Assembly (NCBI RefSeq): GCF_016653405.1
Contig: NZ_NHSN01000003.1
Coordinates: 1-52,495, forward strand
DNA from: Halorhodospira halophila
Lineage (GTDB): Bacteria; Pseudomonadota; Gammaproteobacteria; Nitrococcales; Halorhodospiraceae
Reading direction: 5' to 3'
Length of the DNA stretch: 52,495 bases
How positions within the stretch are numbered: the first letter of the stretch is position 1; each line of letters starts with the position of its first letter. This document shows, in pieces, positions 1-52,495 of the stretch. The position numbers and the translations under genes are program-made. The notes under the pieces are model-generated. The model was given only the letters and a program-made list of their open reading frames with translations. It searched no databases and was not told the origin of the DNA.

Positions 1-136
1 CCGCTGCCGTGTACCCCGCGACCCGGAAACGAAAGGGCTGCGAGAGCATCTCCTCACCCCACAGCTCCCGCAGCGGGTGGCATTTCCCTTCCAGCTCCAG
101 CTCGGCCCACGGACGAGGCTGCGGCACGGCCCCCAT
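1..136 (-). CDS. VgrG-like T6SS spike protein, N-terminal fragment cut by window edge
   Basis: The ATG at 136-134 overlaps the TGA of the upstream vgrG in an ATGA junction and opens a frame that stays open to the window edge (45 codons). The visible peptide has an acidic strand followed by 'LRELWGEEMLSQPFRFRV'. That resembles the first beta-strand block of VgrG proteins, where a 'LSxPFxFxV' phrase is typical. I infer a second, tandem vgrG-type gene in the same transcript. A VgrG-fold accessory protein that has only the N-terminal domain cannot be excluded, because most of the gene lies outside the window. Confidence 0.7.
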   Translation of the reverse strand, partial: MGAVPQPRPWAELELEGKCHPLRELWGEEMLSQPFRFRVAGYTAA

Positions 137-2199
137 CAGCGCCCCTCCTCGATGCAGGCGGCGGCGATCACCACCTCGTCGGCGCTGAGCTCAATCCGCT
201 GCCCTTCCAGGCGGACCTCACCGCTGTCCTCGACGCGCAAACCGAACCCGTCGCCGACCTGCAGACGCCCGCCGCCGGTGCTCACCAGGGTGACATCGCC
301 GGCCGCCTCCAGGTGCAGGGCTCCCCCTTCACAGCGCCAGTCGCCGTCTCCCTGCCGGGTGACCAGCCGCAACCCCGAGCCGGCATCCAGCGATACCGCC
401 TGCGCCGCTTCCAGGCCCACCTCCCCTTCCGCGGCCTCCTGGAGCAGATCCCCCTGGCCAGTCTCCAGGCGCAGGGTCTCCCCGGCGAACCAGCGCAATG
501 TCCCGTTCTCCGTCTCGAGGTGACAACTCTCCTCGACCTTCACCTGATAGGTCCCGGCCACATCGAGCCGCTGATCGCCGCCGCTGCGCAGACGCTGCTC
601 GCCACCACTTGCAAACTCCAGGCAACCGTCGGGGGCTTCGAGCGCGGCGCCCGGCGCATCCTCGCGCCCCTGCAGGGTCAACCGGGCCGCCTCGCCCACC
701 GCCAGTTCCGCGCGCTCGGCCCCGGGCCGGTCATCAAGAAGCAATCGCTGCCCGGCCGGGGTCTCGATTAGGTGCTGGTGGGAGTTGTCGCTGCTCACTG
801 GGCCCGGCTGGTCCTGACCGCTGAGGGCCCCCAGGATGACCGGCTGCTCAAGATCGCCATGCAACCCCGCGACCGCCACGCGGGTACCGGGTAGCAGCGG
901 CAGGTGGAGGCCATGGTCGGCACCGGCGCTCGGCTGAACCGCCCAGACCGGCGGTCCGGGCGGGGCGGCCTGCGGGGTACCGTCTGACTCGGGCTCATCG
1001 GCCAGGCGAATCCGGTACGCCCCGGCCTCGTCGAGTTCCGCGCGCCCCGGGTCACCGCCAGCCACGCGTGCCACGGTTACGCCGGGGACGGCGGGCGGGG
1101 AGACCGGCGCTGGTCGATAGCCCGCATCGAGGGGCAGGAGCTCCACCCGCCCGCGGTAATCCACCCGGTCCACGCCGCCCCCACCGTGGATGGCGGCACT
1201 CTGATCGCCCTCGTGCTCGACGTTGTACACCCAGTAAACGCCGTCCAGGGCGGCTTCCGGGTGCCCGCGAATCACCACCCGCATCCCGGGCAGCACCGGG
1301 GTCCCCACACCCGCCACGACCCGGTGCCGCCGCACCTCCGCCGCCTGGCGCACCCCTTCTGCCCACTCCGCATGGGCCGCCTCGCCGCCAGCGGTAACTC
1401 CGTAGAGCCCAAGCAGCGGATCGGCCGCCCGATGCCGTTCGCCGCCCGCCGTGGCATCACGGCTGCCATCGGGCAACGCCGGATCGAAACCGCCCACCCG
1501 CACCTGCCCTGGCTGCAGGCTGCAACAATGAGCAACATCCCAGATGACCGCCCGCGTGGGCGGCGTCGGTCCGCCGCTGGCACACCACGCCAACCCCACA
1601 TCCTCCAGACCGGCCCGCGCCAGGTGGTCGACGAGGCGCACCTCAGCCCGTCCTCCGGCATCCCGGACCACCGCGAAACAGCCATCCCGGGCCAGCACCC
1701 GGCCGAGGAAAGCCAGGTCATCCGCAGCGCCCTGAACCACCAGAGGCCGTTGCGGCAGCGAGCGCTCCACGCCCACCGCGACGGACACGCCACCGGGCAG
1801 GGCACCGTCCAGGAGATCGCGGGCGATCTCCACCCCCGAGCAATTCCGATAGACCGCACGACGGAACGAGCCGGTCAGCGGATAAAGCGGCGAGCGCACG
1901 GTCAGATTGGCCACCCTCGGTCCTGGGCCATCACCGGTCAGGACCACCTCGCTGACAAACCCATGTACGGTTTGCGCGGTATCCCCTTGCCCCAGGGTGA
2001 CCGCCACGAGTTGCCCGGGCCACCCGTGGGCCTCATCCCCGATCGGACCGCGCACCCGTACCTCGAGGCGATCAAGGCCCTCCAGGGCCTGTTGGCCGAC
2101 AACCCGTTCGACCTGCAGCGCTGCCGGGTCCACTCCGGGGAGTCGGATCCCGAACAGGGCGTGTCCAGCGCCTTTGCCTTCCATGGTATGACTGATCAT
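136..2199 (-). CDS. vgrG: VgrG, type VI secretion spike protein (TssI)
   Basis: This 687-residue protein should trimerise into the spike capping the Hcp tube. The N-terminal half has the VgrG beta-barrel pattern, including 'GFVSEVVLTGDGPG' and 'RSPLYPLTGSFRRAVYRNCSG'. An OB-fold/gp5 segment follows near residues 360-470, with 'LPLLPGTRVAVAGLHGDLEQPVILG'. The C-terminal third is a valine- and glycine-rich repeated strand region like the gp5 needle or DUF2345 helix. No enzymatic C-terminal extension is seen, so effector cargo would be separate. The frame is open for another 69 codons upstream, but ATG 2199 is chosen: it forms an ATGA overlap with the tssG stop and begins just before the first recognisable strand. 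The gene is last but one in the visible operon. Confidence 0.9.
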   Translation of the reverse strand: MISHTMEGKGAGHALFGIRLPGVDPAALQVERVVGQQALEGLDRLEVRVRGPIGDEAHGWPGQLVAVTLGQGDTAQTVHGFVSEVVLTGDGPGPRVANLTVRSPLYPLTGSFRRAVYRNCSGVEIARDLLDGALPGGVSVAVGVERSLPQRPLVVQGAADDLAFLGRVLARDGCFAVVRDAGGRAEVRLVDHLARAGLEDVGLAWCASGGPTPPTRAVIWDVAHCCSLQPGQVRVGGFDPALPDGSRDATAGGERHRAADPLLGLYGVTAGGEAAHAEWAEGVRQAAEVRRHRVVAGVGTPVLPGMRVVIRGHPEAALDGVYWVYNVEHEGDQSAAIHGGGGVDRVDYRGRVELLPLDAGYRPAPVSPPAVPGVTVARVAGGDPGRAELDEAGAYRIRLADEPESDGTPQAAPPGPPVWAVQPSAGADHGLHLPLLPGTRVAVAGLHGDLEQPVILGALSGQDQPGPVSSDNSHQHLIETPAGQRLLLDDRPGAERAELAVGEAARLTLQGREDAPGAALEAPDGCLEFASGGEQRLRSGGDQRLDVAGTYQVKVEESCHLETENGTLRWFAGETLRLETGQGDLLQEAAEGEVGLEAAQAVSLDAGSGLRLVTRQGDGDWRCEGGALHLEAAGDVTLVSTGGGRLQVGDGFGLRVEDSGEVRLEGQRIELSADEVVIAAACIEEGR

Positions 2200-3158
2200 C
2201 TCCGCTCTCCTCTCGCGCTCGCCTCGGGAGCCGCCGACACCGATACCGGGAACGGCAAGGACGTCTCCCGAGCCGCCCACTCGCCGACCCACGTGGCCGC
2301 GCCGAGGGGCGCGGACGCGCCGAGGTACCACGCAGGCAACCGGCCCGGGGCGGCGATGATGCGCGCGCGGACCTGCGCCACCGGCCCGAGGTAGCGGCGC
2401 AACCACGCCCCGAGATGCCTGGCGCGGGCCTGTTCAACCCGCGCCGACGCAGTGGCCGGGGGCACCGGCCCCACCCGCACACCCACGAGCCCGCCGGCGA
2501 CCATCGCAACGCCGCCCAGCCCCCAACCATCGCCCAGCCGCGGCGCCTGTCCGCCGCCCAGCGGCCGCTCGTCAAGCCGCTGCGCGACCGGCTGCCGGTC
2601 CGCCACTGCCACTCGCTGCTCCCCAATCACCCGCTGCAACAGGCAACGCAGGCCGGCACGGCTCGGACGTCGGGCCAGGTGCAGATCGAGGCCGCCCAGC
2701 CCCCGCTCCGGCACGGTTCCGAGAGCCGCCAGGGATTGTGCCCAAGGAGCGGACGACGCTGGCCCGTCCAGCGCCCGCCACCCCGCCAGCAACCCCGCAT
2801 AGACCGAGGCATTCAGCGTGCGCAGCAGGGAACGGATCCGCTCACCGACGGGATCCTCGCGCGCCGCCAACTCCAGCCAGTAGCCAGGTAGCGGCGCTTC
2901 CGCCCCGAGCAGGGCCAGCACGTTGGCCTCGATCACGACCCGCCGGTCACCGACCCGCCGACAGCGCCGGATCTCAGCTGCCGGGAAGGTCCATTCGGCC
3001 GCCGGCTCGATGCGATACCCCGGACCGGACTCGCCAGCACCCAGCGCCGACAGGCCGGCCTGCTCGAGCTGCCAGACTGCCTCCCGCAGCCCCAGCCTCG
3101 CGCCCCGGGTCACGACCCGCGCCACGGCGGACTCCGCCGGTTTCAGCTCCGTGGCCAC
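2196..3158 (-). CDS. tssG: TssG (ImpH/VasB), T6SS baseplate subunit
   Basis: This 320-residue protein has the TssG N-terminal pattern 'LREAVWQLEQAG', then 'IEPAAEWTFPAAEIRRC' and 'LLGAEAPLPGYWLEL', as in the ImpH/VasB family. TssG pairs with two TssF copies and TssE in the baseplate wedge beneath the sheath. The start is a GTG (3158) inside the 3' end of tssF (16-base overlap), and the stop overlaps the vgrG start, so translation is probably coupled on both sides. Its length is normal for the family (about 300-370 residues). Order tssE-tssF-tssG is the usual one. tssH often follows directly, but here vgrG does. Confidence 0.93.
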   Translation of the reverse strand: MATELKPAESAVARVVTRGARLGLREAVWQLEQAGLSALGAGESGPGYRIEPAAEWTFPAAEIRRCRRVGDRRVVIEANVLALLGAEAPLPGYWLELAAREDPVGERIRSLLRTLNASVYAGLLAGWRALDGPASSAPWAQSLAALGTVPERGLGGLDLHLARRPSRAGLRCLLQRVIGEQRVAVADRQPVAQRLDERPLGGGQAPRLGDGWGLGGVAMVAGGLVGVRVGPVPPATASARVEQARARHLGAWLRRYLGPVAQVRARIIAAPGRLPAWYLGASAPLGAATWVGEWAARETSLPFPVSVSAAPEASARGERR

Positions 3159-4840
3159 TGCGCGACCTCATCGCCGGTCTCCAGGCGCAACCCCAAGACC
3201 ACGAACCGATCCAGAGGCGCCCAGGCGGCCAGCACCCGATAAACCCCCTCCGCGAAGAGATACGCCTCACCCGGGTCCCGCCACGGTCGCGGGTCGAGCT
3301 CCAGGACCACATGCAGCCCCGTCTCTACCACGCCCTGCCGAACCCGAACCGTCGGGCGGCAGGTCACATCGCGCAACGCGGCCCGACAGGCCTCGGCCGC
3401 CGCGCTGTTCGGCGCATCCGCCAGAGCAGCGACCAGTTCCAAAATGCCCTCCCGGGTCGCCCATCGTTCCGCATCGCCCCGAATCAGACGGGACAACGCC
3501 TGGAACCGGCCGACCTCCAGAGCGGCCCACTGGAAACGACTCGGCCGCCGCAGGTTGGTCACCGCCACCCCGTCAGGCACCCCCGTCCCCGGCTGCTTGA
3601 CGTCGCCCCGGCCGAGGCAGCGCCGCGGCAGATCGCCGTGCGAATACCGCACCCGGGCCCCGAGCGTACCCGGACCCGCCGGGGCGTCCAGGCGCACGGC
3701 CACATCCTCGCCGCCCCCCTGCTGGCGACGCTGGACCCGGAACATCCCAGTCGGCTCCGGGTCCAGCCCGGATTGCCAGGGCGGTTGATACACATGAACT
3801 CGTCCACTGCTCGCCTCCCGCAAACGCAAGTCGAGCACCTGGTGGACGATGCGGCAGCCAGGGCCATCGGCGTCACTGCACACGCTATAAGGCCCCGGGC
3901 CACCCTCGATCCACTGCGCTTCGGCTTCGGCGGACCCACTGTTGACGGCCGGCAGGCAATTGGCACGCAGCAGCTGCTGCACCCCCGCCGCGGCAGCCGG
4001 CGCAGGCCAGTTCATTTCGCAACGCACCTCCAGGCGCTGACTCCCTGCCGGCAGTTCCACCCCGTCCAACCCCCTCAGTTGGATGAAAGCGAGCAGCGGC
4101 CGGGCCAGAAAGAAACACCGAAAGTGGTCCAGAGCGGCGACGATCGGCTCGCCCGCCCCCGCCTGGACACCCGCCACCGGCCACGGGGTCAGCAGTTCTC
4201 CACCGCCGATGATCCGCCCCGGCTCCCCGTCACCACGGCTAATCCGCACCCGGCGGGTGCCGTGCAGCAGGGCCGCACGCAGGCGCTCCCAGAGACCCGC
4301 CTCGGCGTCGATGAACAGAGGCAGGTTCGCCGGCGGCTCGGGCGCTCCAGCGTCGGCTTTCGAGAATCGAAGCACCAAGCGCACCTCGCTGCCGCCCTCG
4401 TCACCCGGCAACCACTCGGCGCGCTCGACCTCGATGGGTTCGACGGTTCCGGCCGCAAGCGTCACGAAGGGAATCGCCACCCCTTCGGCACACTCGGTGG
4501 CCGACCAAACCTCAGTGTTTCTCGGCAACGCTACGGGCTCGACCACCGCATCATCCGCCGAGAACGCCAGCACCGTGGCGCTGGGCCAGGGCTCGGCCAG
4601 TTCCGGGGCAGCCAGGTGCAGCAGCTGCTGATGGAGATCCTCGACCCCGGCGGCGAGCTCGGCGTGGACACCGGCCGTCAGAAAGGCGACTCCCTCGAGG
4701 AGTCGCTCCACATACGGATCACGATCGTTGGGATCTTCCAAACCGAGCATGCGCGCCTCCGTCGGGAAGGCCCGGGCGAAGGCCGCGCCGGCCTCACTCA
4801 GCCGGCGCATCTCCTGCTCAAACGCACGCCTCAGATCCAT
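3143..4840 (-). CDS. tssF: TssF (ImpG/VasA), T6SS baseplate subunit
   Basis: This 565-residue protein starts with the signature 'EQEMRRLSEAGAAFARAFP' and 'PYVERLLEGVAFLTA', followed by the long all-beta body of ImpG/VasA proteins. It forms the main body of the baseplate wedge with TssG, TssE and TssK. Two in-frame ATGs lie close together at 4846 and 4840. I prefer 4840, because the GGAG motif then sits about 7 bases upstream and the protein begins MDLRRAF, close to the family's usual MD start. It overlaps tssE upstream by 23 bases and tssG downstream by 16 bases. Confidence 0.93.
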   Translation of the reverse strand: MDLRRAFEQEMRRLSEAGAAFARAFPTEARMLGLEDPNDRDPYVERLLEGVAFLTAGVHAELAAGVEDLHQQLLHLAAPELAEPWPSATVLAFSADDAVVEPVALPRNTEVWSATECAEGVAIPFVTLAAGTVEPIEVERAEWLPGDEGGSEVRLVLRFSKADAGAPEPPANLPLFIDAEAGLWERLRAALLHGTRRVRISRGDGEPGRIIGGGELLTPWPVAGVQAGAGEPIVAALDHFRCFFLARPLLAFIQLRGLDGVELPAGSQRLEVRCEMNWPAPAAAAGVQQLLRANCLPAVNSGSAEAEAQWIEGGPGPYSVCSDADGPGCRIVHQVLDLRLREASSGRVHVYQPPWQSGLDPEPTGMFRVQRRQQGGGEDVAVRLDAPAGPGTLGARVRYSHGDLPRRCLGRGDVKQPGTGVPDGVAVTNLRRPSRFQWAALEVGRFQALSRLIRGDAERWATREGILELVAALADAPNSAAAEACRAALRDVTCRPTVRVRQGVVETGLHVVLELDPRPWRDPGEAYLFAEGVYRVLAAWAPLDRFVVLGLRLETGDEVAQWPRS

Positions 4841-5252
4841 CTTCATCTCCGTTCAGCAGATGCACGGCGGCGTTCCCGTCCACCGCCAACTCCAGCGTCA
4901 CCCCATCCCCGCAGTGAAGCTGCGCATACAACCGCAACCCCAGCACGTAGCCCGCATCCACCGGTGCAGGCCACGCCCGGACCGCCACCCTCGCCACACG
5001 CGGCTCATAGCGTGGAACCAGCTCGCGGGCAGCCTCGGCCAGGCACGCAGCGGCACCGTCCAGATCGTGGTAATGCGACGACAGATCCGGCAGACCGTAT
5101 CCGGCCAGGTGCGCCGGGCGACCGCGGCGCGCCCCAAGCAGCCGGAGTATGTGCCGGGCAACACTCGAGCGGCGGTTGTGCCGGCCCGCCCGGGCAGGGC
5201 GGGCCGTGCGCCCGCCGACACCCTCAAGCACATCGAGCAACCCTTCGGTCAC
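4818..5252 (-). CDS. tssE: TssE, gp25-like T6SS baseplate protein
   Basis: This 144-residue protein shows the gp25/TssE core: 'SVARHILRLLGARRG', then 'GLPDLSS', and later 'LVPRYEPRVARVAVRA', in which the arginine-rich strand matches the 'YEPRL' region of T4 gp25. It acts as a lysozyme-like-fold clamp between baseplate wedges and sheath. The start is GTG 5252 with a good GGGAGG site 6 bases upstream. A strong hairpin (5272-5292) separates it from hcp. It overlaps tssF by 23 bases. Confidence 0.9.
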   Translation of the reverse strand: MTEGLLDVLEGVGGRTARPARAGRHNRRSSVARHILRLLGARRGRPAHLAGYGLPDLSSHYHDLDGAAACLAEAARELVPRYEPRVARVAVRAWPAPVDAGYVLGLRLYAQLHCGDGVTLELAVDGNAAVHLLNGDEDGSEACV

Positions 5253-5271
5253 GTTCTACCTCCCGAGCCGG

Positions 5272-5292
5272 GCCGGGGCCAGCGGCCCCGGC
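5272..5292 (-). promoter_or_regulatory. Intercistronic hairpin between hcp and tssE
   Basis: There is a perfect 9-bp GC-only stem (GCCGGGGCC / GGCCCCGGC) with a 3-base loop. It lies in the 56-base gap between the hcp stop and the tssE GTG. It has no T-run, so it looks more like an RNA 3'-end stabiliser or partial attenuator than a full terminator. Inferred role: keeping hcp message more abundant than that of the low-copy baseplate genes downstream. Confidence 0.6.
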
Positions 5293-5308
5293 GTGCGCTC
5301 CCGACCCT

Positions 5309-5794
5309 TCAGCGGGCCTCCGTCCAGGAGTCCGAGAACTCGATGTTTCCGTCCACGTAGGCCCAGGTAATGCGGCCGTAGCGGATCGCCACCTGCTCCA
5401 TGTGCGGGAAGCGCTCCTTGTCGGCCTCCTTGACGTTATGCATCACCGGGCGGACCGAGGTGATCTTCACGTCGTTCAGGGTGTGCCGGAAGTATTCCTG
5501 TTCGTTGCCCGATTCATCGATCTGGTACCAGCTCAGCACCAACTCCTCGAGCGTCTGCCCCTTGCTGCACGCCTTGTACAGGTACGGCGAAGCGGCATCG
5601 AAGGCCTTGGTGAAGACGAAGGGCTCGTGCTTGCGCGTGCCGGTCAGGGCCCCCGTGTCGCTGTCCGTGGGGATGCGCAGTTCGTGCTCGAAACCGAGTA
5701 CCTCGATGCTGCCCTCGCGGTCGGTGACGGTGACCGAACCCTCGATCTCGTTGCCCTGATCGTCCTTGAGCCACATGTAAGCGGGAATCGCCAT
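5309..5794 (-). CDS. hcp: Hcp (TssD), T6SS inner tube protein
   Basis: This 161-residue protein begins 'MAIPAYMWLKDDQGNEI' and has 'GFEHELRIPTDSDTGALTGTRKHEPF', 'TLEELVLSWYQ' and 'YFRHTLNDVKITSVRP', all hallmark Hcp strands. It forms hexameric rings that stack into the tube propelled by the TssBC sheath. The ribosome binding site is strong (GAGGAGG, about 8 bases before ATG 5794). It sits directly after tssC (34-base gap) and is followed by a hairpin, consistent with high expression as one block with the sheath genes. Length and fold are complete. Confidence 0.96.
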   Translation of the reverse strand: MAIPAYMWLKDDQGNEIEGSVTVTDREGSIEVLGFEHELRIPTDSDTGALTGTRKHEPFVFTKAFDAASPYLYKACSKGQTLEELVLSWYQIDESGNEQEYFRHTLNDVKITSVRPVMHNVKEADKERFPHMEQVAIRYGRITWAYVDGNIEFSDSWTEAR

Positions 5795-5828
5795 GGTTTC
5801 GCCTCCTCTTCCTTGAGCCTTGGCGGTT

Positions 5829-7334
5829 TTAGGTCGGCAGCTGCGACACCAGCGAGAGCTTCAGGTCGATACCCTCGATCTGGAAGTGCGGCATGACCGA
5901 CATGTTGACCCGGTAGAAACCGGGGTTCTCGGGGACCTCCTCGACCTCGACAGCCCCCTCGCGCAGCGGACGGGTGGCCACCAGATCGGGGTCGGGATTC
6001 TGCATCTTGGTCACCAGCCCCTGCAGCCAGTCGTTGAGTTCGTTCTCCAGATCCTGCCGACTCTTGGCCGAACCGATGTTCTCCCGCTGGAGGACCTTCA
6101 GGTAGTGGGCCAGGCGGGAGACCAGGAAGATATACGGAAGCCGGGCATTGATCCGGGCGTTCGCCGTGGCCGCCGGACTGCTATAACGGGCCGGGCGCTG
6201 CGCCGAGTTGGCCGAGAAGAAGCAGGCGTAGTCGCTGTTCTTGTAGAAGCTCAACGGTATGAAGCCGGCCTCGGCCAGCTCGAGCTCGCGGTTCTCGGAG
6301 ATCAGCACCTCAGTGGGGGTCTTGGTCTGTGCCCCGCGCCCGAGATCGAAGACGTGAATCGGCAGCTGCTCCAGCTTGCCACCCGACTCCGGTCCGCGGA
6401 TGTTGACCGTCCAGCCGTGGGCCTTGAATGAACGCGCCATGTTGGCGGCGAAGGCGAAAGCGGCATTGCCCCAGAGGTAGCGGTCGTGGTCCGGCCCGGT
6501 GACGTTTTCCCGATAGCCGAAGGCGCGAGTGGGGTTGTCTGGCCCATAGGGCAGGCGCAGCAGGAACCGGGGCAAGGTTAGACCGACGTAACGGGCATCT
6601 TCGGTGTCCCGGAAGCCTCGCCAGCGAGCGTATTCGGCCTTGTCCAGGTAGCTGGCGATGTCCGGAATTCGCACCACCTCGTCGAGGGAGGCCTTGCCGA
6701 AAAAGTCCCGGCCAACGGCTCCCAGGAAGGGGCAATGGGCCGCTGCCGCGATCCGCGACACCTCCGTGAGCAGATTGATATCCGCCGCTGAGCAGTCGAA
6801 CTCGTAATTGGAGACCATGGCGGCCAGCGGTTCACCACCCGGGGTGTCGTACTCCTGAACATAGACGTGCTGATACAGGCCCGACTGGGTGATGTCCGTA
6901 ACATCCTCGAGCTCCCCGGCCAGCTCCTCCTTGGAGACGTCGAGCAGTTCCAGCTTGATGTTCGCCCTCGGGTCACTGCGCTCGACCAGGAAGCGCAGGC
7001 TGCGCCAGGCCGCTTCGACGCGCTGGAATTCCGGGTGGTGAAGGACGGCGTCGAGCTGCTCGCTCACCGCGGCATCGATGCGGGCGATATATTCGTCGAG
7101 CAGTGCCTTGTCGATACGCTCGACCAGCTCGGCATCCTGACTGGCCAAATCGAGAAAGACCTGCAACGCCGCGGTCAAACGGCTTTCCGAGGGGATGTCG
7201 GCCATGACCGCGGAGTCCTGAAAGGTCGCGATCTCAAGGGCCCCGGAGACCGGCTCGACCTCGGCAAGCTGGCACAGGCGGGCGTAGCTCGCCTCGGGGG
7301 CGGCTTCGGCGCTGTTCTCGGTCTGCTCCGTCAT
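5829..7334 (-). CDS. tssC: TssC (VipB/ImpD), T6SS sheath large subunit
   Basis: This 501-residue protein carries the VipB core: 'HPEFQRVEAAWRSLRFLVERSD', 'GEPLAAMVSNYEFDCSAADINLL', 'FFGKASLDEVVRIPDI', 'LPRFLLRLPYG', and the C-terminal strand with 'NMSVMPHFQIEGIDLKLSLVSQLP'. With TssB it forms the contractile sheath. The ATG at 7334 is 3 bases after the tssB stop, so the pair is co-translated. Length fits the family (about 490-500 residues). In most T6SSs the sheath is recycled by ClpV, but that gene is not seen in this window. Confidence 0.97.
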   Translation of the reverse strand: MTEQTENSAEAAPEASYARLCQLAEVEPVSGALEIATFQDSAVMADIPSESRLTAALQVFLDLASQDAELVERIDKALLDEYIARIDAAVSEQLDAVLHHPEFQRVEAAWRSLRFLVERSDPRANIKLELLDVSKEELAGELEDVTDITQSGLYQHVYVQEYDTPGGEPLAAMVSNYEFDCSAADINLLTEVSRIAAAAHCPFLGAVGRDFFGKASLDEVVRIPDIASYLDKAEYARWRGFRDTEDARYVGLTLPRFLLRLPYGPDNPTRAFGYRENVTGPDHDRYLWGNAAFAFAANMARSFKAHGWTVNIRGPESGGKLEQLPIHVFDLGRGAQTKTPTEVLISENRELELAEAGFIPLSFYKNSDYACFFSANSAQRPARYSSPAATANARINARLPYIFLVSRLAHYLKVLQRENIGSAKSRQDLENELNDWLQGLVTKMQNPDPDLVATRPLREGAVEVEEVPENPGFYRVNMSVMPHFQIEGIDLKLSLVSQLPT

Positions 7335-7337
7335 GGC

Positions 7338-7895
7338 TCACTCCTGCCCTTCCCCATCGGTGTCCGTCGCCGCCCCCGATGGGCCATGATCGCCGCCCTC
7401 GCCGGTCTGTAGGGGAGCAATCTGCTGGAGCTCGCCCATCACCCCCTCGAGCTCCTGCTGGTTCTGCACGATACGCTCGAGTTCACGGCGAAAACGGGCG
7501 TTGTCAAGGACGTTGGACTTGAGATCCTTGAGCAGGTTGCGCATCGCCAGCAGGTTGTTCACCTGGGGGATCTGGCGCGCCACGGCCTCGGGCGTGAAGG
7601 CATCAAAACCGTCGAAGCTCAGCGACACCCGGATCTGCGAGCCATCCGCACGGAAGGTGTTGGGCACGGTCACCTGCAGCGACGGATGGAGATCACCGAG
7701 TACGGCGTCAAGATTGCCCCGGTCGATGGGGACCCGCTCACGCTCAGCCAGCCGGCCACTGGCCTGACCGTTGCTGAAGTCGCCCAGGACCAGCATCTTC
7801 AGGGGTAGCTCCAGCGTCTTGCGGGCATCCCCGGTCTCCACATCGAGGGTGATGTTCACCCGCGACTTCGGCACTTCCTGTTGAAAGCTCTCCAT
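7338..7895 (-). CDS. tssB: TssB (VipA/ImpC), T6SS sheath small subunit
   Basis: This 185-residue protein begins 'MESFQQEVPKSRVNITLDV' and contains 'LPLKMLVLGDFSNG' and 'INVNL'-region equivalents such as 'VSLSFDGFDAFTPEAVARQIP', typical of VipA. ATG 7895 is chosen over the longer upstream frame because AAGGAG lies 6 bases upstream and the conserved N-terminus starts here. An acidic, glycine-rich tail follows residue 165. TssB pairs with TssC and its N-terminal helix normally carries the ClpV-contact region. A hairpin sits between this gene and tssA. Confidence 0.96.
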   Translation of the reverse strand: MESFQQEVPKSRVNITLDVETGDARKTLELPLKMLVLGDFSNGQASGRLAERERVPIDRGNLDAVLGDLHPSLQVTVPNTFRADGSQIRVSLSFDGFDAFTPEAVARQIPQVNNLLAMRNLLKDLKSNVLDNARFRRELERIVQNQQELEGVMGELQQIAPLQTGEGGDHGPSGAATDTDGEGQE

Positions 7896-7923
7896 GGCCT
7901 GCTCCTTGGCATCGATGGACTCC

Positions 7924-7945
7924 ACCGGAGCTGTCACGCTCCGGT
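7924..7945 (-). promoter_or_regulatory. Intercistronic hairpin between tssA and tssB
   Basis: There is a perfect 8-bp stem (ACCGGAGC / GCTCCGGT) with a 6-base loop. It touches the last base of the tssA stop codon and lies about 17 bases before the tssB ribosome binding site. It has no T-run. It may be an mRNA processing or stabilising element that separates the low-copy membrane-complex genes upstream from the sheath genes downstream; this is inferred. Confidence 0.5.
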
Positions 7946-9441
7946 CAGGGGAAGGCGATCGCCGCCTCCAGGTCGATACGCGCCACTCGCTGGCGCAGGT
8001 CGAGCAGACGTCGCCGCGCCTGCTCGGACTCCAGTTGACCGTCGCGCTCACTCGCCCGCAGGACCAGCGCCAGCACCCGCCAAACGGCCAGCGCCGAATC
8101 CGGATCCCACTCCTCCAGCCCGCGGTGTTCGATTTCGGCCTCCAGCGCTTCGAGCCGTGCTCGGGCCAGGCCGGGGTAACCGGCATCTAGGCAGAGACGG
8201 GCCCGGATCACCTCCCGCGCACAACGTTCACGTCCGGTGCGAGACGGGCTGGCGTCGATCCGGCGCAGCCCCGCCGTGAGCCCTTCACGGCGCGTCAGCG
8301 CGAGCACTTCCTCGAGCTCCACGGGCGCGTAATCGGCCTCGCGGCGACCCGGCCCCTCCGCCGGCTCAAGGCGCTCATTAACCCAGGCGATCTGCTCAGG
8401 AGGCACCAGCGGGCTATCATCGCTGAAGCGCATTTCGGGCAGATCCGGCTGGCGCCGGAGCAACTCCGCGGCGGCCGCCCGGATATACCCGGCGATGTCG
8501 TCACGCCCGAGCGCCGTTGCCGAGCGCTCGGCGACGGCCTGAATCTCCATTTGCAGGTGTCCGCCCGGCTCCAGGAAGACTGATTCGGCAGCCAGGAACG
8601 CCGCTTCCCAGGATCCCTCGGCGAAGTGGGTGCGCATCGCCGTCAGCGCCGGCTGGCGGGGCGGTTCGATACGTAGACGCCCCTCGGCGGCCCCCAGCGG
8701 CGCAAGCCGCCCCCAACGCCAGGCCCGAGCCAGGGCGGCCATCGCCAACCACTCGCCCTCGCCGCGCAAGTACTCCACGGCCTCCCGCAACTGCCTGGCC
8801 AGCTCCTGTCCACTACTTGGACCGCGCACCACACGGTCATCACCTGCTTGCTCCCGTGCCTCCGGCGCAGCCCGCTCGGCGGACACCGCGACGACGTTTT
8901 TTTGCGCCTCCACCCAGTCGCGCAGCGGCCGCAAGGCCGGCGGATCGGCCCACCATCGCTCGAGTTCAGCCCCAAGCCGCGCGAGCTCGACCTCCAACCC
9001 CCGGAGCTGATCCGTATCCTCGCGCCCGTCAGCCCGGTCAAGCAGCGCCAGCATGCGTCCCCCGCAGAGCCACTCGATCGCCGCCCGCCGGCCACTGTCC
9101 CGCTGCGGGTGGAGCCGCTCACCAAATGCGACCAGGCAACCGTGGAGTGCCGCCAGCGCGGCGCGGAACCCTGGAACCCCGCGCGCCTGGAGCTCAGCCA
9201 GACACAGATAACCGAGCACGCGCAGATCCTTAGCCTCGTGCTCGAGCAGAGCCACGGCTTCCTCGGCTACCGCGGAGAACTCCACCCCGCCCGGGCGCTC
9301 AACCGCCTCGCGCAGACGCCCGAACCGCTCACCGTGGCGGGGATCCTGTCCGCACGCCTCCGCCCCGGGCAAAGCCGCGAGGACGCGCCCCGGCAGTCCC
9401 AGTGCATGTTCGGGCGCTTCGGTCTGCCACTCGTCGCTCAC
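7945..9441 (-). CDS. tssA: TssA (ImpA N-terminal domain), T6SS cap/baseplate protein
   Basis: This 498-residue protein has an ImpA N-terminal domain ('RFGRLREAVERPGG', then the helical 'LLEHEAKDLRVLGYLCLAELQARG' and 'RLHPQRDSGRRAAIEWLCGGRM'). Its C-terminal half resembles the VasJ-type TssA ('CAREVIRARLCLDAGYPGLARARLEALEAEI'). TssA initiates sheath assembly and caps the growing end. The GTG start at 9441 overlaps the tssM stop (GTGA), suggesting coupling. Its long, non-AAA C-terminal region puts it in the long TssA group, but I cannot choose a subclass without alignment. Confidence 0.9.
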   Translation of the reverse strand: MSDEWQTEAPEHALGLPGRVLAALPGAEACGQDPRHGERFGRLREAVERPGGVEFSAVAEEAVALLEHEAKDLRVLGYLCLAELQARGVPGFRAALAALHGCLVAFGERLHPQRDSGRRAAIEWLCGGRMLALLDRADGREDTDQLRGLEVELARLGAELERWWADPPALRPLRDWVEAQKNVVAVSAERAAPEAREQAGDDRVVRGPSSGQELARQLREAVEYLRGEGEWLAMAALARAWRWGRLAPLGAAEGRLRIEPPRQPALTAMRTHFAEGSWEAAFLAAESVFLEPGGHLQMEIQAVAERSATALGRDDIAGYIRAAAAELLRRQPDLPEMRFSDDSPLVPPEQIAWVNERLEPAEGPGRREADYAPVELEEVLALTRREGLTAGLRRIDASPSRTGRERCAREVIRARLCLDAGYPGLARARLEALEAEIEHRGLEEWDPDSALAVWRVLALVLRASERDGQLESEQARRRLLDLRQRVARIDLEAAIAFP

Positions 9442-12400
9442 GCCCCCTCCCTCTCGATCAACCGGGCAGGCAGCCGAAAGCGGGTCAGATCACCCCAATG
9501 GAGCAACGGCGTGCTGCGCTCGGTCCGCAGCACGAACTCCACCGCCTGATGCGAAACCTCCCGTCCGTCGTGCAGGGCCCAGCGCGCCCGAACGGCATTG
9601 GAGCGGAGCCGCTCGCGCTCATCGGCGCGGCTCAGCAAGCGGAACAGGGCCCAGGGGCCGTCAGCCTCAACATCGCGCATCGCACCATCGTGTGCCGAGA
9701 CAGCGGCAATACGCCCGGGCTCTGGCGAGGACGGCGACCAACTCAGGTCCACCGAAACCGGGGGGCCGTTGCGATAGCGCAGCGTCTCGCCTTCCGACTC
9801 CCAGCGCATGTCGGTCAGGTCAGCGTTGGCAACCGGCGACACGCGATAGCGCAGCTGCGCCTGACCGGATTCATCAAAGAGCCCGTCCCGGATCCGGGCG
9901 GCAGCGTCGAGGGCCTTCGTCACCTCGGCCGCGATGCCCAGCCCGGCACCCCGCCAACGCCGCTCACCGCCCTGACCATCGGCACCGCGCAGGAACGGCG
10001 CCATTTCCTCAGTTTTGAATACCCAGAGGGTGCCCCGCTCCGGCGCGAAGAAGGCCTCGAAGTCGCCCGGGGCTGCATCGGCGCCGTCGGCCTCCAGCGG
10101 GAACCGGCCGGCAAGGCGGTCGCGGTAGACGTCGAGCACCTCGACCTGCCAACGCTCCTCAAGCTCCGCGGCGGCCTCCGCCCGCACCTGCAACCAAGCG
10201 GCGTCGATACCTCCAAGCAGCAGCGGCTCCAGCGCTCGCTGCACGGGCCCCGAAGCGGCCTGTACGGCCTGGCGGAAGGCGCCCTCCGCGGCACGCAGCG
10301 AACAGCGCTCCTCGTCCCCTCTCAGGGCCAGGGCGGCCCGCTTCAGCGCCTCCTCCCCGGGATCCGCCGCGGAGGCCAGTGCCTCGAGCTGATCGGCCGC
10401 TGCGCCGAGCGCCACCCCGACCTCGGCCAGCGGCGGAACCTCTCCGTCGTCGTCGGGTGCCACCAGCGTCAGCAGTTCCCGGCCCCTCGGATCGTGTCGA
10501 TAGCGGCCGAGCGAACGCCCCAATTGTTGACCCAGCGTCGCCACCGGATCCGCGTCCGCGTGCGCAGTCAACTGGCCATGAACACCCTCGAGCAGAGCCG
10601 CCAGCGCCCCGCCCTCGACCGCCTTCTCCAGCTGCACGACCTGCTCCCGCACGCCCTCCGCCGAGCGCCACTCCAACGCCTCGAACCATTCCAGCCAGTA
10701 ATCCACGAAGGCGCGCAGGTAGCGGGCCTCGACGGCCTTTGCCAGGGCACGCGCCTGTGCCGGTCGGAGCGCCTCCGCCTCACCGCGGGCCAGAACGGGA
10801 TCCGGCCGCCGCAGCGCATCCAGATGCTCTTCCAGCGCCGGTTGCAGCCGGTTTCCCCATGCCTCGCCCCGGAAGACGCCTGCAACCGGCCGTTGAGCCA
10901 CCCAGACAGCCGAGGCACCTCCGGGGGCCATCGCCTCCAGGGTCAGAGGCGGCAGATCAATGGCCGCCTCTGCAAGCAGGCGCCTTTTGATCGCCTCCGG
11001 CCGCGGCGGGGTACGCAGCTGCTCCCGCGCCTGTTCCACCAGGCGGCGCTGCGCCGCTGTATCGACGCGGCCACGGGCAGCGACCCGCTGCGACCGATCG
11101 GCCAGCGCCCGTTTGAGTCCCCGAGCCAGCGGTCCGTCCACCCCTGGCGTCGCGAGCCCCTGCTCAGCGGCGACCAGGCGCGCCAGGAGCCAGGCAGCCC
11201 GGTCGTCCCCGATGGGCACCTGCTCGCCGGATAGCCGTAGCCAGACCGCCAGCGCCTCGCGATACGCATCACGGCGCGCCGCACGCTCCGACGGTTCCAG
11301 GGCCGGCCACTCGTCGACGAAGCCCTCGAGTTCCAGCTGTAGTACCTGCAAGGCCTCCGGCAGCAGCTGCTCTCCCGCCACATCGATCAGCAGCGTCTGC
11401 AAGCGCGCCTGCAATTCGGCGATGCTGCTGCGACCGGGATCCAGCGCCAGGACCACCTCGCGCTCCGCCCCGGACTCCCCCCGGATTTTGTCCTCAAGCG
11501 CCTGAAGCCGGTTGACCGCCTCCAATGCCGCACCAGGGTGTCGGTCTCCGGCCGCCATCGCCTCGGCCACGGCAGCCGCGCCCTCCGCGACCGCGGCACT
11601 CTGGGCGAGACGGTCGTGATACCGCTCAGCGGTGCCGTAGGCCAACAGCGCAACGCCCCCGAGAACACAGGTAAACAGCGCCGCCTGCACAAGACGTCTG
11701 CGAAATCGTCGCGAAGGTGTCGGGCGCAGCCGCTTCGCCAGCGGCACGACGCCCTCGGTGAATAGCCCCGGGGACAAGCTCGGCTGCCCGGGCGCGTTGC
11801 CGGTGAGATACACCGCCTCCACAGCGGGCGGGCGACGGTAAGGGTCACGGCGCTGCAGCAGGCGCAGGAGATCGGCCAGCGGTCCGGTGATTGCGCGCAT
11901 TTCGGCGGCGAAAGCGAACACCCCGGTCGCATCCCGCTCCCCGGCGGAGGTGGCCATCACCGCCCGACGGGCCCCCTCGGCCTGAGCCTGCAACCGCTCC
12001 GCCGCCCGACCCGGGTCGCTCTCGGCGTCCGCCGCTGCAACCCCCCAGGGCCCGGACCACGCCCCGCCCCCGGCAGCTGTCACAAAGGCCTCGTAGCCGG
12101 AGAGGCGATCCAGCCCGGTCACGATCAGGAGCACCGGTGGCCGGACCCCCAGACGGAGCTCGAGTTCGGCGAGGCGCTCTCGAAGCACCCGGGCACGGCG
12201 CCTCAGGCCCGATGCATCCAGGGCACTCAACTCATCGGCGGAGAGCGTGACCAGCACCCCGTCCACCGGGCGACGCCGCCGAGCGCGGCGCAGCAGGCGC
12301 AGGAGATCGTGCCAGCCTGTCTGCTCGGGCGGCTCCGTCGTGTAGCGCCCGGCCGTATCGAGAAAGAGCGCGCAATCCGTGAGCCACCAGTCCCAGCACC

Positions 12401-12884
12401 CGGTCCCTCCCTCGCCACGGGCGCACAGCCATTCATCGTCGTCGTAGGGAAAATGCAGGCCGCTGCTGCGGATCAGAGTGCTCTTTCCCGATTCGCCGGC
12501 TCCCATGAGCAGGTACCAGGGAACGCGATACCGACCGGCGGTCCCCAAGAACACTGTTCCGGTCGGACGGTCAAGCAGGCTCAGGGGCCGGTCCATCGCC
12601 GCAGCCAAAGCCAGGGCTTCGTCTCCCGGCACCTGTCGTTCCCGCTTCCGGCCGCGAACAAGCACCACCGCCCCGAGCAGGGCGCCGACCAGCCCGAGCA
12701 ACGCCAGCACACCCGCCAATCGCAGCGTCACGCCTTCAACGCCGACCCGCGGCAGGCCGAACCAGACGGCCCCCGCAGCGAGCAGCACCGCCACCGAAGC
12801 CCACCACACCAGCGGCCGGCGTAGGAGGGGCGACAGCCTCCGCGCCCCGCTGGCAGCCCCATCCACCGTCACTGGCTCACTCAT
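9438..12884 (-). CDS. tssM: TssM (IcmF/VasK), T6SS inner-membrane complex protein
   Basis: This 1148-residue protein has two N-terminal membrane helices (about residues 24-45 and 55-76) and a cytoplasmic GTPase-like domain with Walker A 'GAGESGKST' (residues 128-136) and 'DTAGR' (176-180). A third membrane helix lies near residue 400 ('AALFTCVLGGVALLAYG'), followed by a long periplasmic part that ends in a beta-rich domain contacting TssJ. TssM spans the envelope with TssL and TssJ. Walker A is intact. ATG 12884 overlaps the tssL stop (ATGA) and the end overlaps the tssA start. Confidence 0.96.
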   Translation of the reverse strand: MSEPVTVDGAASGARRLSPLLRRPLVWWASVAVLLAAGAVWFGLPRVGVEGVTLRLAGVLALLGLVGALLGAVVLVRGRKRERQVPGDEALALAAAMDRPLSLLDRPTGTVFLGTAGRYRVPWYLLMGAGESGKSTLIRSSGLHFPYDDDEWLCARGEGGTGCWDWWLTDCALFLDTAGRYTTEPPEQTGWHDLLRLLRRARRRRPVDGVLVTLSADELSALDASGLRRRARVLRERLAELELRLGVRPPVLLIVTGLDRLSGYEAFVTAAGGGAWSGPWGVAAADAESDPGRAAERLQAQAEGARRAVMATSAGERDATGVFAFAAEMRAITGPLADLLRLLQRRDPYRRPPAVEAVYLTGNAPGQPSLSPGLFTEGVVPLAKRLRPTPSRRFRRRLVQAALFTCVLGGVALLAYGTAERYHDRLAQSAAVAEGAAAVAEAMAAGDRHPGAALEAVNRLQALEDKIRGESGAEREVVLALDPGRSSIAELQARLQTLLIDVAGEQLLPEALQVLQLELEGFVDEWPALEPSERAARRDAYREALAVWLRLSGEQVPIGDDRAAWLLARLVAAEQGLATPGVDGPLARGLKRALADRSQRVAARGRVDTAAQRRLVEQAREQLRTPPRPEAIKRRLLAEAAIDLPPLTLEAMAPGGASAVWVAQRPVAGVFRGEAWGNRLQPALEEHLDALRRPDPVLARGEAEALRPAQARALAKAVEARYLRAFVDYWLEWFEALEWRSAEGVREQVVQLEKAVEGGALAALLEGVHGQLTAHADADPVATLGQQLGRSLGRYRHDPRGRELLTLVAPDDDGEVPPLAEVGVALGAAADQLEALASAADPGEEALKRAALALRGDEERCSLRAAEGAFRQAVQAASGPVQRALEPLLLGGIDAAWLQVRAEAAAELEERWQVEVLDVYRDRLAGRFPLEADGADAAPGDFEAFFAPERGTLWVFKTEEMAPFLRGADGQGGERRWRGAGLGIAAEVTKALDAAARIRDGLFDESGQAQLRYRVSPVANADLTDMRWESEGETLRYRNGPPVSVDLSWSPSSPEPGRIAAVSAHDGAMRDVEADGPWALFRLLSRADERERLRSNAVRARWALHDGREVSHQAVEFVLRTERSTPLLHWGDLTRFRLPARLIEREGA

Positions 12885-13591
12885 GGTGCAGCCTCCGGAA
12901 CGACTTCGCGGGCGGCCTCGATCTCCTCCATGGCGGTACCGACGGCCCGCTCGATCTGCATCCCGGCGTGGAGGTAAGCCAGCAGCAGTAGAGCCAGAGC
13001 GGCCACTACCGACCAGAACCAGCCTACGCGGTGCCCCTCTCCATCCCGATCAGGTGGCACAGGGGAGCGGAGAGCCCCAGCAGCTCGGCCTTCACCCAGC
13101 CACTCCCCCAGGCGCCGTCGATATTCGTCAAGCAGCGCCTGCTCCTCGAGCGCATGCACACCCTGGAAACCAAGCCACAAGCAGGCCAGGTAGAGTTCGA
13201 GCACCGCATCCGGTGGCGCCTGCTCCCGCGGCCCCTGCAGCCGCTCGAAGAACTGGGTGCCCGCGGAACGCTCGCCGAGGCGCTCGGCTTGCAACGGCTG
13301 CGCCAGCCAGGCCGCCCGTTCCGGGTGCGCCGAGGCGATCACCGCCTCGTCGACAAATGCTGTAACCGCCAGTTCAGCATCCGCCAGGGCGGCCCCGCCC
13401 AGCCCATCGGCCTGGCCCCGCTCACGCAGGCGCCGAAGTGTCTGGCGGGCCCGCTCGCGCAGCATCCCTGCATCGCCGGCCACTCCGCCCCACCCCTGGC
13501 GCAGAGCCACCGCCTCGAGCAGCAGCGGTTCGGCGATATTGACCAGCGGCGACGGATCCCCCCGGCGCGCTTCTTCGGGTGCGGCGCTCAT
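12881..13591 (-). CDS. tssL: TssL (DotU/IcmH), T6SS inner-membrane complex protein
   Basis: This 236-residue protein has a DotU helical domain ('ADAELAVTAFVDEAVIAS', 'LELYLACLWLGFQG') and one C-terminal membrane helix ('WFWSVVAALALLLLAYLHAG', about residues 190-210). A short tail follows. There is no OmpA-like peptidoglycan-binding extension, so wall anchoring would come from another protein. The start at ATG 13591 overlaps the tssK stop (ATGA); the frame extends upstream without conserved sequence. It works with TssM and TssJ as the trans-envelope complex. Confidence 0.93.
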   Translation of the reverse strand: MSAAPEEARRGDPSPLVNIAEPLLLEAVALRQGWGGVAGDAGMLRERARQTLRRLRERGQADGLGGAALADAELAVTAFVDEAVIASAHPERAAWLAQPLQAERLGERSAGTQFFERLQGPREQAPPDAVLELYLACLWLGFQGVHALEEQALLDEYRRRLGEWLGEGRAAGALRSPVPPDRDGEGHRVGWFWSVVAALALLLLAYLHAGMQIERAVGTAMEEIEAAREVVPEAAP

Positions 13592-14940
13592 GGGGAGACC
13601 TCCTCGCACAGGGCCACCATCTCCAGCTGCAGATCGGCAAGCTCCGACGGCCGATAGACGGCCAGCGTCTGCTCGCGCCGGACCTGATCCCAATGGTTGC
13701 CGGCCGGCTCCAGACGGAAGTACTCGTAACCGCTCTTGACCGGCAGCTGCCCGGGCGGCCTGGGGCAATGACTCAGGCGGACTCCCGCCGCCCCGGCGGC
13801 CACCAGGCGCTCGAGTGCCTCCCGTGTCCCGATGCGAAGATCCGCCGGGAGCCGTTCGATCCAGCCGGCATCGGGCGCGGCATCCCGACGCGCAGCGAGA
13901 AAGAACGTCCACCCCTCGGCCAGGGGATCCTCACCCCCTTCGGCAACCAGCACGGCCTCGGACTCGCGCACCAGACGAATCCCCCGAGTCTGACGGGGCA
14001 TGGCCTGATCCAGCAGGTGCCCAAGCGCCGATTCCAGTTCGGCAAAAACCGCCTCCGGGCGCTGGTGATCGTAGACCGGTACCATCTCCGCGGGCGACGC
14101 AGCTTCGACCAGCGCGCAGAGCGCGGCGATGAGACGCGCCAGGGTGTCGTAGAGCTGCCAGGGGTGGCTGCCGGGATTGGCCCGGAGCGAGCGCAGGGCG
14201 CCGGCGGCCGGCTCAAGGCTCTGACGCAGCAGCAGTCGCGCCACCTCTCCCGGCTCGAACGCACCGACACGGCCGGCCGCCCCCTGCTCCTCACGCAGGC
14301 GGGCACAGCGATTCTCCACCCGGGCCGTCACGCGGCCGAGCAGCGCCTGCCAACCGTCTGCAGCGTCCAGCCGGCACGCCACCGGCAGGAAGTCCGGGTC
14401 GAGCCGGAAGCCGGCGGACTCACCCGGGACCACCCGCGCCACCGCCACTCCCACCCGGGCGCCGGAAGGCGGCTGCACACCCAGCGCCAACTCCGGCGAA
14501 GCCAGCATGACCTCCCGTTCACGCTGCTCGTCATGGTGATCGACAAGCTCCGCAAAGCGGGGGCGCCAAGCGGCGCCGCCGCCGGTTTCCCGGTAACCGG
14601 GCAGATCACGGACACGATCATTCCGCGGCAAGGTCAGATAGATGACGCCTCCCTGCGCCGGCAACCCGCCGAGATCCAGCTCAAGGGGATCAGCGTGGCC
14701 GTGGGCGACCAACCGCCTGTCGGGCAGCAGGGCCTGGCACGCCTGGAGCCGGAAGACCCCCTGTTCCAGGGGCCCGCCTTCAATCGCGAGGCTGAGCAAC
14801 CCGAAGGCGTGGGGGGTAGCGACACTCAGCCGGAATGCCTGGGCCGCTTCGAGATAGCGGTCCCAGCACTGAAAGTGCTGCTGCCCCAGCAACACGCCCT
14901 CGGCCCAAACCGGCCTTTGCAGCAGTGCCGTGGTGTCCAT
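13588..14940 (-). CDS. tssK: TssK (ImpJ/VasE), T6SS baseplate-to-membrane connector
   Basis: This 450-residue protein opens with the hallmark 'VWAEGVLLGQQHFQCWDRYLE' (the family usually has 'W.EG..L.PQHFQ'). It also contains 'PFARLVDHHDEQ'-type sequence and a C-terminal head with 'SGYEYFRLEPAGNHWDQVRR', as in ImpJ proteins. The TssK trimer links the baseplate to the TssL/TssM complex. ATG 14940 is chosen because the family's conserved N-terminus begins here and the tssJ stop lies one base upstream; the longer upstream frame is not conserved. Confidence 0.94.
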   Translation of the reverse strand: MDTTALLQRPVWAEGVLLGQQHFQCWDRYLEAAQAFRLSVATPHAFGLLSLAIEGGPLEQGVFRLQACQALLPDRRLVAHGHADPLELDLGGLPAQGGVIYLTLPRNDRVRDLPGYRETGGGAAWRPRFAELVDHHDEQREREVMLASPELALGVQPPSGARVGVAVARVVPGESAGFRLDPDFLPVACRLDAADGWQALLGRVTARVENRCARLREEQGAAGRVGAFEPGEVARLLLRQSLEPAAGALRSLRANPGSHPWQLYDTLARLIAALCALVEAASPAEMVPVYDHQRPEAVFAELESALGHLLDQAMPRQTRGIRLVRESEAVLVAEGGEDPLAEGWTFFLAARRDAAPDAGWIERLPADLRIGTREALERLVAAGAAGVRLSHCPRPPGQLPVKSGYEYFRLEPAGNHWDQVRREQTLAVYRPSELADLQLEMVALCEEVSP

Positions 14941-14941
14941 C

Positions 14942-15565
14942 TCAGCGCCCCGCCGACCGCCGCTGCCCGGTGGCCTCGTCTCGCGGCCAGGCGGCCCGTT
15001 TGCGCTCGGCGTCGCGCCCCACCCAGAGCGCACCGCCGTCCAGCGCGAGCGTGAGCCGCTGACCGGGACGCAGCCCGAGGAAGGAGTCCGGGAGCGGCTC
15101 CAGCAGGCGCCAGCGCTCGGCCTCAACGTCCAGGAAGAAGACAGCCAGCGCCAGGTAACTGGCTTCGTCATCCATCTCCAGCTGCACTTCCTGGCGCTGA
15201 CCGGGCTGCAGGATCAGCTCGCGCCGCTGTAGCCAGCCATCCAGCACGGCCGCGTCGTCCCGGGCCAGCGCCGGCCGCTCGGCCTCCTCGAAAGCAGTCC
15301 GGTCATCGAGCTGATAGACCCGCAGAAGTACCGGGAGCGGCTCCCCCCCAGGCCCGGGATTGAGCCGGGGCCCGGCAGTCATGTCGAGCTCGACCCGGGG
15401 TGCGCACCCGGCGATGAGGCCGACGAGCGTGATCAGCAGGGCCCCTAGATACAGGGCGCGCGTGGTTTCAGGAGGTATCAGCGGGAACGATGTGGGCACG
15501 GCGGACCAACCGTCCGTGCGCCCGGGGGCCCGCCCCCGGGCCGAATCCCTGCGCTTAGAATCCAT
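14942..15565 (-). CDS. tssJ: TssJ (VasD), T6SS outer-membrane lipoprotein
   Basis: This 207-residue protein has a hydrophobic signal 'LYLGALLITLVGLIAGC' whose lipobox cysteine is followed by APRVELD. The rest matches the transthyretin-like TssJ fold: 'LPVLLRVYQLDDRTAFEEAE', 'RELILQPGQRQEVQLEMDDEASYLALAVFF'. It anchors TssM at the outer membrane. I choose ATG 15565, which has a GAGGG site; this leaves a long basic N-region (about 38 residues) before the signal. GTG 15499 would give a more usual signal peptide but lacks a clear ribosome site. It is the first gene of the leftward T6SS operon. Confidence 0.88.
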   Translation of the reverse strand: MDSKRRDSARGRAPGRTDGWSAVPTSFPLIPPETTRALYLGALLITLVGLIAGCAPRVELDMTAGPRLNPGPGGEPLPVLLRVYQLDDRTAFEEAERPALARDDAAVLDGWLQRRELILQPGQRQEVQLEMDDEASYLALAVFFLDVEAERWRLLEPLPDSFLGLRPGQRLTLALDGGALWVGRDAERKRAAWPRDEATGQRRSAGR

Positions 15566-15843
15566 GGTTCTACCCTCGTCCCTGAGGTTTCTTGGGAGGC
15601 CGTCATCGACCAACCCAACCCGCGCCTCTTCCCTGAGGCGTTACGGACGCCTGTACTACGCCAGATTCGAGCGCCCTCCCGCAACCCCTCGCGGCAGGGG
15701 GAAACTGGCGGCGCTCGGCATCACAACGTGGCACATTGGCGCATGATCCGGGACCTCCCTGATCGGCTCCGGCTCGCGTGGTAATGTGCCCGGCGGCCGC
15801 TGCTCGCGCAGGAGGCACCCACGGCAAGGAGAGGATCTATCCA
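15566..15843. promoter_or_regulatory. Divergent intergenic region between the T6SS operon and the chemoreceptor gene
   Basis: These 278 bases must hold the T6SS operon promoter (leftward) and the chemoreceptor promoter (rightward). It is only slightly less GC-rich than the genes. I find no convincing sigma-70 or sigma-28 box. A TGGCAC at 15729-15734 recalls a sigma-54 -24 element, but the downstream GC is one base too close. The chemoreceptor ribosome site AAGGAG lies about a dozen bases before 15844. No coding sequence is supported here. Confidence 0.5.
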
Positions 15844-17466
15844 ATGCTCGCTAGCTGGCCCGTGCGCTACAAACTCGGTTTTTCCTTCGGCCTGATCGTG
15901 ATCCTCATGGCCGTCAGTGGCCTGCTTGCCCACTCGGCCCTGCAGAACACAGCCACCGAGAACCGAGCAGCCATGGCGTACATGGAGCAGTCAGCCATGC
16001 TCGTTGAACGCGAGGTCGACCACCTGGGTTGGACCAACGACATGGCGGACAGCCTCCTGCTCGAAGAGACCTTCTCTGGGGAGCTCGATTTCACCTCCTG
16101 CGCCTTCGGCCAGTGGTTCTACGACTATCAGGATTCGGAGCATTACAAGTCGGCCAGCGAAGAGCTGCGCCAGGCCGTCGATGCCCTGGAGGAACCGCAC
16201 ATCGCGCTCCACGAGGCCGGTGAGCGGATCGTCGAGCTGCAGGAGGCGGGCCGCTTTGATGAGGCCGAGGCCTTCTACCACGGACAGGCCCGATCCGTGC
16301 GCGAGAACTTCCAGAACCAGCTCGGCGAGTTGCGCGATATCCTCGAGGCCGAGCGCGACCGGCACATCGAGCAGGCCGAGGCACAGCAGGCACAGGCCGC
16401 ACGGGTCACGGCGGGCAGTCTGGCGGTGACCCTGCTCGTCGCCATCGGCCTGGCCGCGGCGGTTTCACGCCACCTCACCGCCCGCCTGCGCGCCGCCGTG
16501 AATGGCCTCGAGGACATCGCGGCCGGCGACGGCGACCTCACCCGGCGGCTCGACGCCCATGGCCGCGACGAGATCGCCGAGCTGGGTGCCGCTTACAACC
16601 GCTTCGTCGACAAGATCCAGGAGATGGTCCGCGTCGTTCAGGACTCTGCCGCACAGATGGCCTCGGCCACGGAGCAGCTCCAGCGCAGCGCCGACGAGGA
16701 CCAGCAAGGGGTGCAGAACCAGCAGGAGCGCACCTCCGAGGTAGCCACGGCGATGAACCAGATGAGTGCCTCGATCAACGAGATCGCCCGCAACACCCAA
16801 GACACGGCCACCGCGGCAGGGGATGCGAGCCAGCAGTCACGACACGGTCAGGAAGGGGCCGGCCGCACCATCGAGGCCATTCATGGGCTGGCGGGCAATG
16901 TCCGTGAATCCGCCGATGCCATCCGCGCCCTCGACGAGCAGAGCGCCCGCATCGGCCAAGTCCTGGAGGTCATCCGCGGCATCGCCGATCAGACTAACCT
17001 GCTCGCCCTCAACGCGGCCATCGAGGCGGCACGTGCCGGCGAGAGCGGACGCGGCTTCACCGTGGTCGCCGAGGAGGTACGCAAGCTGGCGCAGAAGACC
17101 CAAGACTCCATCGGAGACATCCAAGAGATGGTCGAGGGCATCCAGAACGGCACCCAGGAAGCGGTGCAGGCCATGGAGCGCAACCGCGAGCAGGCCGAAA
17201 ACACTGTTGAGGAGGCCTCCGCTGCCGGCAGTACCCTCGAGGAGATCACCCGGGTGGTTGCCCGGATCGAGGACATGACGAGCCAGGTCGCCAGCGCGGT
17301 GGAACAGCAATCCCAGGTTGCCGAAGAGGTCAACCGCAACCTGACGCTGATCAGCGATACCGCCGAGCAAACGCGCAGTTCCGTGCAGGATACCGGTCAG
17401 GTCTCACAGCGCCTTTCCCAGCTGGCCGAGGACCTGCGCGACCAGGTCGGACGGTTCCGGGTCTGA
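15844..17466 (+). CDS. Methyl-accepting chemotaxis protein with periplasmic CZB-like sensor
   Basis: This 540-residue transmembrane chemoreceptor has TM1 at about residues 11-30, a periplasmic domain, TM2 at about 188-207, a HAMP region and a long MCP signalling coiled coil. The hairpin tip is intact ('GIADQTNLLALNAAIEAARAGE'). The periplasmic part contains H60, C86 in 'CAFGQW', and H119/H123 in 'HIALH', the ligand pattern of the chemoreceptor zinc-binding (CZB) domain. The first histidine motif reads HxxW rather than HxW. CZB domains are more often cytoplasmic, so this placement suggests sensing of zinc or an oxidant outside the inner membrane. ATG 15844 has AAGGAG upstream. Its partner che genes are not in the window. 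Confidence 0.92.
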   Translation: MLASWPVRYKLGFSFGLIVILMAVSGLLAHSALQNTATENRAAMAYMEQSAMLVEREVDHLGWTNDMADSLLLEETFSGELDFTSCAFGQWFYDYQDSEHYKSASEELRQAVDALEEPHIALHEAGERIVELQEAGRFDEAEAFYHGQARSVRENFQNQLGELRDILEAERDRHIEQAEAQQAQAARVTAGSLAVTLLVAIGLAAAVSRHLTARLRAAVNGLEDIAAGDGDLTRRLDAHGRDEIAELGAAYNRFVDKIQEMVRVVQDSAAQMASATEQLQRSADEDQQGVQNQQERTSEVATAMNQMSASINEIARNTQDTATAAGDASQQSRHGQEGAGRTIEAIHGLAGNVRESADAIRALDEQSARIGQVLEVIRGIADQTNLLALNAAIEAARAGESGRGFTVVAEEVRKLAQKTQDSIGDIQEMVEGIQNGTQEAVQAMERNREQAENTVEEASAAGSTLEEITRVVARIEDMTSQVASAVEQQSQVAEEVNRNLTLISDTAEQTRSSVQDTGQVSQRLSQLAEDLRDQVGRFRV

Positions 17467-17491
17467 GCCGGCACAGCCACCGTCCGCAATT

Positions 17492-17530
17492 AAAAAGGGC
17501 CGGCCCCGCGCAGCGGGACCGGCCCTTTTT
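17492..17530. terminator. Bidirectional rho-independent terminator
   Basis: There is a long GC-rich stem (GGGCCGGCCCCGC pairing with GCGGGACCGGCCC, one imperfect pair) with a 4-base loop, flanked by AAAAA on the left and TTTTT on the right. It can therefore terminate both the rightward chemoreceptor transcript and the leftward slyD transcript, which converge here. Confidence 0.92.
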
Positions 17531-17559
17531 ACGTACCGGCCTTGTCCGGTCCGGTGCGG

Positions 17560-18033
17560 TTACGCGGCGTCGTTATGCGGATGCCCGTGCTCCAGCTCCT
17601 GATCGGTGGCATCCCGAACATCGACGATCTTGACGTCGAAGTTCAGGGTCTCACCGGCCAGCGGGTGGTTCGCATCCACGGTGACTTCCTGCTCACCGAC
17701 CTCGGCCACGGTAATCGGGATGGGGCTGCCGTCCGGCCCCTGAGCCTGGAAACGCTCGCCGACGTTGATCTCGGCCCCCTCGGGGAACGCCTCCTTCGGG
17801 ACACTCTGCATCAGTCGCTCGTCACGCTCGCCGTAGGCCTCGGCCGGCTCCAGGGTGACGTTCAGCTCGTCGCCCGGCGCCTTGCCATCCAGTGCCTTCT
17901 CCAGCCCGGGAATGATGTTCTGACTCCCGTGGAGGTAGGCGAAATGGCCACCCTGGGACTGGTCGATCACCTCGCCCTGACTCCCGGTCAGGGTGAAATC
18001 GAAAGTGACGACCTTTTCACTAGCTACCTGCAT
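17560..18033 (-). CDS. slyD: SlyD-like FKBP-type peptidyl-prolyl isomerase
   Basis: This 157-residue protein shows the SlyD arrangement. An FKBP half comes first ('VVTFDFTLTGSQGEVIDQS', 'FAYLHGSQNIIPGLEKALDGKAPGD'), then an insert-in-flap chaperone domain ('AEAYGERDERLMQSVPKEAFPEG'), then the closing strand 'VDANHPLAGETLNFDVKIVDVR'. The C-terminal tail is short ('HGHPHND') compared with the long metal-binding tail of E. coli SlyD, so metallochaperone activity is probably limited. It catalyses proline isomerisation in the cytoplasm. It is last in a leftward group, 19 bases after the secreted protein gene, with a weak ribosome site. Confidence 0.93.
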   Translation of the reverse strand: MQVASEKVVTFDFTLTGSQGEVIDQSQGGHFAYLHGSQNIIPGLEKALDGKAPGDELNVTLEPAEAYGERDERLMQSVPKEAFPEGAEINVGERFQAQGPDGSPIPITVAEVGEQEVTVDANHPLAGETLNFDVKIVDVRDATDQELEHGHPHNDAA

Positions 18034-18052
18034 CGTTAAGTACTCTCGCGCG

Positions 18053-19432
18053 TCATCGTGTCTCAGTCATGCTACCAGAGAGCCCCCGCCCATGCCCAAG
18101 GATGACGTCGTACACGGCGCGGGTCCGCTCTTCGGCCTGCGCATCCGCTTCTTCCCAGTCCCCGGGCCCAGGAAAGCTCTCCCCGGCAGCGTAGCCGTTC
18201 CCCAGACCCATGACCAGAGCCGCACGCGTTTCCACGGATGCGTCACGATCACGCACCTCGCCACTGGTGTAATCGAGGCTGGCGACGACGCGACCGTCAA
18301 TCAGCTGATGGACCAGCGCGCCCTCAATGAGCCGGTCAATGGCCGCACCGATCTCCTCGCTCAACCCGGGGCGCCGGCGCTCGAGGAAGCGGCTGGTGCC
18401 CTCGTTCTCGCGCAGTAGCGCGAACCCCCCGGTAAGATGGTGCACCCAGCGCCACTGCGCCTGGACGTCGACACGGTCGCTGTCCGCCAGCGCGTGACCA
18501 TCCTCGAAGCGCACCCGCGCCGGCAGCCCCCAGGGCTCGGCCACCCCGTCCTCGCCCAGCACGGCCTCAACCAGGCGCGCGGCGCGTTCGAACAAGCGCT
18601 CGGCCTGCCGCTGATCCTCTTCATCCCCGAAGACGTACAGTAGCTCGTAGAGTCCTTTATGGCCCCGGATCAACGACCCCAGGGCATCGAGCTCCCAAAC
18701 CGGCCCGTCGCCCAGATCGTAGGTACCCGCTCCGGTATCCCAGGCCTCGTCGAGGACCTGCGCGGCGTCACGGGCCACCATCAGCGCCTCGGGAACCTCA
18801 TGCCCGAACCACTCCCGCATCTGCTCGGCGCTGAGCAGCCCCATGTCGTCCGCTCCGCCGGGCTTCTTCCAGCGCACCCAGGCGTAGGCCACCCCGTGGA
18901 AGGCGTCCAGACCGTAGGCCATGCTCTGCGGGGTCCATGTCCCTTGCCCGGCATCGGTGTGGAACCGCCCGCCCTCCTGGAGCGACTCCATAACGAAGCG
19001 TCCGTTATCGACCAGGAGCGCTGACGGAGCGTGGGTGATCGGGTCGAACAGTCCGTGCTCTTCGAAACGACCGGCGCTGTGGTGCATGTGGTAAAGGTAA
19101 GTGGCATCAGCGTAATGCCGCGGCTCGGCGCCCCGCAGCCCTTCTTCCGCACCTTCACGATAGGAGGCGTCCAGCGCCTCGAGCAGGGCCAGCCAGCGTT
19201 CGCCAACGGCGCCCATGAGGCTGCCGCTGAGCGTATCGTCATACGCCGGGTGGCCCATCTCGCTGTCGCGCATGGTGCGCCCCTTGACGGTGAGCGCGTT
19301 CATGACCGCCAGGTGCTCCGCCAGCGTCTCCGGAGAATCGACCGCCTGTTCGCCGGCTCCGGCCGTGGTGACGGCCGAGAGCGTCAGGGCAGCCGCAACG
19401 AATAGATTTCTGGGGGCTGTTCGCATGGTCAC
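18053..19432 (-). CDS. Secreted protein of unknown function
   Basis: This protein of up to 459 residues has a clear Sec signal peptide ('RNLFVAAALTLSAVTTAGAG', probable cleavage near residue 26). The mature part is acidic, helical and rich in Trp and Tyr, with phrases such as 'YGLDAFHGVAYAWVRW' and 'WRWVHHLTGGFALLREN'. Helical-repeat spacing recalls an (alpha/alpha)6 toroid of the sort found in glycoside hydrolases and lyases, but I recognise no catalytic motif. I assign no function. The start is either GTG 19432, overlapping the upstream stop (GTGA), or ATG 19426. It lies between a DUF6164 gene and slyD in the same orientation. Confidence 0.8.
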   Translation of the reverse strand: MTMRTAPRNLFVAAALTLSAVTTAGAGEQAVDSPETLAEHLAVMNALTVKGRTMRDSEMGHPAYDDTLSGSLMGAVGERWLALLEALDASYREGAEEGLRGAEPRHYADATYLYHMHHSAGRFEEHGLFDPITHAPSALLVDNGRFVMESLQEGGRFHTDAGQGTWTPQSMAYGLDAFHGVAYAWVRWKKPGGADDMGLLSAEQMREWFGHEVPEALMVARDAAQVLDEAWDTGAGTYDLGDGPVWELDALGSLIRGHKGLYELLYVFGDEEDQRQAERLFERAARLVEAVLGEDGVAEPWGLPARVRFEDGHALADSDRVDVQAQWRWVHHLTGGFALLRENEGTSRFLERRRPGLSEEIGAAIDRLIEGALVHQLIDGRVVASLDYTSGEVRDRDASVETRAALVMGLGNGYAAGESFPGPGDWEEADAQAEERTRAVYDVILGHGRGLSGSMTETR

Positions 19433-19800
19433 CCACTCAACGCCAGATGTAGGAAGGGGATCGTCATGAAGGCGAGGATCACCGCCATGAGCAGGAAATA
19501 GATCAGAAAGCGCAGCGGCTCGCGCAGGATGCGCTGTGTAACGGTCTCCAGCTCCCCTCGCCGGCGCATCGCCTCGTGCTCGCCACGCACCCGCTCGAAA
19601 CGGCGCCGCTGGTACTCGTCGAGCAGACGCTTGGCCTGCGGGTACTGCTCGGCATCGCGCAGCCAGATGCCTCCCTGGGTGATGCCCCAGCGGTTGGGCG
19701 GGGTCTCGTAGTAGTCCAGATGGTACTGCTCGAGCAGACCGCGCACCTCATCGGCCTCATCCTCGGGCACACCACGCAGGTTGAGCAGCAACTTTGCCAT
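19429..19800 (-). CDS. DUF6164 family membrane protein
   Basis: This 123-residue protein opens 'MAKLLLNLRGVPEDEADEVRGLLEQ' and continues 'DYYETPPNRWGITQGGIWLRD', the recognisable start of DUF6164 proteins. A single C-terminal membrane helix ('RFLIYFLLMAVILAFMTIPFLHLAL') places the soluble part in the cytoplasm. The N-terminal part looks like a small ferredoxin-like sensor or binding fold, but the function is unknown. It overlaps the secreted protein gene by 4 bases, suggesting co-translation. It is common in gammaproteobacteria. Confidence 0.85.
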   Translation of the reverse strand: MAKLLLNLRGVPEDEADEVRGLLEQYHLDYYETPPNRWGITQGGIWLRDAEQYPQAKRLLDEYQRRRFERVRGEHEAMRRRGELETVTQRILREPLRFLIYFLLMAVILAFMTIPFLHLALSG

Positions 19801-19848
19801 GGCCCCTGATTCTCCGTCAGCCGGTAGCGCCGGGCAAGCGGCCGGGGG

Positions 19849-20523
19849 TCAGGCCGGCGGCAGAACACGCCGGATGTCGCATAGCGATGCCACGGTTGCA
19901 TTCGGTTCCGGGCCCCAGGGATCGAAAACCGCCCCAGGCAGACGCCGCACCCAGATCGCGTTCCAGCCACTGGCACGGGCTCCGATGACGTCGAACGGAT
20001 TGCCCGAGACCAGCCAGGTCTCTTCGGCCCGGCTGCCCGCCTCGGCGAGGAACGCGTCGTAGGCCCGGGGGCTGGGCTTGAACGCCTCCACGACCTCGAC
20101 GCTGACGATATCTTCGATGTAGGTGCGCAGGGCGTTGTCCCCGAGCAGTTTGCTGACCGTCTCACGGCTCCCGTTGGAAAAGGCGTAGCCGGTGTAGCCG
20201 GCCTCGTGGAGTTCGCGCAGAGCCAGCTCGGCCTCCTGGTAGGCCGGCAAGCGCTGATAGCTGCCGAGCAGGACATCACGCTCACCGCTACTCAGGCTCA
20301 GACCGAACGAGCGTGCCGTATGGTCCAGGGCGTCCGCGATGCACACCGAGAAATCCGCATACTGGCCCATGACCGTGCGCCGATAGGCGTACTCCAACTG
20401 ACGCTCCCGCCAGCCGCGTGCGAAGGCCAGCGCCCGATCCCCGAGATGCGGGCGCAGCGCCTCGGTCACGCCGTGGGTATCGATCAGGGTGCCGTAGACA
20501 TCGAAGGCCAGCGTCGTTGCCAT
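19849..20523 (-). CDS. Haloacid dehalogenase, type II (HAD superfamily)
   Basis: This 224-residue protein has all motifs of L-2-haloacid dehalogenases: nucleophile D8 in 'FDVYGTL', 'SNGSRETV', lysine in 'VEAFKPSPRAY', and 'SGNPFDVIGA', where the SxNxFD pattern is specific to type II haloacid dehalogenases. It should hydrolyse carbon-halogen bonds of short 2-haloacids; the real substrate is unknown. ATG 20523 starts directly at the motif-bearing N-terminus. It may lead the leftward group with DUF6164, the secreted protein and slyD (48-base gap to the next gene). Confidence 0.92.
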   Translation of the reverse strand: MATTLAFDVYGTLIDTHGVTEALRPHLGDRALAFARGWRERQLEYAYRRTVMGQYADFSVCIADALDHTARSFGLSLSSGERDVLLGSYQRLPAYQEAELALRELHEAGYTGYAFSNGSRETVSKLLGDNALRTYIEDIVSVEVVEAFKPSPRAYDAFLAEAGSRAEETWLVSGNPFDVIGARASGWNAIWVRRLPGAVFDPWGPEPNATVASLCDIRRVLPPA

Positions 20524-20665
20524 TTTTCTGCCTGGATCCTCTCCCGGTGCACCGGCTCCGGCGGAGCCGCGGTGGTCGTCCGCAGCACCTTAGCACTCCT
20601 GGCCGGCGCTTTGCGCGCATGCCGGGGTGGCCTCGGCGGCCACCCGACCGTACAATTGCGCGGCT

Positions 20666-21475
20666 ATGGAATGGATCGACATCGGCGCCAACCTGACGCA
20701 CCACACCTTTCGCAAGGATCTCCACCAGGTCCTCGAGCGGGCCGACGCCGCTGGAGTCAGCCAGCTCTTTGTGACCGGCACCGACGAGGGCGAGTCGATC
20801 AAGGCCCAGGCCCTCGCGGCGGATCATCCGGGGCGACTTTTCGCTACGGCTGGTTTCCACCCGCACATGGCGAAGACCTTCTCCAGCGACTCCGAATCGG
20901 TCCTGCGCGAGCTGGCCGCGCGGCCGGAGGTGGTCGCCATCGGCGAGACCGGTCTCGATTTCTACCGTAACCACTCCCCGCCGGAGGTTCAGCAGCGCGT
21001 CTTCGAGCGCCACCTGGAACTGGCCGCGGAGCTGCAGCTGCCGGTATTCCTGCACCAGCGTGATGCCCATCAGCGCTTCAGCGAGATCATCCGGGCCTAC
21101 CGCGACCACCTGGTCGACGGCGTAGCCCACTGCTTCACCGAGGGCCCCGAGGTGGCGCAGGCGTATCTGGATCTGGACCTGCACATCGGCGTCACCGGCT
21201 GGATCTGCGATGAACGCCGCGGCCAGGCGGTGCGCGATGCGGTTCGCGTCATCCCCCCGGAGCGGCTGATGGTCGAGACGGACTGCCCTTACCTGCTGCC
21301 CCGCGACGTCAACCCCGAGCAAGTGGGCCTGCCGGTCAAGAACCGGCGCAACGAGCCCTGCCTCATGCCGCACATCGGACGCGCGGTGGCCCACCATGCA
21401 GGCCGTGACGTCGCCGAACTGGCGGAGACCTCGAGCCAGGTGGCGCGCCGCTTCTTCCGGGTCGCCGCCCCCTAG
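20666..21475 (+). CDS. tatD: TatD family metal-dependent DNase/hydrolase
   Basis: This 269-residue TIM-barrel hydrolase begins 'MEWIDIGANLTHHTF', close to E. coli TatD 'DIGVNLTSSQF'. It has 'IGETGLDFYRNHSPPEVQQRVFERHLELA', 'VAHCFTEGPE' and 'MVETDCPYLLPRD', which supply the metal-binding His, Glu and Asp residues. The family acts as a 3'-5' exonuclease in DNA and RNA repair. ATG 20666 is preferred to the longer upstream frame because homology begins here. It is divergent from the HAD gene. No tatABC genes are adjacent. Confidence 0.93.
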   Translation: MEWIDIGANLTHHTFRKDLHQVLERADAAGVSQLFVTGTDEGESIKAQALAADHPGRLFATAGFHPHMAKTFSSDSESVLRELAARPEVVAIGETGLDFYRNHSPPEVQQRVFERHLELAAELQLPVFLHQRDAHQRFSEIIRAYRDHLVDGVAHCFTEGPEVAQAYLDLDLHIGVTGWICDERRGQAVRDAVRVIPPERLMVETDCPYLLPRDVNPEQVGLPVKNRRNEPCLMPHIGRAVAHHAGRDVAELAETSSQVARRFFRVAAP

Positions 21476-21534
21476 CCCGGCCGTTTACATTCCGCCGGCG
21501 GGCAGCACCTTGGGCCACCCCTAGCTTGGGCCGC

Positions 21535-22188
21535 TCAGGGCATCGGACGCCGCACGGGGGCCTCCACCCGCTTGCGGCTACCGTCCCCGAAGTAGAAATC
21601 GAGGGTGATGGCTTCCCCCTCGGCAAGCGGGCGGCGCAGATCGACCAACAGCAGCCGCGGCCCTCCGGGGCGCAGTTCGACCTCTTCTTCCGGGGGCAAC
21701 AGCAGGCCGTCCAAGCGCTGAACCTGCCGCACGCCGCCGCGATGCTCCACCGTATGGAGCATGGCCTCCTCAGCCGCCGTGGTCAGCACTCGTACCAGCC
21801 GATGGGACTGCTCCGCGGTATTCCGCAACGCCGCCTCGCCCTGGACCACGCCCTCGCCGGCAGCGGCGGCCGAAACCCGGATCCGGTCGACATCGACCAC
21901 CTCCGCAGCCGCATCGGGTTGCGGCTCTTCGGGCACGGGCAACTCGGGGACCGGAAGCGGGGACCGTGCGGCCAGCTCGGGACCCGGCGGTTCGCGCTCG
22001 CGCAGGCGACGCTCGACCTCTTCGGGCCGCGTGCGCAACAGATCAATGGCCTCTCGATCAGGCCCCAATACCGGCAGCCGGACGCCATCCCGCGGTCCGG
22101 CTTCGTCCTGAGCCGGCGCTTTGCCCAGCGAGCCCACCACCAGCACAGCGCTGGCCACCCAGATCCAGTGTCGTTGCGTCATGCCCAT
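21535..22188 (-). CDS. PCuAC-domain-like periplasmic protein lacking most copper ligands
   Basis: This 217-residue protein has a Sec signal (about residues 1-27), a proline-rich linker to about residue 95, and a C-terminal domain with the PCu(A)C outline: 'GEAALRNTAEQSHRLVRVLT', 'AMLHTVEHRGGVRQVQRLDGLLL', 'ELRPGGPRLLLVDLRRPLAEG'. Normal copper chaperones use an HxxxM...HxM ligand set, with 'PGGxHxML' near the end. Here the sequence is 'PGGPRLLLV', and the central Met is Val, so only the first His remains. It may bind another ligand or play a structural role. ATG 22188 has GGAGG 9 bases upstream; TTG 22194 is also possible. Confidence 0.75.
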   Translation of the reverse strand: MGMTQRHWIWVASAVLVVGSLGKAPAQDEAGPRDGVRLPVLGPDREAIDLLRTRPEEVERRLREREPPGPELAARSPLPVPELPVPEEPQPDAAAEVVDVDRIRVSAAAAGEGVVQGEAALRNTAEQSHRLVRVLTTAAEEAMLHTVEHRGGVRQVQRLDGLLLPPEEEVELRPGGPRLLLVDLRRPLAEGEAITLDFYFGDGSRKRVEAPVRRPMP

Positions 22189-22298
22189 ATCCAACCGCCT
22201 CCCTCGCTACGCAGGCTATCGGCCCGCGCCCCACGCCCTTGAACAGCCAGCCGGCCCCGCACCCCCAACGGTGCATCCGGCACCCGGGCGCGCAGGCG

Positions 22299-22991
22299 TC
22301 ACGGGCCTGGCCGCAGCACCCGCAGCCAGGTCCAGAAATTGAGCAGTGACGCCAGCGACTGCGCCACGTAGGTCAGCGCAGCGGCACTGAGGATCCGGCG
22401 CGCGTGGGGTGGATCGACGTCCGGATAGAGATAGCCACTGCGATGCAACAACGGCAGGGCACGGCGGAAGCTGGCATCGACTTCGGTGGGCAGGGTGACC
22501 AGGTGCACCACGACCCCCGATCCCAGGCTGAGCAGGCCACCGACCGCGAACAGCAGGGCCACCCCGGGCACCCGCAGCACACCGGCAACCACCGGGGCAG
22601 CAAGCAGCAGGATCGCACCGAGCTGCTGTGCCCGGCCGGTGGCACGGACCAGCCGCTGGCGCCAGACGAAGGGCGCGTAGCCGGAAGCGTGCTGGAGTGC
22701 ATGCCCAACCTCATGGGCAGCAACCGTGAGCGCCGCCAGCGAGCGGCGGTCGTAGTGCTCCGGCGAGAGCCGCACCGCGGCGGCGGCGGGATCGTAGTGG
22801 TCACCCTGCTGGGTGCGCTCGACCCGGACGCGACTCAGACCACAGCCGTCGAGCAGCTCGCGGGCCAGCCCACCCCCGCTGACTGCGTAACGATCGGCAG
22901 GCTCGGCGTACCGCCGCATGACGCGCTGAACCCACAGGCCGGGGCCGTAGAGCGCGCCAAGCAGCAGGAGCATTACAAGGACCCAGATCAT
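22299..22991 (-). CDS. YugP-type zinc-dependent membrane metalloprotease
   Basis: This 230-residue protein has an N-terminal membrane helix, then 'DHYDPAAAAVRLSPEHY' and the zinc motif 'AAHEVGHALQH', followed by two membrane helices and 'LPTEVDASFRRALPLL', whose glutamate is the likely third zinc ligand. This is the Bacillus YugP / neutral zinc metallopeptidase family. C-terminal 'AAALTYVAQSLASLLNFWTWL' is also typical. Its substrate is unknown; a role in membrane protein quality control is inferred. ATG 22991 fits the conserved start 'MIWVLVMLLLLG'. Confidence 0.92.
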   Translation of the reverse strand: MIWVLVMLLLLGALYGPGLWVQRVMRRYAEPADRYAVSGGGLARELLDGCGLSRVRVERTQQGDHYDPAAAAVRLSPEHYDRRSLAALTVAAHEVGHALQHASGYAPFVWRQRLVRATGRAQQLGAILLLAAPVVAGVLRVPGVALLFAVGGLLSLGSGVVVHLVTLPTEVDASFRRALPLLHRSGYLYPDVDPPHARRILSAAALTYVAQSLASLLNFWTWLRVLRPGP

Positions 22992-23055
22992 CACCCCATT
23001 GTGCCGTGGTGACGGCCACGGCGCATGTACCGTCCTTGACACACATGATGAACGG

Positions 23056-23084
23056 TTCACATGTCAGGTAACTGGTAGTAAAAT
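23056..23084 (+). promoter_or_regulatory. Putative sigma-70 promoter of the 120-aa orphan gene
   Basis: TTCACA (23056-23061), a 17-base spacer and TAAAAT (23079-23084) lie in an unusually AT-rich patch. The expected start of transcription is near 23091, upstream of a palindrome and the gene at 23158. It is read from sequence only. Confidence 0.55.
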
Positions 23085-23126
23085 TTGTTGCAGGACAGCA
23101 TAAGCTTTCCTTTGCTTAGCCATACA

Positions 23127-23142
23127 GGGCGTGATCACGCCC
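23127..23142. promoter_or_regulatory. 16-bp perfect palindrome in the 5' leader of the orphan gene
   Basis: GGGCGTGATCACGCCC is a perfect palindrome lying between the putative promoter and the GGGAG ribosome site at about 23143-23147. As DNA it could be an operator. As RNA it has almost no loop, so a protein-binding site is more likely. A second short inverted repeat (TAAGC/GCTTA, 23101-23118) lies just upstream. Confidence 0.55.
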
Positions 23143-23157
23143 GGGAGTCATACGGCC

Positions 23158-23520
23158 ATGTTTACCGCACTGGTCAGCCCGCAATACGCGGAACGCAACG
23201 GCCAGGCCACCACCGTCGCGGGCGGATTCATCGCCCACGGCCTGGTCCCCCCACACCGTGACAACGGCGAGCAGACGGGCTGGTTCTACGCCCTGCTGCC
23301 CGGTCGCCCGGACTCGGCCGACCCTGAGCACGTCCGCCCGTTCCCGGCCGACCGGCTCGAAGCCATCCTGGACGCCGAACGGGAACGCTACCTGGAGATG
23401 GCGAACGCCGACGGCGACGCCGTCTGGGCCGATGCCGCCGCAGCGATCGGCGACATGATCGGCTGCCTGCACCGCGCCCGACTCCACGAGGACTCGCAGC
23501 GCACGGCGGTCAACGAGTGA
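23158..23520 (+). CDS. Hypothetical protein, 120 aa
   Basis: This small soluble protein starts 'MFTALVSPQYAERNGQATTVAGGFIAHGLV' and has an acidic middle with 'GWFYALLPGRP' and a C-terminal helix 'DAAAAIGDMIGCLHRARLHED'. No motif is recognised. ATG 23158 is preferred because GGGAG lies about 10 bases upstream; a GTG at 23131 inside the palindrome would add 9 residues. It is monocistronic, with its own promoter and palindrome, suggesting specific regulation. The length, codon use and clean ribosome site support a real gene. Confidence 0.65.
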   Translation: MFTALVSPQYAERNGQATTVAGGFIAHGLVPPHRDNGEQTGWFYALLPGRPDSADPEHVRPFPADRLEAILDAERERYLEMANADGDAVWADAAAAIGDMIGCLHRARLHEDSQRTAVNE

Positions 23521-23564
23521 CCGCAGGGCGCGCACCGTCACGGCCCTGGACGGGCCGCCGGTAG

Positions 23565-24404
23565 TCAGTCGCCGTCGTCGCCCTGATCGAGGAGTTCGGC
23601 CTCGGTGAGCACCGGCACGCCTGGCGGATGGTTGTGGGAACGGGATAGAAAGACGTCGCGGTACGAAGTGTAGAGGACGGCCCCGAACAGCGGCAGCAGC
23701 AGGATCCCCAGCCAGCCGGCGGTGAGCACCGCCACGCCCACCGCGCCGAGCAACAGCCCGAGCATGCCAGTTAAAGGCACGGGGTTGCCGGCGTAGGCGC
23801 GGACGCTCATCCACATGGCCATGCCGGGATGCGCTCCGTGCAGGGCCACCATGGGCAACAGAAACCACTGCCCGAAGGCCAGCAGCCCCGCCAGCGCACC
23901 CAGCAGCGCCAGGGCCCAGACGCCGCCCGCGACGAACACCGGACCAATGACATAGGCCTCCTGGGGCGGGGGCGCCGGTGCCCCCGAAGCCAAGCGCTCC
24001 TCGTAGAGCCCGAACCCGATCAGAACCGCCTCGAGGGAGTCGGCCAGCGGCCAGAACAACAATGGCCCCAGTGCGCCGTAGGCGGCGAACAGAGCCGCCC
24101 CCACCGTCAGCGCCACAGCGCCGTCGAGATTGCCCGGCAGGACATAGAGGGGGCGGGGATCCCGGTTGTAGTCGGCCACCAGGGCCAACCGCACGAACAG
24201 CACCAGGGCCAGGACGACCACCAGCAGTGTGACCATCCCGCGCAGGGGCGCCCAGGCCACCGAGTGGGCAATCAGCAGGGCTCCTGCGACACCGGCGGTG
24301 TAGGCAAGGAAGGCCAGCGGACGGCGCATGAGCAGCCCGAAGGCCTCCCGCAGCCAGCTCTGCCAGGCCTCGGGCTCAGTGGGACGCGGTCCAAGCGCAG
24401 ACAA
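23565..24404 (-). CDS. Polytopic membrane protein, BPSS1780-like
   Basis: This 279-residue protein has about six to seven hydrophobic helices, a cytoplasmic N-terminus and an acidic C-terminus. The pattern ('YTSYRDVF' near the end, a helix pair around 'GPLLFWPLADSLEAVLIG') recalls the BPSS1780 family of uncharacterised membrane proteins, but this is a weak recognition. The start appears to be TTG 24404, preceded by a G-rich GGGAGGGG site. It is downstream of, and in the same orientation as, the CBS gene (74-base gap). Function is unknown. Confidence 0.7.
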   Translation of the reverse strand: MSALGPRPTEPEAWQSWLREAFGLLMRRPLAFLAYTAGVAGALLIAHSVAWAPLRGMVTLLVVVLALVLFVRLALVADYNRDPRPLYVLPGNLDGAVALTVGAALFAAYGALGPLLFWPLADSLEAVLIGFGLYEERLASGAPAPPPQEAYVIGPVFVAGGVWALALLGALAGLLAFGQWFLLPMVALHGAHPGMAMWMSVRAYAGNPVPLTGMLGLLLGAVGVAVLTAGWLGILLLPLFGAVLYTSYRDVFLSRSHNHPPGVPVLTEAELLDQGDDGD

Positions 24405-24478
24405 GCACCCCCCTCCCCGTCACGACCCCGTCGCCCGGCGGCAGCCCCGCCGCAACCCTGCGGAAGCAGCGCGGCGGT

Positions 24479-24916
24479 TCAGCCCACACCCTCCGGCGAG
24501 CCGAACTTGTCGAGCAGCTCCTCAAGGATTTGGAGCATATCCACGGCGGAGACCATGCCCACCAGCCGCTGCTCCTTGTTGAGCACCGGCAGCGCACCGA
24601 AACGGTTCTCTCGCATGAGCTGGGCCGCCCGCTGAACCGGATCGTAGGTGTGGACAACGACCGGGTTGCGGGTCATGACGTTCTTGAGCGCCATGTTGTC
24701 GTCCAGGTAGTAGACATGGGCAAGATCCGGCGCCTCATCCACCCAGTCCGGCCGCCGCAGATCGCGGTCGGTCACGATGCCGAGCAGCCCCATATCCTCA
24801 TCCACTACGGGCAGATGGCGGATGTGGTTGTAGCGCATCTTGAAGAAGGCCTCCCGCACCCCCTCATCGGGATGCCCGGTGACCAGCTTGTCCGTCATAA
24901 TCTCGGGGAGCTTCAT
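24479..24916 (-). CDS. CBS-domain pair protein
   Basis: This 145-residue protein consists of two CBS motifs: 'VREAFFKMRYNHIRHLPVVDEDMGLLGIVTDRDLRR' and 'VQRAAQLMRENRFGALPVLNKEQRLVGMVSAVDML', each with the 'GIVTDRD/GMVSAVD' ending. Such stand-alone pairs usually bind adenine nucleotides and regulate partner enzymes or transporters. An excellent ribosome site (AGGAGGG) precedes ATG 24916. It lies between ilvD and a membrane protein, both read leftward; its partner is not evident. Confidence 0.92.
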   Translation of the reverse strand: MKLPEIMTDKLVTGHPDEGVREAFFKMRYNHIRHLPVVDEDMGLLGIVTDRDLRRPDWVDEAPDLAHVYYLDDNMALKNVMTRNPVVVHTYDPVQRAAQLMRENRFGALPVLNKEQRLVGMVSAVDMLQILEELLDKFGSPEGVG

Positions 24917-24994
24917 CGCTTCCCTCCTGGGTACGCGTGGCTGTAGCTGGTGCCGTCGCCGACGGCACCGCTGTGCTTCGGTGCCTCGTCCCGC

Positions 24995-26692
24995 CTAGTC
25001 CTGATCGGGGAAGAGATCGGCGTCGGTCACTGCGCCGCGACTGGCCGAGGCCGCCAGGCGCGCGTACTTGCCCAGCACCCCGCGGCGGTAGCGCGGCCGG
25101 GGCACCTGCCACTGGCTGCGGCGGCGCTCCAGTTCGGCTTCGTCCACCTCCACCTGCAACAGATTGCGGTCGGCATCGATGGTCACGGTGTCGCCCTCGG
25201 CGACGAGCGCAATGGTACCGCCGTCGTAGGCCTCCGGCGCCACGTGACCGACCACCATCCCGTAGGTACCGCCGGAGAAGCGGCCGTCGGTGATGAGGCC
25301 CACGGCGTCGCCGAGGCCCTTGCCGATGATCGCCGAGGTGGGCGCCAGCATCTCGCGCATGCCCGGACCGCCCTTGGGCCCCTCGTAGCGGACGATGACC
25401 ACATCACCGGCCTGCACACGGTCGGCCAGGATCGCCTCCAGACACTCCTCCTCGGAGTCGAACACCCGGGCCGGGCCGCTGATGCGGCGCTGCTTGATGC
25501 CGCTGACCTTGGCCACAGCCCCCTCCTCGGCCAGGTTGCCGCGCAGAATCGCCAAGTGGCCCTCCGGGTAAAGCGGCCGATCGAAGGGCATGACGATCTC
25601 CTGATCCGCCGGCGGCTCCGGCGGCAGGTGGCCGATCAGCTCCTCGATGGTCTGCCCGGTTATGGTCCTGCAACCGCCGTGGAGCAGCCCCTGCTCGAGC
25701 AGGATGCGCATCACCTGCGGCGTACCTCCCACCTCGTGGAACTGGCTGGTCACGAAACGACCGGAAGGCTTGAGATCGCAGAGCACTGGCACCTTGCGGC
25801 GAATCCGCTCGACATCGTCGAGGTCGAACGGGACCTCGGCGGTATTGGCGATGGCCAGCAGATGGAGCACGGCATTGGTCGACCCGCCCAGGGCCATGAC
25901 CACGGCGAACGCGTTCTCGAACGCCTCTCGTGTCAGGATGGAGGATGGCCGCCGATCGTGGTGGACCGCGTCCATGAGCACCCGCGCCGCCTCGGCGGCC
26001 ACATCCCGGGCCTCGTCATCTTCCGCGGAGACGGTCGAGGAACCCATCAGGCTCATGCCCATGGCCTCGAAGGCGCTGGACATGGTATTCGCCGTGAACA
26101 TGCCGCCACAGGAGCCGGCTCCGGGGCAGGCGTTCTCCTCCACGCCCCTGAGATCCTCCTCGGAGAGATTGCCAGCGTTGTACTGCCCTACTGCCTCGAA
26201 GGCGCTGACCACGGTCAGGTCCTCGCCCTTGTAGTGGCCGGGCTTGATGGTGCCGCCGTAGACGAAGATGCCGGGGATATCGAGCCGGGCCAGGGCGATC
26301 ATGGCGCCCGGCATGTTCTTGTCGCAGCCACCGGTGGCCAGCATCCCGTCCATCTGCTGGCCGCCCCCGACCGTCTCGATGGAGTCGGCGATCACCTCGC
26401 GGGAGACGAGGGAGTACTTCATACCCTCGGTGCCCATGGTGATGCCGTCGGAGACCGTGATGGTGCCGAATTTCATCGGCATCGCCCCCACCTCGCGCAG
26501 CGCCTCCTCGGCGCGCCGCGCCATGGCGCCGATCCCGACGTTGCAGGGGGTGATCGTGCTGTGTGCGTTGCCGACCCCGATGATCGGCTTCTCGAAGTCC
26601 TCATCCCGGAAGCCGACGGCCCGCAACATCGCGCGGTTCGGGGTTCGGGCCACACCCTGGGTGATCACTCGGCTGCGACGGTTATCCGCCAT
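24995..26692 (-). CDS. ilvD: Dihydroxy-acid dehydratase
   Basis: This 565-residue enzyme converts 2,3-dihydroxy-3-methyl acids to 2-oxo acids in isoleucine/valine synthesis. Cluster cysteines are visible at C50 ('TITPCNVG'), C123 ('[10 protein letters not shown]') and C195 ('[11 protein letters not shown]'). The 'HSTITPCN' context and 565-residue length fit the shorter subfamily often found with a [2Fe-2S] cluster, unlike the 616-residue E. coli type. ATG 26692 is chosen because GAGGAG lies 8 bases upstream; ATG 26710 is in frame but lacks such a site. No other ilv gene is adjacent. Confidence 0.96.
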
Positions 26693-26862
26693 GGATGACT
26701 CCTCTGTCATAAACGGTTGCAGGCAATCTGCATAGGGTACCTAAGAACGGGGGCGTCGCGGGAGTACCACCTCCCCTGAACGCCACCGCTTCGCGGCCTG
26801 AGCGACACAAAGGCCGCCCCGCCCCCTTGCGCTGCAACAGAAGGCGGACTCAGGATAGCGGG

Positions 26863-28524
26863 ATGGTCAACAGTCGGGATAATGGACCGCCGATGGGCGC
26901 AGAAGGGGCCTCATTCTCTTGGGAGAGCGTAGAACGGGAGTGGCTGGGCGCCCAGGATGACGGCGGCCTGAACCTGGCGTACCAGTGCCTGGAGCGGAAT
27001 ATCACCGCCGGCCGCGGCGATCAGGAAGCTCTGATCTGGCGCGGCGCTGAGGGCGAGCGGCGGGTCTACAACTACGTAGACCTGCTCGACGGCGCCCTGC
27101 GCTTCGCCCGGGCGCTGGAGCGTCGCGGCGTGCGCCTTGCCGAGCGGGTCTGCACCCTCGGGCCGCGCCGCCCCGAACTCTATCTGGCCGCGCTCGGCAC
27201 GCTTCGCCACGGGGCGGTCTACGCGCCTTTGTTCTCGGTCTACGGTCCCGACCCCATCCGCCGCCGCCTCGAGCTCGGCGAAGCGCGTGTCGTGGTCACC
27301 ACCCGGCAGCTCTTCGAGGAGCGCATCGCCCCGGTGCGCGGCGCACTGCCGGCCCTGGAACACATTGTACTCGTCGACGGCGATGCCCCCGGCGCCGAGT
27401 CCTGGCAGACTTTCTGCGCCGATGACGCTGCGCCGCAGCCCATCGCGACGGGCGCCGAGTACCCGGCGCTGCTCCACTTCACCAGCGGCACCACCGGTCC
27501 GCCCAAAGGCGTGCTCCACGTCCACCGGGCGGCAGCGGCGCATCTGGCCACAGGGCGCGAGGTCCTCGGCCTTGCCCCCGGGCAGCGCTACTGGTGCACC
27601 GCCGACCCGGGGTGGGTCACCGGCGTCTCCTACGGCATCCTGGCACCGCTGCTCTGCGGAGCAACCCTGGTGGTGGATGAGGGCGAGTTCGACGCCAGGC
27701 GTTGGTACGGAACCCTCGCCGCAGAGGGCATTGAGTGCTGGTTCACGGCGCCTACGGCGCTGCGCATGCTGCGCCGGGCCGGCCCCGAGGCACTGGCCGG
27801 GCATGATCTGTCACGCCTGGAGCGGATCTTCAGCACCGGCGAACCGCTCGATCCAGCACTGACGGAGTGGACCGAGGAACGCCTCGGCCTCCCCACCCGC
27901 GACGCCTGGTGGCAGTCCGAGACCGGCGCGATCATGACGGCCCAGTACGGCAATGCGCCGGTGCGCTCCGGCCGCATGGGCCGCCCCGTCCCCGGCGTCG
28001 AACTGATCCTGGCCAACGTGGAAGGTAAGACGGTGAACCCCGTTACGGAGCCGGGCGCCACCGGCGAGATCCTCATCCGTCGGGGCTGGCCGTCGATGTT
28101 CCGCGCCTATCTCGGTGCGCCGGAGCGTTACCGCGATGCCTTCGTCGACAACTGGTACCGCTCCGGCGATCTCGCCCAGTGGGACGAGCAAGGCGAGCTG
28201 CGTTTCATCGGCCGCGCCGACGACGTGATCAAGACCGCGGGTCACATGGTCGGACCGGCGGAGGTCGAGGCCGTTCTGAATCACCACCCGGAGGTGGCCG
28301 AATGCGGGGTCAGTGGTGTCCCCGATGCGGTGGCCGGCGCCCTGGTCGCGGCCTGGGTCGTCCCGCGCCGCCCGCCGGAGGCCCCGGAACAGCTGCAGCG
28401 GGATCTGATCGCCCACGCAAGACAACGCCTCGGTGCCGCAGTCGCACCACGCGAGATCCACTTCGTCGACGAGCTGCCCAAGACACCCAGCGGGAAGATC
28501 CTGCGCCGTCAGCTCGGCGCCTGA
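26863..28524 (+). CDS. acsA: Acetate-CoA ligase, AcsA type
   Basis: This protein of about 553 residues belongs to the adenylate-forming superfamily. It has the P-loop 'LHFTSGTTGPPKGVLHVHR', 'YWCTADPGWVTG', 'WWQSETGAIM', 'YRSGDLAQWDEQGELRFIGRADDVIKTAGHMVGPAEVE', and the catalytic lysine in 'PKTPSGKILRRQL'. 'DPGWVTG' and 'WQSETG' are characteristic of acetyl/propionyl-CoA synthetases; the length matches short AcsA rather than the 650-residue Acs. It makes acetyl-CoA from acetate, ATP and CoA. ATG 26863 follows an AGGA-like site; ATG 26893 would also leave the domain intact. It is divergent from ilvD. Confidence 0.9.
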   Translation: MVNSRDNGPPMGAEGASFSWESVEREWLGAQDDGGLNLAYQCLERNITAGRGDQEALIWRGAEGERRVYNYVDLLDGALRFARALERRGVRLAERVCTLGPRRPELYLAALGTLRHGAVYAPLFSVYGPDPIRRRLELGEARVVVTTRQLFEERIAPVRGALPALEHIVLVDGDAPGAESWQTFCADDAAPQPIATGAEYPALLHFTSGTTGPPKGVLHVHRAAAAHLATGREVLGLAPGQRYWCTADPGWVTGVSYGILAPLLCGATLVVDEGEFDARRWYGTLAAEGIECWFTAPTALRMLRRAGPEALAGHDLSRLERIFSTGEPLDPALTEWTEERLGLPTRDAWWQSETGAIMTAQYGNAPVRSGRMGRPVPGVELILANVEGKTVNPVTEPGATGEILIRRGWPSMFRAYLGAPERYRDAFVDNWYRSGDLAQWDEQGELRFIGRADDVIKTAGHMVGPAEVEAVLNHHPEVAECGVSGVPDAVAGALVAAWVVPRRPPEAPEQLQRDLIAHARQRLGAAVAPREIHFVDELPKTPSGKILRRQLGA

Positions 28525-28544
28525 TCCAACGGGGACGGGCCCGA

Positions 28545-28697
28545 CTACTTCAAAACGCGGCGCAGCGCCCGCCCGGCAGCCTTACCGGTATCGTAGCCAC
28601 TGACCCGGCGACCGCCACGCTCACGCCGGACCTGCTCCGCACTGCGCGCCAGGCGCGCCGCCCGCAACGCCCAGGGCACCACTCTGAGCCAGTTCAC
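28545..28697 (-). CDS. Small basic hypothetical protein, 50 aa
   Basis: A GTG at 28697, 6 bases after a strong GGGAGGAG site, starts a 50-residue protein, 'VNWLRVVPWALRAARLARS...', rich in Arg and ending 'GRALRRVLK'. The N-terminal 20 residues could form an amphipathic helix. The upstream extension of the frame lacks any start signal. It is divergent from the MscS gene and may share the intervening 133 bases of promoter. No family is recognised. Confidence 0.6.
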   Translation of the reverse strand: MNWLRVVPWALRAARLARSAEQVRRERGGRRVSGYDTGKAAGRALRRVLK

Positions 28698-28830
28698 GGT
28701 GGTCTCCTCCCTTTCGGACTCCAGATCAAGTTTAATCGATCGGCGCCCCCGCCTGAAGGCCAGGGACATGGCCACCGCCACGGCTCAACCGTTACGCTTG
28801 ACGGCATCCATCCGGAAAAGGAGATCCCGC

Positions 28831-30957
28831 GTGTCCACACGAACCCCGCTTGCCTGGCTGATCGGCGCCCTCGCCACCCTACTCCCCGCTCGCCTTCTGG
28901 CCGAGACCCCGGCAGAGTCTCCGGCACGCAGCGTTGCCGAGCTCACTCAGGGGGCCGCTCAGACCATCGGGCAGGAGCTTCGCGAGATCGGGGAACTGTT
29001 CCGGGATATCGAGGGCGAGGCCATCGGCCCGCAGCTCTGGGCGCTGGCCCTGGAACTGGCCGACCTGGGCCTGATCATTGTCGTCACCATCGGCCTGCTC
29101 CTCGTGCTGCGCCCCCTGGCACGCCCCGTGTTCAACCGCGCCGAGGGCTGGGCCCAGCGCGGCGACGCGCGCCTGCGCACGGTGCGGCGCACCGTCGGCG
29201 TGCTCGGCGCCGCCGCGGCCGACCTGGCGACCATCTTCCTGGCCTGGATCGCCGGGTACGCCATCGCCCTCTCGCTGGTCGGCGAGGTGGGCGGCATCGA
29301 GGCGCGGGAATCCCTGTTCCTGAATGCGTTCCTGATGGTCGAGGGCTTCAAGGCCCTGCTGCGCATTCTGTTCGCACCGCGCAACCCCCACCTGCGGCTG
29401 ATCGCCACCGACGATGAGCACGCCACCTACTGGGGCAAGCGGCTGGCCCGCATGTCCGGACTGATCGGTTACGGCCTGCTGTTCATCGGTCCCTTCGTCA
29501 CCATGGCCGTTGCCGAGGGGCTGGGACAGCTGGCGGTGCTCCTTGTCATGGTGCTCGCCTTCGGCTATGCGGTGGTGATCGCCCTGCGCAACCGGCACGA
29601 CGTGCGCGAGCGGCTCCAGGCCAGCGCCGCCGAGTCCAGGGTGCTGTTCACCCGGACCATCCTCTCGTCGCTGGCCTGGGTCTGGCACTGGGTCGTAATC
29701 CTTTACTTCGGCGCGCTCGCCGTAGTCACCATCACCCAGCCGGATGCCGCTCTGGCCTTCATGGCCCAGGCGACCCTGCAGACGGCACTGGCCATCGGCA
29801 TCGGGGCCTTCCTGGCCATTGTCCTGACCCAGGCCACGGCCCGGCGTATCCGGCTTAGCGAACGCAACCGGCGCCACTTCCCACTGCTCGAGCAGCGCCT
29901 GAATAGCTACCTGCCCATCGTGCTGAAAATCGCACGGACCGCCATCCTGATCGTGGTCATCGCCACCGTGCTCGATGCCTGGCAGCTGTTCGACTTCACC
30001 GGCTGGCTCGCTTCCGAGGGCGGCCTGCAGACCCTCGGGGTGATCCTCTCGGTTACCCTGGTCCTGCTCGCCGCCACGGCGGTCTGGCTGCTGGCGGCCA
30101 GCTTCATCGAGCACCGCCTGAATCCGGACGTGGGCCACGGCACCCCCTCGGCGCGGGAGCAGACGCTGCTCACCCTGTTCCGCAACGCCATCGCCATCGT
30201 CCTGGTCACCATGACGACGATGATCGTCCTCGCCGAGATCGGGATTAACATCGGCCCGCTGATCGCCGGTGCCGGTGTCCTCGGCCTCGCCATCGGCTTT
30301 GGCGCGCAGAAGCTGGTTCAGGACATCATCACCGGCGTGTTCATCCAGCTCGAGAACGCCATCGACGTCGGCGATATCGTCACCGCCGGCGGGGTCACAG
30401 GCACGGTGGAGAAGCTCACCATTCGCTCGGTGAACATCCGCGACCTGTTCGGGACCTACCACTTCATCCCGTTCTCTTCAGTGGACAGCGTCTCGAACTT
30501 CACCCGCCACTTCGCCTACCACGTCGGCAGCTATGGGGTGGCCTACCGAGAGGATGTCGACCAGGTCACCCCGGTGCTCGAGGCCGCCTACGAAGACCTC
30601 AAACAGCATCCGGATCCCGACATCCGCAATGCCCTCTACGGCGACTTCGCGGTAGACGGGGTGGTCTCGCTGGGCGACAGCTCGGTCAATATCCGGGTGC
30701 GCATCAAGACGGCACCGGGGATGCAATGGGCCATCGGCCGGGCCTACAACGGGCTGGTCAAGAAGCGCCTGGATGCCGCCGGCATCGAGATCCCCTTCCC
30801 GCACCGGACCCTCTACTTCGGGGAGGACCACCAGGGGCAGGCCCCGCCCCTGCGCCTTGCGCGCGCGGGGGCAACGTCCCCCAACCATGCCGCCGGCGCT
30901 ACTCCGACGGCACCAACCGCCAGCGACCGCGTCCACCACGACCCCACTGACGATTAG
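28831..30957 (+). CDS. Large MscS-type mechanosensitive channel (YbiO-like)
   Basis: This 708-residue protein starts at GTG 28831, with AAGGAG upstream, and has a signal peptide ('LIGALATLLPARLLA'). About ten membrane helices follow. The MscS core is near residues 490-640, with pore helix 'GAGVLGLAIGFGAQKLVQDIITGVFIQLENAIDVGDIV' in its usual order and the beta domain 'GTVEKLTIRSVNIRDLFGTYHFIPFSSV'. The extra N-terminal helices match YbiO/YnaI-like large channels. It releases solutes on hypo-osmotic shock, a useful trait for a halophile. The longer upstream frame to 28699 lacks a ribosome site. Confidence 0.93.
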   Translation: MSTRTPLAWLIGALATLLPARLLAETPAESPARSVAELTQGAAQTIGQELREIGELFRDIEGEAIGPQLWALALELADLGLIIVVTIGLLLVLRPLARPVFNRAEGWAQRGDARLRTVRRTVGVLGAAAADLATIFLAWIAGYAIALSLVGEVGGIEARESLFLNAFLMVEGFKALLRILFAPRNPHLRLIATDDEHATYWGKRLARMSGLIGYGLLFIGPFVTMAVAEGLGQLAVLLVMVLAFGYAVVIALRNRHDVRERLQASAAESRVLFTRTILSSLAWVWHWVVILYFGALAVVTITQPDAALAFMAQATLQTALAIGIGAFLAIVLTQATARRIRLSERNRRHFPLLEQRLNSYLPIVLKIARTAILIVVIATVLDAWQLFDFTGWLASEGGLQTLGVILSVTLVLLAATAVWLLAASFIEHRLNPDVGHGTPSAREQTLLTLFRNAIAIVLVTMTTMIVLAEIGINIGPLIAGAGVLGLAIGFGAQKLVQDIITGVFIQLENAIDVGDIVTAGGVTGTVEKLTIRSVNIRDLFGTYHFIPFSSVDSVSNFTRHFAYHVGSYGVAYREDVDQVTPVLEAAYEDLKQHPDPDIRNALYGDFAVDGVVSLGDSSVNIRVRIKTAPGMQWAIGRAYNGLVKKRLDAAGIEIPFPHRTLYFGEDHQGQAPPLRLARAGATSPNHAAGATPTAPTASDRVHHDPTDD

Positions 30958-31004
30958 GGCTGTGGGGCACCGGGCGCCGGTGCCCCACCCGATACCGCAC
31001 CCAT

Positions 31005-31043
31005 GAAAAAACCCGCCCCCGAGCTTCGGGGGCGGGTTTTTTT
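31005..31043. terminator. Bidirectional rho-independent terminator
   Basis: The stem AAACCCGCCCCCGA / TCGGGGGCGGGTTT, with a short loop, has A's on the left and T's on the right. It serves the convergent mscS (rightward) and Rieske (leftward) genes. A second perfect hairpin without T-run (GTGGGGCACC / GGTGCCCCAC, 30962-30988) lies just before it on the mscS side. Confidence 0.93.
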
Positions 31044-31098
31044 ATACAGTCCTGGACGGCTGCGAAGCCGGAAGAGCGCGCGCCGCGCCAGAACCGAG

Positions 31099-31704
31099 CT
31101 ACGCGTCGGCGTCCTCGGGATGCTCGCCAATGACCAGCTTGTCACCATCCTGCCGGTGCGGCGGCACCTCCAGGTTCCTCGGCGCAGGCTGCGCCCGATA
31201 CACCCGGCCAGCCATATCGTAGCGCGCGCCGTGGCAGGGGCAGAAAAACCCGCCGAGCCAGTCGGCGTCGAAGTCCATCGGCTCGATCTCGGGGTAGTAC
31301 GTGGGGATGCAGCCCAGGTGGGTGCAGATCGGCACCACGACAAAGACCTCGGGGTCCACGGACCGGTGCTTGTTCCGGGCGTAATCCGGCTGCTGATCCC
31401 GCTCGGAGTCCGGATCGCGCAGGCGGTCCACCATTTTATCCAGCGTCTCAAGGTGCTCCTGAGTACGGCTGACCACCCAGATCGGGCTGCCCTTCCACTC
31501 AAACTCCAAGCGCTGCCCGGGCTCGAGCTTGCTCACATCGACCTCGATGGGCGCACCCTCCGCCTGCGCCTCCACGCTGGGGCGGAGAAAGCCGATGAAC
31601 GGGACCGCGGCGAAGACCACGCCGACGCCGCCGACCACGCTCGCCGCGCCGGTCAGGAACCGCCGTCGCCCACGATCCAGATCATCCGGTGCCTCGTTCG
31701 TCAT
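31099..31704 (-). CDS. petA: Ubiquinol-cytochrome c reductase Rieske iron-sulfur subunit
   Basis: This 201-residue protein has a twin-arginine-type N-terminus ('RRRFLTGAASVVGG'), a membrane helix ('VVFAAVPFIGFL'), and the two Rieske cluster motifs 'CTHLGC' (127-132) and 'CPCHG' (155-159). 'GGFFCPCHGARYDMAGRV' is typical of the bc1 subunit. It carries the [2Fe-2S] centre passing electrons from ubiquinol to cytochrome c1. Unusually, petB and petC do not follow: the gene ends at a terminator and is divergent from an epimerase gene, so it appears monocistronic. It could be a second Rieske copy or a split bc1 locus. Confidence 0.95.
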   Translation of the reverse strand: MTNEAPDDLDRGRRRFLTGAASVVGGVGVVFAAVPFIGFLRPSVEAQAEGAPIEVDVSKLEPGQRLEFEWKGSPIWVVSRTQEHLETLDKMVDRLRDPDSERDQQPDYARNKHRSVDPEVFVVVPICTHLGCIPTYYPEIEPMDFDADWLGGFFCPCHGARYDMAGRVYRAQPAPRNLEVPPHRQDGDKLVIGEHPEDADA

Positions 31705-31944
31705 GTAGACCCCCTGTTGCTACTTAATCCATTCATGCAACGGTATCGCCGGTTACGGCATAACGTAAAGGTTGCGGCGTGGAATGCAAGGCGCGGCCCT
31801 GCACCAGCCTGCGGCATTTTACCGCACACGCACTGGCGCGGGGCAGCCACCGCCTGCAACACCGCACCACCGGGCTTGCCTGCCTCCACCGTCGCGGTAG
31901 GCTGGACAATACTATACGCAGGAATTTCCACACGGGAGGGTGTC

Positions 31945-32844
31945 ATGCGAATTCTGATCACCGGCGGCAGCGGCTTCGTCGGCAAGCCGTTGTGCGCTCG
32001 CCTCCACGAGCGCGGCCACGAGCTGCTGGTCGTCTCGCGCAACCCGGAGCGCGCACGCGCTGCCCTGCCAGCACGGACCGACATCCGCCCGAACGTGGCC
32101 GATTTCCTCGACAGCCAGCCCGAGGCGATCATCAACCTCGCTGGCGAGTCGATTGCCGAGGGACGCTGGACCGAGGCCAAGAAGCAGCGCCTGCTCGACT
32201 CCCGACTGAACACCACCCAGGCTGTGGTCGATCTGTGCGGCCAGCTCGATACACCACCCAAGACCCTGATCTCCGCTTCCGCGATGGGGTATTACGGCGA
32301 TCAGGGCGACCGAGAGGTCACGGAGGAGACCCCACCGAACCCCGAGTTCGTTCACGAGCTCTGCGCCCGCTGGGAAGAGGCGGCACGGCAGGCCGAATCC
32401 CATGGGGTCCGCGTGGCGCTGATGCGGATCGGACTGGTGCTGGACCGCGACGGCGGCACCCTCGCCAAGCTGCTCACGCCCTTCCGGCTCGGCCTCGGTG
32501 GGCCGTTGGGCAGCGGCAAGCAGTACATGCCGTGGATCCACCGCACCGATCTGGTGCGCATCATCCTCTTTCTGCTCGATCAGGAGGCACTCGCAGGCCC
32601 GTTCAACGCAGGCGCCCCGGAACCGGTGACCAACGCCGAATTCACCCGGACACTGGCGCGCCACCTGCATCGCCCGGCCTTCCTGCCCGCTCCGGCTCCA
32701 GCCCTGCGTCTGGCCTTCGGCGAGATGTCCCGGATCCTGCTCACCGGCGCCCGCATGCGCCCCCAACGCCTTCAGGAGGCCGGTTTCACCTTCGAGTATC
32801 CGACCCTGGATGAAGCCCTGAGCGAGATCCTCCGCAGCCGCTGA
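31945..32844 (+). CDS. TIGR01777 family NAD-dependent epimerase (YfcH-like)
   Basis: This 299-residue extended short-chain dehydrogenase fold protein has 'MRILITGGSGFVGKPLC', 'IINLAGESIAEGRWTEAKKQRLLDSRLNTT', 'SASAMGYYGD', 'RIGLVLDRDGGTLAKLL' and 'WIHRTDLVRII', the standard TIGR01777 signatures. These proteins include YfcH and relatives of cell division inhibitor SulA-like epimerases; the natural substrate is unknown. ATG 31945 follows GGGAGGG. The 240-base gap upstream is shared with the divergent Rieske gene; I see no clear promoter pair in it. Confidence 0.93.
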   Translation: MRILITGGSGFVGKPLCARLHERGHELLVVSRNPERARAALPARTDIRPNVADFLDSQPEAIINLAGESIAEGRWTEAKKQRLLDSRLNTTQAVVDLCGQLDTPPKTLISASAMGYYGDQGDREVTEETPPNPEFVHELCARWEEAARQAESHGVRVALMRIGLVLDRDGGTLAKLLTPFRLGLGGPLGSGKQYMPWIHRTDLVRIILFLLDQEALAGPFNAGAPEPVTNAEFTRTLARHLHRPAFLPAPAPALRLAFGEMSRILLTGARMRPQRLQEAGFTFEYPTLDEALSEILRSR

Positions 32845-32858
32845 CGAGCGCACCCCGC

Positions 32859-32894
32859 CCCCCGCGGCGCCGGCGAAACGCGGCGCCGCGGGGG
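32859..32894 (+). terminator. Strong GC hairpin between the epimerase gene and modA
   Basis: A 14-bp perfect stem (CCCCGCGGCGCCG / CGGCGCCGCGGGG plus one more pair) has an 8-base loop and no T-run. It sits 15 bases after the epimerase stop and about 55 bases before modA. It is probably a transcription barrier or mRNA end structure that insulates the mod operon. Confidence 0.6.
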
Positions 32895-32949
32895 ATATGG
32901 CCCGTTCCTTGCTAGACCTCCCGTGAAAACCCCGACCAGCGAGGTGTGC

Positions 32950-33747
32950 ATGCCGCTCCCGTCGCCCCGGAACCGCGCGCCCCGCAGCCGCGGCATGGCG
33001 GCCCTGGCACTGACCAGTCTCGCCAGCGCCCTGCTCTTCGCCTGCGCGGCCATCGCCGACACCACCCGCATCGCCGCTGCATCGAGTCTGCGTCACGCCA
33101 TGGAAGACCTCGTGGCGAGCTTTCAGGAGCAACACCCGGAACATCAATTGGCCGTCTCCTACGGATCCTCCGGGTCGCTGCGTGCCCAAATCGCCCATGG
33201 GGCCCCTTTTGCCGCGTTCTTCGCGGCCGACATGGAGCGCCCGGAAGCACTCGTCGATTCCGGCCACGCCGCATCCGGGGTGCGCCACTACGCCAGTGGC
33301 CAACTGGTCCTCTGGACCCGCTCCAGGGCCGAACCCCCGGAGCTGGAAGAGCTAACGGAATCGGCATTCCGGCGCATCGCCATCGCCCACCCTGAACACG
33401 CCCCCTACGGCGCGCGCGCGCTGGAGGCACTGCAGGCCGAGGGCATTCACGAGGCGGTGGCGGATCGACTGGTGACCGGCAACAGCGTCGCCCGCGCCTT
33501 GCAACAGGCCCAGAGCGGTGCCGCGCAGGCTGCCCTGATCCCGCTCTCGCTGGCGACACACCCGAGCGTCGACGAGCAGGGGGTATACACACCGATCGAT
33601 CCGGATCTGCACGCACCGCTCAGGCACGGATACATCATCACCCGGCACGGGTCCGGGGACGAGGCGATGGCGCGCTTCGCGGCTTTCATGGACAGCGACG
33701 GCGCCCGCACCATCCTCGAAGAGCACGGTTTCCGGCCGCCGGAATAA
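32950..33747 (+). CDS. modA: Molybdate ABC transporter, periplasmic binding protein
   Basis: This 265-residue protein has a signal peptide ending near 'LLFACAAIADTTRIA' and the ModA pattern 'AAASSLRHAMEDLVASFQEQHP', 'SYGSSGSLRAQIAHGAPFAAFFAAD', 'GQLVLWTRS' and 'GNSVARALQQAQSGAAQAALIPLSLA'. The two SS/GSSG motifs form the oxyanion site. It captures molybdate (or tungstate) in the periplasm. I choose ATG 32950 (GCGAGGTG upstream); GTG 32923 would add nine residues before an already long N-region. It is first of modABC. Confidence 0.93.
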   Translation: MPLPSPRNRAPRSRGMAALALTSLASALLFACAAIADTTRIAAASSLRHAMEDLVASFQEQHPEHQLAVSYGSSGSLRAQIAHGAPFAAFFAADMERPEALVDSGHAASGVRHYASGQLVLWTRSRAEPPELEELTESAFRRIAIAHPEHAPYGARALEALQAEGIHEAVADRLVTGNSVARALQQAQSGAAQAALIPLSLATHPSVDEQGVYTPIDPDLHAPLRHGYIITRHGSGDEAMARFAAFMDSDGARTILEEHGFRPPE

Positions 33748-33782
33748 CCCACCGCGCGGCGCTTAGGGACGGATCGACAAGC

Positions 33783-34472
33783 ATGCTCTGGATCAGCAAC
33801 GCCGACTGGGTCGCCCTGCAGTTGACCCTGAAACTGGCCTCCATCAGCACCGGCCTGCTCCTCCTGCTCTGTCTGCCCCTGGCCTGGTGGCTGGCGCGCA
33901 GCGACTCCCGCGCCCGCGTCGTCGTCGAGGCGCTGGTGGCGATGCCCCTGGTCCTGCCTCCGACGGTCATCGGCTTCTACCTGCTGATCTTCCTTGGTCC
34001 GGAAGGCTGGCTCGGCGGGTTGCTGGAGCAGCTTGGCATCGGCCACCTGGCCTTCACCTTCACCGGCATGGTGATCGGCTCGATGATCTACTCCCTGCCC
34101 TTCGCGGTACAGCCCATGCAGAACGCCTTCCAGGCCATGGGTGAGCGCCCCCTGGAGGTGGCCGCCACGTTGCGGGCCTCGCCACTGGATCGTTTCTTCA
34201 CGGTGGTCATTCCCCTGGCCCGCAACGGTTTCCTGACCGCCGCGGTGCTCGCCTTCGCGCACACCCTAGGCGAGTTCGGCGTTCTGCTGATGATCGGCGG
34301 AAGCATTGCCGGGGAGACGGAGGTGGCCTCGATCGCCATCTACAACCACGTCGAGGCCATGGACTACGCCGCGGCCCACGGCCTGTCGCTGTTCCTGCTT
34401 TTGATGGCCTTTTCGCTGCTTCTCGCGGTCTACTTCCTTAACCGCCGCTTCAAGGTCGTGGGGGTCGCCTGA
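33783..34472 (+). CDS. modB: Molybdate ABC transporter permease
   Basis: This 229-residue protein has five to six membrane helices and the permease EAA loop 'LEVAATLRASPLDRFFTVVIPLARNGFLTAAVLAFAHTLGEFGV', which ends with the 'GEFG' phrase typical of ModB. It starts 35 bases after modA and its TGA shares bases with the modC ATG (TGATG), so translation is coupled. Confidence 0.95.
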   Translation: MLWISNADWVALQLTLKLASISTGLLLLLCLPLAWWLARSDSRARVVVEALVAMPLVLPPTVIGFYLLIFLGPEGWLGGLLEQLGIGHLAFTFTGMVIGSMIYSLPFAVQPMQNAFQAMGERPLEVAATLRASPLDRFFTVVIPLARNGFLTAAVLAFAHTLGEFGVLLMIGGSIAGETEVASIAIYNHVEAMDYAAAHGLSLFLLLMAFSLLLAVYFLNRRFKVVGVA

Positions 34473-35539
34473 TGGGCATCCAAGCCTCATTCCGGGTCGA
34501 CCGCAGCGATTTCCGCCTCGAGGCCGATCTGGTTCTCCCCGGAACCGGCGTGACCACCCTGTTCGGCCGCTCGGGGTCAGGCAAGACCACCCTGCTACGC
34601 TGCCTGGCCGGGCTGGAGCGGGTACGGCGTGGCCGCCTGGTCGTCAACGGCAGCATCTGGCAAGACGAACATAGTTTCCTGCCGGTTCACCGCAGACCGC
34701 TCGGCTACGTGTTTCAGGAACCGAGCCTCTTCCCCCACCTGAACGTGCGCGGCAACCTGCTCTACGGGCGACGGCGGACACCCGCCGGCGGCCGCCGGGA
34801 CGACCTCGACGAGATCACCGAGCTGCTCGGCCTCGCCGGGTTGCTCGAACGCCCCCCGGGTTCGCTATCCGGCGGTCAGCGCCAACGGGTCGCCATCGGA
34901 CGCGCACTGCTGGCCGCCCCCAGGCTCCTGCTCATGGACGAACCCCTGGCCTCGCTGGACACCGCCACCAGGGCCGAGATCCTGCCCTACTTCGAGCGCC
35001 TGCACCGCCACCTGCGCATCCCGATTGTCTACGTCACTCATGCCCTCGACGAGGCCGCTCGCCTGGCCGACCACATGGTTTTACTCGAATCCGGCGAGGT
35101 CCGTGCCGAAGGCCCGCTCCAGACGCTGCTGACGCAGACCGATCTGCCGCTGGCCCAGAGCGAGCACGCATCGGCGGTCCTGGAGCTGCCCGTCGCCCGG
35201 CACCACCCCGCCGATCACCTGACCGAGCTTGACGCCGGTGATGCACCGCTGTACCTGCCGCGGCTGGACGCCGCCATTGGCGAGCCGGTCCGTGTGCGTG
35301 TCCACGCCAGGGACGTCAGCATTGCCCGCACGCCACCGACCGGGGTGAGTCTGCTCAACCGTCTCCCGGCGCGCATCACGGCGATCGCCGATGACCCCAC
35401 CCCGAGCCACGCTCTGGTGCGCCTGGAGGTGGCGGGCCAGCCGCTGCTCGCCCGCATCACCCGGCGTTCCTCCGCCGAGCTGGGGCTGGCTCCGGGGGTG
35501 CCCATACACGCCATGGTCAAAGGGGTGGCCCTGCGCTGA
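34472..35539 (+). CDS. modC: Molybdate ABC transporter ATP-binding protein
   Basis: This 355-residue ATPase has Walker A 'GRSGSGKTT', Q-loop 'YVFQEPSLFPHLNV', signature 'LSGGQRQRVAIGRALL', Walker B 'RLLLMDEPLASLD' and H-loop 'VYVTHALDEA'. A C-terminal molybdate-binding TOBE (MOP) domain follows ('SLLNRLPARITAIADD'...'HAMVKGVAL'). It powers ModB. It completes a compact modABC operon. No ModE regulator or cofactor gene is adjacent, and no obvious ModE box was seen upstream of modA. Confidence 0.96.
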   Translation: MGIQASFRVDRSDFRLEADLVLPGTGVTTLFGRSGSGKTTLLRCLAGLERVRRGRLVVNGSIWQDEHSFLPVHRRPLGYVFQEPSLFPHLNVRGNLLYGRRRTPAGGRRDDLDEITELLGLAGLLERPPGSLSGGQRQRVAIGRALLAAPRLLLMDEPLASLDTATRAEILPYFERLHRHLRIPIVYVTHALDEAARLADHMVLLESGEVRAEGPLQTLLTQTDLPLAQSEHASAVLELPVARHHPADHLTELDAGDAPLYLPRLDAAIGEPVRVRVHARDVSIARTPPTGVSLLNRLPARITAIADDPTPSHALVRLEVAGQPLLARITRRSSAELGLAPGVPIHAMVKGVALR

Positions 35540-35613
35540 ACTTGCACCGCACCGGTCGACCACCATACTTGGCGCAGGATCTCAGCCCCACGCCACCCGC
35601 AGGAAGCCCGACC

Positions 35614-37821
35614 ATGCCCGCCAGCCTTCGACGGCTGCTGCTTTGCTTGCACCGCTGGATCACCCTCGCCCTTGCGCCCCTGTTCCTGGTGATCATCGTC
35701 AGCGGCGGTCTGCTGGCGCTTGAACCCGTCGTCCGGGATCTGGCCTCGGGGCCCGAGGCGGAGGATCCGATCCCGGTGTCCGAGCTACAGGCGTTCCTTG
35801 CCGAGGTGGATCCGCAGCAGCGCATCCGCACGCTGAGGCTCGAGCGCGGCGGGACCGCCGTGCTCGAATTCAGTCGCGCGGGTGAGCGCTGGCATGAGGC
35901 CTTCGACCTCGAGCAGCGCAGTTCCCTCGGCGAGCGCGACTACGCCACCACCTTCTTCCAGACCGTGCGCCACCTGCACAAGGATCTTCTGCTCGATCTG
36001 GACTGGGTGGTCGAGCTGGCCAGCTACGCGCTGTTGGTGGTGCTGATCGTCGGACCGTGGCTGGCCTGGCCGCGACTGCGCCACACCCTGACCCAGTGGC
36101 ACACGGGGGTTGGTTGGCTGACTCTGCCACTGCTGCTGCTCGTATCCGTCACCGCAGGCATGATGGCCCTGGAACTGGGTACGCCGCGACTGCCACCGAT
36201 CGACCGGGACGCCGGCCGCCTGGCGATTGGTCCAGTCCTACAACAGCTCGAGGCCGCGGAGATCTCCCATATCCAGGCCATGGAACGCTTCGAGCGGGCG
36301 GCCTGGGCGGTGACCACCGACGGTGATGGCGGGCCGCAGCAGCTGATCGTCACTGCCGAGGGGATCACCCCGGCCGGCGCCTACCCGGGGTGGATCGCCG
36401 AGCTGCACCAGGGCACCTGGGCGGGCGCTTGGTCGGGACTGATCAATCTCCTGACGGCGCTGGTGCTGCTATTCCTGTTTGTCACGGGCATCTGGCTCTG
36501 GACTCGACGCCGGCTGGGCGGGCGCCGCCGGGGGGATGCCGGAGCCGACCTGCTCATCGCCCACGCCAGTCAGACCGGCACGGCAGCTCACCTGGCCCGG
36601 GAGACAGCGCGCGCACTGCGCCTCGGCGGCGCCCGGATCGAAGAGGCTTCGCTGTCGGCCTTGGACCCCAAGGCGCTTGAGGCCTATCGATACACGCTAC
36701 TCATCGCCTCGACCTGCGGTGACGGTGACATGCCAGACCCAGGGCGGGCCTTCGTCGCCGCCCTGGACCGTGCGCAGCTGCCCCGCACGCGGTTCGCCCT
36801 GCTTGCCCTGGGGGACTCCAGCTACCGACACTTCTGCGCCGCCGGAGAAACCCTGCGTGCGGGACTGCGCCGCGCCGGGGCCGAAGAGGTACTGCCCATG
36901 GCCCGCGCCGATGGCGCACCCGAGGCCACCTGGCGAATCTGGCTCGGCGAAGTGGCCGAATTGCTTGGCGTGGAGGCCGGCGCGACCGGGCCAATCCCAA
37001 GCGATCAACCCGTCCATCTGACCCTGCGCGAACGCCGGCAGCTCAACGATCCCGAGGATCCGATCACCCAGGAGGTATGGGGGCTGACCCTGGAGAGCGA
37101 TACCCCGCTGGCTTACCGGCCCGGAGATCTCCTGCTCGTGCGTCCTGGCGAGGGCGAGCCGGCCCGCCCCTACTCCATCGGCAGCACCCCCCTCGACGCC
37201 CCGCACCGCCTTGAGCTTACCGTCGCCGTGACCAGCCGCACCGACGCCGACGGGCACGTCCGCCCGGGCAAGGCATCCAGCCTCCTGGCGAGGCGCCTGC
37301 AGCTCGGCGACACGATCACCGCCTCACTGCGCACCCACCGCCGCCTGCAGCCGCCGGATGACCCGCAGCAACCGATGATCCTGATTGCCGCCGGCTGCGG
37401 CATTGCGCCGTTCGTCGGCTTCATCGCCGAGCGCGCCGCCCGGGCCGATCGCGGTCCGATCTGGCTGATCTTCGGCAATCGGCGTCGGCAGGGCGATTTC
37501 TTTCACGCCGAGCGCCTGCTTCAATGGCGCGAACAGGGGGTGCTGACACGGCTCGATCTGGCGTTCTCCCGTGATCCCAATGACGGCGGCTACGTTCAGG
37601 ACCGGATCAGCGAGGCGGGAGCGACAATCGTCGACTGGATGCTTAACCGGGATGCCCGTATTTACGCCTGCGGACGGCGCAGCACCATCGGTACCGCAGT
37701 GCCGCTAGCGCTGACCGAAGCGCTGCGCCGGTACGCGGATCCGGACCGCCGGGAACCGGCCGAGTCCTTGGTACGGCGCTGGCAGACCGAAGGCCGACTG
37801 CGTCTCGACGTGATCGACTGA
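35614..37821 (+). CDS. Membrane PepSY-TM / flavodoxin / ferredoxin-NADP reductase fusion
   Basis: This 735-residue protein joins a PepSY-associated membrane module (helices near 15-36, 133-152, 165-185 and 272-297; histidines H13, H120, H122, H163 and H265 could carry heme) to a flavodoxin domain (about 312-460, 'IAHASQTGTAAHLAR', 'LGDSSYRHFC') and an FAD/NADPH reductase domain (about 495-735, 'ARPYSIGSTPL', 'AAGCGIAPFVGFI', 'YACGR'). The layout implies NADPH to FAD to FMN to membrane electron flow, as in CysJ-like diflavin reductases, ending on an extracytoplasmic acceptor such as ferric chelates. The acceptor is unknown. ATG 35614 has AGGA upstream. It lies 74 bases after modC. Confidence 0.9.
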   Translation: MPASLRRLLLCLHRWITLALAPLFLVIIVSGGLLALEPVVRDLASGPEAEDPIPVSELQAFLAEVDPQQRIRTLRLERGGTAVLEFSRAGERWHEAFDLEQRSSLGERDYATTFFQTVRHLHKDLLLDLDWVVELASYALLVVLIVGPWLAWPRLRHTLTQWHTGVGWLTLPLLLLVSVTAGMMALELGTPRLPPIDRDAGRLAIGPVLQQLEAAEISHIQAMERFERAAWAVTTDGDGGPQQLIVTAEGITPAGAYPGWIAELHQGTWAGAWSGLINLLTALVLLFLFVTGIWLWTRRRLGGRRRGDAGADLLIAHASQTGTAAHLARETARALRLGGARIEEASLSALDPKALEAYRYTLLIASTCGDGDMPDPGRAFVAALDRAQLPRTRFALLALGDSSYRHFCAAGETLRAGLRRAGAEEVLPMARADGAPEATWRIWLGEVAELLGVEAGATGPIPSDQPVHLTLRERRQLNDPEDPITQEVWGLTLESDTPLAYRPGDLLLVRPGEGEPARPYSIGSTPLDAPHRLELTVAVTSRTDADGHVRPGKASSLLARRLQLGDTITASLRTHRRLQPPDDPQQPMILIAAGCGIAPFVGFIAERAARADRGPIWLIFGNRRRQGDFFHAERLLQWREQGVLTRLDLAFSRDPNDGGYVQDRISEAGATIVDWMLNRDARIYACGRRSTIGTAVPLALTEALRRYADPDRREPAESLVRRWQTEGRLRLDVID

Positions 37822-37825
37822 CCCC

Positions 37826-38707
37826 ATGGAACAGCGCCCCTTCACCAGCCGAACCGCGGAGACCGCCGCCGCACTGCGCGTCTGGCACACCCGCCTCGAC
37901 GATCCCCCGGCGATCTTCGACGATCGGGCGGTCCTCCCCCTACTCAGCAGCGGGATCCGTCGACTGGTCCAGCCACCCCCCCCGCTGCTGGCCATGCAGT
38001 GGCGGGCGCTGGAAAGCGCCCACCCGGAACTCGCCGCCCTGCGCGGCCAGACGGTCACGCGGGCGCGCTTCGCCGAGGACGCCCTGGACGCCGCCCTGGA
38101 GAAAGGTCACCGGCAGATCGTGCTACTCGGCGCCGGGCTGGACACCACCGCCCTCCGCCGCCCGGATATCCTCGCGCAGGCGCAACTGCTGGAAGTGGAC
38201 CAGCCCGCCACGCAGTGGTGGAAGCGCTCGCTCCTGCCCGCCGAGGTGGCCAACCGGATGCGCTTCGCAGCGGTGGACTTTGCCCGCGATCGCCTGGCTG
38301 AGCGCCTCATGGATGCCGGAATCGATCCCGATACCCCCCTTTTCGCCAATTGGCTGGGCTGCACCTACTACCTGCCCCGGACGGCCATCGGCACCACGCT
38401 TCAGGGCCTGGCGGAGGTCGCCGCCCCGGGTAGCGAATTGATCGCCGACTACTGGCTGCCCTCGGAGAACGTGGCCTGGCGTCCGCGCATGCTCTTGCAC
38501 GGCGTAGCGCTGGCACTGCACACGCAGCAGGAACCCCTGCGCGGCCTGCTGCCGGCGGAGACCATGCACCGGCTGGCCACAGACGCCGGCTGGCAGATCG
38601 CCGAAGAGCTGGATGCCCCGGCACTCCAGGCACGTTGGCTGGCCGGCCGGCGTGACTCGCTCTCGGTCCCGGCATTCGCCCGCTGCCTGCGCCTGGTGCG
38701 CAGCTGA
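37826..38707 (+). CDS. TIGR00027 family SAM-dependent methyltransferase (LCMT-like)
   Basis: This 293-residue protein has the SAM-binding motif 'IVLLGAGLDTTALRRP' and 'LLEVDQPATQWWKR', typical of the leucine carboxyl methyltransferase/TIGR00027 group, and a later 'NWLGCTYYLPRTAIGTTLQGLAE' matching 'EGV..YL' of the family. The methyl acceptor is unknown. It follows the diflavin fusion gene by 4 bases, so they are almost certainly co-transcribed. The ATG at 37826 is close to the preceding stop. Confidence 0.88.
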   Translation: MEQRPFTSRTAETAAALRVWHTRLDDPPAIFDDRAVLPLLSSGIRRLVQPPPPLLAMQWRALESAHPELAALRGQTVTRARFAEDALDAALEKGHRQIVLLGAGLDTTALRRPDILAQAQLLEVDQPATQWWKRSLLPAEVANRMRFAAVDFARDRLAERLMDAGIDPDTPLFANWLGCTYYLPRTAIGTTLQGLAEVAAPGSELIADYWLPSENVAWRPRMLLHGVALALHTQQEPLRGLLPAETMHRLATDAGWQIAEELDAPALQARWLAGRRDSLSVPAFARCLRLVRS

Positions 38708-38717
38708 CCCCGGGGCG

Positions 38718-39794
38718 TTACCGCCGCTCGCGCAGCAACGGCTCGAGCTCCTCCACCGCCCGCTCCCAGTAGTCCACATCGGCCCGATACCAATCCCCCT
38801 CCGGCGTCCGGCAGCTGGCGTACTGGAACGGGGGCGGCACCTGGGCGATCCGAAAGCGCAGGTCGGCAAAAATGGCGCAGGCATCGCCCTCGTAATCGAC
38901 CACCTTGCGCAGATACGGCAGCGCGGCGAAGCGCCGGAACTCGGCAAATTCCGGGCGCCACCAGGCCACCTCGGCGAATTCGCGCCAGCCACCGTCGCCG
39001 AAACGCGGCAGAGGCTCCCACTCCAGCGCATGCGGCGGCCGAAATGTCTGCCAGTGCCGAGCCAGCAGGCCGGCGTCCTCATCCACCGGTCGCTCCTGCG
39101 CCCGGAACCCGAGGTGAGCCGACCAGTAGGCGTCGTCGCCCTCGATGAACAACCGCCAGTTCAGCGGCGACAGCGGCTGTGCCATGGCGTGCACCCGGGC
39201 CCCGTGCATGCCCCGTTCCCGCGCCTCATCCCGGGCGTATTCGAGCGCGTGCACCTTGGCCACCGACTGAACCGCGATCACCCCACCGGCAGCGGCAAGC
39301 CCGACCGCCGCCCACAAACGCCCGCCGTAGCGCCAGGTCAGCAGCAGGCCGAGCAGCAGCGAGCCGGTGACCCAAGGATCCAGGATGAAAGTCACCGGGA
39401 AGGCAAAGGTCTCCCGCGAAAAGGGTGCCAGGAGCTGGGTCCCGTAGTTAGTGATCCAGTCGCCGAAGATATGGATGCCGATGCCCAGGGCGAAGATAAC
39501 CGCACCATCGCGCCAGTCCCGCTGCTCGGGCCACAGACGCGCCGTCACCCAGCCCAGCACGATCGCCCAGAGGGGGAGCATCAGCAGCGAGTGGGTCTCG
39601 CCCCGGTGGAGGTTGTAGTAGACCAGCGAGTCGGCGATTACCAGCCCCAGGAACCAGTCCACATCCGGGAACAGACCCGCAACAGCGCCAAGCCAGGTGC
39701 GTTCGCGCAAGGAGAAACGCGGCGCAGCGCAGCATCGCGGCGCCACCAATCGGTTGAGCAGGGCGCCACTGGCCGCATGGGTGACGGGATCCAT
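38718..39794 (-). CDS. DUF457/YdjM-type membrane-bound metal-dependent hydrolase
   Basis: This 358-residue protein starts 'MDPVTHAASGALLNRL' (conserved 'D..tH...g' metal ligands), then 'AGLFPDVDWFL', 'HRGETHSLLMLPL' and 'IHIFGDWITNYGTQLLAPFSRETF', the hallmark motifs of the YdjM/DUF457 family. Several membrane helices are followed by a soluble C-terminal domain of about 150 residues. The substrate is unknown. It is convergent with the methyltransferase gene and divergent from the DUF418 gene. Confidence 0.9.
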   Translation of the reverse strand: MDPVTHAASGALLNRLVAPRCCAAPRFSLRERTWLGAVAGLFPDVDWFLGLVIADSLVYYNLHRGETHSLLMLPLWAIVLGWVTARLWPEQRDWRDGAVIFALGIGIHIFGDWITNYGTQLLAPFSRETFAFPVTFILDPWVTGSLLLGLLLTWRYGGRLWAAVGLAAAGGVIAVQSVAKVHALEYARDEARERGMHGARVHAMAQPLSPLNWRLFIEGDDAYWSAHLGFRAQERPVDEDAGLLARHWQTFRPPHALEWEPLPRFGDGGWREFAEVAWWRPEFAEFRRFAALPYLRKVVDYEGDACAIFADLRFRIAQVPPPFQYASCRTPEGDWYRADVDYWERAVEELEPLLRERR

Positions 39795-39887
39795 CCCGAC
39801 AAGGTGCCAGCACGCCGATTTCAAACACAAATGGATGCTTTATCCTGTCGGTCCAATGCACCACCGGGGGGCATACCGCAAGGGCCT

Positions 39888-41123
39888 ATGGGCACCGGAC
39901 AACGCCTGGAAAGTCTCGACACCGTCCGTGGGGCGGCGGTGCTGGGCATCCTGGTCATCAACATCCAGCTCTTCGCCATGCCGGTGGCCGGGCTGCTGAG
40001 TCCGACCCTGCTTGGCGGCTTCGAGGGTTGGGATTACGCCGTCTGGGCTGTCGGCCACGTCTTCTTTGAAGGCAAGTTCATCGCCCTGTTCGCCGCCCTG
40101 TTCGGCGCCGGCACCGTTTTGCTCGCCGAGCGCCACCGCGCCGCCGGCATCAACCCGTGGATCGTCCACCGCCGGCGCATGCTCGCCCTGGCTGCCATCG
40201 GGCTGGCCCATGGGATCCTTCTGTGGATGGGCGATATCCTGCTCATCTACGCCGTCATGGGCCTGCTCGCTTTCCTGTTCATCGATCGCACACCCCGCGC
40301 GCTCATGGCCTGGGGCGTCACCCTCTATACCCTGCCCATACTCCTGACCATGGCCGCCGGCTGGGGGCTGACCCTGCTGCCCACCGCCGGGTTCATCAAG
40401 CTGGCCTCTGCTTCGCCGTCGGTCCACGAGGAGATCACCGCGGCCATCGAGGCCTACCAGGGCGGGTGGCTGACCCAGATGGAGCAGCGCCTGCCCGAAG
40501 CCTTCACCCGCTATCTGATCGGCACCCCAGCGCGCCTTGGCTGGCTGACCCTCGGCTGCATGCTGATCGGCATGGCGGCCTACAGGAGCGGGTTCCTGAC
40601 CGGCGCCTGGAGCCAGCAGGCCTATGCACGCATCGCACGATACGGCCTGGGGATCGGTGTGCCGCTGAGCATCCTCGGGATCGCCTACCGCGAGTGGCGC
40701 GACTGGGAGCTGCTCAGCGGCTTCTTCTTCAGCACCCAGCTTAACCAGTTGGCCGTACCCCTGATCGCCGCCGGTTGGGCCGCGCTGATCATCCTGGCCT
40801 GCCAGCGTGGCTGGCTTGGCTTCCTGCACGGGCCGATCACCGCCGTTGGGCGAACGGCCCTGAGCAGTTACCTGCTGCAGTCCCTGCTGTGTACCCTGAT
40901 CTTCTACGGCCACGGACTGGGGCTCTACGGCGAGGTCGACCGCCCGGCTCAACTGCTGGTGGTTCTCGGCCTTTGGGGGATCCTGCTGATCGCAGCCCCC
41001 CTATGGCTGCGGATGTTCCGCATGGGACCGGCCGAGTGGCTCCTCCGCCAGGCTACGCGGATACCCGGACCCGTACCAATGCTGCCGCCCGTCCGCCGGC
41101 CGCGGCGCCCCGGGGCCGGCTGA
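39888..41123 (+). CDS. DUF418 family membrane protein
   Basis: This 411-residue polytopic protein opens 'RLESLDTVRGAAVLGILVINIQLFA' and 'EGKFIALFAALFGAGTVLL', characteristic of the YeiB/DUF418 family, and ends with the DUF418 block 'GRTALSSYLLQSLLCTLIFYGHGLGLYG'. Members are acyltransferase-like membrane proteins, mostly of unknown role. ATG 39888 has a weak CAAGGG site; ATG 39831 would add 19 residues without conserved features. It shares a 93-base gap with the divergent hydrolase gene. Confidence 0.92.
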   Translation: MGTGQRLESLDTVRGAAVLGILVINIQLFAMPVAGLLSPTLLGGFEGWDYAVWAVGHVFFEGKFIALFAALFGAGTVLLAERHRAAGINPWIVHRRRMLALAAIGLAHGILLWMGDILLIYAVMGLLAFLFIDRTPRALMAWGVTLYTLPILLTMAAGWGLTLLPTAGFIKLASASPSVHEEITAAIEAYQGGWLTQMEQRLPEAFTRYLIGTPARLGWLTLGCMLIGMAAYRSGFLTGAWSQQAYARIARYGLGIGVPLSILGIAYREWRDWELLSGFFFSTQLNQLAVPLIAAGWAALIILACQRGWLGFLHGPITAVGRTALSSYLLQSLLCTLIFYGHGLGLYGEVDRPAQLLVVLGLWGILLIAAPLWLRMFRMGPAEWLLRQATRIPGPVPMLPPVRRPRRPGAG

Positions 41124-41156
41124 GAACACCCGCATCCCGCAAACCGGAGGTGGACC

Positions 41157-41354
41157 ATGAAGGTAACCATCGAAGTGGACCTGACCCCGCAGGAGGCCCA
41201 GGAGTTGATGGCCGGCTCGGCGGAGTCGGCCCTGGCCTTCCAGCAGCAGTTCCTCGAGGCGGTCTCCCAGGAGGTGGCCCGCCAGCTGACCCGGCAGTGG
41301 GAGCATTGGCCCCGGCCACCATGGGCCCAGACGCCGGAGAGCGGCAGGGAATAG
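41157..41354 (+). CDS. DUF6489 family small protein
   Basis: This 65-residue protein has the DUF6489 start 'MKVTIEVDLTPQEAQELMAG' followed by a helix 'QQQFLEAVSQEVARQL' and a Trp/Pro-rich tail. The ribosome site GGAGG is strong. It lies 33 bases after the DUF418 gene. Related proteins often accompany phasin- or PHA-linked genes, but no such genes are here. Function is unknown. Confidence 0.82.
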   Translation: MKVTIEVDLTPQEAQELMAGSAESALAFQQQFLEAVSQEVARQLTRQWEHWPRPPWAQTPESGRE

Positions 41355-41436
41355 CACCGGGGCCCGGGCGTCCGGGCGGAAAGCGCGCGACACAGCGTCC
41401 ATACTGAAGGCCGTGGACTTGATCAGGGAGGGTCCC

Positions 41437-42513
41437 ATGGCCACGCAGACCCCGAAACGCATCGACCTGGCGCTTCAGGGCGGCGGCGCCCACGGCGCGC
41501 TGACCTGGGGCGTGCTTGAGCGCATCCTCGAAGATGAGCGCCTAGAGATCGACAGCATCAGCGGGACCAGCGCCGGAGCCATGAACGCCGCGGTCGTCGC
41601 CGACGGGCTGCAGCGCGGCGGCCGTGAACAGGCCCGAGCGGGGCTACACCGATTCTGGTCGTCGGTGAGCGAGGCTGCCCGTTTCTCACCGATCCAGCGC
41701 AGCCCCTGGGACCGTCTCCTCGGCAACTACAGCCTAGACTACTCCCCAGGCTACCTGTTCTTTGAAAACCTCACCCAGCTCCTCCACCCGGCCCAGCTCA
41801 ATCCCTTCGGGATCAACCCGCTGCGCGACCTGATCGCCACTCAGGTCGATTTCGACCAGGTCAACGCCTGCCGCAAGGTCAAGGTGTACGTCACCGCCAC
41901 CCACGTGCGCACCGGTCGGGCCCACATCTTCCGCCAGCCGCACCTGTCGGCGGATGCGGTGATGGCCTCGGCCTGCCTGCCCTTCATGTTTAACGCCGTC
42001 ACCATCGACGGCGAGGCGTACTGGGATGGCGGCTACAGCGGCAACCCCGCCCTCTACCCGCTGGTCGATGACCCGAGCTGCCAGGACCTGATCGTTGTGC
42101 AGATCAACCCCATGGCCCGCCAGCAGCTGCCCACTACCGCCCGGGAGGTGCTCAACCGGATCAACGAGATCACCTTTAACTCGGCGCTGATCAAGGAGCT
42201 GCGCTCGATTCATCTGCTTCACCAGTTGATCGAGGCCGAGGATCTCCAGCTCGAGCGCTACCGCGCCATGCGCCTGCACCTGATCCACGCCGAGCACGAG
42301 GTCGAAGCGCTGAGTGCCTCAAGCAAGCTCAATGCCGAGTGGCCCTTCCTCACGCGCCTGCGTGATCAGGGCTACGGCTGGGCGGATGCCTGGCTGGACC
42401 AACACTTCGATGACCTGGGCGTGCGCTCGACCTTCGACCTGGACGAGCTCTTCGCCGACGCCTTTCGGCCGGTACACCCCGAGGAGGAACCCCGCATCGA
42501 GGGCACCCGCTGA
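41437..42513 (+). CDS. Patatin-like phospholipase
   Basis: This 358-residue protein has the oxyanion loop 'LALQGGGAHGALTWGVL', the nucleophile 'GTSAGAMNA', and the catalytic Asp in 'DGGYSGNPAL', all intact. It should act as a lipid acyl hydrolase; the C-terminal half ('RLHLIHAEHEVEALSASSKLNAEW') is common in the bacterial group. ATG 41437 has an AGGGAGG site. The TGA overlaps the ATG of the gntP remnant, suggesting the pair was once an operon. Confidence 0.94.
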   Translation: MATQTPKRIDLALQGGGAHGALTWGVLERILEDERLEIDSISGTSAGAMNAAVVADGLQRGGREQARAGLHRFWSSVSEAARFSPIQRSPWDRLLGNYSLDYSPGYLFFENLTQLLHPAQLNPFGINPLRDLIATQVDFDQVNACRKVKVYVTATHVRTGRAHIFRQPHLSADAVMASACLPFMFNAVTIDGEAYWDGGYSGNPALYPLVDDPSCQDLIVVQINPMARQQLPTTAREVLNRINEITFNSALIKELRSIHLLHQLIEAEDLQLERYRAMRLHLIHAEHEVEALSASSKLNAEWPFLTRLRDQGYGWADAWLDQHFDDLGVRSTFDLDELFADAFRPVHPEEEPRIEGTR

Positions 42514-43023
42514 TGATCGAAATCGCGGCCATCCTGATCGCGCTGGTGCTGCTGATCTATCTCGCCTAACGCCTCGCTGCTGCCCATCTTCAATACCGCC
42601 AGCCTGGTGGGCTTCGGCACGGTCATCGCCTCACTGGCCGCCTTCGAGACGATCAGCGGCTGGGTGACCGCCATCGGCGGCGACAACCCGCTGATCTCAC
42701 TGGCCGTCGCCGTCAACGTCCTCGCCGGCATGACCGGCTCCGCCTCCGGCGGAATGAGCATCGCGCTGGCCACACTCGGTGACAGCTATCTGGCCATGGG
42801 CCAGGCGGCGGGGATCTCACCGGAGCTGATGCACCGCGTCACCGCAGTGGCCACCGGAGGGCTCGACGCCCTGCCCCACAACGGCGCGGTGATTACGCTG
42901 CTCTCCATCTGCGGACTGACCCACCGCCAGGCCTACCTAGACATCGCCGTAGTGGCGATGCTGGTTCCCCTGATCGCGCTGGTCTTCCTCATCACGGTGG
43001 GTTCGATTTTTGGCACCTTTTAG
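42513..43023 (+). pseudogene. GntP family permease remnant with internal deletion
   Basis: An ATG at 42513 encodes a GntP-style N-terminus ('MIEIAAILIALVLLIYLA') and stops at TAA 42567. In another frame, from 42568, the sequence resumes with 'NASLLPIFNTASLVGFGTVIASLAAF' and runs to 43023 with 'AGMTGSASGGMSIAL', 'GGLDALPHNGAVITLL' and the last membrane helices of GntP transporters. Roughly 270 central residues are missing and the frame shifts at the junction. A functional gluconate/H+ symporter cannot be made. The last 138-150 codons still look open, so decay may be recent. Confidence 0.85.
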
Positions 43024-43065
43024 ACGCCCTGTACGGCACCCCGGCAACGCCGGGCCAAGAGGCGA

Positions 43066-43902
43066 TCAGCGCCGCGCCACCCGTGGGCCCTGATCGCCGC
43101 CGCCAGAACCAAGCCGATGCTCGCCGTCGGCCTTTTCCGCCTTGCGCTCCTGCAGGCGCTGGTACCAGAGGGTATCGCGGTGGCTGTCCACCTCGAGCTG
43201 CTGTCGCAGCTGCTCGACCAGTTGGCTGGTGTCTTCGGACAGGGTCCCGTAGCGCTCCTGCCACTGCTCCAGGGCCTCCCGAAAACGGCCGTAAGCCTCC
43301 AGCGGGTCACTGGGGCGCTCGGCCTTATGCTCATCCACCCGCTCGGCCTGGGCGCGTGCGCTCGCAGTCAGCGCCCCGCCACTCTGCCGATCGGCGTAAT
43401 CGACCAACAGCGCCGCCTCGCGCCGACGCAGGGGACGCCCCTGCTCGACCACCCGTTCGCGGTAGATGCGACACGGCCGGCTGTGGAGACACGCCTCGCG
43501 CACCCCGAGCAGATCCTGGGCACGATCGGCCAGCTCGTCACGCTCTGCCTCCAACCGACGCAGCTCCTGCCCCCGACCCAGGGTCCACGCGGCAAAGATC
43601 AGACCACCGGCCAGCACGCCCAGGGCCAACACGCCCCAGGCGAGCAGGGGCACACCGGGTGGCGCCAGCCAGGCAGCCAGGGTCACGCCCAGCAACAACA
43701 GGGGGACCGCAATCAATGCCCAGCGAGCCTGGCGCTCCAGGGCCTGGTGCTCCGGCTCGCGGTCCGAGGCCAGACGGCGGAAGGTATCCAGCAGCGAGCG
43801 GTCGCGCACGCCGGCCAGAAAGCGGTTCATATCATGGAGTTCGGGCGGGGTTGCCCGCTCGATGAGCCCGTCGTGGAAGAGCTGCGGCGATTTGCGAGAC
43901 AC
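43066..43902 (-). CDS. Hypothetical two-TM protein with C-terminal coiled coil
   Basis: This 278-residue protein has an N-terminal helical part, two membrane helices ('WALIAVPLLLLGVTLAAWLA', 'LAWGVLALGVLAGGLIFAAW'), then a charged cytoplasmic helix ('ELRRLEAERDELADRAQDLLGV'), a short segment with two cysteines ('ACLHSRPC') and a long Glu/Arg-rich coiled coil. No family is recognised. GTG 43902 is chosen because GGAGG lies 6 bases upstream; ATG 43830 inside the frame is less likely. It is downstream of a strong hairpin and a small gene in the same orientation. Confidence 0.7.
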   Translation of the reverse strand: MSRKSPQLFHDGLIERATPPELHDMNRFLAGVRDRSLLDTFRRLASDREPEHQALERQARWALIAVPLLLLGVTLAAWLAPPGVPLLAWGVLALGVLAGGLIFAAWTLGRGQELRRLEAERDELADRAQDLLGVREACLHSRPCRIYRERVVEQGRPLRRREAALLVDYADRQSGGALTASARAQAERVDEHKAERPSDPLEAYGRFREALEQWQERYGTLSEDTSQLVEQLRQQLEVDSHRDTLWYQRLQERKAEKADGEHRLGSGGGDQGPRVARR

Positions 43903-43978
43903 CCGGACCTCCACAGAATGGCCCGCGTCAGGGTGCGTGGACGGGCAATGGCGGGTTAGGGACAGACAAGCTGTCACC

Positions 43979-44015
43979 CCCACGGCCGGGCGGCGCGCTG
44001 CCGCCCGGCCGTGGG
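43979..44015 (-). terminator. Strong GC hairpin between the 54-aa gene and the two-TM gene
   Basis: The 15-bp stem CCCACGGCCGGGCGG / CCGCCCGGCCGTGGG is perfect, with a 7-base loop and no T-run. It lies 15 bases after the stop of the small leftward gene and about 75 bases before the next gene. It is probably a transcript 3'-end structure. Confidence 0.65.
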
Positions 44016-44030
44016 CTTCACGCGGATCGC

Positions 44031-44195
44031 CTACCCCGCGGAACGCGGCTCGCCGGCCGCCTCGTCCCGCTGGGCCTCGGCCTGCTCCGCGGCACGCTGC
44101 TCCTCCACGGCGCCCTCGTCCTCACGAACCTCGTCGGTGCGCCGATTGACCTCACGGACGTGATTTCGCTGCGCGTTCACCATGCATCCGAACAT
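44031..44195 (-). CDS. Small charged hypothetical protein, 54 aa
   Basis: ATG 44195 has an excellent AGGGAGGT site and opens a 54-residue frame beginning 'MFGCMVNAQRNHVREVNR', then a Glu/Arg-rich helix ('DEVREDEGAVEEQRAAEQAEAQ') ending 'GEPRSAG'. Composition is hydrophilic and helical. A perfect hairpin follows the stop. No family is recognised; the ribosome site and downstream hairpin support a real gene. Confidence 0.6.
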   Translation of the reverse strand: MFGCMVNAQRNHVREVNRRTDEVREDEGAVEEQRAAEQAEAQRDEAAGEPRSAG

Positions 44196-44326
44196 CGATG
44201 ACCTCCCTTTGCTGGCTGCACGTCACAGGGCCTAGATGAGCACAACTGAATCGGCATTTCAAACCCGGCCGGGTCTCCGGATTATGGGTCTTCCTGTGGT
44301 GCGTGGCAGCGAGCGTGGCGGCCGGC

Positions 44327-45001
44327 CTAGGGCTCCAGGCCTGATGCCGCCGCGGCCGCAAGCACCTCGGCGAGAGCGCTCTGCGCGGGGGTCGGGCTGT
44401 CCAGTCCACCCAACTCGCGTGCGACGCTGACAAGATCCGCGGCCTCGTCGAGATCGGTCAGGGGGCGCAGGGTCAGCCAGCTCCCCTGCTCCGCCATGAC
44501 CTCCCGGAACACGGCCAGCGTGCGGGGGTGGCTGTAGGGTACCGCCCGCCATCGCTGCCCGGGTAGTGTCCGGTTGCTCCCGAACAGCCAGAACCCGCCG
44601 TCGCGGGCCGGGCCGATCACGATACGGGCGTCCTCCGCCTCGAGCCACGATGCAGCGCGGGCGAGATCCTCCGGCGAGACCTGCGGCGCATCGGCCCCGA
44701 GCAGGATACCGCGGCCGTGCTTGCGGACCAGGGTGTCGTGGACCCGACCCATGCGCTCACCGAGCTCCCCCTCACCCTGCGCCAGGGCGGGCAGGCCGGG
44801 CCAAAAGCCCCCGGCGACGGCGACGGGCTCGGCGAGGGCCCAGTAGACCGGGCCCAGAGCCGCACTCTGGGCCGCCTCGGCCACCGCCCCGGCACAACGA
44901 AGATAGAGCCGCTCGGCCTCCAGGCGGCCCAGGCCGGCGGCCAGGCGCGTCTTGACCGCCGAGCAGCCGGGCGTCTTGACGAAGAGGGCGATCGCCGTCA
45001 T
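44327..45001 (-). CDS. TIGR04282 family glycosyltransferase (DUF2064)
   Basis: This 224-residue protein begins 'MTAIALFVKTPGCSAVKTRLAAGLG', matching the 'K.P..G.vKTRL' signature of DUF2064/TIGR04282 proteins, and has 'GILLGADAPQVSPEDLARA' and 'ARDGGFWLFG', the nucleotide-sugar site. NCBI names the family after arsenosugar biosynthesis, but the reaction is not proven for most members. ATG 45001 overlaps the stop of the neighbouring TIGR04283 gene (ATGA). The paired arrangement is the usual one. Confidence 0.9.
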   Translation of the reverse strand: MTAIALFVKTPGCSAVKTRLAAGLGRLEAERLYLRCAGAVAEAAQSAALGPVYWALAEPVAVAGGFWPGLPALAQGEGELGERMGRVHDTLVRKHGRGILLGADAPQVSPEDLARAASWLEAEDARIVIGPARDGGFWLFGSNRTLPGQRWRAVPYSHPRTLAVFREVMAEQGSWLTLRPLTDLDEAADLVSVARELGGLDSPTPAQSALAEVLAAAAASGLEP

Positions 45002-45735
45002 CGGGTGTAGGGTCGCTCGCGCCAGGAGCGCCAGGCGATCCGCGCGGCCGAGGCGGCATGGCCGGCCGTGGTGCGGAGCCAGCCGCGCTGGCGGTAGCGG
45101 CGCGCGCTGGTGTGGACGACACAGCCGATGGGCCGGCACGGCAGCCCGGCCCGGCGGGCCCGGATGACCAGGTCGAGATCCTCACCGCGCTCGATGTCCT
45201 CGCGGAACCCACCCAGGGCCCTGAAGCGCTCATGCGGCAGCAGGAGCCCCTGATCCCCGTAGGGGAGCCCGAGGACCCGGGAGCGGAGGTTGGCGCCCAC
45301 GGCATTGAGATGGACCGGCCAGGGCCCATCCTCCCGGAACCGGAGCCAGCCGTAGCCCAGCGCATCGCCCCCGCCGATCAAGGCGCGCACCCGCTCCAGG
45401 GCCCCAGCCGCGGGATGGCTGTCCACGTGCATGAACCAGAGCCAGGCGCCGCGCGCCGCCCGGGCGCCGCGATTGCTCTGCACCGCCCGGCCGGCGCCGG
45501 ACTCGACCACCCGGCCCGGAGCCCCGGGCGGGACCCGCCCAAGGTCCGTCACCGACAGGATCACCTCGGCCTCGAGCGCGGCTTCCGTCAGCCACGCGAG
45601 CTCCGCGATACGCGGCTCATCCCCGGGGCCGACCGGAACGACGATGGAGCAGTCGGTCCCCCCCGGCCCGCCAAGACCCGCTTCGGGCCGGCCGCCCCTT
45701 TCCTGGTCATCCCCCGCAGCCGTCTCTCGATCCAT
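44998..45735 (-). CDS. TIGR04283 family GT2 glycosyltransferase
   Basis: This 245-residue GT-A protein has 'GTDCSIVVPVG', the donor/metal region 'WLWFMHVDSHPAAGALERV', and 'YGDQGLLLPHERFRALGGFREDIERGEDLDLVIRARRAG', as in TIGR04283. The N-terminal 28 residues are low-complexity and the usual 'P.lNE' phrase is replaced by 'VGPGDEP', so the first loop is divergent. Its substrate is unknown. It is translationally coupled to the TIGR04282 gene downstream and divergent from a TVP38/TMEM64 gene. Confidence 0.88.
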   Translation of the reverse strand: MDRETAAGDDQERGGRPEAGLGGPGGTDCSIVVPVGPGDEPRIAELAWLTEAALEAEVILSVTDLGRVPPGAPGRVVESGAGRAVQSNRGARAARGAWLWFMHVDSHPAAGALERVRALIGGGDALGYGWLRFREDGPWPVHLNAVGANLRSRVLGLPYGDQGLLLPHERFRALGGFREDIERGEDLDLVIRARRAGLPCRPIGCVVHTSARRYRQRGWLRTTAGHAASAARIAWRSWRERPYTR

Positions 45736-45864
45736 ACCGCGAGCCTAGCATCGATCCGGCTCGGCCGTACGACCGCCCGCAGCGCTGCAAGCTGGACCGT
45801 TCAGCCCCTCGCCCAAAGGCGATCTGCCATGGTGCGCAGAGTCGATCCGGGCGATACTCGATCC

Positions 45865-46545
45865 ATGGCATCCGATCCGTGGCGTACCGGACTCGCGCTT
45901 CTGGGGCTACTGCTCGGCCTAGCCATCCTCGGGGGCTGGACTTGGCAGGTCGGTGCGGCCGTGGGCTGGCAGCCCTCCGGACTTGCCGAGCAGTTGGCGG
46001 CACAGCCGCTGCAGAGCGCCTTGCTCCTCATGGCCATGATGACCGCCGTGGTCGTGCTCCCGTTGCCAACCATCCCCATAACCGTGGCCTCCGGGCTGCT
46101 CTTCGGCCCCCTGCTGGGCGCGGCTATCGCCGTAGCCGGCGCGCTGGCAGGCGCGGCCGTCGCCTTCGGGCTGGCCCGGTGGCTGGGGGAGGGGCTGCGC
46201 GCGACCCGGCTGGGCCGACCCATCCCCTACCCGCTTTGCAGGGACTGCGGAGACCGCGCGATGTTCCTGGCCGTCCTGGTCTCGCGCCTCATCCCGGTCG
46301 TCTCCTTCGCCTTGCTGAGCTACGCGGCAGGCCTGACCGCTATGCGCCTGGGCCCTTTCCTGCTGGCCACGGGCGTGGGCATGCTGCCGATGACCCTGGT
46401 CTACACCAGCCTGGGCGCCATCGTGCGCGTCGATCCGGCCTGGTTCATCGCGGGCACCGTGGCGGCCTTGGGCATCCTGCTCCTCCTGCCCCGATGGGTC
46501 GAGCGGCGTAACCCCTGGAATATCAAGCGGTACCTGTCCCGATAG
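45865..46545 (+). CDS. TVP38/TMEM64 (SNARE-associated/VTT) family membrane protein
   Basis: This 226-residue protein has about six hydrophobic segments, and the VTT-domain phrases 'PITVASGLLFGPLLGAAIAVAGALAGAAVAF', 'VLVSRLIPVVSFALLSYAAGL' and 'FLLATGVGMLPMTLVYTSLG'. Members (DedA superfamily) are proposed lipid scramblases or transporters. Starts at ATG 45865 or ATG 45829 (12 more residues) are both weakly supported by ribosome sites. TVP38 genes often lie near TIGR04282/04283 glycosyltransferases, as here, divergently. Confidence 0.9.
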   Translation: MASDPWRTGLALLGLLLGLAILGGWTWQVGAAVGWQPSGLAEQLAAQPLQSALLLMAMMTAVVVLPLPTIPITVASGLLFGPLLGAAIAVAGALAGAAVAFGLARWLGEGLRATRLGRPIPYPLCRDCGDRAMFLAVLVSRLIPVVSFALLSYAAGLTAMRLGPFLLATGVGMLPMTLVYTSLGAIVRVDPAWFIAGTVAALGILLLLPRWVERRNPWNIKRYLSR

Positions 46546-46719
46546 AGCCGGGCCGTGCCGCCATCCCCCGCGCGAGCAAGGCTGAGCACGGTTCACCCCG
46601 AGGTACGGCTCCCATCCATAGGGTCGATTGCCGCCAGCGACCGTATCCTGGCGGGGAGGGGCCGGGGCCGTAGGCGACCCCGGCGCTTCGACTGGCCGGC
46701 AGCCTGGGAGGCGTCTCCG

Positions 46720-47715
46720 TCAGCCACTGCAGCTGGCACCCCCGAGAACGCAGAACTGAGCACAATGGGGATGGTTGAGCGGCACCTCGGTGAAGCTCCC
46801 CACCAGGCTGGAGCCGAGCTCGAAGGCCGGCTCGTAAGGCAGTAGCGTGCACGGCACCACCACCGGCTGCGATGCCCCCTTGCGCTTGATCACCATGCGG
46901 GAGCTCGCGCACATCATCTCGTCGGGACTACGCCCGACCTTCTCCCAGCAGCCCTCCGAGATCTCCGGGGCATCCCGGCTGGCATCCATCTCCGGGAACA
47001 GCACCAGGCGCTCGGGGTCGTGGGCATCGAGCGTGATCCCATGGGCGTCGAACAGGGCCTGGTAGCCCTCGCGCAGGGTCGCTTCCGCCTCCCCGGAGGT
47101 CTGCCGGCCGGCCACATCCACCCGGAAGCCGCTCTCCGAGAGCCACCGCAGGCCGCGGACCATGGGCTCCCACGATCTCGGCCCGCGCTCGGCCTCGTGC
47201 AGATCCTGCCGATAGTGATCGACGGATACGCGCACCGTCAGCTGCTGCCCGTAGCGCTCCCCGATCGTCTGCAGGCGCTCATGGACCTTCATCATCGGCC
47301 TCATGGCGTTGGTCAGCACCAGCGCCTCGTAGCCGCGACCGAGCGTATCCTCCAGGATGGGGATCATGTCCGGATTCATGAACGGCTCCCCGCCGGTGAA
47401 GGCGATGGTCCGGGTGCCGAGGCCCTCGCGCGCGATCTCGTCCAGGTATCCGGCCACCTCACTGGCGCTGAGGTAGACCAGGGCATCATTGCGCGGGGAG
47501 GACTCGATGTAGCAGTTGCGGCAGGCGAGGTTGCACAGGGTCCCGGTGCAGAACCAGAGCGTCTCCAGGCGCTGCAGGCGGACCGAGGCGCGGGGCTGGC
47601 CATCGGCCGTGAACGCCGGGTCGCGGAACTTGCGGGGATCGATCAGGTATCGATCCGCCCCTGAGCCCTCCTCACCCTTGGCTTGCTGCGGCGGCGCCTC
47701 CTCCTCATGGCTCAT
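46720..47715 (-). CDS. Radical SAM protein with C-terminal cysteine cluster, function unassigned
   Basis: This 331-residue protein has the radical SAM cluster 'CNLACRNC' (C61, C65, C68), 'TGGEPFMNPDM', and a later 'VSVDHYRQD'. The C-terminal end has cysteines C318, C322 and C329 ('HCAQFCVLGGASC'), plus earlier single cysteines; these may form an auxiliary iron-sulfur cluster. 'GTRTIAFTGGEPFMNPDMIPIL' follows standard TIM-barrel order. The sequence does not match ArsS or the usual SPASM peptide maturases that I know. The ribosome site GAGGAGG is strong. It lies between convergent TVP38 and an alpha/beta hydrolase upstream in the same orientation (gap 60 bases). Confidence 0.9.
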   Translation of the reverse strand: MSHEEEAPPQQAKGEEGSGADRYLIDPRKFRDPAFTADGQPRASVRLQRLETLWFCTGTLCNLACRNCYIESSPRNDALVYLSASEVAGYLDEIAREGLGTRTIAFTGGEPFMNPDMIPILEDTLGRGYEALVLTNAMRPMMKVHERLQTIGERYGQQLTVRVSVDHYRQDLHEAERGPRSWEPMVRGLRWLSESGFRVDVAGRQTSGEAEATLREGYQALFDAHGITLDAHDPERLVLFPEMDASRDAPEISEGCWEKVGRSPDEMMCASSRMVIKRKGASQPVVVPCTLLPYEPAFELGSSLVGSFTEVPLNHPHCAQFCVLGGASCSG

Positions 47716-47775
47716 GGCGAGTTCCTCCTCATCGTGGTCACGAAGCCCTGAAACGGGTGCTCCGCTGGCCGGGCC

Positions 47776-48543
47776 TCATCCGGGCTCGGTGATGTAGCGC
47801 GCCGCCCAGGCGGCGATGACGGTGGCGGCGTACCGGGCGTCCGCGGCTCGGGTCAGAAGATGGTCGGCATCATCAAGGGAGATATAGCTCTTCGGGTGCT
47901 TCGCGGTCTCGAAAATCCGCCGCGCGTGATCGACGGGCACCACCTCGTCGAGAGGGGCGTGCATGACCAGCAGCGGTCGGCGCAGATCCGCAATCCGGCT
48001 CGCCTGATCGTGCCCGACGGTCTCCTCGATGAACGATCGCCCGACCCGGAACGGGCGCCCCCCGAGCGTCACCTCGGCCTCACCGGCGGCCTCGATCTGG
48101 GCGCGCTTCTCCCCGAGGTGCTCGAGCACATGATCGGCCTCGAACGGCGCGGCGATCGAGCACACGGCCCGGCATTCCGGGATGTCGCCGGCCGCGGCGA
48201 TCGCCGCCGCGCCCCCGAGGCTGTGGCCGACCAGGATCCTCACCGGCCGCCCGGCATCGCGCATGAATTGCGCCGCCGCGAGCACGTCGGCCACATCGGA
48301 GCGGAAACCGGCATGGCCGAACACCCCCTCACTGCCACCGAGCCCAGTAAAGTCGAAGCGCAGGGTCGCGATCCCCTGCTCGGCCAGCGCGCCCGCCAGC
48401 CACGAGGCCGCCTTGATGTCCTTGCCGCAGGTGAAGCAGTGGGCGAACAGGGCATGGGCCCGCGGCGCCCCCTCCGGCTCGTCGAGCCTTGCCGAGAGCG
48501 TGTGCCCCTGAGCGCCGGGGAAGTCCAGTCGTTGCGTGCGCAT
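47776..48543 (-). CDS. Alpha/beta hydrolase, OsmC-associated type
   Basis: This 255-residue protein has the phrase 'AHCFTCGKDIKAA', characteristic of hydrolases found alone or fused to OsmC domains. The nucleophile S108 lies in 'GHSLGG', the acid is likely the Asp of 'HAPLDEVVPVDHA', and the histidine is in 'DDADHLL'. Substrate is unknown, but relatives are linked to peroxide or ester turnover. The gene is immediately upstream of the radical SAM gene in the same direction and divergent from the dihydrolipoyl dehydrogenase-like gene. Confidence 0.9.
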   Translation of the reverse strand: MRTQRLDFPGAQGHTLSARLDEPEGAPRAHALFAHCFTCGKDIKAASWLAGALAEQGIATLRFDFTGLGGSEGVFGHAGFRSDVADVLAAAQFMRDAGRPVRILVGHSLGGAAAIAAAGDIPECRAVCSIAAPFEADHVLEHLGEKRAQIEAAGEAEVTLGGRPFRVGRSFIEETVGHDQASRIADLRRPLLVMHAPLDEVVPVDHARRIFETAKHPKSYISLDDADHLLTRAADARYAATVIAAWAARYITEPG

Positions 48544-48680
48544 CCCGTCCCTACCTGTACCGTCCGTATTAAAACACCACTATAACGCCCTTGGTGCCCC
48601 ACGACTCGGGCCGGACCTGCCCAGCTGTCGTTCTACCCAAACGCCCTCACCGTCACATCACACGGGCGCCGGGGCGGTGT

Positions 48681-48709
48681 TTGACACGAACGGCCCGCGC
48701 GCCTATTTT
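48681..48709 (+). promoter_or_regulatory. Putative sigma-70 promoter of the dihydrolipoyl dehydrogenase-like gene
   Basis: TTGACA (48681-48686), a 17-base spacer and TATTTT (48704-48709) lie about 55 bases before ATG 48763. The region is AT-rich relative to its surroundings. It is one of the clearest sigma-70-like promoters in the window. Confidence 0.65.
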
Positions 48710-48762
48710 CTACAATTAAATGGATTTCTTTGCATGCATCTTTAGAGCCGAGGAGGCCTGCA

Positions 48763-50151
48763 ATGACCGATCTCGAGACCGACGTCGCCATCATCGGGGC
48801 GGGTAGCGCCGGACTGCGCGCCTACCGGGCCGCCGCCGCCCATACCGATCGTGTGCTCCTGATCGAGGGCGGAGCGTACGGGACCACCTGCGCCAGCGTC
48901 GGATGCATGCCCAGCAAGCTGCTCATCGCCGCCGCCGACGCCGCCCACACGGCGCACCATGCCGATAGCTTCGGCGTCCACGCCGGCTCAGTCGAGATCA
49001 ACGGCGCCGAGGTGATGGAACGGGTCCGGAACCTGCGGGATCGGTTCGTCAGCGGGGTCGTCGGCAACACCGAGAAGATCCCGGCCGAGCGGCGGATCCA
49101 TGGCTACGCCCGGTTCGAGGACGCGCAGACCCTGCGGCTCGACGACGGGCGGCGGATCCGGGCCGGGCGCACCGTGATCGCCACCGGCTCCCGTCCCAAC
49201 GTGCTGCCGATGTTCAAGGACCTCGGCGACCGGGCCGTGGTCAACGACGATCTCTTCGAGTGGCGCGACCTGCCCGAATCCGTGGTGGTCTTCGGTCCCG
49301 GGGTGATCGGCATGGAACTCGGCCAAGCCCTCCACCGGCTGGGTGTCCGCGTTCGAATCTTCGGGATCGGCGGCTTCCTCGGACCGCTGACCGATCCGCG
49401 CGTCAAGGATGCCGCCGAGGAGATCTTCGGCGACGAGCTGGCCCTGGATACCGATGCACAGGTTGAGTCCTTGCACCGCGAGGGCGATGAGGTCGTGGTC
49501 CGTTTCCGCGACAAGAGCGGAACCGAAGTGGAAGAACGCTTTGCGTACCTGCTCGCCGCCACCGGCCGCCGCCCCAATGTGGACGGCCTCAGCCTCGAGG
49601 CCACAGGGCTGAGGCTAGATGACAACGGCGTGCCGCTCTTCGACCCCTACACCATGCAGTGCGGCGATCAGCCGATCTTCATTGCCGGCGACGCCAACAA
49701 CGAGCACCCGGTCATGCCCGACGCCTTCGACGAGGGCGAGATCGCCGGCACCAACGCGGGCCGCTACCCGAGCGTCGAGCGCGGGCGCCGCCATCCGCCG
49801 ATGAGCATCGTCTTCACCGAGCCCCAGATGGCCCTGGTTGGGGCGCGCTACGCGGACCTGCCCGACACCGATCACGCCGTCGGTGAGCTCGACTACGCTG
49901 CCCAGCCCCGCGCCATCGTCATGGGCGAGAACCACGGGGTCATGCGCCTCTACGGCCGACCCTCCGACGGCGCCTTTTTGGGCGCCGAGGTGCTGGGTCC
50001 ACGTGCCGAGCACCTGGGCCATCTCCTGGCCTGGGCCGTCGATAGCGGCATGACCGTCGAGCGCATGCTCGACCTGCCTTACTACCATCCGGTCCTGGAG
50101 ACAAGCATCCGCAACGCCCTCCACGACCTGCAGCGAAAGATGAAGGCCTGA
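48763..50151 (+). CDS. Dihydrolipoyl dehydrogenase-like flavoprotein disulfide reductase
   Basis: This 462-residue protein has an FAD site ('VAIIGAGSAGLRAY'), the redox pair 'CASVGC' (C43, C48), the NAD(P) site 'VVFGPGVIGMELGQ', 'FIAGDANNEHPVMPDAFDEGEIAG', and the dimer-interface catalytic 'HPVLE' (H442, E446). All reductase residues are intact. It resembles LpdA, but no pyruvate dehydrogenase or glycine cleavage gene is adjacent, so it may act on another disulfide. ATG 48763 follows GAGGAGG. It heads a cluster with the ArsR-rhodanese gene (51-base gap). Confidence 0.85.
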   Translation: MTDLETDVAIIGAGSAGLRAYRAAAAHTDRVLLIEGGAYGTTCASVGCMPSKLLIAAADAAHTAHHADSFGVHAGSVEINGAEVMERVRNLRDRFVSGVVGNTEKIPAERRIHGYARFEDAQTLRLDDGRRIRAGRTVIATGSRPNVLPMFKDLGDRAVVNDDLFEWRDLPESVVVFGPGVIGMELGQALHRLGVRVRIFGIGGFLGPLTDPRVKDAAEEIFGDELALDTDAQVESLHREGDEVVVRFRDKSGTEVEERFAYLLAATGRRPNVDGLSLEATGLRLDDNGVPLFDPYTMQCGDQPIFIAGDANNEHPVMPDAFDEGEIAGTNAGRYPSVERGRRHPPMSIVFTEPQMALVGARYADLPDTDHAVGELDYAAQPRAIVMGENHGVMRLYGRPSDGAFLGAEVLGPRAEHLGHLLAWAVDSGMTVERMLDLPYYHPVLETSIRNALHDLQRKMKA

Positions 50152-50202
50152 GCCGCGCAGCGGCCCCCGCGTCCATGACCCGCAAAAGCTGGAGCGATCG
50201 CC

Positions 50203-50859
50203 ATGGCTGAGCTCGTCAATCAACGCCGCCTGCTGGAGCAACTCGCCGGGATCGGCAAGGCCCTGGGGCATGCCTACCGCCTGGAGCTCCTGGAGCTGCT
50301 GGCCCAGCGCGAGCGCAACGTGGATGAGCTCGCCCGCCTGACCGGCATCCCACTGGCCAGCGTCTCCCAGCACCTCCAGCAGCTGCGGCGCATGGGGCTG
50401 ATCTCGGCGCGCAAGGAGGGAACACGTGTCTACTACACGCTCGCCGATGAGCAGGTCACGGCCCTACTCGGCATGCTGCGCGAGGTAGCGGAGCGCAACC
50501 TCACTGAGGTGCAGCGGATGACCGAGCAGTACTTCCACGACAGCGACGCCCTCGACGCCATCGACTCGACCGAGCTGCTCGAGCGCCTGCGCGCCGGCAT
50601 GGTCACCCTCATCGACGTCCGGCCGCCGGAGGAGTTCGCAGCGGGGCATCTGCCGGGCGCGATCAACATCCCGGCCGAGGAGCTTGAGGCACGCCTCGAT
50701 GAGCTGCCCGCCGAGCAGGAGATCGTCGCCTATTGCCGCGGCCCCTACTGCGCCCTGTCCGTCGAGGCCGTCCGGCGGCTGCGGGCGCAGGGCCGGCAGG
50801 CGTACCGCTTGGAGCAGGGCTTCCCGGAGTGGAAGGCCGAGGGGCTGCCGGTGCAATAG
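50203..50859 (+). CDS. ArsR-family regulator fused to a rhodanese domain
   Basis: This 218-residue protein has an ArsR winged helix (residues 15-90, 'LTGIPLASVSQHLQQLRRMGLISARKEG', recognition helix around 50-62) followed by a rhodanese domain (about 120-218) with the active-site loop 'CRGPYC' (C178, C183). The metal motif 'ELCVCDL' of arsenic-sensing ArsR is replaced by 'ERNVDELA', with no cysteine in the DNA-binding half. So sensing is more likely through sulfane sulfur or redox chemistry at the rhodanese cysteines. It is co-oriented with the lpd-like gene and FmdB-like gene. Confidence 0.93.
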   Translation: MAELVNQRRLLEQLAGIGKALGHAYRLELLELLAQRERNVDELARLTGIPLASVSQHLQQLRRMGLISARKEGTRVYYTLADEQVTALLGMLREVAERNLTEVQRMTEQYFHDSDALDAIDSTELLERLRAGMVTLIDVRPPEEFAAGHLPGAINIPAEELEARLDELPAEQEIVAYCRGPYCALSVEAVRRLRAQGRQAYRLEQGFPEWKAEGLPVQ

Positions 50860-50895
50860 CAGGCCACCCCCACATGCGCATCAAGAGGAGGAGTT

Positions 50896-51135
50896 ATGCC
50901 CACGTACGACTACCGCTGCCCGAGCAACGGGGTCACGCTGGAGGTGCGCCACGGCATGGACGAGTGCGTTCGCACCTGGGGAGAGCTTTGCCGCCTCGCC
51001 GGCCATGACCCCGGCGAGACGCCCGAGGACGCGCCCGTGGAGCGCCTGATCTCAGGGGCCGGCTACATCAGCAGCGCGAGCCGCTCCGAGCCGGAGCCGG
51101 CCGGCGGCTGCTGCGGCGGGGTGTGCGGGCTCTAG
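50896..51135 (+). CDS. FmdB-like zinc ribbon protein with incomplete metal site
   Basis: This 79-residue protein starts 'MPTYDYRCPSNGVTLEVRHGM', as in CxxC_CxxC_SSSS (FmdB-type) proteins, and ends in a Gly/Cys-rich tail ('GGCCGGVCGL'). The normal first CxxC is 'CPSN', and the second knuckle is also not a clear CxxC, so the zinc ribbon appears degenerate. The three tail cysteines could bind metal instead. The ribosome site AGAGGAGG is strong. It lies 36 bases after the ArsR-rhodanese gene and probably shares its transcript. Confidence 0.8.
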   Translation: MPTYDYRCPSNGVTLEVRHGMDECVRTWGELCRLAGHDPGETPEDAPVERLISGAGYISSASRSEPEPAGGCCGGVCGL

Positions 51136-51221
51136 CCGCTCCCGCCGGAGCGAGCGCCGCTAGCCCCGATGATGCGCTGCGGCCGGCCCGGGCCGCACGC
51201 GCACCCCGGGGGATCGGTACG

Positions 51222-51605
51222 CTACTCGGACCGGAGCTCGCGCAGGAGCGCCTCCAGCTCCCCCGCGTGCTCCCGGATCGCGTCCTCGTCGAGGCGCTCG
51301 GAGCCGAGGTGGATCGCCTCGACGTGCTCCGCCATCCGGTCCACGTCGCCCTGGATCCGCTCGACGGCGTTCTCCAGCGTATAGCTCATCTCGTGGATCT
51401 CGTGGAACGCCTCATCCGCGAGCGCATCCGCCGCCAAAAGCTCCTCGAGCCGCTCCTGGCGCTCGGCGAGCAACGTCAGCGCCTCTGCGAGACCCTCCGG
51501 CTCCTCGCCTTCGTAGTGCTGGTGATCATGGCCATTCGCCAGCGCACCCCCGGCAGCCAGCGCCAGGGAGAGCGTGAGGGCCAGGCCGATCATCATCCTG
51601 CTCAT
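51222..51605 (-). CDS. DUF6746 family secreted helical protein
   Basis: This 127-residue protein has a signal peptide ('IGLALTLSLALAAGGALA') and a mature His- and Glu-rich all-helical part that starts 'HDHQHYEGEEPEGLAEAL'. It contains 'MSYTLENAVERI' and 'HLGSERLD', the DUF6746 hallmarks. The N-terminal HDHQH could bind divalent metals. It faces the lpd-ArsR-FmdB genes convergently and is divergent from the DUF6858-like gene. The ribosome site GAGGAGG is strong. No function is known to me. Confidence 0.85.
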   Translation of the reverse strand: MSRMMIGLALTLSLALAAGGALANGHDHQHYEGEEPEGLAEALTLLAERQERLEELLAADALADEAFHEIHEMSYTLENAVERIQGDVDRMAEHVEAIHLGSERLDEDAIREHAGELEALLRELRSE

Positions 51606-51913
51606 GGGTGCAAACCTCCTCTATTCAACCCGCGATCCGGACCGCCACCCGCCTGCTGCTCGCCGGGCAAGCGCCCCGCCGTCTCTGCGACACCACCGAG
51701 ACTGCCCTCGTCAGGCGCGCTTGGCAACAGCCGACGGCCAGCTCATGGCCTCGCCGGCCGGGTTGACAGCGCACGCCCTCTACCACACTCTATTGATTCG
51801 TTGAATATCATTCAATTGGCCGGCACATACAGGGCTGCAGGCGGACGCCCTGGGAGCGGGCGAGGCCCGGGCAGCCCCCGCAGGTGCCGGTCGCACCACG
51901 AGGAGGATCAGAC
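51606..51913. promoter_or_regulatory. Divergent 308-base intergenic region with inverted repeats
   Basis: This gap separates the leftward DUF6746 gene from the rightward DUF6858-like gene. It holds an AT-rich core at about 51763-51830 with TTGACA (51763-51768), the inverted repeat at 51801-51815, and an isolated ATTCAA half-site at 51623-51628. On the minus strand TTGAAT, a 17-base spacer and TAGAGT (51815-51787) could be a promoter for the DUF6746 gene. No additional gene is supported. Confidence 0.6.
51801..51815. promoter_or_regulatory. Candidate ArsR-type operator (inverted repeat)
   Basis: TTGAAT-ATC-ATTCAA is a perfect 6-bp inverted repeat with a 3-base centre. An adjoining ATTC-GTT-GAAT (51796-51806) is also symmetric. 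It overlaps the -35 element of a possible minus-strand promoter. ArsR-family regulators commonly bind such AT-rich inverted repeats, and one is encoded about 950 bases away; the pairing is inferred. Confidence 0.5.
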
Positions 51914-52330
51914 ATGAGCGATCTAGCAAGGACCTGGCTCCAGGACACCTATCCGGTGCGCAGCCTGGAGCTGCCCAAGGGCGGCCGGGGGCCGAGCAAC
52001 GCCGACGATATCGTCGCCGGCCTGCGCAGCCGCATCGACCGTGATGAGCGCGCCGCCTACATCGCCACCTTCGACCACTACGCCCACACCCAGAGCCTGC
52101 CCGACGGCGAGATCGCCGACGAGATCGAGGATGCGAAGAACGTCATCTTCTGCGTCGGCCGGCGCCTGCCCATGGCCCTGGCCCCGGCGCTGCGCCCCCG
52201 CTCCATCGGGGTCGTGGAGCTGCCGGACCGCTTCGTGGTCAGCTTCATGGAGTCGCCGATGCCGCTGGCCAACGAGCTCATGACCCAGTGGCTCCACGAG
52301 CTGGCGGAGGAGGCGGAGCCGGCCTCCTGA
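51914..52330 (+). CDS. Conserved hypothetical protein, DUF6858-like
   Basis: This 138-residue protein begins 'MSDLARTWLQDTYPVRSLELPKGG' and has 'IVAGLRSRIDRDERAAYIATFDHYAHTQSL' and a C-terminal 'FVVSFMESPMPLANELMTQWL'. I believe it belongs to a small family called DUF6858, but I am not certain. It has one cysteine in the middle ('VIFCVGRRLP'), is soluble, and has no catalytic motif. ATG 51914 follows GAGGAGG. Its gene is 70 bases before a membrane transporter start and is probably co-transcribed with it. Confidence 0.75.
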   Translation: MSDLARTWLQDTYPVRSLELPKGGRGPSNADDIVAGLRSRIDRDERAAYIATFDHYAHTQSLPDGEIADEIEDAKNVIFCVGRRLPMALAPALRPRSIGVVELPDRFVVSFMESPMPLANELMTQWLHELAEEAEPAS

Positions 52331-52400
52331 CCGGCCGCCCGCCGCCCGTCCTCCGCCTGCGCCGCCTTCCATTCGCCTGCTGCCAGGGAGGAGCACGACC

Positions 52401-52495
52401 ATGTGGTCCATCCTCTACGCGATCCAGAAGCGCCTGACCTGGGCCATCCCGGCCATGCTGGTCCTGGGCTTCCTCTACGGCGCCCTCCTGCCCTC
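52401..52495 (+). CDS. Membrane protein N-terminus, possible bile acid:sodium symporter / ACR3-like
   Basis: ATG 52401, with AGGGAGGA upstream, opens a frame that runs off the window with 'MWSILYAIQKRLTWAIPAM' and a hydrophobic helix. The amphipathic start and 'AIPAMLVLGFLYG' recall bile acid:sodium symporter family proteins, which include the ACR3 arsenite exporters. With only 31 residues visible the assignment is weak. It is 70 bases after the DUF6858-like gene in the same orientation. Confidence 0.45.
   Translation, partial: MWSILYAIQKRLTWAIPAMLVLGFLYGALLP

Follow-up and report, generated by a model that had tools for sequence, protein, structure and literature searches.

A candidate ArsR-rhodanese regulon with a DUF6858 gene and a transporter in Halorhodospira halophila

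Genes and proteins at the contig end

The window (the whole stretch of DNA that was analysed, 52,495 nucleotides) is an entire contig of Halorhodospira halophila, probably a purple sulfur bacterium. Because the contig ends at position 52495, the last gene, which encodes a transporter, is truncated after 31 codons. All six genes that a first-pass annotation had predicted at this end of the contig were borne out by profile searches or blastn (Table 1).

Table 1. Features at the end of the contig; positions are those of the window
Feature	Position	Strand	Evidence or remark
Sigma-70-like promoter TTGACA-N17-TATTTT of the Lpd/ArsR-rhodanese unit	48681..48709	+	promoter scan
Operator-like palindrome, weak	48706..48727	.	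7.8 bits; overlaps -10 of the Lpd/ArsR-rhodanese promoter
Lpd-like FAD disulfide reductase	48763..50151	+	NF004939, 667 bits (cut-off 435)
ArsR-rhodanese regulator, 218 aa	50203..50859	+	profile searches
Rhodanese loop CRGPYC, Cys178 and Cys183	50734..50751	+	both invariant in 54/54 aligned proteins
FmdB-like protein, 79 aa, Cys-rich tail	50896..51135	+	match in 7/9 genus genomes
DUF6746 protein, signal-peptide-like start	51222..51605	-	PF20531, 1.4e-29, 102.9 bits (cut-off 27)
TTGACA, possible -35 of the DUF6858 unit	51763..51768	+	by eye; 23 bases before the operator-like palindrome
Operator-like palindrome CACTCTATTGATTCGTTGAATA	51786..51807	.	20.1 bits; DUF6858 promoter; top of window
Earlier-noted repeat TTGAAT-ATC-ATTCAA	51801..51815	.	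exact; overlaps 51786..51807
DUF6858 protein, 138 aa	51914..52330	+	PF21651, 1.2e-48, 164.9 bits (cut-off 27)
SBF/BASS-type transporter, first 31 codons	52401..52495	+	blastn to gene starts in G004 and G005

The regulator combines an ArsR/SmtB winged helix (NF033788, 81.9 bits, cut-off 55; PF01022, 43.8 bits, cut-off 22) with a rhodanese domain that has Cys178 in its loop (PF00581, 70.1 bits, cut-off 22.2). The two-cysteine loop CRGPYC, already pointed out in the annotation, is present and invariant across the family alignment: Cys178 and Cys183 are the only conserved cysteines of the 54 aligned ArsR-rhodanese proteins, and the ArsR half has none. Genes in the retrieved loci were called by a custom ORF script and some frames are wrong for this reason; two proteins with wrongly called frames (L056 and L167) were excluded from the cysteine count, and L056, when read in the correct frame, contains CRGPYC. 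A single-sequence structure model of the regulator (pLDDT 66.5) was left out of the argument. The regulator family is widespread, being present in 97 of 369 genomes sampled from the class, about a quarter.

The Lpd-like protein fails TIGR01350, the model for dihydrolipoyl dehydrogenases of 2-oxoacid complexes (250 bits, cut-off 408.8), whereas two canonical lipoamide dehydrogenases encoded elsewhere in the genome pass it (C17; 541 and 519 bits). By these scores the reductase is surplus to the two canonical enzymes, and only to this extent does its earlier description as lacking its usual complex hold. The FmdB-like gene is real, but its product lacks the second cysteine of the first CxxC and stays below both curated cut-offs for family membership (PF09723, 23.7 of 34.4 bits; TIGR02605, 25.2 of 31.3 bits). 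The DUF6858 protein, annotated as merely similar to this family, is a full member. When it was aligned with sequences from 20 of 29 loci (21 sequences in total), D54, H55, H58, C80, R94 and R96 were invariant. The nearest named folds to its predicted model are the DUF302 structures 1q9u (Z 12.0) and 1j3m (Z 10.2); unrelated KA1 domains come next (Z 9.9). Alignment of the DUF6858 and DUF302 profiles is collinear, though weak (hhalign probability 3.4%, E 0.013); the fold is predicted to be nearest to DUF302, with no confident sequence link. A Foldseek search with the model gave no match at E<=0.001, and a search for viral relatives of DUF6858 found none.

Within a partial literature collection, no paper was found on DUF6746 or DUF6858, or on ArsR-rhodanese proteins when ArsR and rhodanese were used as terms; the fusion is likewise absent from the accessible parts of PMC9774590 and PMC2621215.

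Gene neighbourhoods in related genomes

The annotation had proposed the six genes as one module; a conserved module of all six was rejected, as DUF6746, FmdB-like and Lpd-like genes are not constant members. DUF6746 is present in only one of nine genus genomes and is probably a local insertion outside the core. The Lpd orthologue occurs without an adjoining ArsR-rhodanese gene in three genomes (G001, G002 and G003), and the FmdB-like gene is found without DUF6858 in G002 and G003 and on a separate contig in G005. A module of six genes is therefore too broad; the six neighbours are not one conserved package, and the regulatory core looks real. Lpd was also rejected as general partner of ArsR-rhodanese proteins: the six flavoproteins encoded near ArsR-rhodanese outside the family are 28.6-31.6% identical to the window Lpd, and the one of the six that was tested (L177) is nearest to NF004991, below its cut-off.

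Absence of the grouping from relatives, named in the annotation as a refutation, applies only in part: relatives repeatedly combine ArsR-rhodanese with the transporter and a thiol reductant, and in G005 with DUF6858 as well. The G005 operon encodes Trx, a NifX-like protein, DUF6858, TrxB, SBF, an AhpD-like protein and ArsR-rhodanese, with an operator-like site ahead. In G001, ArsR-rhodanese is divergent from Trx-TrxB-SBF, with a weak operator-like site between them, and G008 and G009 are consistent with the ArsR-rhodanese/SBF/DUF6858 grouping across contig ends. In the near relative G004, Lpd and ArsR-rhodanese are about 0.5 Mb away from FmdB, DUF6858 and the transporter. Relatives of the window transporter match PF01758.

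The sulfur theme of the annotation is supported by sulfur-type neighbours around both ArsR-rhodanese and DUF6858. Surroundings of ArsR-rhodanese were retrieved for 34 of its class-wide matches; neighbours of both genes were tallied as raw counts, with related genomes counted separately. At 55 ArsR-rhodanese loci the neighbours include DsrE (22), VTT (17; the one tested is a VTT-rhodanese) and metallo-beta-lactamase (6) and, by the look of the sequence, cysteine desulfurase (8) and TauE-like proteins (5). At 45 DUF6858 loci (L029 and L041, where no DUF6858 was called, are outside this set) they include NifX-like (15), Crp/Fnr-type (9), SLAC1 (8), SBF (8) and PF11783 cytochrome (6) genes and, again by look, CydA (8) and a flavoprotein resembling sulfide-quinone reductase (6). 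Co-occurrence of DUF6858 with ArsR-rhodanese is weak over the class (6/12 versus 91/357 genomes, p=0.065, assuming the same draw of 369 genomes for both counts).

Operator-like palindromes at two promoters

Upstream of ArsR-rhodanese genes from outside the genus lies a palindrome, TATTCAA-N8-TTGAATA: with a matrix trained on these upstream regions, 42 of 48 score above 8 bits, against 1, 0 and 1 regions in three shuffled sets. In the window, the same matrix ranks the palindrome of the DUF6858 promoter first and that of the Lpd/ArsR-rhodanese promoter second among 52,474 scored positions. With 1500 column-permuted matrices as a control, not one came up to the top window score or to the total of the best scores from seven sources; these controls used 7 of the 13 scanned sources, and when the score control was repeated on all thirteen, the result was again 0/1500. 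The top match was inside a module promoter in all seven chosen sources, compared to 5 of 1000 permuted matrices, with promoter intervals that were fixed after the operator scan.

Not all sites are strong. At the Lpd promoter, a score as high as 7.8 bits is also obtained with 44 of 1500 permuted matrices; the G004 orthologue of this site has 13.8 bits. Both window promoters are also ranked top by 40 of 1000 permuted matrices, as AT-rich promoters attract AT-rich matrices. In five relatives, module operons have operator-like sites ahead of them that differ in strength; positions in front of genes rest partly on inferred start codons. Taken alone, the sources L101, L104, L106, L103, L058 and L005 are not significant (317, 280, 209, 162, 117 and 103 of 1500 permuted matrices, respectively), and the DUF6858 gene of G001 has no operator site (L054, best 0.1 bits, 1265/1500 permuted matrices as good). 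Single sites outside the module were found in G004 and G005 (11.6 and 13.7 bits). For a degenerate pattern, written after the site was known, 51786-51807 is the sole zero-mismatch place genome-wide; overall the pattern is no commoner than its reversed control (4 vs 10 in the own genome, 3 vs 3 in G005, 11 vs 15 in G001), with the exception of G004 (14 vs 8).

The promoter scan of 48560-52495 found one promoter, compared to a mean of 0.2 in shuffles, and in G004 TTGACA is likewise present, 25 bases ahead of the operator-like site. The scan lists nothing at the TTGACA of the DUF6858 unit. The inverted repeat noted earlier between the divergent genes exists exactly as described, but the overlapping 51786-51807 is preferred as operator: the repeat is present in 5 of 131 loci, all of them copies of the window stretch, and a 6+6 dyad is not unusual in this intergenic stretch (339 of 500 base shuffles hold at least as many). 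A sequence-only model (R1), probably too short, had no matches in 12 sources, and operator terms were not found in the accessible parts of PMC5823870.

At the level of sequence, the two control regions appear to bear the DNA mark of the widespread ArsR-rhodanese regulator, in support of the regulated unit that the annotation had suggested, and these marks would tie the uncharacterised DUF6858 protein and the transporter to sulfur chemistry.

A possible sulfur-responsive regulon and its closest known systems

Judged from its sequence, ArsR-rhodanese is probably a sensor of reactive sulfur. By analogy with known repressors, we give an even chance to the reading that the two adjacent units form one small regulon responsive to sulfane sulfur, a variation on the SqrR/BigR type in which the fused rhodanese has taken over the sensing. 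ArsR-rhodanese would bind the 22-bp palindrome, which lies over or next to the -10 of both promoters, and would repress both units. On accumulation of sulfane sulfur (persulfide, polysulfide or thiosulfate-derived), Cys178 of the rhodanese loop would accept a sulfur atom, Cys183 would resolve or bridge it and the regulator would leave the DNA; these roles are proposed because the CRGPxC loop is invariant and by analogy with SqrR, BigR, HlyU and SoxR; for HlyU, a bridge of +62 Da is described (PMC10509353). Once derepressed, the disulfide reductase (the Lpd-like protein in the window, Trx/TrxB in relatives) would remove persulfides and return the sensor to its initial state. Of the other derepressed products, DUF6858 is perhaps a small binder of sulfur compounds and the SBF/BASS transporter may export a sulfur anion. 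DUF6746 would be a passenger, and perhaps also the FmdB-like gene, which is placed before the DUF6858-side operator.

More tentatively, ArsR-rhodanese proteins could be a widespread class of repressors that sense by their sulfurtransferase domain, with DUF6858 and SBF as a new sulfur-export unit under their control. Catalysis would then set operator binding: the enzyme loop loads sulfur and bridges to the second invariant cysteine, and this determines DNA binding at TATTCAA-N8-TTGAATA. The regulon proposal itself yields an operator and a sensing loop that can both be put to the test, and places DUF6858 in a functional context for the first time; if right, it would mean that ArsR proteins have a second chemical route to the detection of reactive sulfur.

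An unlikely alternative is that the regulator senses arsenic or thioarsenic, with the CRGPYC dithiol binding As(III) or taking thioarsenate and the regulon exporting or converting arsenic. Among curated models, the G004 transporter indeed matches that of ACR3 arsenite transporters best (TIGR00832, 1.7e-24), but with 86.8 bits it stays below the cut-off of 282.8. ACR3 pumps have one essential membrane cysteine, whereas ten relatives of the window transporter have no cysteine common to all and seven of them have no cysteine at all. Genes for ArsS (TIGR04167 above cut-off in L177 and L187; cluster in 4/55 loci) and ArsM (NF008823 above cut-off in L191; cluster in 3/55 loci) are found near ArsR-rhodanese, and the second-best model of the AhpD-like gene by a second ArsR-rhodanese copy is the arsenosugar-associated TIGR04169 (56 of 120 bits). 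However, ArsS and ArsM are outnumbered by DsrE and VTT, and the ArsR half has no conserved cysteine.

Oxidant or disulfide stress is a slightly less probable signal: peroxide or chlorine stress would oxidise the two loop cysteines to a disulfide and thereby induce thiol reductases. The partners Lpd-like, Trx and TrxB and the AhpD-like gene beside the second regulator copy would fit, as would clusters that look peroxiredoxin-like (3/55 ArsR-rhodanese and 4/45 DUF6858 loci) and the general proximity of peroxide-sensing ArsR proteins to NADH oxidoreductase genes, as described in PMC10509353. Peroxidase-type neighbours are few, however, and DsrE and rhodanese, which are found more often beside the regulator, suggest sulfur instead. 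Least probable are chance neighbours (two unrelated operons brought together by a rearrangement or in the assembly, their site matches being due to AT-rich promoters): the separated halves in G004, the weak Lpd site and the occasional matches of permuted matrices to the same promoters would fit, but the scores exceed all 1500 permutations, G004 has operator-like sites at both loci despite their separation and the grouping of ArsR-rhodanese with SBF and DUF6858 is seen again in G005 and, across contig ends, fits G008 and G009.

For the preferred reading, a regulon responsive to sulfane sulfur, several known systems offer comparison. In the PDB, the solved ArsR domains 2kko/3gw2 match the regulator best (6.6e-20), over its ArsR half only; their parent protein is the ArsR-rhodanese Rv0324, which is not known to have a sulfur role. 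In E. coli, the ArsR regulator YgaV pairs with the rhodanese YgaP, the same two domain types that are fused in ArsR-rhodanese, but as separate proteins. YgaV is among the sulfane-sulfur sensors listed in PMC12423496. SqrR, BigR, HlyU, SoxR and sHdrR are described, in PMC12423496, PMC10509353 and PMC9774590, as ArsR repressors that respond to sulfane sulfur ahead of sulfur-handling and transport genes, and ArsR-rhodanese resembles them in the ArsR fold, the two conserved cysteines and the gene context. This comparison covers fold, cysteines, model score and gene context. The BigR model NF040642 gives ArsR-rhodanese 44.3 of 155 bits, far below cut-off, and while the cysteines of the SqrR/BigR kind are inside the ArsR domain, those of ArsR-rhodanese are in the CRGPxC loop of the fused rhodanese, at a spacing of five residues.

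Distribution of the grouping in the genus

Six genes at the end of the contig had been read in the first-pass annotation as one candidate regulated redox/sulfur module. As a single conserved package this grouping does not hold, because its members differ in both occurrence and location across nine genomes of the genus (own genome included): FmdB-like matches are found in 7/9, full-length ArsR-rhodanese in 6/9, DUF6858 in 5/9, an Lpd orthologue of more than 80% identity in 4/9 and DUF6746 in one of nine.

Genes at the 3' end of the window
Feature	Position	Strand	Basis
Lpd-like	48763-50151		profile matches
ArsR-rhodanese	50203-50859		profile matches
FmdB-like	50896-51135		profile matches below cut-off
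DUF6746	51222-51605	minus	profile match
DUF6858	51914-52330		profile match
Transporter, first 31 codons	3' of DUF6858, at contig end		match to relatives' gene starts
Radical SAM protein	46720-47715	minus	PF04055 above cut-off

The window is the entire contig C3 of a 2.86 Mb genome that is 99.86% complete. The Lpd-like protein lies above the NF004939 cut-off and fails that of TIGR01350, which two other genes of the genome pass; it is therefore regarded as a surplus disulfide reductase. The radical SAM protein is below cut-off in the best 25 of the 53 NCBIfam models matched (top NF049973, 91.9/380 bits).

In G004, a genus mate assembled as a single contig of 2,678,452 bases, Lpd and ArsR-rhodanese lie at 724626-726673, and FmdB, DUF6858 and the transporter from 228501 onward; no ArsR-rhodanese adjoins the Lpd orthologues of the relatives G001, G002 and G003. 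What recurs is a core of ArsR-rhodanese with Trx/TrxB, the SBF transporter and, in G005, DUF6858. The genus member G005 has Trx, NifX-like, DUF6858, TrxB, SBF transporter (extended by an Hsp20 domain), AhpD-like and ArsR-rhodanese genes in the same direction. In both G008 and G009, one contig ends with Trx, DUF6858 and the SBF start and another with the SBF end, AhpD-like and ArsR-rhodanese, pieces that we infer to be one operon split by contig ends. In G001, ArsR-rhodanese is divergent from Trx-TrxB-SBF, and DUF6858 is at another place. Within the genus, ArsR-rhodanese is present in 5/5 genomes with DUF6858 versus 1/4 others (p=0.048), and over the class in 6/12 versus 91/357 (p=0.065).

The SBF transporter of L056:3782-5212 continues in a single open frame into an Hsp20-like domain (PF00011), and by eye such a tail is also seen at the ends of loci L102 and L103. 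Directly upstream of the G004 Lpd gene, L100:7426-7538 (within G004:C1:724419-724532) is a rhodanese-domain relic with a stop codon, perhaps the trace of a tandem ArsR-rhodanese duplication.

A candidate operator at two promoters

Outside the genus, sites of the consensus TATTCAA-N8-TTGAATA score above 8 bits in 42 of 48 regions upstream of ArsR-rhodanese (the exceptions are L199, L161, L108, the second copy in L107, L106 and L105); with this matrix, three sets of shuffled regions gave 1, 0 and 1. The palindrome first emerged from dyad counting (16/39, shuffled maximum 2). In the window, the two best candidates are at the DUF6858 promoter (51786-51807, 20.1 bits) and the Lpd/ArsR-rhodanese promoter (48706-48727, 7.8 bits), and the third place scores -0.1. 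The inverted repeat at 51801-51815, previously proposed as a shared element, does overlap the candidate operator at DUF6858, but 51786-51807 is the better-supported palindrome. In the window, and likewise in G004, G008 and G009, FmdB-like lies 5' of this operator and is therefore not the first gene behind it. In both the window and G004, a TTGACA starts 25 bases ahead of the Lpd site, and a TTGACA or TTGACG stands 23 bases ahead of the DUF6858 site (the promoter scan itself listed the window Lpd promoter only); a candidate site over the -10 region would fit a repressor.

The best places at the two G004 loci are upstream of Lpd (13.8 bits) and DUF6858 (17.0), with a further site upstream of a NifX-like gene (13.6). 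The top-ranked place lies before the Trx-led operon in G005 (6.2 bits), G008 and G009 (8.5 each) and G001 (6.8), where the scan of L054 found no site at DUF6858.

Column-permuted matrices with palindromy kept served as control. They often land in AT-rich promoters: 5/1000 reach 7/7 chosen sources and 40/1000 put both window promoters on top, with promoter intervals fixed after the real scan. None of 1500 reached the real score of the window, or the real sum over seven sources or over all thirteen; 44/1500 reached the 7.8 bits of the window Lpd promoter. The counts per 1500 for the other loci were L100 2, L055 3, L102 11, L056 22, L057 43, L005 103, L058 117, L103 162, L106 209, L104 280, L101 317 and L054 1265. 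A degenerate operator pattern, written with the 51786-51807 site in view, has one zero-mismatch occurrence in the own genome and three one-mismatch places (6.0, 3.4 and 1.9 bits); since the reversed control pattern is commoner (10 vs 4), the pattern count alone is no evidence. Among G004 pattern matches the three module sites are the top three, followed by an unrelated place at 11.6 bits; in G005 one unrelated place scores 13.7 bits. The two operons, adjacent in the window genome, probably form one regulon.

A second ArsR-rhodanese type is found in L005:783-1439 (contig C2 of genome G000), L101, L102, L103 and L104, adjoined by an AhpD-like gene in 4/5 loci and preceded in 5/5, read by eye, by the box TTGATNNNNATCAA, which we take to be FNR-like. 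At L005 718-758 this gene is immediately preceded by a strong hairpin, with 15-bp arms that pair perfectly and a loop of 11 nt, and hairpin-like repeats were seen by eye in L101 and L104. In L102 (9.7 bits) and L103 (2.7) the best operator place immediately precedes the regulator; in L005 (6.0) and L101 (1.2) it is the second-best place that lies in front of the AhpD-like gene, and L104 has no site near the regulator.

DUF6858, gene neighbours and the substrate

The DUF6858 structure model (pLDDT 92.7) aligns in VIA-align with 7tj1_D, an entry of uncertain kind whose title names a fluoride transporter (rank 1, Z 12.5, 2.5 A, 112 residues), 1q9u, titled DUF302 (rank 2, Z 12.0, 2.4 A, 109 residues) and 1j3m (Z 10.2, 2.2 A, 105 residues); an unrelated KA1 domain reaches Z 9.9, and Foldseek gave no match at E<=0.001. 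The hhalign match to 8 DUF302 proteins is weak and collinear, and a search of the nine genus genomes yielded no DUF302 gene. D54, H55, H58, C80, R94 and R96 are invariant in the alignment, which suggests a ligand or redox site.

Around DUF6858 (45 loci) are genes for NifX-like (PF02579; 15), Crp/Fnr-type (9), CydA, CydB, SLAC1 and SBF (8 each), and sulfide-quinone-reductase-like, globin-like and PF11783 cytochrome proteins (6 each), the last presumably linked to octaheme tetrathionate reductase; CydA/CydB, quinone-reductase and globin were named by sequence look. The 29 named loci include three from Thiobacillus, two from Sedimenticola and one from Sulfurovum, genera known for sulfur oxidation. 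Neighbours of ArsR-rhodanese (55 loci) are a fatty-acid-hydroxylase-family protein and DsrE (22 each), a VTT-domain protein (17), flavoprotein disulfide reductase and cysteine desulfurase (8 each), two MFS clusters (7 each), metallo-beta-lactamase (6), TauE-like (5), ArsS (4) and ArsM-like (3), with desulfurase, TauE and the first MFS cluster named by sequence look. L176:7300-8259, from the cluster found in 17/55 loci, is a VTT-domain membrane protein fused to rhodanese.

Arsenic as substrate or signal of the regulon is a less likely alternative, suggested by the ArsS and ArsM genes near some ArsR-rhodanese genes (arsS, arsenosugar radical SAM, in L177 and L187; arsM, arsenite methyltransferase, in L191). 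Sulfur is favoured because the G004 transporter scores far below the cut-off of its nearest curated model, ACR3, because ten transporter relatives share no common cysteine (7/10 have none), and because of the gene neighbours.

The regulator as a candidate sensor

From sequence and analogy, the ArsR-rhodanese regulon likely senses sulfane sulfur. An alignment of 54 ArsR-rhodanese proteins shows C178 and C183, both within CRGPxC, as the sole conserved cysteines; in every other column cysteine occurs three times at most. Repressors of the SqrR, BigR, HlyU and SoxR type have two sulfur-bridged cysteines in the ArsR protein (PMC12423496, PMC10509353, PMC9774590). There the pair sits in the ArsR protein itself, whereas in ArsR-rhodanese it sits in the rhodanese loop. 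Judged by cysteine position, the family is thus not a member of the SqrR/BigR type; by analogy, it may work like the SqrR/BigR/HlyU/SoxR-type repressors.
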